DNA from: Xiphophorus maculatus | Taxonomy: Eukaryota > Chordata > Actinopteri > Cyprinodontiformes > Poeciliidae | Direction of reading: 5' to 3' | NCBI RefSeq assembly: GCF_002775205.1 | Contig: NC_036456.1 | Location: 12,861,463 to 12,925,462, forward strand | DNA: 64,000 nt | Shown here: piece after piece, positions 1 to 64,000 of the stretch | Numbering within the stretch: the first letter of the stretch is position 1 | How the letters are laid out: each line of letters begins with the position of its first letter | Notes under the pieces: model-generated | What the model saw: only the letters and a program-made list of their open reading frames with translations | What the model was told of the DNA's origin: nothing | Databases searched by the model: none | Position numbers and translations under genes: made by a program

Positions 1-175
1 AAAGATTCGATTTTTTGGTTTCCAACTCGGACGATACCCAGTCGCAGCAGATCAATCTTAAAATCTGCTCACAATGGTCGCATTTCTCTGTGCACATCTG
101 TTCATAAGCAACATGTGACTCATATCGATGCTAATAAATTACATTTCTAACTGTAATTTGTCTTTATCATTTTAG

Positions 176-8653
<8,478 letters not shown>

Positions 8654-8969
8654 GCTGCGGAGGAGGCGGGGGGGAGGCTGAAGGACAGCAGCAGCTTTAA
8701 TCGGCTTGAGAAGGTGGTGCTGTGGGACCCGTGACTCCACCGGGAAGTTGCTCCCCTCCCCCACAAGATGTTCAAAACTGTTTGTGAAAGACTTGCGCTG
8801 CTTTACCTGACGAGGGGTGAAAATGTTGCCTTTTGAAGTAGTTTCTTTACTCTTTAATTTCAAGATGGGGTGTGAAGAAAAACTGATAATCCCCCAGAGG
8901 GAATGAAAAAGGGGAGGAAGATGTGAACATTTAAGACCCTTTTAAACTTTGGTGTCCTGCATCCAGTCC

Positions 8970-8990
8970 CTCTCTCTCTCTCTCTTTCTC
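8970..8990. repeat. (TC)n microsatellite
   Basis: Short pyrimidine dinucleotide run inside the polr2a 3'UTR. Confidence 0.85.
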
Positions 8991-10658
8991 GCAGTCTATA
9001 AATGCTGGTTGTGTAGTCGATGGTGTACATGTTGCCAAAAGCCTGAGAAGTAAAGATTGTATTCACCATAACCATAAACCATAATGACATCACAAAAACT
9101 GTTTCTTGTTAAGCATTTAAAGAAAGTTTAGGCAGACACATTTGTATCATCTGCATAAATGCACACTTTAAAAAAGAAGAGAGAACAGGTTTGGAGAGAA
9201 AGGACTTTTATGTCCTTGCTCTAAACTTACATGAGCATATGAATCCATCGCCTCCATCTTCTTCATCCTTCACACCCCAAAAACCTGAAAGATGTCACAA
9301 AACTACCCACCAGCATCTTTTTGTCTACCATTTTAGAAACTTGTACGTCAAAAGCAGACAAAAAAATAAACACTTTTCCAGATGCTAATCTTCCCTAGAA
9401 ACGGGGAATTTCAGATTTCACACAAGAAATTGTAAAAATGAATCTGATTTTTGATTTTGAATCTGTGACGAAATGGAGCTCAGAATAGGTGAGGGATAAT
9501 AGTTTTGGTCTTGCTGCTTTTGTCCTTGTTTTCAGAAGTAGTGCACGTCTATACATTTTAAAAATCCCTCCTACATTTTGCAAATTTTTGTCCTATTTCT
9601 AATAGCTGAAGTGTACTTGCGTTCTACTCAGTTTATTTATGAAGTTAACTACTTTTCTGTATGAGTATGGATAGAGAAAATAAGAGTTTCATTTTTTTCT
9701 TGTTTGCTTTTGGTGACTTTCTAGTCCTGTTTGCAGGAAGTTCATCTGCTCTGGGTGAAGAGGCAGGGGACAGATCTTAATCGCCAGCTGACTTTCTCAT
9801 TTTAAGTTTCTCGCTCCAGTTAAAGTAGCCTGGAAGTTTAAAGTCTTCAGAGGGAAACACTTTCTGTCCTTCTTTCTACAAAAGTCGGAGACGGTATATT
9901 CAAACCTTATTTTTAATAAGAAATGGTCCAAAGAAGCTGCACTCTTAGCCTTTGTTTTAAAAATGCCACTACAATAGTGTGAACTTCTTTTTTTTTTACA
10001 TCTTTACACAGCTTGCTGGCTTGGTAAATTGGGAGGTTGCTGTTTGACCCTTCCTCGTTTGATTTTGAAATGACTGGTTTCCCTACCTCTTCATCCCGGA
10101 GTTTCTAAAATCAGTGTTTCCTTGTATTTTTTTTCCTCCATGCATTTTACCTGTGATGAGGGGAAATTATGGGGAGGAGGTGGGTTTAGCGTCGACTCCG
10201 ACTGGGAGTCCCGCTGAGCTAAAATGCATATTTTAGGTTCGGGAAAACGTAATGCAATCTAATTTTGTGGAAAGAAAAAAACAAAACTGCTTCATATTTA
10301 GCCTCGGCTTGAATGAGCAGCGTTTTCTGGCCTTAGACACAAAGCGGGTCCGATGGACATTAATTCCACAAAGTGTTGCATTTTGTCCACTACGTTTGCA
10401 TCCAACGCTGTTGTCTTAACTGTGCTGTTTCGTCAGTCCACAACAACAGGACTCCCCTGTTGAATGAATGAATGAGTGAATGAGTGAGTGTGTGTACGTT
10501 TGTGTGTCTGAAGGCGACGCAGGGTCTCAAGCTGAGGAAAGAATTCATCTGTCCAGTTTAAAGGAAGGTTTAACTTAAAGTTGCCACTGTATAAAAATCA
10601 AGTCATGATCTCATTCTCTGTATCTCTGTTCTGTTTGTTTTTTGACTTGAAAAAAATG

Positions 10659-10664
10659 AATAAA
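10659..10664 (+). terminator. polr2a: polr2a poly(A) signal AATAAA
   Basis: Canonical AATAAA followed about 20 bases on by a T/G-rich element (ATTGTCTTTGTTG), the expected arrangement for cleavage near 10680. Confidence 0.7.
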
Positions 10665-10690
10665 AGTTTTACTATATATCATTGTCTTTG

Positions 10691-11160
10691 TTGATTATTA
10701 CTATTTTTTAAAAAAACGTATTTTTACGCAATGCCTGGTTTAGCAAGGTCGATTGCAGTTTTTAAGGGAAATAATGTGAAATGTTTATTAGAAATTGTTT
10801 TAAAATTAAAACCAAAGTTATCAGATAGGCAGATTTTGGTGCAACGATTTATTGAAGCTTTCTGATATTTTTGTAGAATGTCCTTTTTAAAAATATAAAT
10901 ATGACTATAACATACTGTATCTGCTCATACTGATTTGTAGGTCATGGCATGTTTCATGACTTTATTAATATAAAATACTATTTTTGTTCTTTAGTTTTTC
11001 TGAATTGGATTTGCTGTTATGTTTGTTATTAGAGTTATTAGAACAATTTTGGCCCAGCTTTAGTTTTATTTTCTTTATAGAGAAGAGACTTAGTAACCCC
11101 TACAAATAAGCCACACTGATTCCGCATTTCTCTACTTGTGCTGAAACATTTATCATGGAG
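10691..11160. other. AT-rich intergenic DNA, no gene seen
   Basis: No reading frame, splice-consistent exon or recognised repeat was found between the polr2a poly(A) site and the minisatellite. Confidence 0.6.
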
Positions 11161-11724
11161 CCAGCTGTAGCCTAATAGCTGCTGAAGCCTAATAGCTGAC
11201 GTAGCCTAATAGCTGATGTGGCCTAATAGCTGACGTAGCCTAATAGCTGCTGAAGCCTAATAGCAGCTGTAGCCTAATAGCTGCTGTGGCCTAATAGCTG
11301 CTGTGGCCTAATAGCTGCTGTGGCCTAATAGCTGCTGTGGCCTAATAGCTGCTGTAGCCTAATAGCTGATGTAGCCTAATAGCTGATGTAGCCTAATAGC
11401 TGCTGTAGCCTAATAGCTGATGTAGCCTAATAGCTGATGTAGCCTAATAGCTGACGTAGCCTAATAGCTGCTGAAGCCTAATAGCTGCTGAAGCCTAATA
11501 GCTGCTGAAGCCTAATAGCAGCTGTAGCCTAATAGCTGCTGAAGCCTAATAGCTGCTGAAGCCTAATAGCAGCTGTAGCCTAATAGCAGCTGTAGCCTAA
11601 TAGCTGCTGAAGCCTAATAGCAGCTGTAGCCTAATAGCTGCTGAAGCCTAATAGCTGCTGAAGCCTAATAGCAGCTGTAGCCTACTAGCTGCTGTAGCCT
11701 AATAGCTGATGAAGCCTAATAGCT
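11161..11724. repeat. 17-bp minisatellite, about 33 copies
   Basis: Tandem array of a 17-base unit, typically GTAGCCTAATAGCTGCT. Variation is confined to two spots: T/A/G in the GTAGCC start, and GCT/GAT/GAC/GCA around the end. The GCCTAATAGC core is constant in nearly every copy. 564 bases divided by 17 gives about 33 units. Variant types occur in blocks (a run of GTGGCC units, then GAAGCC units), pointing to local unit duplication. Confidence 0.95.
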
Positions 11725-12560
11725 ATAATGGCGTCTCAGATCCGTTGATGTTTGGATTACTGTTAGCTGGCTTTGTTTCCGGATACGATTATTTCAACAA
11801 TTTCCATGTTTTCTCAAGCCATACATACTCCTAGAGATCCCAGATGTTTCGTGTACCAATATCACAAATATATATTTACATTTTTTTTATAGTAATGAAA
11901 TAAAAATGCAAGTTTCACGTCTTATTTTCCTATTAGCGATGCTGGTCTTGGTGAGTTAGCTAAATTAAGCTAATCTGATGTAGTACCATCGCGATAAGGA
12001 CAAAAATGCGGTTATTTTTATATTTTTGGCAGATAAATATTTTCTAGCACTCGTGTGCTCATTGTTTAATTATCGCCGTCTATTAAAAATATAAAAAAAT
12101 ATCACTTTAGTTTTACTCGGGTAACAAAAATACATTGCACCTATCTACCTCAGGAGGGCGCTCTCACCTCACTGTGAGTTCACCTGCTCGCTGACATCAA
12201 AATTGATCTCAAAGGATTCATTCATTCATTCATTCATTCATTCATGGAGTCATTCCACAGCTTACTTTTTACAAGTAAACTGTGGAAACCGGGTGGCAAA
12301 TTGAACCTCTTCAATAATTTACAGACTGTTCATAACAAGATTTGCTGTTTTTGCCACCTGTGTCACTGAACACCTTCAAATTGGATTTCTTTTTCTTCTG
12401 CTGAGCAAACAATTTTGCTCAACTGACCCTGTCTTCACCACAGAAAATACAGGGTTGAAAAAAGTTTTTATTAGTGGATTAGTGCAGAAGACTGCATGAC
12501 TAAATGAGCATCAAAGCTCCTTAAACCATAAAAGGGGCCACCTTTCTAAATAGGATTCAT
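11725..12560. other. Intergenic DNA, no gene seen
   Basis: AT-rich sequence without coding signal. It contains only the (ATTC)n microsatellite listed separately. Confidence 0.55.
12216..12244. repeat. (ATTC)n microsatellite
   Basis: About seven tandem ATTC units. Confidence 0.9.
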
Positions 12561-13330
12561 ATAAAACCAAATTATGCCTCTTGTGGGCAGCTATAGTTAC
12601 CTTTGTAAGACAATTGCTAACATTTGAACTGGAACCTGACAGAATCTGAGAAGGGACCTAAGCATTAGGGTGATGACAAGGAGGCGTTCCGGCTTGGAGC
12701 TCATCACCACAGAATAATTGTCAAAAGCCGAGAGAGGAGACAAAAAGCTGATCAGCAGTTACAATAAGGATTTGACTGCTGTAATGCTAATAAATATGTT
12801 TCCATTGACTCTTGGGAAGGGCACAAGTAATTTCCTACATGCTGGGTTTTTTTTATTTGTTGCTGCAATTTTAAGCAAAATGATTGCATATAACATGTTT
12901 TTCTAATATCTTGCAGCCCAACTTTATCCACCAGTTGTGGTGAATGTTAACCCGAATACAACTAGAATCACTACAAAAAAATTCTACAATAATGACTATT
13001 AGACAAATAAGTCCAAAACAGAGATGTTTTGTCATAATACAAAGTTGTTTGGAGATCAACGTAGACCTCCTACTAACTGTTAAAGAGAAGATGACTTGGA
13101 CTTGTTTTTGCATCGCCTTGCGCTCATTGAGTTCACCATAAACTCCTTTTGTAGGCCAAAGTATGGAGTGTCATTTGTCTGCCCAAAGTGGCATCATTGT
13201 TCATCAACAGAACAATGATCCCAAACTCAGCAACAAATGGCGAAGAAAAGATTCAAAATGTTGCCCAGTTAAAGTCCAGACCTGAGCCTGAGTGAAATGT
13301 TGTGGATCTTATGAGTGCAGAAGCACAAAC
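12560..13330 (+). mobile_element. Degenerate Tc1/mariner-like DNA transposon remnant
   Basis: The stretch around 13200-13300 (AACAATGATCCCAAACTCAGC, then CAGACCTGAGCCTGAGTGAAATG) matches from memory the conserved DNA behind the third catalytic block of teleost Tc1-like transposases. Upstream sequence (near 12720-12900) resembles their non-coding flanks. No intact transposase frame and no confident terminal repeats are visible, so the limits are approximate. A repeat-library search would settle family and borders. Confidence 0.4.
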
Positions 13331-15455
13331 CTGCATACCAACGTTGCACAGAACAATGTTTACTTACTTAGCATTATTTTATGAAGTGTTAGTAGTACAT
13401 TTGAGGTTAGATTTGTTTGAAAACCTAGTAAAGTCCAGGTCCCATCTGTTACATAAACACAAGTTTATTTTTCCTGTAACCAGTTAAAGTATAACCCTAG
13501 GGACTCTCTCAGGCTGACTTTAAGGAAGTGTGATTCCCAGCAGCTTAACTGCGAAGGCTGCACCCTTCCACACACTGACTTCTCGCCGAAAGATTCACGG
13601 TTGTTAGAAAGGGATCATGAAGGGTGGAGCTGCTCCAACGGACCTCACCAGTAGAGAAGCAGGGTTAAAGATACAAACGGTTGACACCAGACATTTAAAT
13701 AAAATGCGTAAAAACACAACAGACTTTTTCTCACCCTCTCACATTAACTCAGTCTAAGCTTTAACTTTTTTCTACAATATAATTTATATTTGCAGAATAA
13801 TGAGAGATTTTGAGAATTTTTAGTTACTTTCTTTAATTTCTAAAGTTTACATGCAGTGGAGTTTATTGTGTCAAAGAGTAGGTGACTGACAGGCCACTCA
13901 GAGAAGAAGGAGCCATTACTCCGAAAGAGACATGGAAAGAACGATTATAGTTTGCTGATGCACTCAGAGACAAAGACCGTGTTTCTTTGGAGTTGAGGAA
14001 GCTGAATTTGAAATGATTGTTTTTCCCAGTGGAAAAGGCTGAATCACAGCTTTACGTGTGAGCTCACAGGTGAAGCTGTGCAGGGAATGTTGTAAAACCC
14101 TGGATGAATCTCTGCAGGCTGCAGTGTTGGGTGTGTCCTCAGTATGTGTCGAGGCCTGGGTGATGCGTTGCATGACTAATATTTGTTTGGACTTGTTTCT
14201 ATGGGGAAACAGCAGAGACACCGAATCACACAATTTCATGTGTAACTTTCTAGTGCAAGAAGGAAAAATGCAGATTCTTCAAGTTTTCTTTCAAGACATG
14301 CACCACAAAAGCACATAAAACTCGAACATTGTTGCAACTTCTTGTTCTTTTGGTCTCACCGGGTGGTGATTGTTCTGAAACAAACGAGCGTTTAATTTGC
14401 ATGCGAGTACTTCTCTCAGTGTAGGCTCTGATTCAATCAGGTTTCAGCTGTTTCTTGCAGGTTCGGGTTGCCTCAGAGGGCCGGGCTTTAGACCACGACA
14501 GACTGAGTCAGGAAATATTTGGTGAATGTGTGTGTGTGTGTTACAGAGTCTGTGTGTTTAAGGACGTGTTTCTCCTTGCATTGTTGCATTTCCTCCCTGC
14601 TCTCTGCTCTGTCGTGTTTGGTCCCAGCACCACCAACCCTCTCCAAGGTAAGTCTGGCAGATTTTTATTCTTTTCACTTTGTTCTCTTTTCTCACATTTC
14701 CTAGCTCTTGCCCCCTTTTTCTTCTCTGTTCACTCATCACATTCCTCCCAAAAAGCAGCTAAAGAATCTCAGAGCAGGACAATGAAGCTTCAGTTTCTCC
14801 TCAGCCTGGATCTGCTCCTGCTTCCTGCTAAGCTTTTGTTATCAGCTGGGGAAAACCCTGGTTTATGTGCCAACTTTTCCCGGGTGTCATCAAATGAGAA
14901 ACCGTTTTACAACTTCCTTAAAGCTAGCGAACATATTCAATCAGGCTGCAGCAGGAAGTTTTGTTACCACTTATACATTTGTGGTTTTTAACAAGATTCA
15001 AATTTCACCAAACTTATACATCTGTGTTGTAGGTTTAAGTCTTAATCAAACCCGGCATGTTTTTCATCTCAGTTCTCCCTCTGAGGTCTCTTCCTCACAT
15101 TGTCTGCTCTCATATTGCTGCTTGCTCAGCAGGGCATGAATGACTGATTGGGTCGCTGACCCCAGCAGCCTACCTGCTCCCTTGGGTCTTCACCTGAACG
15201 GTTTCTCTGTCCTTCGCCTAACCAGACACCACTTAGCGCTCCATCAGACAAGTTCAAGAGGCCATGTCTGTTTGTTTTTTTTTTTTTCATTCCCTGAACT
15301 TTTTGTTTGTCTTGTTCGCCGTTGTCAAAACTCACACCATTGCTCCCCGCCGTGTAAGCCGATTAAGTTGCAGGCATAAATTGGATTAAGGATTAAATTA
15401 CCTTCAGATCACAATGGAGTGAAAAGGATGTCAAGTGGAGGATGTTTGCCTAAAT
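13331..15455. other. Intergenic DNA, no supported gene
   Basis: About 2.1 kb with no splice-consistent exon set. The only item of note is a short frame with a signal-peptide-like start at 14782, listed separately. Confidence 0.5.
14782..14991 (+). CDS. Weak candidate small secreted ORF (69 aa)
   Basis: The frame opens ATG-AAG-CTT and encodes MKLQFLLSLDLLLLPAKLL, a signal-peptide-like hydrophobic start. A 45-residue remainder with four cysteines follows. There is no family match I recognise, no clear promoter and no repeat of this pattern nearby. It could equally be chance in a pyrimidine-rich stretch. I do not assign a function. Confidence 0.12.
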   Translation: MKLQFLLSLDLLLLPAKLLLSAGENPGLCANFSRVSSNEKPFYNFLKASEHIQSGCSRKFCYHLYICGF

Positions 15456-16860
15456 TTACTTACAGTGCATTGCAAATGTGTCGCCATTGCTTAGCTTTTC
15501 AACATTTAGGCCTGTTACAACCTGAAGCGTCAGGTTGTTTTATTAGTGCTTTAGGTGATAAACCAACACAAAGCAGTTCAAATTGAAATCTGAGCTCCTA
15601 AAATAAATCCAAATGCCTTTGGTAAATAGTGTGGCTTGTATCCGCCTGAGTCAACATTTTGTGGAGCCGACTGTAATCACACCTGCATATCTTTTCGGAT
15701 ATGTCTCTACCATCTTAAATTGTCACTCATTTTCTGCAAAACGAGTTTTAAACACAGTCAGATTTGTTTAAAAGTACCAGAATGTCAATTTTGAATTGTT
15801 GCCACAAATTCTTGATAGGATTTAGGCCATTCTAGCACATAGGTATATTTTGATCTACGCCGCTTATGTTTCCTTGTAGTTCTGACTCTATGCTTAGCGA
15901 TGTTATCCTGCTGGTCGACCTCCGTCTCAGATCCCGACACTTTATCAGCCTCTAACAGGTTTTCCTCCAGGATTGTCTCGTCTTCGTCCTACTTCTATCA
16001 ACTTCCTTGTCCCTACAGAAGAAAACCATCCCAAAACATCGATGCTGCCCCACTAGGGTGGGACAGGCTGAGTTTTTCATCAAACATTGTGTCTCATATG
16101 TAGGAAACACAAAGAAATATCAGATCTGCTCTCAACTGAACTGATCTTCTTCCATGAGTTTGCCATTTCACCTGCGTGGCGTAAATGTCAAACCAGGACA
16201 TCTAATGTCTTTCTTTCAGCCTTGACTTTTCTCTTAATGTTAGATTTATGGAGAACAGGAATAAGAACCGTCCTACTAACAAATCATCCTCCCTATATTG
16301 TCTTCTTCTCTTCACTAAAAAACAGAGAATGCAGCTCCAACGTAATTGCTTTATTTGGGGCCAGCTAATCAAATTAAGTTCATCCAAGATACTTTATTAA
16401 GTTTATTGAGTAGTCAATGTAAGCAAACATAAATAGAGTAAGTTCAATAAACTTCATTTGAACGCTTATTTAAAAACTGGAGATGCATTTTCTTTTTTTA
16501 GCGAAATAAATGGCCTCCAAGGGGGAGCAGTCAGTTTATGTGGGCAGCCATGTCTGAGTAGGTAAGCTGTTGTGGAATAATCTTTCCACATTTAGACGAT
16601 AGATGAGAAGCTTAAAGCTTGTGATGATCGAACCCTCCTTTAAATCTCACCTGTCTGCCGTGTTCCTCCGTCTTCCTGATGATGTTTGATCACTGATGTT
16701 CTCCAAAAAAACCTCTGAGGCCTTCACACAGCAGCCGGGTTATACCAAAAAGAAATTATACACATTGGGAGTCTATCCGTGACTCGGGGAGTCAATTAGT
16801 CGCACTGGATTTTACTGCTATATCAATCTTCATCATGTCATAATTATCCACTTCTTTGTG
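15456..16860 (-). mobile_element. Tc1/mariner-like transposon relic, transposase on minus strand
   Basis: The left edge (TTACAGTGCATTGCAAATGTG) resembles the terminal repeat of a common teleost Tc1-like family. Inside, several blocks resemble the reverse complement of a Tc1 transposase gene in order: GATAGGATTTAGGCCATTCTAG near 15816, a GTTATCCTGCTGGTCGACCT block near 15903, the CCCTACAGAAGAAAACCATCC block near 16010, and AACCTCTGAGGCCTTCACACAGC near 16710. Frames are broken by stops and indels, so it is dead. The right end is not sharply defined. Confidence 0.7.
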
Positions 16861-17781
16861 CTGATAAAATACATAAAACAACAATAAATCACGTTGATGT
16901 TTGTGGTTGTGACGTGACGCAAGGTGAAAAGATTTAAGCAGCATGAAAAACTTTAGCCAAATCCAGTTTATCCAGTTACAGTTACGATCCGTCTTGGAAA
17001 ACCAAGATGAAACCAGGCAAAGAGTCCTTGTGTGCCGACAAGATTTTGTTTTTACAACTGGGAGCAGCCGATTAACATCTCAAAAGCTGAAGTAGTACCT
17101 GAACTACAGCTCCAAACTTCATGGCTGCAGAGCAGAACCAAAGAGCAGAGAGGGAAGGAGGAAGTTCAAACGATCTCTTCCATCGATCATAGCAGGCAGG
17201 GATTGTATCCTGGTGTCATCCAGGACGTGTTACTGTGGTTTGTACTCTAAAGCTTAACCCTCATAGCTTATGGGTGCTCCAGAAATGAAGCAGGGTTTCT
17301 CTGTGAACAGCAGATAAATTGAGCTTTCTGCCCTCATTGAGAATCATGTGCTTACATTTACTTAAAAGCAGCAGATTCCTTCAGAGTCCAGCTCTACAGC
17401 GTTGAGATTTTGTTGGTTGTTCCAGTGACTTTTGTTCTACCAGCATGGGAACCAGATCTAGGTTATTCCTTGAGGGGTGGTGAAGGAAAAGGATGAAAAA
17501 TACAGACAGATGAGCTTGCTCTTTCAGTAATTATTATCAGCCTTGGCGCTTAACTTCAGCCAGGATCCAGGAATCCGATGCTGGTCCCCCCCTTTCTCTC
17601 TCTGGGCGTGCTCGCCGCCCTATCCACAGGCCGCAGGTAGGCTTTCATCACGGAGGCTCCAGTTTCCTGCCACATATAAGCTAACCTGGCCAGGTGAGCT
17701 CAAACACTCCTCCTGGGCAGGCCGCTCGATACCTCACAGCTTCGCACACACAACAAACACACAGTCCAGTGGGCACGCAGA
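16861..17781. other. Intergenic DNA, no gene seen
   Basis: No supported exon. A TATA-like ATATAAG lies at 17674-17680, about 100 bases before the small frame at 17782. Confidence 0.45.
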
Positions 17782-17958
17782 ATGGAGCCGGAGGCAGACA
17801 GCATGCCGGAGGCACCGGAGGAGATCATACAGTTAAGTGGAGTGGGGCCTTCTTTCTTTACTCAGAGCAGCTCTTCCAGCGCTGTAACCTTAACCCTGGG
17901 GCCTTTGTATGTGCTGCTGCTGTGGCTCCTCTCTGTTTCCATGCTCCCTTTACTTTAA
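17782..17958 (+). CDS. Candidate micropeptide ORF (58 aa) with C-terminal hydrophobic segment
   Basis: A single open frame starts MEPEADSMPEAPEEII (acidic, proline-rich). A serine run follows, then a C-terminal hydrophobic stretch (LGPLYVLLLWLLSVSMLPLL) long enough to cross a membrane. A TATA-like ATATAAG lies about 100 bases upstream. The layout, cytosolic acidic head then tail anchor, is that of small tail-anchored peptides, but I recognise no family. It could also be the first exon or leader of another transcript, or chance. The sequence around is GC-richer than its surroundings. Confidence 0.2.
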   Translation: MEPEADSMPEAPEEIIQLSGVGPSFFTQSSSSSAVTLTLGPLYVLLLWLLSVSMLPLL

Positions 17959-19804
17959 GCCGTCATATATTCACTTCACTGCTCTGTCTTCCTCTCCTGT
18001 TTGGCTGTTTTGGTCAGTGGGGAGGAGGGAGGAGCTGCAGTGGCATCCTGTTTGTCAGACCACAAAGCTGATAACCAGTTCTCAGTAATTTCGGTTTCCA
18101 TCTAAAGAGATGTCTTAAAATATTTCAGAAGATTGTTGCTTTAGCACGACTCTGAACATCAATATCCAATTAAATATTTGTTTTCTGTGCGTTATCCTTT
18201 TTGTGGGGGACGCTCGGCGCCTTTTTGGTGTCAGAAATGAACCGTAAAAGTTCTGACGTTTATTACTGATGGATATTGTTGCGACTGCGTGTTTATTTTT
18301 AACCCAGCTGTGCAAAACTGTCTGAACATATCGATGAATCTACAGAGGAGCTCCGACTTCACCCGCGTTTGCAGCTTGCTCGTTCACGAGGGTTTGAAAA
18401 CATACAACGGCACCACGCATATATTGAAACCCCTGACAGAAATGCTTGCAAACAAAATGTACATAGAATAAAGTTGAGAAAAATCCAAACTTTACCTTGA
18501 GCATGACAAAAAATAAATAAATATCAGCATTAAGATTATTTTTGACAAAATCATTCATTAGCACCTCAAAAGCTTTTGGGAAATAAATGTTAATGAAACC
18601 TTTTTTTAATGCGTGCTTCACATTCTGAGGCTTTAATTACAAATTCACAACCTTCTGTCTTCAGTGGGGTAAAAATATGAAGTGATACTGAGGATTGTTT
18701 CTTTTAATTAATCTTCAAAATGTTAAAACGTGACAATATGAAGTTCAGGTAAAGCAGGGGGGAAAAACTGCAGAGCTAAACTTGCCCACATCTACAGTCA
18801 GAGCAATGATTAAAAAGTTACGATGAACTGGAACTGTGATGTACAAGAGCAAAGTTTATCTTGGTATCACAGGATGACGGTAGACAAAAAAGATCAAAAT
18901 CCAGCCATGACCTCTCGCTATAGGCTACATAATTACTGCACAAATCATTTTAATATCTACTTATATTTATATATTTATTAGTTTGTCACTTTCGGGTGTA
19001 TTTGTACTCAAAGAGCAGCATGTTGGGGTCACCAGGTCTCCACAAGGTTTTTCTGTCGTACCAACATAAATGCAGATTTGGGAAATGCTGCTGAGACTTT
19101 AACTGGAACTCTCTGGTTTGGCTTTATTTTTCAGCAACAAACATGTCAGGTGAGAAGCCTTTGTTAAGCCAGATACCTCATGACCTTTGTTTTGCAAGGT
19201 AGAGGATCTGTGATGCTGTGGGTCTGTTTCTTGTCCTATTCCAAATATTCCCTTAAAAAATTGCGACAGTGAATGGCATTGTAAAATACAAAGATTTTAC
19301 TTGAAAATCAAGTGGATTCTGGCAGAAAACTAAAAACAGCGTTCTGTGTTGATTCAAAAAATCAACACAGAGTCGAAATCAGTCCTTTTGATGAACAATT
19401 GTGTTAAAAATATGTTTTCTTAACCTAAATCACTGTCAATAGTTGAATCCTTGGACTCTTTTCACTATTTTTTTCTAAACCACAGTTACGTTGAAAGCAC
19501 AAGCTAATATGTTCTAATTAAATCTTATTTAAACACATAATTTGGACAAACCTTTACTGTCTGTGCTGAGATTTAGATTACGCTAACATGTCAGAATGTG
19601 TCAGAGTATTTCCTCGACCTTTTCATTTTACTTCTCGCTGTCATGGACATGGGGAGTCCGTGCAGGAATAACACAACAAAAAACTTTTTTTTTAATGGCA
19701 AAACCATGACATTTTGTTTTTATGGTTAAGTTCAAAATGGCAGTTTATATTTATAACATTTGCTTACACACTGTATTGTCAAACACAATCACTCATAGAT
19801 CCAA
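17959..19804. other. Intergenic DNA, no gene seen
   Basis: AT-rich sequence of about 1.8 kb without supported exons or recognised repeats. Confidence 0.5.
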
Positions 19805-20095
19805 GTCGTTGAATTGAGCCTGATAGAAGACCTTTAGGATGAATTAGCATGGAGATTACAAGTCAGGGCTTCATGTCCAACATCAGTGTCTGACCTCATA
19901 AATGGGTTTATGAAAGAATGGTTTCATAATCCCACTCCTAAACCTTGTGCAAAGGCTTCCCAGGAGTGCTGAAGCTGCAAATGTTGTGGACCTTGTGGAT
20001 TGACAAGCTGATGTGGGCGTGTGCATGTGTGTGTGTGTGCGGGTGTGGGTGTGTGTGCGGGCGTGGGTGTGTAAAGGCAGACAAGTTTTTGGTGA
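19805..20095 (+). mobile_element. 3' remnant of a Tc1-like transposon
   Basis: The sequence around 19870-19960 (CAACATCAGTGTCTGACCTCA, ACTCCTAAACCTTGTG, then a GAAGCTG block) resembles the 3' end of the transposase gene of the Tc1-like family whose ends read CACTATTGCCAAAAGT. A GTAAAGGCAGAC stretch follows, which in this family precedes the right end. Stops break every frame. A (TG)n run is inserted near 20027. A second relic of the same family lies at 45402-46862. Confidence 0.6.
20027..20071. repeat. (TG)n-rich microsatellite
   Basis: TG dinucleotide run with interspersed GGG interruptions. Confidence 0.8.
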
Positions 20096-20136
20096 CGTTG
20101 ATGTTAAACAGCCTGACTGAGCAGCATTATCTAAGG

Positions 20137-20349
20137 CGGCGTTTCCCAATTCCGGTCCTCAGGCCTCCCTGCCCTGCATGTTTTAGGTGTTTCCCTTCTG
20201 CTACACAGCTGGATTGAATCTATGGGTGATCAACAGGTTTCTGCAGCACTTGATGGTCATGCAATCATTTGAATCAGCTGTTCTGGAATAGAGGCACATC
20301 TAAAACATGCAGAGCAGGGAGGCCTGAGGACCGGAAATGAAAAGCACTG
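20137..20349. mobile_element. hAT-like MITE with perfect 8-bp target site duplication
   Basis: This is a 213-base non-coding element with terminal inverted repeats. The left end contains CCGGTCCTCAGGCCTCCCTG and the right end is its reverse complement, with AAAACATGCAG/CTGCATGTTTT just inside. ATCTAAGG occurs exactly on both flanks (20129-20136 and 20350-20357). An 8-bp duplication is the hallmark of hAT insertions. The element has no coding capacity. Confidence 0.88.
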
Positions 20350-20357
20350 ATCTAAGG

Positions 20358-21315
20358 AGACATTAGGAACCTTGATGGCCGTTTTCAAAATGAAGCTGCA
20401 AAGTTTTCAGAAGATATGATTGCTGACTGTGAACGAGCTCATTTGAATCCGTATGAAAGGCTGCATGTCTCAGGCAGTTTGCAGCTCCTAATTTTGACTG
20501 CCTGAAACTCAGATTTTAAAAGAGCCAGCTCAAAAAGCTGTGCATCCTGCTCGCTGGCGCCTGTTCTTCACCGCAGGTCTCTGCAGTCAGTCTGTGGCAT
20601 TGCTCAATGTCGAGTCGGTGTTTAAACCGGGTTAGAGAAGCAGAACCTTTTTTCACTGTCTGCACTTGTACCACTGTTTGTCTTATTTAATAAAACAAGT
20701 TTTCACCCTGACTTTGTTCTTACGAAAGTTGCATCAGTTCAGCATGGCATTTTTTGGAGGGAGAGGCGAGATGTTAAAGGTAAAACTGATTCAGTTATAC
20801 AAATAATGCAGACAGGAAGAGGGCAGGCTTGTGGTTAGTTGACCCAGTTTTAGTTTTCAGCATCTCAAAGCATCACTGTTTTTTTTGTTTGTTTTTTTAC
20901 TTTGAACAGCCGTAAAAGGAGTGTGAGTGGCACATCTGTCTGTAACCTGGAGCCACACCTGAGAAAGTGAAGCTGTGGTTCCTGCTGCAACCGGATCTTT
21001 CGTTTATATCCTGCCTTCTCGGTTTCGTTGCAACAGAATTGCATGTAGAAGATAAAATAATTCTGGTTCTGGATCACTGTGGAGCTATATTATTTTATTT
21101 TTTCCCTCTGTTTAGGAAGTCAAAGTTTTGCTTCTTCTTTCACTTCCTCCTTTTTCTATCTGCTGCTACACTTTTCCTAACAGCAACAGTGACTCAAACT
21201 GCGTATTTAAAACTTCCTCCTCAGGTGACCAATCACTCATCTGACGAGCATCACACGACGCTTCGCTTAAAAACTGTTTTCCCCTCCTCATTCTGGTCTC
21301 TTCTCTCCGAGCAGA
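20358..21315. other. Region upstream of capg coding start
   Basis: No coding exon was found. The capg start codon follows GAGCAG directly, which looks like a splice acceptor, so a non-coding capg exon probably lies upstream; I could not place it. Confidence 0.4.
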
Positions 21316-24300
21316 ATGCTCTCCTTCCAGCCGGCGCCGGGTCAGTTCGGCCCAGAGGTCCTGAACCCCGGGCTCAGGGTGTGGAGGGTGGAGAAGATGA
21401 AGGCGGTGCCGCTGGATGCCTCCGAGGTCGGCGCCTTTTATAACGGAGACTCCTACCTGGTGCTGCAGAACCGGGGCGAGCAGGGAGCCGACCTCCACAT
21501 GTGGATCGGTGAGACGCGGGTCGGGAGCTCGTCTCGCTCTTTATTACGTCAGTCAGTCAAAGCCAATACAGGGATGCAGCATTGTGCAAAAGTTTTAAAC
21601 CAGGTCCAGGTATTTCAGAAATCTCTTAAAGGGGTGACCAGTTTGTTTCCAGGCATTTTCATATAAATTATTAGTATTTTTGGACTTTGATTTTTGCACT
21701 CGCTTGACCTGACAAAGGCGTTATCTATTTTACTAACAGCAGTCTGAATGACATTATGTATTAAAGTGATAGTTTCACATTGTCACGTTTGAGGAAAAGC
21801 TAAGAAACCTTCAGAGGGTTGGAAGGCTAGCATCAGACTCATACAAACCTCGTTTTTCTCAAGCAATTTTACCAACGTAAAACTGAAAATAGTAACACCC
21901 ATGAAGAAAAAGTCATAACAGCAGATAAAAACGGGCGTTTATTATCACATTTTAGACTCGAAACCTTCAGAGTGTGAAACGTAAATTACACTTCGCCTTT
22001 TCAAAACTTTTCCGAAGCATAAAAAGTTCAGAAACAGGAAATAATTACCACATATGGATGTCTATGGAGGATTGTTTCTTTTTTTTATGTTGAATAATAA
22101 TAATGGATGCGTGTTTATTGGTGGAACAGTTGTTTAGAGCAGGGGTCTCAAACTCCAGTTCTCGAGGGCCGCAGTCCTGCAACTTTTAGATGAGCCTCTG
22201 CTGCACCACAGCTGAACAGAATAATTAGGTAATTAAGGCTCTGGAGAACTGATCTACACAAGGAGGAGGCAATTAAGCCATTTCTTTCCAGTGTTTTGTA
22301 CCCGTGGCACATCTAAAAACTGCAGGACAGCGGCCCTCGAGGACTGGAGTTTGAGACCCCTGGAAAAGAATGGGCCGACACCCGGATCCATCAGAGTAAC
22401 TGGATCCAGTCAGAACCACAGCAGTAGTCGACACATCTACTCTTTATGCTGCCTGTGTTTTGATTTGCAGTTTTCGTCCCAAGCAGGAATCGCTCTGGTG
22501 AATTACAGGCAAACTGGGCACAGCAAGCGTCTTTAAATCCTTGGAAGGTGCCAGTTTGTTAGGTTTCCATTACCAGTCAAAGACAAACGTTCTCCTCACT
22601 GAATGATTTTCCGACGTCAGTCGTAACATCCTTAACTTTATGAGTTTAAATCTGCCAGGCATATGAAAAAGTTTGGCTCTAACTGTATTTTTAAATGTGT
22701 TTTGCTTGAAAGGAAGCAGGATCCTATGTCAATCTATTAACAAGGACACACAATCAAATATGACGACCAAAACTGCTTTCATCAACATGTACCCATGCAC
22801 CACATGTAAATGTCCTTTCAGTTCTCATTCTTCGTCAGTCTGAATGATTTTCACCTGATCTGCAGGAGCTGCATGAGAGCCACAACATTTGCACCTGGTT
22901 GCGGTTCCTTCTCCAGTTTCTGTTTCACTCCATTCTACAAAAGAGCTAACCATTGTGCGGTGCTTACTGCACACCTCAGCCCGGTCCAAGTGCTGCGGCT
23001 GAATAACCGATGACCCCTGGCATGGCTCCGGTGATGACACATGAGCCACCGTGCTGACCCTTCGCCGCAGCGTTCGGCCTTCATGGACAGGGACAACGGG
23101 AGGGAGAGAACGATGATGGGAAACCGGTCCAGAGGGCCTGGTGGGGAGACGACGGGGGGAGAAGGACCAGGGAAGGGTTTTGAGCGGCTCTCATGAAAAA
23201 TGCAGGAGGAACGTTACAGTACTCAAATGTGGCCGTTGTTTCCAGCATGTATCCGGTGCTTAGGTAACACTAAGCTGCCTGTCACGGCTCGGAGAGCGCT
23301 CTGTTTGCTCAAGCATGTGTTTCTGTTTGAACTGCCCCCCCCCCCAGCTTGTTTACAGATAAACGCTGAAGTTCAGATCTGGTGCAACTTCCAGCTGCCA
23401 CTTTACTTACTCTGTCTAAATAAACGTCTTCTAACGCTGGAGCTTATTCAGTTCACAGAGATAAAGAGAGTATTATCCTCATAAAACAAGGCAGCATAAA
23501 CAAGTATGACGATCTTCAAACTGAGGTCAGAGTCCCTGCACTGACACAGTTAACACAGCTTTGTTCTGCTTTACTTCGGGGATTTAAGCCAGGGTTAGCT
23601 ACTGGTATTTTAATAGAAAATGTGATTGAACCGTAGCAATTCTACAGCTTTGATTTATTTTAAACTAAAAAGACAATAATAAGCATATTTAACCAAGAAA
23701 ATTAATTCAAAAATGCAACATCGGAGAAGAAAATGCAGTTTTATCGACTCCATTAAGCGCATTTACATGACGGACAGGCCTGGCGGCATGGGCGGGCATT
23801 GGGGGGCATTGGGGGGCATTGCCCGCCCGCACAGTCCGCCTGGACTGGAAGCTGTTTGTTGTTTTTACCTTAGAATGGCCAACTCTCTGTTATTCCTATA
23901 TCAATTTGAGCAGTGCCCAAAGTCAGTCCTCGAGGGCCGGCATCCTGCACGTTTTAGTTCTCTCCCTGGTGGTACCAACAACATGTTAATGTTCTTCTTA
24001 GGCCTCCTAACGAGCCATCGTTTGATCCAGGTGCGTTAAACCAGGGAGAGAACTAAAACATGCAGGATGCCGGCCCTCCAGGACCGACTTTGGTTTCCGC
24101 ACTGTGTCCTCCGTCACTGTTTTCAGCAGTTAAAACTGTTCATCCGTTGTTAACACGTCGTAACCTGTTCTTCCGAGCCGCCTTACTTCACCTGTTTGCA
24201 TTTGTAATGGCGGGTCAGGAAAAGTTTCTCCAGTCATTCGGTGACAACAGCAACATCCTTTTACTCTTCTATGCAGACTAAATGAGCCCGAAATTATTTG

Positions 24301-27300
24301 CTGAAATTCAAATTTGTAGATTTTTTTTCTGGCCTCATCATTGTTTGTAACGATTTTACATTTGTAATTATGACTCAGACTGTAGATATGGCAAATTAAA
24401 GGAAGGAACCATATTTTACATTTTGAAGAGGACAATTGTGATTCACTTGGCTGACATGTTCTCTTGTTTTTCCCATTTTGCATAACTTTAAAACACAACG
24501 AGTATATTAAGATCTTTTCCTAGACCATCTGAACAAAGTAAAAAACAAAATGAAAAGTCAAATTGCAGTACTGCTGATGCTTTAGATTTTTTTCCACTCT
24601 AAGAAACTAAAATTTGTTTAATTTGTTTTCAGTGTTAGATTTATTTGTTTATTTATTTTATGTTTTGCTGTTTCACTTCTAGAGATAAAATTCAGACATA
24701 TAAGGAAACTTGAAACCTTATCGCGAACTTGTCGTTGATGCCTTTAACTGCTTAAGTTTCTTCTCCAGTTAAGAGGTCAAATGCAAATGTAAAGATGTGG
24801 AGATATGCAGATATGGAGGCAGCTGAGATTAAACATTGCCAGTTTAAATAAACATGTGGACAAGTCAGAATGTTCTGTCATTCTGAAAGTATGCATTTCA
24901 TATTTAATTATGGGTAAAGATGGACCGTACTGAGAATATCCTCAAGCAGTAACAGGCCTGATCACGTTTTAGATATTGTTTAAATGTGAATTAGAGAGAA
25001 ACGGCGTTCTGTTTTCTCGCCGGCCTTCAGGAGAGAAGTCCTCCCGGGACGAGCAGGTGGCCTGCGCCATGCTGGCCACCCAGCTGGACAACTTCCTGGG
25101 CGGCGACCCCGTCCAGCACAGGCAGGTCCAGGGCTTCGAGAGCCCAGAGTTCATGGAGCTCTTCCCCAGAGGGGTCAGCTACAAGGTGAGCCACATCTGT
25201 GGAAATTCATGCAGGAAATGAAATGAAATATTCTCACCTAACCTGAGAATTTCTTGCAACTGTTCTACTAGGATTCTGACTTTTTTCCTCTTGGGCTTCC
25301 TAGTGATTATAAACCTCCGTAAAGTCGGTCCGAATTGGTCGCAAAGTTTACTTTTTTATGGTTAGATTCTTCTGAGATAAGGACGATTTCAGATAAAAAA
25401 GATTTTACGATTCTTTAGGTCAGGCTTGATAGACAAATATGGACTTTTACATAATCTTTAATTCCCACCAGTTTGCATTACTTGAACCATAACGAGTCAA
25501 ACATTAAAAACACAAAGCTTTGCCGTGAAGGGATCGGGGTTTTTTTTTGTTTTTGCAGGAGGGAGGCGTGGAGTCTGGCTTCAGGCAGTCGCAGGACAGC
25601 GGGACGGTGCAGAGGCTGTACCAGATCAAAGGGAAACGCAACATCCGTGCCAAGGAGGTGGAGCTGTCCTGGAGCAGCTTCAACAAGGGCGACTGCTTCA
25701 TCCTTGACCTCGGAGAGGTGAGATAATCCAACCGAATGTGAAACATGCACAGGAGGCCTGCAGCAGAAGTGTAAATTTCCTGTTTGAACCCTGACGGAGC
25801 TTGGAGGTTCAAATGAAAATGCAAACCTAAAATTACATGAACACATGAGGCTTCTGCATAAAGCTTCTGCAATCTCTGATGGCGGCTCTTGCAGACAATC
25901 CTGTCGTGGACCGGATCGCAGGCCAACATCTTCGAGAAGCAGAAGGTGCGCGAGATCGCTTCGCTGATCCGAGACACCGACCGACACGGAAAGGCCCGCG
26001 TCGTGGACACCAGCGAGGGGGAGGAGCCTGAGGAGATGCTGAAGGTGCAAACAAGATGATGATCATTTGAGCTCACGGGGTTTCTACGACAGCGTGTTAG
26101 AGTTGTTGTAGATAGGGGGGGGGATGAGTATATTTCCACCAAAAAACTCTAAACTTTTGAGATTAATCTAAGAAATTTTCTGGGGAAAAAAAAGGATTTT
26201 TTTTTGTTGTTTTTTTTTTGCATATTTTTGACTTTCGAAAATCAAAAATTTCCATGTTTTTTTTTTCCAAGGAAATTTCTGAGATCCATCACAAGTTAAA
26301 AAAAAAATTCTCACGAATTTTCAACTTTTGGAGCTGATAATTTTCCAAGTTTCTTCTATGAAAATTCTGAGATTAATCAAAAATATTTTGTGGAAATTTA
26401 CTCCCTTTTTCTTTTTACAATGGCTCTGATACGCCTTTGTATGACCTCCAGGTCAACAAAGCTTCGATTCTAAACCCGTAAACTGTTTGGTATCTCGGTG
26501 TTTTCTACCAGGTTCTCGGCCCGATGCCGGCTCTGGCAGAAAGCACGTCGGAGGAGGACAGCAAAGCCGATGCCTCCAACTCTGCTTCCCTCTACAAGGT
26601 TATTTTATCTCCAGCCCTCCTCACCAAACCAGTGTGTTACCTAACTGGAGATGTGGAGCTGACCCGGTCTTGAACCCCTTTGCAGGTATCTGATGCCACC
26701 GGCGCCATGACGATGACCAAGGTGTCAGAGAAGAGCCCGTTTGCCCAGGAGCTGCTGGTCAGGGACGACTGCTTCATCCTGGACAACGGAGCAAATGGAA
26801 AAATCTTCGTCTGGAAAGGTGAAGAAAAAACTTCCAGAACTTGAAACAGGAAACATGTTTCTGCTGAAATAATGCAGTAAAAAGCGACACTTGATATCTA
26901 AAAAAAAATTACATTTTATTAAACTTGGTGAGAAATTCCATTTTTACAGTGGGGCTCCTGTATTTGCGAGGGTCAGGGGTCACAGCTGCCTGGAAATAGT
27001 TCAAATTTATTCTTGAGAGCCCCTGTAACAATGCTTATGACTGCCTATTTTAAACAACAAATATATGTATATCAATTCAATCTGTAGAGACTCTCACAGA
27101 GAAAAAGCAGCAGTTAGAAAGTTTTATCGACCCGAAGTTCTTTGGCGCTCGGACGCCGGCAGAAGACGTGCGTGCTGAGAAACGCCGTGAGCTTGGATGA
27201 TCGGCTCGGGGCGAAGCTCAGCGTAGTCTTCCTCCGGGCCCGGACACTGGCGGTGGAGTGGAGCCTGGCGTGCTAATTGATGATGCCGGTGGGCTGAAGA

Positions 27301-27700
27301 GAGTCTCACAGCTTGAATTTACGCCTATAGGCCACATTATACTTTAATACACACAGTGGCACTACTGCTAAAGCTAACATCCATGGTCTTCCTTATTTCT
27401 ACAAGCCCTGATAATCCTCTGTTACCATGTCAACAGGTCACGGAGCGAATGCAGACGAGAAGAATGCTGCCCTGCAAATGGCGGACAACTTCATCGAACA
27501 AATGAAATACCCCAGAATGAAAACACAGGTTGGTTAAAAACATCTTTAAAAAAGAACAAACAAGAGGTGTAAAGTGTGAACATCAGAGAGCAGCACAAGT
27601 AAAAAATAAAAACAAAAACTTTTTTGTCCTACAGGTGGAGATTCTGCCTCAGGGGAAGGAAACCATCATCTTCAAGCAATTCTTCAAGAACTGGAACTAA
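21316..27700 (+). CDS. capg: Macrophage-capping protein (gelsolin-like actin-capping protein CapG)
   Basis: This Ca2+-regulated protein caps barbed ends of actin filaments without severing them and acts in cytoplasm and nucleus. Eight exons join in frame to 344 residues, against about 348 in mammals: 21316-21508, 25031-25185, 25559-25717, 25895-26044, 26512-26598, 26686-26818, 27437-27528, 27635-27700. Three gelsolin-like repeats are visible. Domain 1 runs from about residue 15 ([15 protein letters not shown], then [10 protein letters not shown] and LHMWIG). Domain 2 includes [12 protein letters not shown] and the following SWTGS. Domain 3 has [10 protein letters not shown] and KIFVWKG. The protein ends FKQFFKNWN. 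Domain order and length fit CapG rather than six-domain gelsolin. Intron 1 (3.5 kb) carries two hAT-like MITEs. Fish can have two capg copies; I cannot say which this is. Confidence 0.95.
22140..22362. mobile_element. hAT-like MITE in capg intron 1
   Basis: Terminal inverted repeats begin CAGGGGTCTCAAACTCCAGT on the left; the right end GACTGGAGTTTGAGACCCCTG mirrors it. Inside these a GAGGGCCGC/GCGGCCCTC pair continues the symmetry. 223 bases, non-coding. The flanking 8-mers (GTTTAGAG and GAAAAGAA) do not match well, so the target duplication has decayed or the borders are slightly off. Confidence 0.8.
23911..24104. mobile_element. hAT-like MITE in capg intron 1
   Basis: A 194-base inverted-repeat element. 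The left end reads CAGTGCCCAAAGTCAGTCCT and then GAGGGCCGGCATCCTGCA; the right end gives the reverse complement, ending CGCACTG. CTCTCCCTGG and CCAGGGAGAG also pair inside it. No convincing 8-bp duplication remains. Confidence 0.8.
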
Positions 27701-27956
27701 ACAAGTCCTGCAAACCCGAAACCAGACAGCATCAAACACAAAAACCCCTTCTAGTGTTTACAAAGTTAGCAGCTTGTTTTGAATTTTGGTAGTCAGAGAT
27801 GTGATGCCACTTTTATAAAAAAAAAACCTAAAACAACAACAGACATTTTCTGTGGTCAGAGTACGAACAAATCAAGACAAAATCAAGAGAACTGGATTTT
27901 TACATAAATATATATATATTTGTTCAACAGCATCACAGATTTGTCTGAAATCGAAG

Positions 27957-27962
27957 AATAAA
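27957..27962 (+). terminator. capg: capg poly(A) signal AATAAA
   Basis: AATAAA 257 bases after the capg stop codon, followed by a T/G-rich stretch. Confidence 0.7.
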
Positions 27963-28029
27963 TCTGAACGTTCTCACTGCGCCTGGTGTTGTTTATTTTC
28001 AACAAGTTGCCTCAGTTCATTTCAGGCTG

Positions 28030-28215
28030 ACGCTGATAAAAGGTGGGATTTTTCTTGGCCGTGGCAGAAATCTTTGTAACCTTTATTCAGCTGCCACGAC
28101 TGCATCTTATCTGATCCGCCAGACAACAGGCGGGGCGGCGGGGAAGCATCCCGCTGTCACGCCATCTCTCTTATCAGCAGGAGGAGCCCAATTACTCCTC
28201 AAACGGTTTGGTGAG
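28030..28215. promoter_or_regulatory. Candidate enhancer or promoter: GATA motifs plus GC box
   Basis: Within 190 bases there are three WGATAR-type sites (GCTGATAAAAG, TCTTATCTGATC and CTCTTATCAGC, the last two in reverse orientation) and a GC box (GGCGGGGCGGCGGGG) in otherwise AT-rich intergenic DNA downstream of capg. The clustering suggests a regulatory element. Which gene it serves is unknown. Confidence 0.3.
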
Positions 28216-30180
28216 CTGTAAAGGCGACAGCCCAGCTAACGTTGCGTAAGTCGTCGTTATAGGTTTCAGGTCAGGCCAGAGAAAAGGAAAGCAAGGGGAA
28301 AAAATGATGGTGACTCAACCTGTGCTAGCATCACTTTTAAAATCTGCTAGTTTTCCGAAGAACTTCCTCTGAAAAGCAGCTTTTAAGTCTTTTAACGCAT
28401 CTGTTATCCGTAGAGATTGGCAAAAAGAGGCTCACAGTATTTTTTTTTTTCTTTAATGAACAGTTTTGATCATTCTCAGACATGGTTGTTTTTTTTTTGT
28501 TTGTTTTTTTCAGATTATAAATCTGGTTTCTGAGATCAGGTAGGTTTCATAGCCATAAAAATTAAAACAAGGAAAAGAGTAAAACATATTTTAGATGTGC
28601 TCCAATAAGAAAATATGCAAATCCTGAACTGCGACTAGACGGAAATCCACTGAGAAACATAAAAAATGACAATGAGTCTGATTTATATTCTCTTAATAAC
28701 TCATTTATTAATTCAATAAAGTACAATTCTCTTTGTTACAGCTGTTTGACTCACGTTTATTAGTATATTAATATAACATTTAGTGTTCAAAGTGTTTAGA
28801 AGTGAATGAATAGAACCAGCTTCCTCTACTGTTTGCAATATCTCCTCCATCTTGTTTTTAAAGAACTGACTTGTATTCATGGTTCCTTGCAAAAGCATCT
28901 TTTTTATCTCTATGATTTCAATTTATTTTACAGATTTTTGTCAAACAGACCAACACAAAGTAGCAGAGATTCTGAAGAAGGCTGATTTCTTTACCTGTTT
29001 TTTTTTGTTTTTGTTTTTTTGCAAAAAAGATTAAGTTGAGTCCGATTGGAAGGAGAACATCAGTTTCAGTTCTTGCCACAGATTGTCCATCCCTTCAGGT
29101 CCGACCTGATTCTTTGTCCCTGTTGATATTTCCTTCAGTTGCAAAACCGTCTTCTCTCTTATTTGTCATTTTTATTTACTGTAAGTTCCTTAAAATCTAA
29201 AACAGTGAACTGTTTGCGGGAGAAGGAGCAGCAGCTGCCGTACATACGTGTATTTAATCCTGCTGCGTTTTATGCAATAAATAATCCTAACTGAAAGTAA
29301 AACTAATGAAACTAATGAAGCTAATCAGCTAAACAAGTCGAGGAGTCGAGGTGTTGCTTCATTTGCCATTGTGTGCAATCTGGCGTTTTGTTCACAAAAT
29401 ATTTATATTTATACTCAACAATTAATTCTAACACTAATCTTCATCTTGGATGAAAATAAACAGAAAGCATGTTTAAGCCTTTAAATTGCATCCAACCTTT
29501 TTTGAGAGAGCATAAATAGCATGTGAAGGAATTTTCTTCATCTTAAAGAGTAAATTTTTAGTAATTTACAGATTTGTTATGCAATTTATTAACATATTGT
29601 TTAAACTTATTTATAAGAATCTTACCATGCCTATAAATGTTTTAAATTCCCTCTTTGATATTTCTTGTAAGTAGAAGCGTTGCCATTTGCTCTGATCTAA
29701 TATGAAATCTAGAAAAGTAGGTGTAATTCACCAAGCCATAAGGGACACAGATATTTAAGGAAATGCCTGTCGATGTAAATGTTTGCTTGCATAATGTGAG
29801 GTGAGATTTTATAGTTTTTTTTGCTCTTTGTCCTGCAGTTTGCTCCTGAGGCCGAATCAGGCCTTCTGTTTCTGTTTATACTGACATTCAGGTCTTTTAA
29901 TGGCAGAAAGGGCAAATAATTTCTATCCTGGTGCAAGCCTGTTTCAGGCAGGCTATATATTTTAGGAATCATCTGTTCATCACATGACATTTAGTGCCAT
30001 TATGATGATTCATTTAAGCCCTCACAGAGCCCGGTTGACCCCTGCTCTCATTCCTCTTGCTGCTGGGTTTACAGTTTACAGTAACTTCAGCCTGAAACCT
30101 CGGCCATTTGCGTCACTCTGACTGATTGCTGGCTTTATGGCAGCAGTAAAACATCACTCCTCCTGATGTTCCCAGAATGA
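28216..30180. other. Intergenic DNA, no gene seen
   Basis: AT-rich DNA between capg and the PRY-SPRY gene. The only structure noted is a faint Tc1-like remnant listed separately. Confidence 0.5.
28915..29150 (-). mobile_element. Faint Tc1-like remnant
   Basis: GACCAACACAAAGTAGCAGAG near 28950 and TTGCCACAGATTGTCCAT near 29074 resemble, in order, the terminal region and a transposase segment of teleost Tc1-like elements. Very degraded; limits approximate. Confidence 0.35.
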
Positions 30181-30230
30181 GTCTGCTGTGAGGCTGGGGG
30201 GTGGAGGAAACTTCCTTCTTCCAGTGTTCA

Positions 30231-30311
30231 ATAAAAAGCTTGGACGAGCAGCGTTACCTGTCCACTTCTCTCGACCATCAGAGCTGCAGCAACGCTCCGA
30301 CAACACAACAG
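30231..30311 (+). promoter_or_regulatory. Probable TATA-like box and non-coding first exon of the PRY-SPRY gene
   Basis: An ATAAAAAG box at 30231 is followed by about 75 bases ending in a good splice donor (ACAACAG|GTAATC, donor at 30312). The start codon lies in the next exon, just after the acceptor CTCCACAG|CC. An ETS-like GGAGGAAACTTCCTTCTTCC lies immediately upstream. Inferred from position and motifs only. Confidence 0.4.
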
Positions 30312-30420
30312 GTAATCAACTACAAATACATCGATCCTCTGTTTATCTGTGGTATCACCCAGGTGTTACAGTTTGGGTTTAAAATGTGTATTTCAACTAT
30401 TCTAATTATTTATGAATGAC

Positions 30421-30468
<48 letters not shown>
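30421..30468. repeat. (ATT)n microsatellite
   Basis: About sixteen TAT/ATT units, followed by further AT-only sequence to about 30700. Confidence 0.95.
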
Positions 30469-30469
<1 letters not shown>

Positions 30470-30788
30470 TTATTATTTTACTTTCACGTTGATGGGAAAA
30501 AAATCATCAGAAAATCTAAAGTAATATGAACTACAATAAATAAATAAGATTCATATTTACTAGTATTTTTTCAGCTTTTTCCTTTCATTTAATTATTCTT
30601 CTAATTTTTTATATATAATATAAAATAATATATAATATAAAATAATATATATAATAATTTCATTTCATTTCAAATTTCATTTCATATATATATATATATA
30701 TAATTTTCTAATTTAAAAAACGAAATTCAGTTTTGTTTATTTTTTTGTCCTTTTTTCCAAGTTTTCACGTGTTTCTTTCTCCACAGCC

Positions 30789-33700
30789 ATGAATAAGGAA
30801 GAAGGCGCGGAGTTAAAAACTATCCTAAAGCGCAGCAAACGTACGTTGCTTTTATTACTATCCTTAAACTATCAGAATTAATCTCTGACATTTTTCTTTC
30901 TAAAAAAAACAAACAAAAAAAAACAAACCTACATTTTCCTGGTGACATTACGTGGAAAATTGAAGGCTCACAGATACCAAGAATTTTAGATTTTTTTAAA
31001 AAAGTTGATAATAGTCAGACTTTCCCCCCATGTTTCTGTGTTTAGTTGTTGAAAACACATTTTGTTAACACCGAGGATCATTTCCCCTGTAGGCGTCAGC
31101 CTGCTGCTGGACGATGGGAGTGGCACCGCCACCCAGAGCAGCTCCATCGGGGCAGTTCGCTGGAAGTTGCCCGAGGAGAGCGTCCAGCCCCACAGTTCTG
31201 CCCCCACCGTCCACGCTAACCACAACAAGAGCTCGCAGGTAAGTTTATTTTCCTCCTGCTCTTCTTCTAATGATTCCAAGTGTTTTGCTTGAAATGTTTA
31301 GTTTTGTTTACAGCAGCTCCCAACCCACTGGGGACAAGGGTGTTAGAAAACGGGTGGATGTTTACGGCGGTGTAGCTATTTGTGTTCGGGCCTCCGAACC
31401 ACAAGGGGGCATCCAAGAGCAACATCCTACAACACAATGCAAGTCAGGTTTATAAACTTGGCATAGCAGCAAAGTGGTAATATCTGATAGTACAATTCCT
31501 CTAATCGGTGTTTATTGATCGGTTATTGATGAGAAGTGCGTGTGATTTGAGTGAGAATCATGTAACACTTGGTAGCTTTTAGTTCTACGCTATGACGTAG
31601 GGTTATGTCTGGTGGTATCAAGATCAGGCCGAAATGTATTGATAAAGCTCATTAACAAATAGATAGACGTCTCTGCATTTAGATGCTTCCTGACATTAAA
31701 TAATATTAAACACATTTTCACCTCATTTGGATTGACCCAATTTGGCAGAACAATTTGGCGGTGTTTTAATTGGTAAAGTAATATTTAAGTACGCAGTTGC
31801 TATATCAAAGGTTCTATTTCTAGAGTGTAGCGGGTCACGTAATGTGTTTGCTTAGTTTTTTTTTAGTTGTCTAGTTCCTGAACGTGGGTTGACACGTGGT
31901 CAGTGTGTTTCAGAAGCCAGAAATAGAACAGAAACAGACGAGAAACTGGATTCTGACGGGAAACATCAGAGGCTACAGAGTGACCCCAAGTTCAATAAGT
32001 TAGAAAAAAAAAATCAGCCAGTGGCTAGAAGAAGAAATAGTTGATGAAACATGATAAATCTGCTGAAACATTTTGCCCTCTGCTGTATTTCCTTCTTTTA
32101 AAACTCAGTTTGTGTCTTGTCTTGCAGCAACACGTTCGCCAGGGCAGCTTGAAGGACCTGCGCAGCCTGGAGGAGTGTGTCCAGTTTATTAATCACTGGA
32201 AGGAGCAAGTGGACCAAGTGTGCAAGGTAGAACCGCAGGGACATCAACGTGTCCTTTTGTTGCGTTTATTCAGAGGAAAGTACCCAGAATGCTTCTAAAC
32301 ACAACAAACAAAACAGAACATTTCTGATTGGAAAAGGTTTTTCAGACACATTCCTTAACGATGTCAAATATTTACAGCAAATTTAACTTTGTGGGGGTTG
32401 TTCGTCAACTTTAAAGCAGATTAGGATAATACTTTTGAATGATAATTATGTAACAAAATCAGAGTATGAGCCAAACACACGTAGAGACACATAGTCATGT
32501 GTATTTTCTGCTGTATGATATTTTATCTGTGGGCAATTTGATCATTAGCATGTCCTTCATATGTCAGGGTGCATTGATCTGGATAAATGTTGAAACGTGT
32601 GTTCATTCTTCAAGCATGATCAGGACAGGTGGGGGGCGGCTGCTGATAGGTCAGATTTATGCTTATGAATGCATTTACAGCCTGAGTGTGTGACCTTTCA
32701 GACTGCTGTGTAAAAAAAAGTCAATTCACTGCATTTATTACCACTTGGATCACATGAACAGTGACAAGTTCTGATAATCTTCTGATTTACGAATCCGTTT
32801 TACAAACAGTTTCTGTCTGTGTTGTGATTTAGCATGGTGGCACCGATCCAGGGGAGGGAACCAGCAAGGCGGAGGCCCAGAGATCCGACCGGCGCACCGA
32901 GCGCAGCCTGGAGGAGAGCAGAAAGCTGATCCTGGAGTGGGCCGATGAGCTCCGCCATGTTGACAAGGTGAGCTCTCACACCCCAAATTCCTAGACTGAG
33001 GGTGGTAAAAGCAGCTGAACAACATCAAACTATCACATGCACATGTTTTTTTTTAACTACTCTTGCATCTGCAGCTTCTAAAGGAGACCCCACGGAAATC
33101 TGTCAGTCAAAAGAAAGGACCTAAAGAGGAGCCCAAAGAGGAGGGACAAACGCGGATCATAGAGTGGGCAAAGGAGCTGCAGAAAGCGACCGAGGTGAGA
33201 CGTTACGACACGTGACGCAGCCTTCACAAAGTAGAAAAAGTAGAAAATTGTAGTTTTTGTCATTAATAAAACCCAAGCTGAAATGATCCATTTGCGCTTG
33301 CAGAGCTGCGGCGTGCCGAGCGAGGAGCTGGGCAAAGTGCTGCGCCTGCTGGGCATCAAGAAGAAACGACTTTACAAGCTGCTGCCTCTGCTGGAGTTCA
33401 TCACCTGGTCTCTGCTCAAGGAAGACAACACGGTGAGAAACCTCGCTCTATGCAACATTCCTATTCATTTATATAAAACATTCCACTGGATGTTGTAGAA
33501 TAGCCATAAATTAAAAAAAAAAAAAATCCAACCACCTCATATAAGTGCCCATGTGAAGTGAGCATGGTGCCATTTGGCTGTAAAACAGTTTTACGCAACA
33601 TGATGCCTGAGTGAACCCTGCTCTCGGTGTGCGTGTGGAACAGCCATAAATGGTTTTTACTGACCCTGATCCGCTGCTGCGTTGATAACCTACAACAGTC

Positions 33701-34832
33701 TCAGATAACAAATTATAAGCATTCAGCTGATTATCTAGCTTTGATTTCAAAAGAAATTGCTGAAATTTGCTGAAAATTGCTGTATTCGGGTAAAATCTGT
33801 AGAAATAGATGGTGTTTGTTGCCTCTTATGTTGAGCACTTCACATGTTTTTCTTTGAAAACATTTAAAGATATATTTTCTTATCTTTCTCTTTTCCAGGC
33901 AATGGTTTCCCAGATCTGGTTGCTGGCGAAGCAAAGGACCTGGAAAGCAGGACTACCCAGATACATCCCAAACTCAGGTGTGCTGATATGGGTTTTTTTT
34001 ATTCAAATTGAAAAATACTATTAATATATTGCTAATTTATACGTCTAATTTGTGAGCAGTTTGTAATATCTTGTCCTCATGTCTGTTTTCAGTCTGGAGC
34101 TGGATCTGCAGCGCAGCAGGTAACTTCGTTTTTGCTTCTCTCCATCATCTAATATAAAAGCAAATTTAGTCAAGATTGCGGTCCTGGATACTTAATCCTT
34201 TTCATTTTTCCCCGACAGCCGACGTGATTCTCGACCCCATGACCAACCACCCCTGGCTGCAGCTTTCAGACGACCAGCGCAGGGTGCAGGAGGGCCTGTC
34301 GGAGTCGGAGCCCCCAGAGAGCTCCCAGCGATTCGACAGCCTGCCCTGCGTGCTGGGCTGGGAGGGCTACAACAGCGGCCGCCACTACTGGGAGGTGGAC
34401 ATCGCCAACAACGGCTACTGGCGGGTCGGCCTGACCACCGCCAACTCCGAGCGGAAGGGCAACTTCCCCATGACCCCCAAGAAGGGCTACTATGTCCTGT
34501 GGAGAAGCACCCACAACTTCTACGCCTGCAGCAAGCCGGAGACGCCGCTGCCCGCCGCCCTCATCCCGCGGCGCCTCGGGGTTTACTTAGACTACGATGA
34601 AGGCCAGATCTCCTTCTACAACGCCGAGACCAAATCCCACATCTACACCTTCACAGGGAGCTTCGGGGGCAAGCTGTACCCTCTGTTCGCACCCATGGAC
34701 GGCCGCACGCTCATGACTGTCATCAAGCCGCATAAAATCTCTGGAGGCACCGGAGAACCTAAGAAGAAGGAGTTTGTGAAGAGTCCCAAGATGATTAGAA
34801 AGGTGGTGTTGGAAGACGGCACCCAGCTTTAA
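30789..34832 (+). CDS. PRY-SPRY (B30.2) domain protein lacking RING and B-box
   Basis: Nine exons join in frame to 466 residues: 30789-30840, 31093-31238, 32128-32226, 32833-32967, 33075-33194, 33304-33432, 33899-33977, 34093-34119, 34219-34832. The last exon encodes a whole PRY-SPRY domain (about residues 264-450): ADVILDPMTNHPWLQLSDD, then RFDSLPCVLGWEGYNSGRHY, WEVDI, WRVGLTT, LGVYLDYDEGQISFYNA and YPLFAP. Such domains bind protein ligands in TRIM, butyrophilin and related immune proteins. No zinc-binding RING or B-box, signal peptide or transmembrane span is seen, so it is probably cytosolic. The N-terminal half is charged and helical. Similar Trp-centred helices recur at the ends of successive exons (FINHWKEQVDQVCK, LILEWADELRHVDK, IIEWAKELQKATE). 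A lysine-rich linker (KKGPKEEPKEE) is in exon 5. The C-terminus is basic. Function unknown. Confidence 0.85.
31312..31366 (+). mobile_element. Retroposon tail fragment
   Basis: CCCACTGGGGACAAGGGTGT followed by TTAGAAAACGGGTGGATG closely matches the fragment at 46250-46312. The type is a common teleost retroposon 3' tail ending in TGGATG units. Inside intron 2 of the PRY-SPRY gene. Confidence 0.5.
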
Positions 34833-35073
34833 AAAAAAAACCCCAACAAACCCAGTCGAAAGTACTGATCTGTCATATGTTTCTTACGTCCGACTTCACT
34901 CGAACGCAGCACGAGATCACGCTGTTTGTACAGGAGAGATTCGAGTCCGTCTATGCAGTTAACACAAGGACCTTCAGTACCTCCAGGCAAATGTTTGGTC
35001 TGTTTAACGTAGAAATGCAGAAATACCATTAAACAAAACAGTTTATGATCTGCTGAGACAGTTTATGAAACCT

Positions 35074-35079
35074 AATAAA
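35074..35079 (+). terminator. PRY-SPRY gene proximal poly(A) signal
   Basis: AATAAA 242 bases after the stop codon. Confidence 0.55.
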
Positions 35080-36251
35080 CGTTTAAAAAAAACAACTCTT
35101 AAACTATTATAGAAAATATTTTTGACAAAATAACCTTTATTTTTACTTTGCTCAAATTTTAGATCCAGGCAACACCGCTGTAGGTTAAAGGTTTATTCTC
35201 ACAGCATCTTGCGTAGGCTAAGTCTATTTTAAAAAGAAATCACAAAACAGTCGTTTTCCCTCTAAAAGTAAAGGCCTGTACGCACGAGAGGAGAGAAACT
35301 AGTTCCTTTACCTGCAGGGTGGCAAGAAGTACAACAAGTTCCTCCTGGTCAGAACATTTCATACTTCTGAAACAACTCAAGGTCAAAGTTCCTCCCGCAG
35401 AAACCTTTGAAATAGAAACAACGATCGTTTCAAGACTTTGACCGACCACACACCAGTTATCACAATGAGATAAAGGTTCTGCCCAGAAGACGGAAGAACT
35501 CCCAAACTGGATCAGTGAGAACTGAAAAATGAGATTTTACCCCCTTTTGGGAGGGAAAAAATTTCTCTGTCCTTCCAGAGTTCAGGTCTCGAAGGTGGAG
35601 TTAGAAAAAAACAAAAGAAAAATCAAGAACCAGACGCTTCGTGTTTCTCTGGTCTGTAGTGAAAGAGATTCAAATCCAGATGGGCTGCCAACCATCTCAT
35701 TTATTTAAATAGATACGTTTTCAAGAGCCACATCGATTGATAGAATAGAAATATCCCACGTTCTCACAGCGAGGAAATGTAGGAAAATATAGTAAACCTT
35801 CCTGGCTGCTGATGAGCCGTCGCACATTGAGGGGGAAAATGTAGAAATAAAACAAACTTAAAACTTTTAAGTCCGTCGTTTGGACTCTGTAGCAAAAGTG
35901 GAAGACGTCTTAATTTGGGGTTTCCAAGCTTAAACCTGATCAATATTTCTCTGAACAGAGAAGCAAAGATGATCTGACCGCAAATGAAATCTGCAGGAGC
36001 AGAAGAAGATTTCTTTAAGAAGTGGTCTGATTATTTTATTTTTTATAAATGCTACCTCAATGTTACTCTCAATGTCTCTGTCAAAGTAATATCAAGGTTG
36101 AATTGTATTAAAGTTCTAATGACAATGTTTAGAAAGGTTGTGCTTGTATGCAATCACCGTATATGAATGCGTTAGTCTTTAGAACAATGTTATAAACTGA
36201 GATTCTTATAAATTGCATGACAGAAACAATGTGCAACGATAAAAAGAAACA

Positions 36252-36257
36252 TTTATT
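36252..36257 (-). terminator. Candidate poly(A) signal of the type II lectin-like gene
   Basis: TTTATT on the plus strand is AATAAA on the minus strand, about 270 bases past the minus-strand stop codon at 36525. Confidence 0.4.
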
Positions 36258-36524
36258 AGGCTGAACACGTGGTTTGCTTTCTGATTCATGCACTTTAAAC
36301 TGCACTTTTAGAAGAGGCTGTTGTCATAAATAATCTGATGTTGTTGCAAAAAAATCTGCATTTTTCCAGCGAACATTAAACAATTAAGCTCCACCAATAA
36401 AGTATTTCTTTCACTTTAGCTTCCTGTAGGGCTGGCTTGATCTTTTACTGGACATATAAAACTCGAGATCTCCCTCAGCTTGCAGTTTGTTACTGAAATG
36501 CAGATGAGAAGGGCGTGGAGCCGG

Positions 36525-39500
36525 TCAGGACTCTCTCTTGCAGGCCCAGGGTCCGAACTCCTCACAGTCTGCAGCAAACAGGGTCCCGCCTCCCCTCAGG
36601 TCTGCACAGTCCCTGTCATCGCTGTCCCACTGCACCGTCAGCCTTCAACACACACACACACACACACACACACGCGTTTATATAATGAAAATAAATCATT
36701 CACTCTTAAGAATGATTATAAATCTCTATTGAGATTGTGGTTATGGAACTATTTATATTAGCCGGATGAAAAATGAAACAGAATCTTATTTTACAACGTT
36801 CTGTGTCTGTATAATAGTGTGTCTTTATATATATATATATATTTATATATACAGTACGTACTGTATGTTTGTTATGATTTTGTAATAAAATAAACATCAA
36901 TGTAAGATATTCTGTGCTTTGTGTTTTACTTTGAGACTAAGTTCAGAGTTTATTTGTTTTGGTGCCTGCAGACCAACACACATTATTATATTATATTATA
37001 TTATATTATATTATATTATATTATATTATATTATATTATATTATATTATATTATATTAACTGAAAAGATCAATGGCTTCTTTTTTAATGAATAAATCAAA
37101 TCTGCAGTAGCTGATGTAATGCAGTTGTTTATGTTCTTAGCGCTAATTTAAAGGGTTATTTTGTTCCTGACACAAAATAATCTTTCAGCAAAAAGTCTCC
37201 AAATTTATTGACACTCCTAACTTAAGATATTTAAAAAGCCTACCATCGTTTGCCCCTATACATATCCATGTTCAAAACGTGATAAATAACTGTGGAGAGC
37301 TCTGTATGGAGCCACTGTAATGTTAGCATTTATCCAACATGGCGTCCTTTGAGTCTTTTCTCTATTAGAAAATTAAAGCAACGTCTCTAATCCATGCAAA
37401 CTTTAAGGTAAAAATGTTCATCACCAGAGTTTGAAGCGTGAATAAATGAGTGAAAGAATCAGCAAGACAATTATTTTTCCCGTTGCATTTCCAGCACTGA
37501 CTTGTTTTGAATGCAACACTTCTGAAGTCATAAAAATACAGCAAGGAAACGAAACTATTGCGCTTGTGTCGGTGCTTTTCATCTACATCATGCGATGATT
37601 GTTTTTAGTTTTACGTGAATTTCATTTCTCCTTTCAGTAAAAAAAACAAAACAACTCTCCCTCTTTGTCTTTTTTGTGTACATAGGACGATTCCCTCATA
37701 GTTTTTATATAAACTAATCTCTACTGTAAACACAGTTATCTATGATTAAAATACCTTGTACTGTAAAAGTTGAAGAACTGAGCAAACCGTAAAGGGAACT
37801 TTTTGTTGTTGCTAAAATATTTTTAGATAAATATGGACCAGGTGATCTTTTTGTTTCAGCCAGAAAGTTCAGACTTACGGTAAGTGGTCCTGGACGTCCT
37901 TCCCATTCAACCACAGCCAGCGTCCTTCCTGCTGGCTGTCCGTCAGTCCCACCCACAGGAAAGGAAATTTGGTGGCATTGCACATAACTCCTTGGAGAAA
38001 ATCCTATATTTCAGGCAAAAGGTAGACTTCTTAAATTTCTTTAGTCAGACAAAAATAAAAGTTAGTATATTTGACATTAATGTACAAAGACTCAGAGGTG
38101 TTTACAGAGAGAAACACAGGGAGAACTGTCCTCAACGCTGAAAAAACACTGTTGCTTTTTAAAGGTAACTTAGGCGGCGTTCACATTGCAGCCCGAAGTG
38201 ACCCAATTCCGATTTTTTGTCAAATCGGATTTTTTGGCCATAGTCGTTCACATTTCCAAATGCGACCTGTAAAGTGTTCCCCAGTGTGAACCGCAGACCT
38301 GAAAGTGTCCTGCATCCCGGTAGGGGGCGCAATAACGTCACACATAGAGAGCGTGCTCAGTGTTTTGACAAACCGCCATACAAAAGAAGTAGTGCTCAGT
38401 GTTTGCGGAAGTAAACGTGGATGCTAACGATTTTGGAGCTGTTGTGCGACCGGAGCCAGCGCAGTAATAACTTAATCCTTATTATAGTCCGCCATGGTTG
38501 TTGTTTAGTGAGAATAGTGACGTTTGTCGAGTGTCAGTGACGTCCAGGTCGGATCAATGCGACCTGGACCTTACGTCACATTTGAATATTGGATATAAAT
38601 CCGACCTTTGTTGTTCAGACTGTCATGAAAAGACCAGATACAGGTCGCATTACGACAAAAATAAATAAATAAATAAAAAATCGGAATTGTGTCACTTCAG
38701 GCTGCAGTATAAACGCAGCCATATTGTTTTTGGGTTCACTGTACTTGACAAATGTGACTATTCTGCGTCCTGACACAGGGGGGAGAAAAACAACAACCAC
38801 GGCTGACTGTAATGAGGATTAAGTTATTAAAGTGCTGCTCCGGTCGGACAACAACTTTAAGATTGTAAGCTATGCTCCAGCATTCACGTTTACTTCTGCA
38901 TACACAGAGCACTTACCTTTTTATGGCGGTTGGGTTAGGGTTAAACATTGAGGACGCTCTCTATGTGTGACGTTATTGCGCCCTCTACTGCGCATGCGGG
39001 ACACTTTCAGGTCGTTTGCAGTTCACACTGGGGAACTCATACAGGTCGCATATATTTGGAAGTGTGAACGACCGCGGCATAAAAAAACAAAAAAAAAAAT
39101 CCGATTTGACAAAACATCGGAATCGTGTCACTTCAGACTGCAGTGTGAACGCAGCCATCTTTGTTTTTGTCTCTCTCCTGTCAGTTACCATCTCTGCATC
39201 GTCTTTGATCACAACCAGGCTGCTGTTGTGCTCCTGGCAGAACTCGGCGCTCTCGTTCCACCGACGGTCTTCCTGGAGTCCAACTGAGAAAAAGTAGCAG
39301 TGCCACCTCCACCACAGCCAGCCTTCAGGACACAAACGGCATCTGGAGTCTTCAGGCGGCGCAGACACAAACAGAACCGCTGAAGTCAGGACAATGTCTA
39401 TTATGCGGCATTTACTGTTGCATACAGATTAAAAATGCTATTGTTTTCTGAGACTTGAGCCAGATAATAAATTATAAACTCACCCTGAGTGGCCAAGTGC

Positions 39501-40579
39501 AGCATCATTTTCAGGTCCTGACATTCTTCTTGGCACTGCTGCAGGTTTTCTGTCTGTTTATTTCGAAAGGCTGGATCTTCTTCTTGTGCTGCTCCCCAGA
39601 TGGCTGGCAGATGAGTTTATAAAACTTTAGACAACATAAACTGATATTGTGTTTACTTGTTTAATGCAGTCGCAGTAAAAGATGGAGCTCCTCAGGGTAT
39701 GTATTTTGGACATCCTAAATTGTTTTATTGTTTTTTTCCTATGATTTTGAAGAAATTAAAGATTTTTATTTAGTCAAACACATTTTTCTAAAAACCTTAA
39801 GTGCTTTGATGGGAGGAAAATAAGAAATCCAAAATACCAAAAAGTATTCAACTTTAAACTATTTCACACGTTTTTCTTCATTTATTATTTGTTTTCCACC
39901 ACTTTTCTAAAGAATAAAACTGGTTCAAATTTAACATTTACACACACCTGAATTCGTAGTACTCACTCTACTTACCAAATAAAACGGAGGACAAAATGAT
40001 GGCGGTGATCAGAGATATTGCTGCTATAGCAACAGCCCCTCTATATGTCAGATGCAATTTCTTCCAGGATTTTGTATCTGTAACAGTAAATCTATTTTAA
40101 TTCACTAAACTAAATCACAATAAACTGTAGTCTCAGATCACATAAAAGCAGACAAGTCCATTTCAAGTGTAGAAAAAAAAATGTAAGTTTATCCAACATT
40201 TTTGAAGCTATTTGGTAACTGGGAATGCTGATGAAACTTTCTGTGTCGTGTTGTTGCATGTCTTTTTTAACTGATGTTGAAGACGTTCAGATTCCAAGGT
40301 TTAGTTGTATCTTATTGTGTCAGATTAAATACGGAGATAATAAACAATTTGTGCTTTTTTTTAAAAAATGGTTTCTTGCCTTAGAAAATCCCTTCAAACC
40401 TTACTGTCTAGTTCCTCCAGGACTCATTTTCTGTTACTGAGACTGACCTTTGGGACTTGCAACGTCTTATTCCCTAACAAAGAATCTTAGGATACCAACT
40501 AGGTGTAATCTGGCTCACCTAAATTCAAAAAATGAGTCTTCATAGACTCACAGATGGCAATCCCTGGTGTGATGAACAT
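36525..40579 (-). CDS. Type II membrane C-type lectin-like receptor
   Basis: Minus-strand exons, 5' to 3': 40519-40579 (candidate start), 39976-40077, 39484-39603, 39189-39379, 37879-38003, 36525-36642. Phases close to 238 residues. A short cytoplasmic N-terminus leads to one hydrophobic span (GAVAIAAISLITAIILSSVL), then a Gln/Glu-rich coiled stalk (TENLQQCQEECQDLKMML). The C-type lectin fold follows with CPEGWLWWRWHCYFF, SAEFCQEHNSSL, FLWVGLTDSQQEGRWLW, DCADL and the closing WACK before TGA. The WIGL motif appears as WVGL and the conserved cysteines are present. No EPN or QPD calcium/sugar motif is seen and the long loop is short. That suggests a protein ligand, as in NK-type receptors, more than sugar binding. 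An acceptor at 39349 is an in-frame alternative. The start exon is the least certain part. Confidence 0.72.
36648..36673. repeat. (CA)n microsatellite beside a splice acceptor
   Basis: About twelve CA units, reading (TG)n on the minus strand. It ends four bases before the acceptor AG of the last exon of the lectin-like gene, in place of a normal pyrimidine tract. Confidence 0.9.
36984..37058. repeat. (TTATA)n pentanucleotide array
   Basis: About fifteen near-perfect ATATT/TTATA units in the last intron of the lectin-like gene. Confidence 0.95.
38172..39157. mobile_element. Long inverted-repeat (foldback) DNA transposon or nested head-to-head pair
   Basis: The left end GGCGGCGTTCACATTGCAG and the right end CTGCAGTGTGAACGCAGCC are inverted copies. 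The whole 38172-38540 arm pairs with the reverse complement of about 38739-39157. Shared blocks in order: AATCGGATTTTTT, CAGTGTGAAC, CTGAAAGTGTCC, GGGCGCAATAACGTCACACA, TAGAGAGCG, CTTAATCC and GGTTGTTGTTT. A third copy of the terminus lies internally at 38699-38720. The pattern is either one foldback element or one MITE copy (38172-38720) abutting an inverted partial copy. Non-coding; it sits in an intron of the lectin-like gene. Superfamily not assigned. Confidence 0.82.
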
Positions 40580-41939
40580 TTATCTGTCTCTGTACAACCA
40601 GTCTGCAAGTATTTCATAATAACTCTTGTTATCTTTTCCAGATGCTTTCCTCATTTTTATTTATTTATTTTACTTCTATGAGCAGGGGGTAAGAAGAACA
40701 CACTTGCTTTGAGAGAACTTACTCCGACAAATTTGTTATGGACAATTAGTACAAAAAGAAGCTGAGTTTACATCAGCACGTCCGTATTTGCACAGAGGAC
40801 GTTGTTTTTTGGGGGGCTACAACTTAAAATCTTGAACATCTGCTGTGTGTTAAAGTTGAATCCACAGAATGAACATGGTGAAGTTTTTTCAACCAGAACC
40901 AAGAGAGGCTACGTAGATTAGCATGAACGCCGGGCAAACGCAGCACAGACTGGAAAAGCTGCCATCAGAAAACAATTTGATCTTTAACACGTAAGGGAAA
41001 CTCATTTCATTTACCTACACATCCACATGTTTACATCTGGCAGACCTGGAGATGAGCCCACCAGAGCAATAAAAACTACATTTGGATGTTTTAAATTAGG
41101 ATTACAGCTATTTTCAAATAAGTTAGGCCAGATGTGGATGCATGAAACTCAGCAACAACGAACACCAGCAATTATCTATTTCATCTTTAAATCTCCGTCT
41201 TGCTCCAGCAGAGCACATTTCCATCCATTTCACAGCTCACCTCCGCATGCTGAAGTTTTGAAATCCTCTGCAGTTCTCAGTGATCCGTCTGCGCTCTCGT
41301 TTGCAGCCATCTGTCCCTTTAGCTCGATTGTTTGACTTGTGTCGTCGTGCCCCGTGATAGCATGTTTTTCTTGAGTTGTTTTTTTTTTTTTCTTTGGTAT
41401 GAGTGAACAAAAATAAAATAAACAAGTTTACATCCGAGGCAGTTTACAGAGGAAGCAACCAAAGTGTGAAAAGAAACCCAGCACTGCGAGAGGCTCTGGA
41501 GGCTGTGTAGGTGTGACATGCAGTATGTGAAGTCTGCTAAATTAGACCTGGAGAGTCTCACCACAACATGAACTCAGACAAGAAGAAAAACTTCTTTAAG
41601 AGTTGACATTACTTGGCTTGTCATAGCATGGAATACATCCATATTCTATCTGTACCTTGTCAAAGCCAATGCATTATCTTTGTCGTCTTTAAGCCACTTT
41701 GTAACTAAGTTGCCGATGCAATTATGGTTTTTGTCCAAACTTGAACTTGTTACCTGATTTCTTGAGGTGTCGTTCAAATGTTCCCACATAGTGACCTTTT
41801 CTTGGGATCTATTTTGTGAAGTGCACCAGTCCCTCCTGCTGCACAAACATGATACTTTGACCCCATTACTTAACAGTAGAAGGACGTTTTCTGGCTTGTA
41901 AACCTCCTCTGAATGTGACGATGGTCATTATGTCCAAAA

Positions 41940-42104
41940 GCTGATGCAGCAGACGCCCCCAGGAGGCTCAGCAGGAGCAGGAAGTTCTGACTGACCAACC
42001 AGCTGCAGGAGCAACTTTCAATGTTTAGTCCAAACTAAACTTGGACTGGTTTTAGAAAAGAAGAGATCAAACGGGTTTAAGGGAACACGAACTCCAACTG
42101 TGGT
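41940..42104. repeat. Dispersed repeat copy 1 (SINE-like, unclassified)
   Basis: Shares the order CAGGAGCAG, TTCTGACTG, CCAACCAGCTGC, GGAGCAAC, GGACTGGTTTTAGAA and GAACTCCAAC-like end with 42829-42990 in the same orientation. Confidence 0.6.
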
Positions 42105-42828
42105 CTAGTATTTATGGTCTAGTTTCTAGTGCAATTATCTTCATACACTTGAAATAAGACAAAACTAACGTACAACAAAGTTTTCAGGGAGTTATGAGGT
42201 TGCTTTAAGTTATTAATTCTTGAATGCTGATTAAAAAATGACCAGTTCCACTGTCAAACACTTGCCGCTTGTAACACAAGTGAAAAAAAATCGGCAATGG
42301 AACTTGTACTTTTTAATAAATATTTAGGAATTATTGAAATTAAATAAGATCCCATAGCTTTCTGAAAACGTACTTGCAAGTGTGTTTTGTCTTATTGCAA
42401 GCGTACTAACATATTTGCAGAAACAACTTGTTTCACTGTTGGTAAGGATCCTGTTAATAACGTCAGCAGCATCATCTTCATGGGGTATTTTACTGTGGTT
42501 TCATTGTGGTTTCACAGCTTTGTGCACAAACCCACTTCATCTCTGGAATGCAGTACCCATCTCTTCTCTGAACAAGATGGCTGCACATTTCCACGGCAGT
42601 CAAGATAGTTTTTGGCTTCCGTGTATTCACATAGAAACAAAACAAAACACTCTCGCTCATTAATCTGGAATTTATGAAGGTGAAAATGATGCTGCTTTTA
42701 TTCTTCCCAGCAAGATCTGCCACACAGTCCAGAGTTTTACATAATAAGGTCGCAGAGCGCACTAGAAGTAAGAAAAACGAGACAGTTTAACAAATCAAAG
42801 CAGAGCTGGATTACAGGGGAGGAGAGGG

Positions 42829-42990
42829 AGAACAGGCGCCCCCTACAGGCTCGACAGGAGCAGCAGGTTCTGACTGGTTCTGCCAACCAGCTGCTGGAGC
42901 AACACTCAGTGTCAGTCCAACTAAACCTGGACTGGTTTTAGAACAGAAGAGAGCGAACGGGTCTAAGGGAAGACACAAATCCAACATAAT
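42829..42990. repeat. Dispersed repeat copy 2 (SINE-like, unclassified)
   Basis: Direct copy of the repeat at 41940, about 890 bases downstream, with moderate divergence. Both contain CCAACCAGCTGC and CTGGACTGGTTTTAGAA-type blocks. Confidence 0.6.
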
Positions 42991-44661
42991 CAGATTAATC
43001 AGCAGAAAAGAAATTTAATGGATTATCACAACAGTAACGTCAAACTGGGCAGATTCAGGAAAACAAAAGCAACACTTTGGATTTCCATATAAATATACTC
43101 AATTTTTTACAGTGTAATCGTGTTAGCAATGTCAGCAAAGCAGCATTTTTCCTTTCAAATCTCAGCCATTCTTTCCTCACGTCAAATGTTACTTTCACCT
43201 TTTAAGTTGAGCAGAAAACAGACCTAAAAATAAGCATCATTACTTGTGATTTATTAAGATACAGCAAATGCAGAGAGTTATGCACGTTAACTGTTTTTAC
43301 GTCACATTGACAGCAAAAGTCAGAATTTAATTCTGTCTATAATAACATTAACAGGCTTGTGACTGAATACAAAGAAATAGTTTGTGCGAAAAATAAAAAT
43401 GTGGAGAGATTGTGTGCCAGCATTTGAGTCAGGTAAAATATTAAAATATAAAGAAAGATAACATTTCACAATTTCTATTTATTAACACTAAGAGCTGAAG
43501 ATAATGCATCTCATGTCCTTTCAGATTTTTATTTCTTTTTAAATTGTTTGAAAACATGTTGATCTGTCGTTTCAGCCGGAGGCATTTAACTAAAATATCT
43601 GATCTCATTGTTTGTTATCTTAACTATGTAAAGGCAACTCCAAAGTGTTATAGTGACATTTTAAAACTAATTTCACATTCAAGTAAAATGTAAAAAATTT
43701 AGAACAATTATTATTTATTTAATAAGAGTATTTGCAACATATTTATCAGGCCTTGAGATGGGTCATTAGCTCACAGTAATATTAATTTTTCTCTGCATTG
43801 TCAAAATAATAAAATTTTCAGACCCACAAATGCTCTGAAGACGAATTACATGTATATTATGTTTGTTTTTTTAAAGAAATATATCTATCTAAACCCTCTT
43901 AAGCCTGCATTATTATACCTCTTTAAAATTGAATATTAAATAGCGCCATCTGGTGGATACACATATAAAATGAACAGCTGTAATGACATTCAATTGTGAC
44001 TCAAAGAAGCATTAGTTAATCTTCAGATAAAAGTGTGACTTTGGAATTTAAAAAAGTTTCAGTTTTTGTGTATCTTGTTTTTTAATACAATTAATGAACT
44101 GAGACAACAATGTCTATAAAATTTGAATGAATTGAATATTCATTCAACAAAGTGAAAAGAGTTTGAAAAATCCAAAAACCTGATCTGAAATCCACCAGAT
44201 TTTCAGCTGATAGCTTCACGGGAACCAGCATCCAATCAGAGCCGGGAGGGGCGGCTTATCGATGTCATTCAAGCTTGTGTACACGCTGCTCAATGTTCTA
44301 ATAGCGGAGAAACACTGTACCATTCCAGGAAAACCATTTATCAGGCACAGGGGTGAATACTTTATAGGCACTGCACAGGAATTTGGTCCCTTTTCTTGTA
44401 AGATGCCATGAGATTACATTTGTTGTGAACTGGTGATAGATAAACAAACTGAATGAAATGTCCAAAAAGGAAAAGGATCACAGCTTGGTAGTAAAACTCT
44501 TTCCTAAATTGACAGGTAGTAATAAACTGTTTGGTGTTTCATATTCAGTTTTCTCTCGACATGGACCTGAATGCCTCATAACTGCAATAGAAACTGTGAA
44601 CGAGTAATGGAGTCTTACTTTATATAGTAGTGATAGAGTGTAAAGTTTTCTGAGTTGGTAT

Positions 44662-44667
44662 TTTAAT
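44662..44667 (-). terminator. Candidate poly(A) signal ATTAAA of the lectin-FN3 gene
   Basis: TTTAAT on plus is ATTAAA on minus, about 115 bases after the minus-strand stop codon at 44780. Confidence 0.4.
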
Positions 44668-44779
44668 TGTTGGCAAGTGAACCAGATATTGTTTTCTAAT
44701 GCCTCAGAATGTTAAAACACTTGATTAAATGTTCTCTTACCATCACTATATATCAAACAGTGTCTCAAAAATAACATTT

Positions 44780-47700
44780 TTACAACTGAGTTGATGGAGG
44801 AATGGTCTCAACGTCATGATAAACATTTCTCCCCAGCATTTTGTTGAAATGGTTTTGTAGCTGCAACAGACAACAAAGGTTAACATTTACCAGACATTCA
44901 ACAAACCTGGGTAAAAGCTAAACTTCAGCTCACCAGCCCAAAGGTTGGCTGACCTACCGCCTCAAATACAGTCGTCCTGGTTTTGCCTTCCTGACAGTAC
45001 AGAGGCTCCTCAGAAGTGCAGAGCATTGACAGATCGATTTCCACTGGATCTACAACTGCAGGACAAATGGAGACGGTGAGAAGCAGAAGCAGGAAGCCGA
45101 ACACAAAGACAGACTCTCATTCATGTGAACAATTTGCATTGGTGTGCAGTTTGCACGCTGTCAGTGTTTGGCCGCCAAGTCCACCAGTCATAAACACTCA
45201 GCCAAACACATCATTTATTCCAGTGATATTAGAGGATTTAAACCTGATCAACAGTTTCTCAGACTTTCTGATGTTTTCCTCTGGACTCTGGATGGTTTTT
45301 ATTTACGCAGTGTTCCTGACCATTACACCATATTGTAAAGAGTCTGCTAATAAAATGAGGAACGTGGATTAAGTAAAAGAAAAAGGACAACATAAAGTCT
45401 ACACTATTGCCAAAAGTACTGGATGCCTCCTCCTAAGAATTGATTTTATGTGTTTCAACCACTTCCGTGACCTCAGGTGTATAAATCCCAGCAGCTAGAG
45501 AGGTAGACTGAGAATCTATTCAACTAGTGAATTTGTTGGTGGCCTTAGGGCAAAGTGGAAGAGATTGGGAATGAGAGCCATTAAAAACAATCAGTCAGTT
45601 GAAGCACAAAGCAAGCAGAGGTCACCCAGCTTTCCATACAGTCATCAGCTAAAGACGGTTTAGTTGGTTTTTAGATTAACTTAGCAACAGTGTGGGTTTC
45701 CAGAGTATAACGGCTACAACCAAAGGACTCTGTAGAGAAATAGAGCTCTGTGCTCCAGAGTGATGGTTGGCATCTCTCTGACCATCCAGTGGACAACTCT
45801 GGGTTTGCCGTTTCCGGTTTTAATTTTGGTGCAGAGGGTTGGATGGTGTAGAGCTGGTTTCAGGAGTTGAACCCTTTGGCTGCAGTGAAAGGAGATCTGA
45901 TGTTGATCATAGCAAATTATTGAAATGACTGGAGAGTTGGGTCGGACTCTCTAGTGCAGTACTCAACTGGTTTGAATATTATCTAAAGAACAGGGATTCC
46001 TGCGTGTCAGAAGGCAACTTCTCATCAGAAAGGACAGAAGTCGCATGTGGGGTGCTTCTACTATTCAAAATCTATATGCTCCCACTAGCTTAGGTTATAT
46101 TAGCCATCAAAACTATGCAGATGATACACAGCTCTACAATACGATGCCACCAGGTGACTCTGAACCCATCCGATCACTGAACAGGTGCTTAGATAGATGT
46201 GTGGATGTGCCACAAGTTTCTCAAACTGAAAAGAAACTAAACTGAAGATAGGCACCAGCACCCCTCCCGACCCCACTAGGGACAAGGGTGTTAGAAAATG
46301 GATGGATGGATGCATGTGGAGAAACTCACCCATGCATTGATTACTGCAACAGTGTCTTCACAAAAAATCAATCAATCAGCTGCAGAACGCTGCTGCTCGT
46401 GTTCTGACTAAAACTAGGAAGACAGAGCACATCACCCCAGTTCTAATGTCCCTACACTGGCTCCCTGTAGCTCAGAGAATAGACTATAAAATACTTTGTA
46501 GCTTATAAATTACTGAACGGTTTAGCACCACAATACATTAAAGATCTGCTGTTGTTGTGTCAACCTTCCAGATTCCTTTGCTCTGCATCCCCAGAACCAA
46601 ACATGGAGAAGCAGCCTTCAGCTTCTATGCACCACAAACCTGGAACAAACTTCAGGAAAACTGCAAAACAGCCGAAACACTGAGTTCCTTTAAAATAAGC
46701 CTAAAACCCCTTGGATTAATAATAACTGGAACATTGATCAACATATCTGATGTGTTTTTGATGATGGCATGTTAATTGCTTGTTTTGTAACAGCTGGAAA
46801 GGAAGGACTAGTATAATAAATCCTAAGTATTAATAATGAGGGAAGACTTTTGGCAATACATCTCACGTAGATTAACGCCATCGGAGGGCCGGGACTTTAA
46901 CTAATCCGTCCATCCCACGGTAACAGGTCCAAAAGGAAAACCCAGACATGACCCTCCTTTACCATTCTTCAGGCTTTCAGTCATGTTGTTCTTTGTGTTT
47001 GTCAATCATATAAAATCTGAAAACACCTTGAAGTTAAAACGTGACAAAAGCTGAGCGAGTCCATGTGGTTCAGCAAGGCACTGCATATTTGAAGATTCTG
47101 ACCTGTTGTCCCATTGCAGCTTGCTGGATCACTTGTCTTGTTGTCACTCACAGTGGACACATTAAAGAAGTATGTGCTTCCTGACTTCAAGCCAGTGAAC
47201 GTGCACATGTTGGTGTTTCCAACGTTTTGGGGGTGGAAGTAATGCCAGAATGAAGAGTTGAGGGTGCAGGTGTAGTTTGTTGCTGATGAGTTTTCTGGGG
47301 GAGTCCACTCAAAGGTGAGGGAATCTTTTGTGCTGCTGTGCACTTTAGCTCCAGTGGGAGGCACCGGGACTGAAGGCAGAAAGAAAAGGCCACTTACATC
47401 CCGTTAAAAACATGTTATAACAAAATGTAGAGCCGTTTTCTGAGCATGCAGTCTGTGTTTAGTAATGATCAAATAAAATCAAACTCACGGGTGTAAATGG
47501 AGGAATTCCTTTCTGGGCTTTCCAGATTATTAAGAACTGTATAGACCTTCACTATGTAGTTGGTAGCAGTTTTCAGGTTATCAAATTCCACACTTTGAGC
47601 CGATGTGTTTTTTGATTCCTTCTCTTCGCCATTCAAGAAAAGCTTGGCTCTAAAGGTTACATTACTTCCAGGATTTGGAGTAAAGTCCCATCTAGCGTTA

Positions 47701-50700
47701 ACAGCTTTGTGTGTTGCTGTCAACTTCAAATTCGAGACCGGGCCCGGAGCTGTTTATAAGTGAAAAAGTCAGATTAATGCAACAGAATTTGCCATAAAGA
47801 GTCTCTAAATAAATTAATCAAGAGTTACCGGTGTATGCAGTGATGTTTACAATATTTCCCTCCAGGCCACAAACGCCCAAGACTTTCACAAAAAGGCCAA
47901 GCTTAGTGCCGTTTTGGAGGTCGGACACTCTCACTTTATATGGTTTGGCCAAAAGATTTGTTGGGTTTGTCACCGTAGCATTCAGGTCCCTGTTACGAGG
48001 CAACACACTTGAGAGTCAAAGACTGTCCTGAAACAACTGGTTAACAGATGTTAATCATTGTGCTCCTTTTGTGTTGAAAAACACAACGGACAAGAACATG
48101 AAAGCAGCAATTTGTAGAGTTTGGTGAACGGAGACAAATTTAATATAGGAACATAAAGGGGACAAACCTGTAGTCATCCCTGGCCATCACTTTAAAGCCT
48201 ATGTAATTTCCCTGTGGCGGATCCCACTGGAGATTTAAGCTTGTGTCCTTGTTTTCAACAGCTTCCAGGTTGGACACTTGGCCGGGCCCTGAAAGAGAGA
48301 CAGCGGGCTGTTATACAACGGACAAAGCTTCTCTTTGTGTTTGCCGAAGATGAAACCAAATAGAAGCAGGCGGGTGACATGGTCCGCATGAAATGTGGAC
48401 GTAATTTGCCTTTTCAGATTTGAATGTCAGATAGCGTCTGAAGGAAACGGGGAGCTGGGAAGTTCTTGCTCATTTCCCCCTCTGAACAGTACGGATGTAA
48501 ACTCACGGGTGCAATTTGAGATGCTGACGTTCTTACTCCACATGGACCTGCCTTCGACTCCTGTGGCGAAAATGAAACTGTACTCGCTTCCCTGCGTCAA
48601 GCCACCAAACACCATGTCTTCTCCCTTCACGCTCTGGTTGTGTTTTTCAGTTCCCAAAGTTGAAACAGCGATAACTTCGAAGAAGCCATAGTTCCCTTCG
48701 GGTTTCTTCCAGCTCAGACTGACGGTGGTTTCTGTAAAATCGGTCACAGTGAGGTTCTGGACCTCTCCAGGTACTGAAAGGAGGAAACAAACCCAGCGTT
48801 AGTTTTTTTTCAGGTTGTCTTTTGTCTTAGTCACATTACAGGTACATCAGCTACACTTTGAGCCGCCTCGTCTTTGCTTTGTAGAACAGTAACAGTATGT
48901 ACCTCAGTGGGTTCACAAGATGTAACAGCGGCAGCAAAACAAAAACAGACATGCTTTGCTTCATTAAGTGGAGACAAATGCACATTATGTGCCTAAAAGG
49001 TGGCTTTAAAATATTAAAATAATAATTGGGTATTCCTCTGCAAAAAATGAAACTCTGGAGCCGAGCTAATGCTGTGTAAATAACTCACAGTGAGCAGTAA
49101 ATTAAATAAATCCGTATTTCAAAATCACCACACAAACCTTCTCAGGTTTAGGGAGCAATTTTTCACCTGGGCTAAAAATGGTTTGGACGGATTTTTTCTG
49201 TTGTTAAATGACGTCACCATCTGTTTTTTTTTCTGTTTACTCAGGTTATCCTAGCCTTGTACTAAAGTTATCTGATCTAAATCAATTTGTACTCAAGATC
49301 CAGACTAGATACTTGGTTCTTTAGCTTTAGTTTTGTCGGACTTCTGCCAGGAATCGTGGTGTCATCTTTGATAGTCTGGATCATTTTAAATCGCTTCTCA
49401 AAACTTATTTTTATTCGTTGCCGTTTAATTAAGGCCTGGCCCTGTAACTTTTCTGTTGTGTTGTTTCTCGTTTTGTTAGTTTTTTTAGGTGCTGGGCATT
49501 ACAGCAAAACAGTTCTCCTTAAGCCTCCTCGTATTTATTAGTTTATTTTAAAATCAGAATCAGTGTTTAATCTAAGACACCAGAAACTTTCTCCCATGGC
49601 GTTTGGCTAAAGACAGTAAAACCAAACATTGTTCCAGAAGTCTTTTAGTTTGTTTGGTAGATTTGATTTTAAAAATTAAAAATTACACCATCTTGTTCTT
49701 TTTTTGGGGGGGGAGGAGATATTGCTGTCATGATTCAGAAACAAAAGCAGAGCTCACAAAATTCCTTAAAGACAAGAAGAACATATTCAAATTCAAAGAA
49801 CTCATTAACCCTCATTATCTTCTCTCCAATAATCACAATAATCACTTACTGGTGTAGAAGGAGCCATTGAGTGGATTGAGGTCCCTTTCACACTTCACTG
49901 CAAATACTTTGATAATGTAGCCGGTTCCTGGGGTGAGTTTGACGAGTGTGTAGCTCAAATTATACATGTCCATGGTGACGTTCCAGGAATAGTCACGGGA
50001 AAACGCCTCGAAGCGATAGTGGCTGATGTCACCGGGCCCCTGATCCCACTGCAGAGCTGCGGACGAGGATGTGATGTTGGAGATGTTGATGGCCCCCATG
50101 AAGCGGTCTGAAGGCAAAAAACAAGGTGAACAAAAGCTGGCAGATTTAGGCCAATAGGGAGAACATGTGGAACGGTGACAGGAAAACATGGAGTCACAGC
50201 TCCAAAGTCGAAGTTAATTTTACTGATTGAGTTTAGAATGAACGAACAAGATCTTGAAATCGTTGAACCCAAAGTTGTGGCTTCGCTAATGAAGAAATAT
50301 TCTTCACCTTCCAGCTTTCTCAAAGAGGAGCTACAGATAGATGGACATGTTCTCACTTTGCTTACTGGTCACCTCACTGAAAACATTTTGTTTTCAGGAC
50401 AACAATCCAATCTGTTTGGACCGTTTCTCACAGTTTGCTACTAAAAACAAGTTTGCATCTATTCACTTGCTTTATCAATTTCTTCTTCTTCTTGTGCTTT
50501 TTAAAAATGTTTACAGTCACAAAATTTCAGCGTGTTACAATTATGGTGAGAAATGAGTAGGCGGTAAACTAATAATTTAGATACTGCTAAGCTATTAGCA
50601 GTTACTCATCATTTTAAATCAAATAATTTGATGAACTTTCCCTTCTTGTGTCAAGAATTCTTCAAATAAATCACTAAAAGTCCAGAATTGCTGTAATTCC

Positions 50701-53700
50701 AGCTCACTGAAGGTTGAATGACTGACCAGAGTGGTAAAACCTAATCACTTTCTAAAATGTCTGTAAAGCTCTTAATCGTTTCCAGGCTATATCGGTTATC
50801 TTATAATGTAACCGATTAGCTTATAACCGGCTACATCGGTTACGAGTCAATCTTCTGGCAAAATACCAGAAGATTGTCATAATTTTTCTTTATTGTGCCA
50901 ACATTCGTAATTGCTGTGCCCTCCAGTTTTCACACTAACTGCAGAAGCTGTTGTACCTTCATAGCAAATGAAAGGCAGCTTTTCAAAGCACCCTCTCTCA
51001 ATCCAAGGCCCAAAGGCCAGTATGACCACACATGAGTTCTCGATGTAGTTTTTGTTATTCTCTGGTATGATGGGAGGCAGCATGGGCGATCGTTCGCATG
51101 TTGAAACTATCGGCAGCTGCGGTGTGGTCGTCCACGGCGAATCTGTGGTGTGAACTGCGTGAGCTGTGGTGGATTCCCACGCCTGGGTGATGTTGGCTCT
51201 TCTTGTGAAGTTGGCTCCTTGGGTGAAGTTGGCCCCTTGGGTGAAGTTGGCCCCTTCTGTGGCGTTCATCGGCATGTCCGTATCGGTTTCAACGTCATAA
51301 AAACTGGTAGAGTCGGTCATGTTTTCATAGACGTTGGTCACTGTGATGTTTGGTTCTGTTGAGTCTCTGGTAGAGTGTTCGGGGACAACGGAGCCTGTTG
51401 GGAAGCCCGTTGTCGACCCGGTAATCGACGGACTCGTCATACTGGGGGGCGAGGGGGTCGTCGTCCTGGGGGGTGCCGGGCAGGTGCAGGAGCAGCTGCA
51501 GCAGTCTATTTTTGGCAGCGGGGATTTGAACAATGGGAAGCCGGGGTACCAGTTCTGGAAGACGAGTGGGTCCCCGTTGGCCCACAGTGTCCAGGGCGTC
51601 CCGAAGCTTTTAGACGAGGTGTTGGTGGAGTTGGTGGAGTTGTAGTAGTCGTAGTCCGAGTTGTAGTCGTAGTCATCGGTTTCGTTGTAGGTGTCATTGT
51701 AGTTTATGTACTTGCGAAGGCCAATCCAGTGGGTGGAGTTGATTATTTTGGCGATGACGTGGACGTTTTGTGGCGTGAGAGTCACCATCTCTTTAAAGCA
51801 GACCTGAGCAGACATGGAAGACATAACTGTGTTCTCAATAAAGTGACATTAAAGCTTCAACAAAAACAAAGATTAAAACCCAAGAATGTGGTCAGAGTGA
51901 GACTTGGCGTCCTACAAACACTTCAGCAAATATGGCAAAAGAATGTTGATGGCAACAAAAACCATAGCATCTCGCAAACAATGAATAAACCCTAATAAAT
52001 TCAAATGTTTGCACTAAACTTGTTTAAAATGAAAATAGAGGAGGTGCTGTTTGGCTATATTGAGTCTGAGCTGATAACAGAGTTACATGTGGGCTCCAGC
52101 CGCCTTTTAAATGCAAATTATGTGCAAATATTTTTCAAAAAATGCGTGACAGCCAGGGAGTATAAAAATAAAATTTAAAAAGTACATAAAAAGGAAGTTT
52201 TTTAAAGGACAGTTACGACTACATTTATTAACCGCTAACGGTTAATGACAAACCAATCAGGATTTTAGCAAATTTATGAAGTTTTAAAATTAAACATCTT
52301 CTCAATCTTAGTTGCCCTGAACTGATGATGTTTTATACGCTAAAGCAGTAACATTTTCTCATTTGCTTCCAGAAGCTTCTTCTGTCAGCATTTAGGTCGT
52401 AATGGATATACGACCTAAAAGCCTCTTTCATAAAAATGTTTCAGTCATAAACTCGTAATGAAGTCAGGTGTGATGAAGCTCTGAGCCATGAGGAAGTAAA
52501 GGTTTGTCTTTTAAGCAGTCCTAATATCTTGTTGGGGTTTTTTCTGTTGTTTTTTTTTAAAAGCAGACAGAGAAGCAATACACAGATGTTTTTTTGTTTG
52601 TTTTTTTAAAAAACAAAACATCTGTCTATGACATAACTTTAAAACAAGGCAACTTCTTGAAGAAAAACATCAGTTTCCTGAAATACAGGCATGTATCGGA
52701 AAGATCTACTTTCCAATTCTGACATTAAAGTAAAAAGCAACCTCAGGACAACTATTAGTAAGCCTGTCACTATAAGCAATAAATCAATTAATCGAATGAT
52801 TGATCTATCAGCTCAGTCATTTCCATGATAGTTTTTTTCCTCTCTTTTTCTACCAAACACTGAATGAAAAAAGGTTTCAGTCTGGTGCATTGGTCTCAAC
52901 GGGCTCCCTGTTTTGAAGGATAATTTTTGTTTTTAATCAATCAATCAAATTTTATTTGTATAGCACATTTCAGCAGCAAGGCATTTCAAAACTGAACTCA
53001 ATTCAGGTTTTTTTTTTTTGATATTTAAAACATCTTCCAGTTCCAGAGTTAAATGTCTGCTGGAAATGAAAGCTTAATCATCTTTGTGAGCAAAGATGAC
53101 TAAGCTCATCTTTACTTGTAGTTGTACTACTTGAAATTAGTCCCAAAGCAACATTATTGTTCACAACTTTTTGGGGGGACAATTTATCATCCAGAAAAAT
53201 TTGTTATTGTATTCATATGGTGCTGGAATGAAACGCAAAACCTTTTAATTGCCCTGCTAATCTGTTGCTTCCAGCTGGACGCTTCAGAAAGTTTCTGGAG
53301 GTAATCTCAGGTTCGGTCGTACCTGGCAGTGGTTCCTGGCGTCAGCCCAGCTGGCGTTGCGTGGGCCGATGAAGTACTGTCTCTCTGCAGCCGTGCACAT
53401 CAGCAGAAGACCTGAGAAAGACAAAAGCCTGATTTAGTCATGGACGGATGTTTACATGACCAGGAAACATCTATTTGTTTTTGGTACTCAATTATTTTAG
53501 ATTATAAATAGCCATACTGAACTCAGGTTAAAAGGTAAATTAAATAAAAAAAAATACAATTCCAAGATTGAAATACATCACTTCAAAATGTTACAAATCT
53601 TATTCAAAATAATTTTACTTGAAGTAGAAAATTAGAAATTAACCAGTTTTAACTTCCTGCCTACTGGAATCATATAATCGGCAGATTAATCATATTGAAA

Positions 53701-53783
53701 AGCCTAAAAACTTTCCAAAAACAATGGTACTCACCCCAACAAACAGAAATACACAGTTTATGTATGAACGTTAAGTTCCCCAT
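44780..53783 (-). CDS. C-type lectin domain (mucin-inserted) plus five fibronectin III domains, receptor-like protein
   Basis: Eleven minus-strand exons join to 832 residues with every phase matching: 53735-53783, 53324-53412, 50957-51803, 49850-50107, 48507-48773, 48168-48288, 47829-47989, 47489-47749, 47103-47369, 44958-45055, 44780-44860. The start (GCCACCATGG) opens a signal peptide, LTFIHKLCISVCW. A C-type lectin domain follows: WADARNHC, THWIGLRKY, PWTLWANGDP, NWYPGFP, GCFEKLPFICYE. It is split by an Asp/Tyr/Asn-rich insert (about residues 79-110) and a Cys then Ser/Thr/Pro-rich mucin-like insert (about 137-300) with NFTQGA repeats. Five FN3 domains follow, rich in N-glycosylation sites; domain 3 alone is split over two exons. 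The tail has LYCQEG, NVYHDVE and ends STQL. No kinase or phosphatase domain is seen. In this splice form no transmembrane span follows FN3-5, but an in-frame one can be added. Family not recognised; FN3 part resembles receptor phosphatase ectodomains. Confidence 0.75.
45935..46790 (+). mobile_element. L2-type LINE fragment (reverse transcriptase remnant)
   Basis: Plus-strand frames, broken by stops, give NWFEYYLKNR, then YADDTQLY in a second reading (the catalytic YADD box of reverse transcriptase). After an interruption come IDYCNSVF, YKLLNGLAPQYIKDLL and TKHGEAAFSFYAPQTWNKL. These are the conserved C-terminal blocks of L2/CR1-clade LINE reverse transcriptases in the right order. The element is truncated and dead. 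Confidence 0.75.
46250..46312 (+). mobile_element. Retroposon tail inserted in the LINE
   Basis: CCCACTAGGGACAAGGGTGT, TTAGAAAATGGA and a TGGATGGATGGATG tail interrupt the LINE coding order between its YADD and IDYCNSVF blocks. Same tail type as at 31312. Confidence 0.6.
49250..49560 (+). mobile_element. Possible LINE 3' fragment
   Basis: A frame reads RNRGVIFDS and, soon after, DHFKSLLKTYFYSL, resembling two separated blocks near the end of L2-type reverse transcriptases. It sits in an intron of the lectin-FN3 gene. Weak. Confidence 0.3.
52930..52995 (-). mobile_element. LINE 3'-end fragment, reverse orientation
   Basis: CAATCAATCAAATTTTATTTG followed by TATAGCACATTTCAGC is the reverse complement of the very common teleost LINE 3' end (a GCTATACAAATAAA-type tail with TTGA units). 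Confidence 0.55.
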
Positions 53784-54117
53784 GGTGGCGTCCCGTTGAA
53801 TTTACACCAACACACACATTCACACTAGTATATTAAAAAAATATATAAATGCATAGAAAGAGAGAAAAAAAGAGCCAAATGCTGATGATTTGTCTCTGTT
53901 CGCCCTGGCTGTAGATGTTTCTTCTCGCTCAGACCAAAGACGAGTGATGAAACAAAATGGCCAACAGGTCATAAACATCACATATGACGTTCACCACAAG
54001 GCTCTATTCACCTAAAATCATCATTAGACGCAGCTGCTTTGCATTCGTATTCCAAACATACAAATCATTCAAATATTTGCGTTGACAGAACACAAGAAGC
54101 CATTGAGACGGAATGTT

Positions 54118-54123
54118 TTTATT
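54118..54123 (-). terminator. tp53: tp53 poly(A) signal AATAAA
   Basis: TTTATT on plus, i.e. AATAAA on minus, about 780 bases past the tp53 stop codon. The whole 54120-54900 stretch shows no coding and is the presumed tp53 3'UTR. About 330 bases separate it from the lectin-FN3 start codon, so that gene's promoter abuts the tp53 3' end. Confidence 0.5.
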
Positions 54124-54901
54124 TCAGCTCAGAGCTCGAGTATAAAACAGAAAGTCAGTACAAAATACAAGAAAATTCAAGAATATAAAGGAAACCGAAA
54201 CCTTTTGCTAAGCTACAAAGTTACAGAAATGCCTCTTAATATTCTCTGGCAGTGTTATGTTAAAAGTGGTCATTTAGTCAGCGATTGGTCACATGAAGTC
54301 AAAGTGCCTTAAAGTGGTTCAACTGGTTTAATGGAGGAAACAATAATCAACTTTACTGCTGCAAGGATGCGACTGAATCCATATTTTGAATACAGTAGCT
54401 GACAGGAAAACAGAGTCGGTTATTCAGTGTCAAGTTAGTTTTTGAAACAGGGCCACAGTGTTTTGGTAAAGTTAATTCAGCTTTGTATAAAAAGGCTCAA
54501 ATGTTGGGGGTGATCCAGCCAGCCCCTCTTCTACCAACACTACTTAAAAAAAGAAAAAAATAAATGTTCCCAAAAGATAAACCACCAATGATAAGCCACT
54601 GAGATCATCTAATCTTTAACTAAGGAAATAAGAAAATACAGCTTGGTAAGTAAAAAAAAAAACATCCTCTTAACTCCATGAAGCGAAGAGCTTTATTTGG
54701 CTCGAAACTGGCCAATACTTAACTCAACATAATTAAACCTAGCTAAGCAATTATTTTACGTGATGACAAATCATTAGCAAAAATATAGAAAAAAAAGGGG
54801 CAAATTACTACATTTAAATGAAAACATAATGCCATTACAAATGAAAATGAATAATTGAGTATATAAAAATATAAATCAAAGGACAAATGAAAGACGGTAA
54901 A

Positions 54902-57900
54902 CTAGTCGCTGTCGCTTCCCCCCTTCAGCAGCCTCTTCCCACTGGAGGGCGCAGGAATCTCCTGTTTTATCTTGGGCCTAAAGGGAAAAGAAAGAAAACT
55001 TCATTGAACACCGATAAACATATCTTGTTCTCATCTTCATTTGTCATTGTGGTTTTTCCTGCAATAAAGTTATCTAGATCAAGGGAGCCCAACTCCAGTC
55101 CTCTTAACTCTTGGGAGTATCCCCTCTAGCGAGTCATTCAACTGATTCAAATGGTGGAGAAAGAGAGGCATCTAAAACCTGCAGGGTAGTTTAGAGCTTT
55201 AGGACTGGACATCTGATCTACAGTGTTCAGGTTATTCCTGCTGTGATCAGACACATTTCAGCACATCAGCCTCTAGTTTTTGTGTCCGCTTTTGTACAGG
55301 TTTCCATTTCTAAACTTCCCAACCCAAATGTATCAATTTTTCCAGCATTTTTCATAATATTCTAGACATTCAAGGCAAATGAATGGAAAGGTGAGGGGAA
55401 AGTTGAACTGCAATATTCACACTTTCTGAGTAACTCAGTTTGTGTCATTTTTAAACAAAAATTAACTTTAATTTGCCCATTTATGTTAAACGCCTGTGTG
55501 TGGTGCTTGTTTCGCCTCTTTCCTCAACTGCGACTGAAATCCTGACCTGAAGGAAAAACCTCGTGAGCTGCATCGTAACTGATGTAACCAAAGTCCAAAG
55601 ATAGTTTCAGTGTGTAGTCTACGGGACTTTCCTTACCCCGTTTTATCCATCAGTTCCAGACCGTCGTTGAGGCTCTTGAACCACAGATAACGATTACGGC
55701 CCCGGATCTGCAACAAAGTTAGAAAGTAAAAAAGTTACTTCATTCATCCTAATATTGTGATGTCATCCAGTTGCAGAAACAGGCCTTACAGAGAGAGTGT
55801 AAATCTCCTTGTCCTCATCCTCTCCACTAGAGGCAGACTTGGACTTTTTTGCGGTGGAGGTATCTGGAGCAGGAGCGCTCTCTAAAATGAAGAATGCTCA
55901 TGATAAGCGACAGATGGAATAAAACTTTAGTCTACTATACATACATATAAAACAATTTAAAAGCATACTTCTTTTCTTCGTCTGCTTAGTCCCACTTTTT
56001 TCCAGGTTTCCTTCCTCTGTCTTGCGGTCCCTGCCTGGACAGGCACAGACACGGACCTCGAAGCACCGCCTGCCCAACACCTCCCCCCTAAAGTTAAACA
56101 ACACCAAAAGGAAAAAGGTTTAAAAAAAAAAAACAACAAAAAAAACACATCAAAAGCTAAAAGAGAAATGAGAAATGTCTTTCAAATATATTCAAATAAA
56201 CCTTAACATGATGGTGGACTCCATTTATCAGCTTTAATAACATAAGACCCAAACCACTACAACTAACATCTTATGTACCAACAAAGACGGCGACTCACTC
56301 TGTGGTCTCCAGGGTCAGGATGGTGAGGATGGGCCTCCGGTTCATGCCTCCCATGCAGGAGCTGTTGCACATAAAGCTCAGAAGGATTGTGGTCATCTCG
56401 GATCCCAGCTGAAACAAGAAAACCGTACGCATGAAAAACTTCCTGGAGTCGTCAGATAGACAACAGTATATTTTGAGAAGCACCGATTTACTAAATGACT
56501 AATTGTAGCATCATAACTTTCCATTACTTGCATGGATCAAAGTTGTCTCATTTAGTCAAATATTCCCACATGCATTCATGTTTAGAGAGCCGATTTAACT
56601 GAATCTGTTTTTGTTTATAAAGCTCTGATATTTATACTTCTAAACTTAAAAATAAAAATCCTGCCTGTTTAATAAAAAGCTTAAAACTTTCTCTATAATT
56701 TATGCTGGTTCTTTTTCTGAGGCCCTGGACAAATCAGATTTAGTAAATCCAGAGTAAAATTAACGTCCAGAATTGTAAATAACTAGAATCCATTTTTTCA
56801 GATTAGACATCTGATCATGACTTTTAGATTAGAATTCTTTCACACATTTAATAAAATCTCCCATTAACGTAATGCACAAAGTGTAGAGTGATTCTCTCTG
56901 GGATACCTGTGGGCGTTCGTAGGGCACGGTCACGCTGTGCCTCCTGGTGTTTGGGTCCTCAAAGTATTGCGCCAGCTGGCTGCCCTCCACTCTGATCAGG
57001 TGACTCTTGTTGTCAGACACTGAGAAGAAGATTGCAGATAAAAAGCTGAATATTTCCACCTGTACATCACAAACAAACAAATACAACTCTTTAAAGGAAA
57101 AAAAGCTCCTTACAGTCTTCACTTTGGTGGTGTGGGCACCTCTTAACGACTTCTCCCACATGTTCAGTCTTCTTGTATACTGCAGTTGCTCTAATGACGG
57201 CACCCTGCGGAGGCTCCTCCTTAACCAAAACTCCAATTGGAGTCGTTTTTGCCAGCTGGCAGAACAGCTTCCCAAGTTTAACTGAGTACTAGCGAGACAG
57301 ACACAGGCATTCCCATCAGTGGTGCTGCTTACCAATGTGGATTCTGCTCACCAAAAACTTTACAACCTTAGCAAATTCTACCCAAACTGTTTACTAATCC
57401 TTGGTTCCAAAGAATTGGAGAATCGTTCCATCTCTCTCACCAAAAGCTGAGATAAATCAAACTTCTTCGTCATTTACTTTCAGCCCTTTCTGTTCTGAGG
57501 GACGCCTCTGCAGGAACATGTCCCGTCATGTCAGACCTGTGCATGGCAGCCGAGCTGCTCCTCTCACACAGCAGAGTACCGGTCGCAGGGGGGCGGGAGT
57601 TTCGCTCCAGACCACCCTAACTTCAGCTGAACCGGCCAACCGTGAGCCAGAGGCGATCAGTCAGTGAGGAAATACAAATGCCATTGGTTGGTTCAGGGCA
57701 GTGTCGGCCTCCGACCCTTAAACTTTAGCAAATCGCCACAATGAACGAGACACCGCCTGAATGCCACCGCAAGAGATTCGAAAGAATGGATTTTTGATGC
57801 GGAATCAAGGTAAGAATTTTTCTACACTGTTAATTTACAAAGTTTTAAATGGTTTGTGGCACTAGATAAGAATGTTTTAAATTAAAGCTTTTTCCTGACA

Positions 57901-58700
57901 GCTGAACTTTCATTTACTAAATTAAAATGAAGTAGTTTGAGCTTTGAAGAGGTTTTGTGGAGGGAAAGAGCGATATACAGAAATGTGGTGCTATAGAAAG
58001 CTCCTTTGTCTCAGATTTGAGGCTCCTTTCTGCTCCTCATCATGTTTGGTTGCAGAGAAAAATGTCCCAAAACATATAGTTTTTCAGCTAAAGTCATTTC
58101 TTATCACAAATTTAGAAAAAAAGGTTTCATATTTATAGGTTTTATACGTTATGGTGGGTTTGTACAGCTAAGATTTCAACAGATTAAAATGTGGAAAAGA
58201 AATAATGAGCAACTTACTGTGGAGGTGACACTTTTAGCTGTGCCCGAGTCATTAAATTCGAGATTGAACCCATGCTCCCCAGCATAATTAGAAATCGCTG
58301 GGACAGTTGGTGCAGTGGGCACATTTTTAGTTTCCTGCATAGTTTCCGGATCCTCCCAAAAATCCATATTTTGACTCTTTAAAAAAAACAAAAAAAAACA
58401 AAATGAAAAACAGAATTACCACAAAGAAAGGCTGAATCAAACTATATCCTCTTCATTTAATTTGATAAGTTTAATCTTTACTTTCTTCGCATGCTTACCA
58501 ACAATCCTTCTGGGGGGGGCAAAGACTCATTCTCAGTCGACAAAAACCTGAAAAAGCAAACGTACAAAGCTTAGTTCAATCGTAATCAAGTTAACATACT
58601 TTTAAATCGCCATGTAGAGTGAAAATGATATTTACACATTGTTCCATAAGTCATGGAAGGTGTCCTGACTCAAAGGCAGTGTGAGATCCGCCTCCTCCAT
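54902..58700 (-). CDS. tp53: Tumour suppressor p53
   Basis: This transcription factor halts the cell cycle or triggers apoptosis after DNA damage. Ten minus-strand coding exons join in frame to 342 residues: 58636-58700, 58499-58547, 58218-58376, 57114-57288, 56907-57019, 56299-56408, 55969-56087, 55790-55881, 55637-55707, 54902-54977. The N-terminal MDM2-binding helix reads TFHDLWNN (Phe, Leu, Trp present). The DNA-binding core has [16 protein letters not shown]-like [19 protein letters not shown] (zinc cysteines and the Arg248 equivalent) and [13 protein letters not shown] (Arg273 equivalent). A KKSK-type nuclear signal follows, then a tetramerisation helix, [19 protein letters not shown], and the C-terminus GGSDSD. 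All key contact residues are intact and no frame break is seen. The start follows a splice acceptor (58712), so exon 1 is non-coding, as usual for tp53. Confidence 0.98.
55081..55225. mobile_element. Decayed hAT-like MITE in a tp53 intron
   Basis: The left end GAGCCCAACTCCAGTCCTC and the right TTTAGGACTGGACATCTG resemble the inverted ends of the hAT-like MITEs in capg. An internal GAGGCATCTAAAACCTGCAG block supports this. Lies between the last two tp53 exons. Confidence 0.5.
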
Positions 58701-58711
58701 TCTCGCTTTCA

Positions 58712-60279
58712 CTGTGACGGCAAAGGAGGAAATAAAAACTTCATGTGACAATGAGGTGTACGGCGCTCCAATCAAAAATGACAAGTCTATGCTTTGCCAG
58801 TTTTGTTATAGTTTCACAGTAATGCTAAAAACAATATTCACATTAAAAAAAGAAAAAAAAAGTTAGAAAAAAATCCAACATTAAATATTTATTGTTAAAT
58901 ATTTTAACAGCGTTGTATAAAAATCTGGTTTACACAGAAGCAGTTATCATTTCTGTTAACATAAACATGACATTTTATGTCATCATTTTAATGAACAGAA
59001 ACATTGTAATTATAGCTGAAATTTTAATAAACAAAACCCAGTTTTGTCTGAAGATATGTAGACTAAAAAAAGGATTAATTATGTGATTGCATTTTAAGTG
59101 CTCATAAAAATATGAACCTTGAATTCACCTTCAGCGTTTAGCATTTAAGACATTAAATTGACCATTTTTGAGCTAAAGGGTCTCAGCTTTTCAAAGGTTT
59201 TAATGTGAAACGGAGCAATAAATGACTTTCTAACCTACACAAATAATTATTTCAACAAACTTTAAATCAAAGTCATCAGTTTTGACATATTTCTATGCGT
59301 TTGTGCTACATAAAAACATTTCAGGGAAACATTGAGGCAACTCTGCACTCAACCAGAGTCACCAAGTTAGTTTTATTGATTTGTTTCAATTGCACCTTTT
59401 AAAAAAAGAATAGAATAACTTTATTCATCCCAGCAGGGAAATTATTTCGCAGTTACAGCAGCATAGAGACAAGACACACAACATCCACCACTGAGTAGCA
59501 ATTGTAGACAAAATAAAAATATAACATGCTGTCAATATAAAAAGCAGCTTAGAGCAGTCCTTGCAAAGATTAAAAAAAAATGCAGATACAGAATGTATAT
59601 GTAAATATATGTACAGCAAGTGTGCCACAGTGCAGTTGTGCGAAATTGGACTGATTAGTGCAGAACAATGGTTTAGCTTTTATTGTACAGTGAGATGGCA
59701 TGTGGCAGGAAGACCTAGTACTTTTCAGATTTGTAAAGAAAAATAAAAAGACTGTTCGAAAAAGTGTTGGTAAAAATGAAACACTTCGCCAGTCCGCCTC
59801 ACAATGAGTCCAAAACAGGTAGGCCTTAAAGCCGCAACTCTAAAGCTAACGAAACCGCAAGTTAACGTCTTGAATTTTCGGCGTTTTTTATTCCCGCAAT
59901 TCAGGTTTTAATGAACCCTACAGCTCTCAGCAGCATTAACACATTACTCATTGCATATCTTTTTAATAAGACGGACGTTAGCTTTCCTTGAATGAGGCTA
60001 GCACAGGTGGTCGATAAAACCACAGTTTACACACGAAGAAAAAAAAAATCTATAGGCTAAAACACAATGTAGCCATGGAAAGAGCCACCGTACAAAACAT
60101 TCAGCACAGAGTCCTTTTACATTCATCTTTACATTTTAGTATTCGTGTTAGCATAAGCGGCTAGCTACGTTTGCTAGACGACTTTTCCGACAGCTAGCTT
60201 AAACTGCTACAAAACTTCCCAACTGCCAAATAGGAAGTTGCGCTAAAAAGAACAACGAGTTTACCGCATTTAACTCTAC
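58712..60279 (-). other. tp53: tp53 intron 1
   Basis: AT-rich intron between the first coding exon and the probable non-coding first exon. Contains a dispersed repeat near 59395-59720 and otherwise nothing recognised. Confidence 0.5.
59395..59720. mobile_element. Dispersed retroposon-like repeat
   Basis: AATAACTTTATTCATCCCAG followed by GGGAAATTATTTCGCAGTTACAGCA and a simple A/T-rich tract resembles a common teleost retroposon end. Family not assigned. Confidence 0.4.
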
Positions 60280-60520
60280 CTCACACAGCAGGATCTACCG
60301 TGGTGCGGCCACCGCGCAGAGATGTTGACTCACAATGTACTTTTTAGGGGAAAGCCTCCAATTATCCTGTGAACTTCCAAAATATTTTGAAGTGACTGCA
60401 GCACGTTGTCGGGGAATCCCACTTTAAAAAAAACAAAAGGGAGATGGATGAGAGGTTATCTTCAAGAGCGGTCCAATCAGAGCGTAGACGGGGGAGGGAC
60501 TTATGTTTTGTGGTCCAATC
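60280..60520 (-). promoter_or_regulatory. tp53: Probable tp53 first exon and promoter with paired CCAAT boxes
   Basis: On the minus strand a donor-like GTGTGAG|GTAGAG lies at 60280. A second possible donor (CACG|GTAGAT) lies about 20 bases upstream. Two GTCCAATCAGAG copies occur about 38 bases apart around 60471 and 60511, next to a GGGGGAGGG stretch. CCAAT pairs and GC-rich sequence without TATA fit a housekeeping promoter, and they read CCAAT on the plus strand, so divergent transcription is possible. Inferred from motifs. Confidence 0.4.
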
Positions 60521-60920
60521 AGAGAGCCGACTGCTGTGCGCAGGACCAGCTAACATGGCTACCCAATGCTAAAGCGATCCAAGATGTTTTTCAATCCCGG
60601 TACCGAAGGCATAAATGTTTTAGGTAGGAAAACCGTGTTTGGTGACTGACTTTTATGTCTGTCAGGCTTAAGTGACAAAAGCTGGAGAAAGACCGATTCT
60701 CTTGGCGTTTAAAATAACACAAAACAGCGTAATAAGACCTCGTTTATTTAATTACTTTACAATTTTGTAAACAACAGCTGTCGATTAAACTGAATGTTAC
60801 AACCTTGACATGGTTATATGAGTTGTTTTTACCGAGAAATCGATCAGAAGCGCCGTGGAAATGATCAGATCCGTCTGATCCCGCCTCTCTGGCTGCAATG
60901 CGCGCTCCCGACACCAGGGG

Positions 60921-61217
60921 GGACAGATTTTCACAGCGGGAACAGATTTTCACAGGGGGGACAGATTTTCACAGGGGAACAGATTTTCACAGGGGGAACA
61001 GATTTTCACAGGGGGGACAGATTTTCACAGGGGAACAGATTTTCACAGGGGGGGACAGATTTTCACAGGGGGAACAGATTTTCACAGGGGGGACAGATTT
61101 TCACAGGGGGGACAGATTTTCACAGGGGGAACAGATTTTCACAAGGGGGAACAGAATTTCACAGGGGGAACAGATTGTCACAAGGGAACAGATTTTCACA
61201 GGGGAACAGATTTTCGC
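60921..61217. repeat. 18-19-bp minisatellite, 16 copies
   Basis: Tandem unit ACAGATTTTCACAGGGGG with copy-to-copy differences mostly in G-run length (so unit length drifts between 17 and 20) and A/G at the junction. I count 16 copies of the ACAGATTTTCAC core or its one-base variants. It starts about 550 bases upstream of the tp53 promoter. Confidence 0.93.
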
Positions 61218-61439
61218 ACAAGACCTCTACCGAAGGCACACATGTTACAAAAATGAATCAAAACTCTGAGCTCTCGAAGGAGACAGAGAGACAATTGGAT
61301 GACTTAAATGAAAAGATGTATGATGTAAGATTAATTTTGAAAGAACCGAGAAGGATGTCCGCTGACAATAATTTAGTTCTAGTACTGGAGAATCATCTTA
61401 AAGATGCCCGTTTTAAAGCTATCAGTATAAAATTCAGAC

Positions 61440-61473
61440 AGCGGCCCTTGAGGACTGGAGTTTGACACCCCTG
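61440..61473. mobile_element. Solitary hAT-like MITE terminus
   Basis: GCGGCCCTTGAGGACTGGAG and TTTGACACCCCTG match the right end of the 22140-22362 MITE. No partner end was found. Confidence 0.6.
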
Positions 61474-61867
61474 CTCTAGACCCTGAGCATTAGGGTAAAT
61501 ATTAGCCTAATATTTATGTTCACACTCACCTCCTATCATGCCGGTTTTATTGGCCCATTACTCTTTTTATTTTGTGAAGGAAGACAGACGACGACAAAGA
61601 CGAAACTCTGTCCTTTCGGACAATTTTTGGACTTTTCTGTGAGATGTGAATATAAATGTCAGGAATATAGATTTTTTTTTTTGCCCTCCATTGACGGGTA
61701 AATAAACATGCTGCCTTTTCTGTTTTCCTTCTTGCCTAATCTAGATCTGTGGGTGATCAACAGACTCTCGTTGGAATGATGTTAATATATTTAGATTAGG
61801 AGTGGTAGAGCTGTAGAAGAATGTGCCACACAGACAACTGATTAAAAACAAGTCCACTTTTTTATGC

Positions 61868-61871
<4 letters not shown>

Positions 61872-61963
<92 letters not shown>
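61872..61963. repeat. (TA)n microsatellite, about 46 units
   Basis: Uninterrupted TA dinucleotides for about 92 bases; able to form cruciforms and likely length-polymorphic. Confidence 0.97.
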
Positions 61964-61966
<3 letters not shown>

Positions 61967-61999
61967 TTGGCTGCTGTTTCAAGTTCATATTGGTGAGAT

Positions 62000-62500
62000 A
62001 TTTTCCAGGGTGTCCACACAACCTTAAGAAGTCTTAAATTCATGTATCTAAAATTAAAGACTGTCTGAAATTAATTGGAAAATGTAAAAGTTGGCCTTAG
62101 ATACGTTAATCACAGGTCTTAAACTTTGTTATTGCAGGACTATTTAATCTTGTATATTCAATGTAGTTCATTGTTCTCCGGCGCCTTTTATGTCGGGCAA
62201 AATTTGACTAGCTCGGAAACATCATTAGCGTTCGAGGCTACCGCTAACTAGCTGCTAATAAACACTAACTAGCTTTTTTGTGTGTATCATTGATAATGGC
62301 AAATTTATTGCCAGTCGACCTTCATTGTTGCCACTGGCTCACTTCTGCTACCAATTCGTATGATGCAATGTGCATTTTGTGCAAAAGAATGAAATAAAAA
62401 TGTGATTTTCTTTTGTACATTTCTGTTAGACGTCTTTAGTTTCATTCACAGTGGTTTTAAATAGTCTTAAATCTGAGTTGGTGAAACCGGCAGAGATCTC
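62000..62500. mobile_element. Possible decayed DNA-transposon repeat
   Basis: CCAGGGTGTCCACACAACCTTAAGAAGTCTTAAATT near the left and repeated TAGTCTTAAATCTGA-type sequence on the right resemble a widespread teleost non-coding repeat. Borders and family uncertain. Confidence 0.3.
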
Positions 62501-63184
62501 TGTTTTCATACAGAGGAATCCAAATCCTCTTTTCTCATCCAAAGAAGGTTTTGACATTAAACTGAATTTAAATGCTATTAATATTGTTGTGTTAATAAAC
62601 ATGTAAAGTTGGGGGTGTAGTTGTTAGCCAGGGTAATATGTATTAACAATTTTTCAGTCAGCTTTCCATAGGGTGACTCTTTGCTTGTCACCTCATGAGA
62701 AACACTTTTAATAAGAAAAAGTATGAATGGTATGAGCCAAAACTTTAATATACTGTATGCCTAATGTATTTGAATGTCATTGGTGTCAGACTTGGTTACA
62801 GTCAAATTGATACTAAAAGAAACATGTATAATGACAGCTATGTGAAATTCTGCAAAAACTTAGCAAACATATTTGCAAAATGATGCTTGACAGAGTGGGA
62901 TGTTTTGTGGACCTTCCCTCTCCCCCAAAAAATTTGTTTTCAGTTACAAAAAGTAAAAATGAATGCTGTATATTTAATTTGTGGGGGAAGCAGGTTTTCA
63001 AATCCTCCCCTCTCAAGAAGTTTTGGTAAAAAAAAAAAAAAGTGCCATAAAAAAATCAGGTGTTATTCAGCACATGGTCAGCAAAATACCCAAGTTGACA
63101 TCTCCTTCTTGCATGTTGCTACTTATTGAAATCTTTTAATTTTCTGTTCATGCAGGCTGGATGATGTCACCTCCCATCAATTAC

Positions 63185-63757
63185 CTCTTCAGCTGTAACA
63201 AGGAACTTCAGCAGCTCCGAAGCTGCAGTTGCACAGAGCCGTTTGTGTAACTCTGCTGGTGGCTGGTCACCAACGGTGGAGCCACGCCCACAGAGTTCTG
63301 TCCCAGTCTTGGATCGCGTCCATCTCTGTGAATGCAAAGCGTTGATTAGTTCCACTTCGGGGGGACAGCTGGATGTTTGACCTTAGTGAAAGTGCTGATG
63401 GAGTCACAGAGTTGTCTCTGAATCTGTTCCAGGACGGCACAGAAACTCATAGAGACAATAGTCATGGCTAACAGACCATTAGTTTTATTTTTATAACGCT
63501 GTTGTGTAAGGCTGTAATAATCCCTTGCCAAGTGTAATTTAATACTTTAGTCATCGTTTACCACCCAGTGACACGGAGGCGTTGAAAGATACCCAGACTT
63601 TAATTTGCTAACCTCCACGTCAGAATTTTGATAATATTCAATGCTGTTATGAAACTTCATAACCCATGATGAAAATATGCTTTTATTAAAACTAAACCTT
63701 TCATTTCTGCTTCGCTCTGCAGAAATTTACGTCCTTCTGGTTGTGTCCGGCTTCTTC
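63185..63757 (-). CDS. Weak candidate exons of an unrecognised minus-strand gene entering from the right
   Basis: Three segments have good splice borders and compatible phase: 63731-63757 (CTTTGCAG acceptor, GTAAAT donor; EEAGHNQKD), a segment ending at 63382 (CAVLEQIQRQLCDSISTFTK, then GTCAAA) and 63185-63325 (ATTCACAG acceptor, GTAATT donor; 47 codons including PPAELHKRLCATAASELLKF). The last two join in phase 0. The predicted peptides look helical. The upstream border of the middle piece is not clear and I recognise no family; it may be chance or a pseudogene. Confidence 0.2.
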
Positions 63758-63849
63758 CTGCAAAGCAAGAGCAAATGTTATTTTGGTGTTTACTGTGTAT
63801 TAGGGATGCAAAAATAAATGTATATTAAAAAAAATCTTTTTTCTGTGCA

Positions 63850-64000
63850 CCACAAACGACTATGTCTCAATTTACAGCAAAGTATCCAGGTCCCAGGAAA
63901 GTCTTTGTGTTTCGTAACAGTAAATCCACAAACTTCAATGAACTTTCTATTGGATTTTTGTGTGACAAATCAAATAAGTGCATATGGAGTGGAAGATAAA
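63850..64000 (+). mobile_element. Tc1-like transposon end, running off the window
   Basis: CCACAAACTTCAATGAACTTT, ATTGGATTTTTGTGTGACAAATCA and the closing GGAGTGGAAG match in order the outer region of the same teleost Tc1-like type seen at 15456. Confidence 0.5.

Follow-up and report, generated by a model that had tools for sequence, protein, structure and literature searches.

A C-type lectin-like domain with a mucin-like segment in its long loop, followed by five FN3 stretches, in a predicted gene of Xiphophorus maculatus

A predicted gene of the fish Xiphophorus maculatus appears to encode a non-canonical C-type lectin-like domain (CTLD) followed by five FN3 stretches, and the loop in which related domains bind sugar is occupied by a long mucin-like segment. 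On balance we lean towards the reading that the product is probably secreted and that this loop now serves as a glycosylated spacer or ligand, an explanation that holds whichever CTLD group the domain is assigned to. The gene lies on the minus strand of a 64,000-nucleotide stretch of DNA (the window; contig NC_036456.1, positions 12,861,463 to 12,925,462). The whole analysis is based on this one genome sequence, from which the exons were inferred.

The gene was modelled as 11 exons (53783-44780, -) encoding 832 residues in an uninterrupted reading. All ten introns are GT-AG with compatible phases, and their donors and acceptors score 3.7-9.1 and 6.1-13.3, respectively, against untrained consensus matrices. 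Exon 1 (53735-53783) has a start codon whose surroundings (GCCACCATGG) are Kozak-like and encodes the first part of the signal peptide, recognized by eye and hydropathy, while exon 2 (53323-53411) contains the end of the signal peptide, the start of the CTLD (RQYFIGPRNASWADARNHCQ) and the first canonical cysteine. The remainder of the CTLD, including two inserts (insert 1 and insert 2), is encoded by exon 3 (51803-50957, -); the first-pass annotation had described this as a single open exon of 847 nt, and indeed it is bounded by AG and GT sites, is entered in phase 0 and left in phase 1, and has a stop-free frame. FN3 stretches follow in exon 4 (49850-50107), exon 5 (48507-48773), exons 6 and 7 (48288-48168 and 47989-47829, read as a single FN3 that an intron interrupts), exon 8 (47489-47749; 23.5 bits alone, just under the cut-off of 25) and exon 9 (47103-47369). 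Exon 7 by itself has no Pfam match, and the joint reading of exons 6 and 7 comes from the Pfam fn3 profile, which finds five stretches in the joined chain (145.4 bits). Exons 10 (45055-44958) and 11 (44860-44780), which supply the C-terminal 59 residues and the stop, are the part of the model held with least certainty; a Pfam search with these 59 residues gave no match.

Inspection by eye and hydropathy predict a signal-peptide-like N-terminus, and from the motifs of the product we infer secretion as well as N- and O-glycosylation. Beyond residue 30, hydropathy gives no segment that would suggest a membrane anchor (the highest mean over 19 residues is 1.39), and an anchor may have been missed, since the C-terminal exons are uncertain. 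Missed transmembrane exons are named as the most widespread error of EnsEMBL models in excerpts of a survey of Fugu CTLD genes (PMC514892). Immediately ahead of exon 10 lies an in-frame hydrophobic stretch (45053-45113, -). A transmembrane reading of this stretch, at 45113, was rejected by reasoning that it is probably the pyrimidine tract belonging to the acceptor of exon 10, with which it coincides; an alternative acceptor there would encode a membrane-anchor-like segment. In ten minus-strand frames checked between 35764 and 46357, no domain reached its Pfam cut-off.

A frame with heptad repeats (7478-8653), located at the window's left end, was named from its repeat, and we take it to be POLR2A. 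Immediately upstream of the lectin gene, and on its strand, lie exons for a P53 DNA-binding domain (~55898-58415, -); of three frames tested there, two match P53 (E 5.6e-16 and 2.1e-12), and the frame at 58176-58415 gave no P53 match. POLR2A and TP53 are neighbours in human as well (17p13.1). The window also holds the start of another C-type-lectin-like gene, NK-receptor-like by eye (38985-39428, -; WNESAEFCQEHNSSLVVIKDDAEM; just 15.6 bits against Lectin_C, short of the cut-off), a TRIM- or NLR-like PRY-SPRY (B30.2) exon (34170-34832, +), a minisatellite with 33 copies of a 17-nt unit (11164-11724) and a tandem array with 15.9 copies of a 19-nt unit (60915-61215). As 19 is not divisible by 3, this array yields similar repeat peptides in three plus-strand frames.

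The Lectin_C profile (PF00059; curated cut-off 22.6 bits) matches the uncut CTLD (exons 2 and 3) above its cut-off, at 26.7 bits in two stretches; the complete 832-residue chain (19.1 bits) and the exon-3 frame alone (21.1 bits) score below it. With cut points chosen with the CTLD pattern in mind, excision of insert 2 in silico gave 38.0 bits, and excision of both inserts gave 42.0 bits in one match to profile positions 3-106/107. Against the PDB, the uncut CTLD found eight sequences at E up to 1, all weak, the best being CD23, and the insert-free core found 99 distinct sequences at the same limit; the CD23 chain 5lgk_E scored 15.6 bits (E 0.077) uncut and 37.0 bits (E 3.2e-8) once the inserts were removed. 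Landmarks of the fold are present, with WIGL at residue 72 and canonical cysteines, placed by the PDB alignments, at 45, 304, 318 and 326. Together with the extra Cys 48 and six in the insert, residues 45-326 hold 11 cysteines in all, and at least one may therefore be free or intermolecular.

The motifs of the sugar-binding site have been replaced. At the EPN place the CTLD reads GFP, with Phe instead of Glu (CD23 has GEPT there, an MRC1 domain GEPS), and at the WND place, in the alignment with CD23, which retains WND, it reads WIE; EPN or QPD together with WND is the combination looked for in Ca2+-dependent sugar binding. According to excerpts of PMC7618208, canonical CTLD sugar binding proceeds only through Ca2+ site II with motifs of the EPN/WND type. 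With both equivalents replaced, glycan binding via the canonical site is ruled out, and this loss is independent of the insert, because the core itself lacks the Ca2+ and sugar motifs. An earlier suggestion that the insertion could turn a glycan-binding domain into a glycan-displaying one thus survives in part: the segment does occupy the loop of a CTLD that scores above the cut-off, is mucin-like and is probably coding, but the loss of the sugar site needs no insert. Glycan display by the insert-bearing CTLD can nevertheless be reasonably proposed from its sequence. That non-canonical residues still allow the domain to bind sugar or Ca2+, with the insert acting as a lid, strikes us as very improbable; CTLDs can bind many ligands outside the canonical site, as the same excerpts state (PMC7618208), but here the EPN and WND equivalents are both gone.

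Insert 2 (51063-51533, -; residues 137-293) breaks the CTLD between NWYPGFP and ENNKNYIENSCVV, with a boundary that is ambiguous by 1-2 residues because both ends have a proline. The first-pass annotation had placed an insertion of about 160 residues between NWYPGFP and GCFEKLPFICYE; its size is close to the 157 residues found here, but a SCVV strand separates the insert from GCFEKLPFICYE, and the insert accounts for 157 of about 180 residues in that interval (167 lie between NWYPGFP and the Cys of SCVV). The description of this segment as Cys-led and Ser/Thr/Pro-rich, with N-X-S/T sites and NFTQGA-type repeats, was accurate. After ten residues comes the sequence CCSCSCTC, with five clustered cysteines, and one further cysteine (282) lies close to the end; S and T make up 30% of the segment and P 13%, giving 43% S+T+P vs. 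22% in the remaining model. Seven sequons are present vs. a shuffle mean of 2.1 (fraction at or above the observed count 0.00045; 20,000 shuffles). Part of the insert is an 18-nt in-frame tandem repeat of GANFTQ-type units (51184-51256, -), for which Tandem Repeats Finder reports 2.9 copies of the 18-nt unit at 51205-51256 and a 36-nt row at 51184-51256. Four NFTQGA-type units can be distinguished, the fourth being degenerate and called by eye. Mucin domains consist of S/T/P-rich tandem repeats with dense O-glycosylation; the repeats of insert 2 are units built around an N-sequon and not S/T/P units. The sequon enrichment is due in part to the NFTQ repeat, as collapse to one unit leaves four sequons vs. 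1.3 (0.018), and sequon density does not distinguish insert 2, since the remaining chain is sequon-rich too (24 per 584 residues vs. 8.7; equalled in none of 3,000 shuffles). Searched alone, insert 2 gave no match in Pfam and none in the PDB at E up to 0.1. In sets that contain no fish genomes, a search for relatives gave two pattern matches in viral contigs and 18 in prokaryote genome contigs, of which none was confirmed. Structure prediction of exon 3 from the single sequence returned a mean pLDDT of 34.7, too low to be informative.

A second, smaller insert, absent from the first-pass annotation, lies in the same exon. Insert 1 (51603-51698, -; residues 82-113, 32 aa; NDTYNETDDYDYNSDYDYYNSTNSTNTSSKSF) is rich in Asp, Tyr, Asn, Ser and Thr and is situated between WIGL and WANGDP, motifs that are separated by 44 residues. 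It contains five sequons vs. a shuffle mean of 2.0 (fraction at or above the observed count 0.0096) and six tyrosines, each with two to five acidic residues within five positions. An acidic context of this kind is where tyrosine sulfation can occur, and sulfation of insert 1, guessed from that context, is possible.

These features can also be read as the outcome of passive low-complexity expansion, through slippage and relaxed constraint, of a loop that has lost its function, in which case the insert would be tolerated and not selected. This is the main rival to a glycosylated spacer or ligand, and we regard it as a real though distinctly less probable account. It would fit the 18-nt tandem repeat, Ca2+ motifs that are already gone, the rise of the sequon fraction from 0.00045 to 0.018 upon collapse of the repeat, and the occurrence of two low-complexity inserts in one domain. 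The repeat constitutes only part of insert 2, however, and the insert as a whole is ordered, with a Cys cluster at its entry, an S/T/P block, a sequon block and a Cys near its exit, all in an open frame.

Composition and codon usage bear on whether insert 2 is translated. Its true frame is open and the other five carry 2-10 stops, and its GC content (56%) lies within the range of the exons (37-62%) and above that of the ten introns (28-47%). With 3,267 nt from the POLR2A frames and the FN3 exons of the lectin gene as training set, insert 2 has codon log-odds of +0.16 in its own frame and below zero in each of the other five; the exon-3 lectin core scores +0.24, and two 471-nt intron samples are negative in all frames. 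Among 5,000 first-order random sequences matched to exon 3 in composition, none stayed open in frame; for insert 2 alone, 78 of 5,000 matched sequences were open by chance, which counts against its coding status. Codon bias and composition nevertheless speak for coding sequence rather than a retained intron, and insert 2 is probably coding.

That some part of exon 3 is instead an exonic or retained intron appears unlikely, although the exon contains 168 in-phase GT-AG pairs at least 60 nt apart. The top-scoring of these pairs (51785/51555, -; 231 nt; donor 6.3, acceptor 8.5) outscores the exon's own donor (3.7), but its use would remove WIGL and insert 1 and destroy the domain, with insert 2 still in place. 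Within insert 2, the top pair (51442/51062, -; 381 nt) would leave a short Cys-rich loop. Its acceptor (6.5) falls in the range of the gene's own acceptors, but its donor (2.6) scores lower than any of the ten donors in the model, its GC content is 54% vs. 28-47% for introns, and its codon log-odds are positive in the true frame only. Because the donor of exon 3 itself scores only 3.7, score alone is no ground for dismissing either pair. No in-phase GT-AG pair in exon 3 spans all of insert 2, and exact excision of the insert as an intron was rejected for want of such a bracketing pair.

Among known proteins, the closest in domain content is CFN3, listed as ‘Protein with CTLD and FN3 domains’ in the 2004 Fugu survey of Zelensky and Gready (PMC514892), a fish protein that, to judge by its table entry in that survey, likewise combines a CTLD with FN3. 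The earlier statement that no described family has this layout must accordingly be narrowed: the pairing of CTLD and FN3 is already known, and it is the inserted loop itself, with a mucin-like insert in a CTLD long loop, for which a search of open-access literature found no description.

Assignment to the mannose receptor family (group VI) was considered, as PLA2R (9.6e-18) and MRC1 (2.3e-14) lead by whole-chain E-value among the best 60 of the 99 PDB sequences matched by the insert-free core; these values sum several CTLDs per chain. Within the same 60, the best single PLA2R CTLD reaches 32.1 bits (i-Evalue 1e-6) vs. 39.4 for CD23 and 37.6 for aggrecan, which are the best one-CTLD chains (6pwr_A, 6e-9; 1tdq_B, 2.1e-8), and these single-domain scores, which favour CD23 and aggrecan where the whole-chain values favour group VI, led us to drop the assignment. 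Known members of group VI have tandem CTLDs, at least eight of them, according to excerpts of the Fugu survey (PMC514892). The lectin-gene product has one CTLD and then five FN3 stretches, in contrast to the many CTLDs of PLA2R, MRC1, MRC2 and LY75, and nothing comparable to insert 2 is present in the three mannose receptor alignments shown. The loop insert is likewise absent from the CD23 alignments seen, and both CD23 and aggrecan differ from the lectin-gene product in their other domains. To our knowledge, group V CTLDs are type II membrane receptors with neither FN3 domains nor a mucin-like loop. Like the domain described here, these NK-receptor-type CTLDs are without the canonical Ca2+ motifs and do not engage in Ca2+-dependent canonical sugar binding, as stated in excerpts of PMC7618208.

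The same excerpts describe the long loop region of CTLDs as highly variable and mention a suggestion that it evolves as an independent part (PMC7618208). By its sequence, the long loop of the predicted protein has been expanded in frame by the Cys-led, S/T/P- and sequon-rich segment of 157 residues, part of the expansion arising through duplication of the 18-nt unit, and the smaller Asp/Tyr/Asn-rich insert sits past the WIGL strand. In the account that we favour, both inserts would project from the loop face as flexible, heavily glycosylated arms, the bases of which are perhaps stapled by disulfides. The CTLD would then serve as a spacer or ligand that carries glycans, or as a shielded module for binding proteins, instead of as a Ca2+-dependent lectin. 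A more specific version is a glycan antenna, in which a domain that has lost its sugar site uses the former binding loop to show a Cys-stapled, mucin-like arm alongside a second, potentially Tyr-sulfated arm, a former receptor domain having become a ligand for other lectins. Mucin ligands of the PSGL-1 type, with a Tyr/Asp-rich stretch and an S/T/P-rich region, recall the two inserts; PSGL-1 itself is not a CTLD. We consider the antenna version doubtful.

Should the loop prove to be a product of lineage-specific slippage, the finding would have little importance beyond annotation. If the insert is both translated and conserved, it would indicate that a CTLD can accommodate in its long loop a flexible, glycosylated segment larger than the insert-free core (157 aa vs. 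113 aa) with the landmarks of the fold kept, and the gene would provide a test case for the conversion of a binding domain into a ligand-presenting domain.
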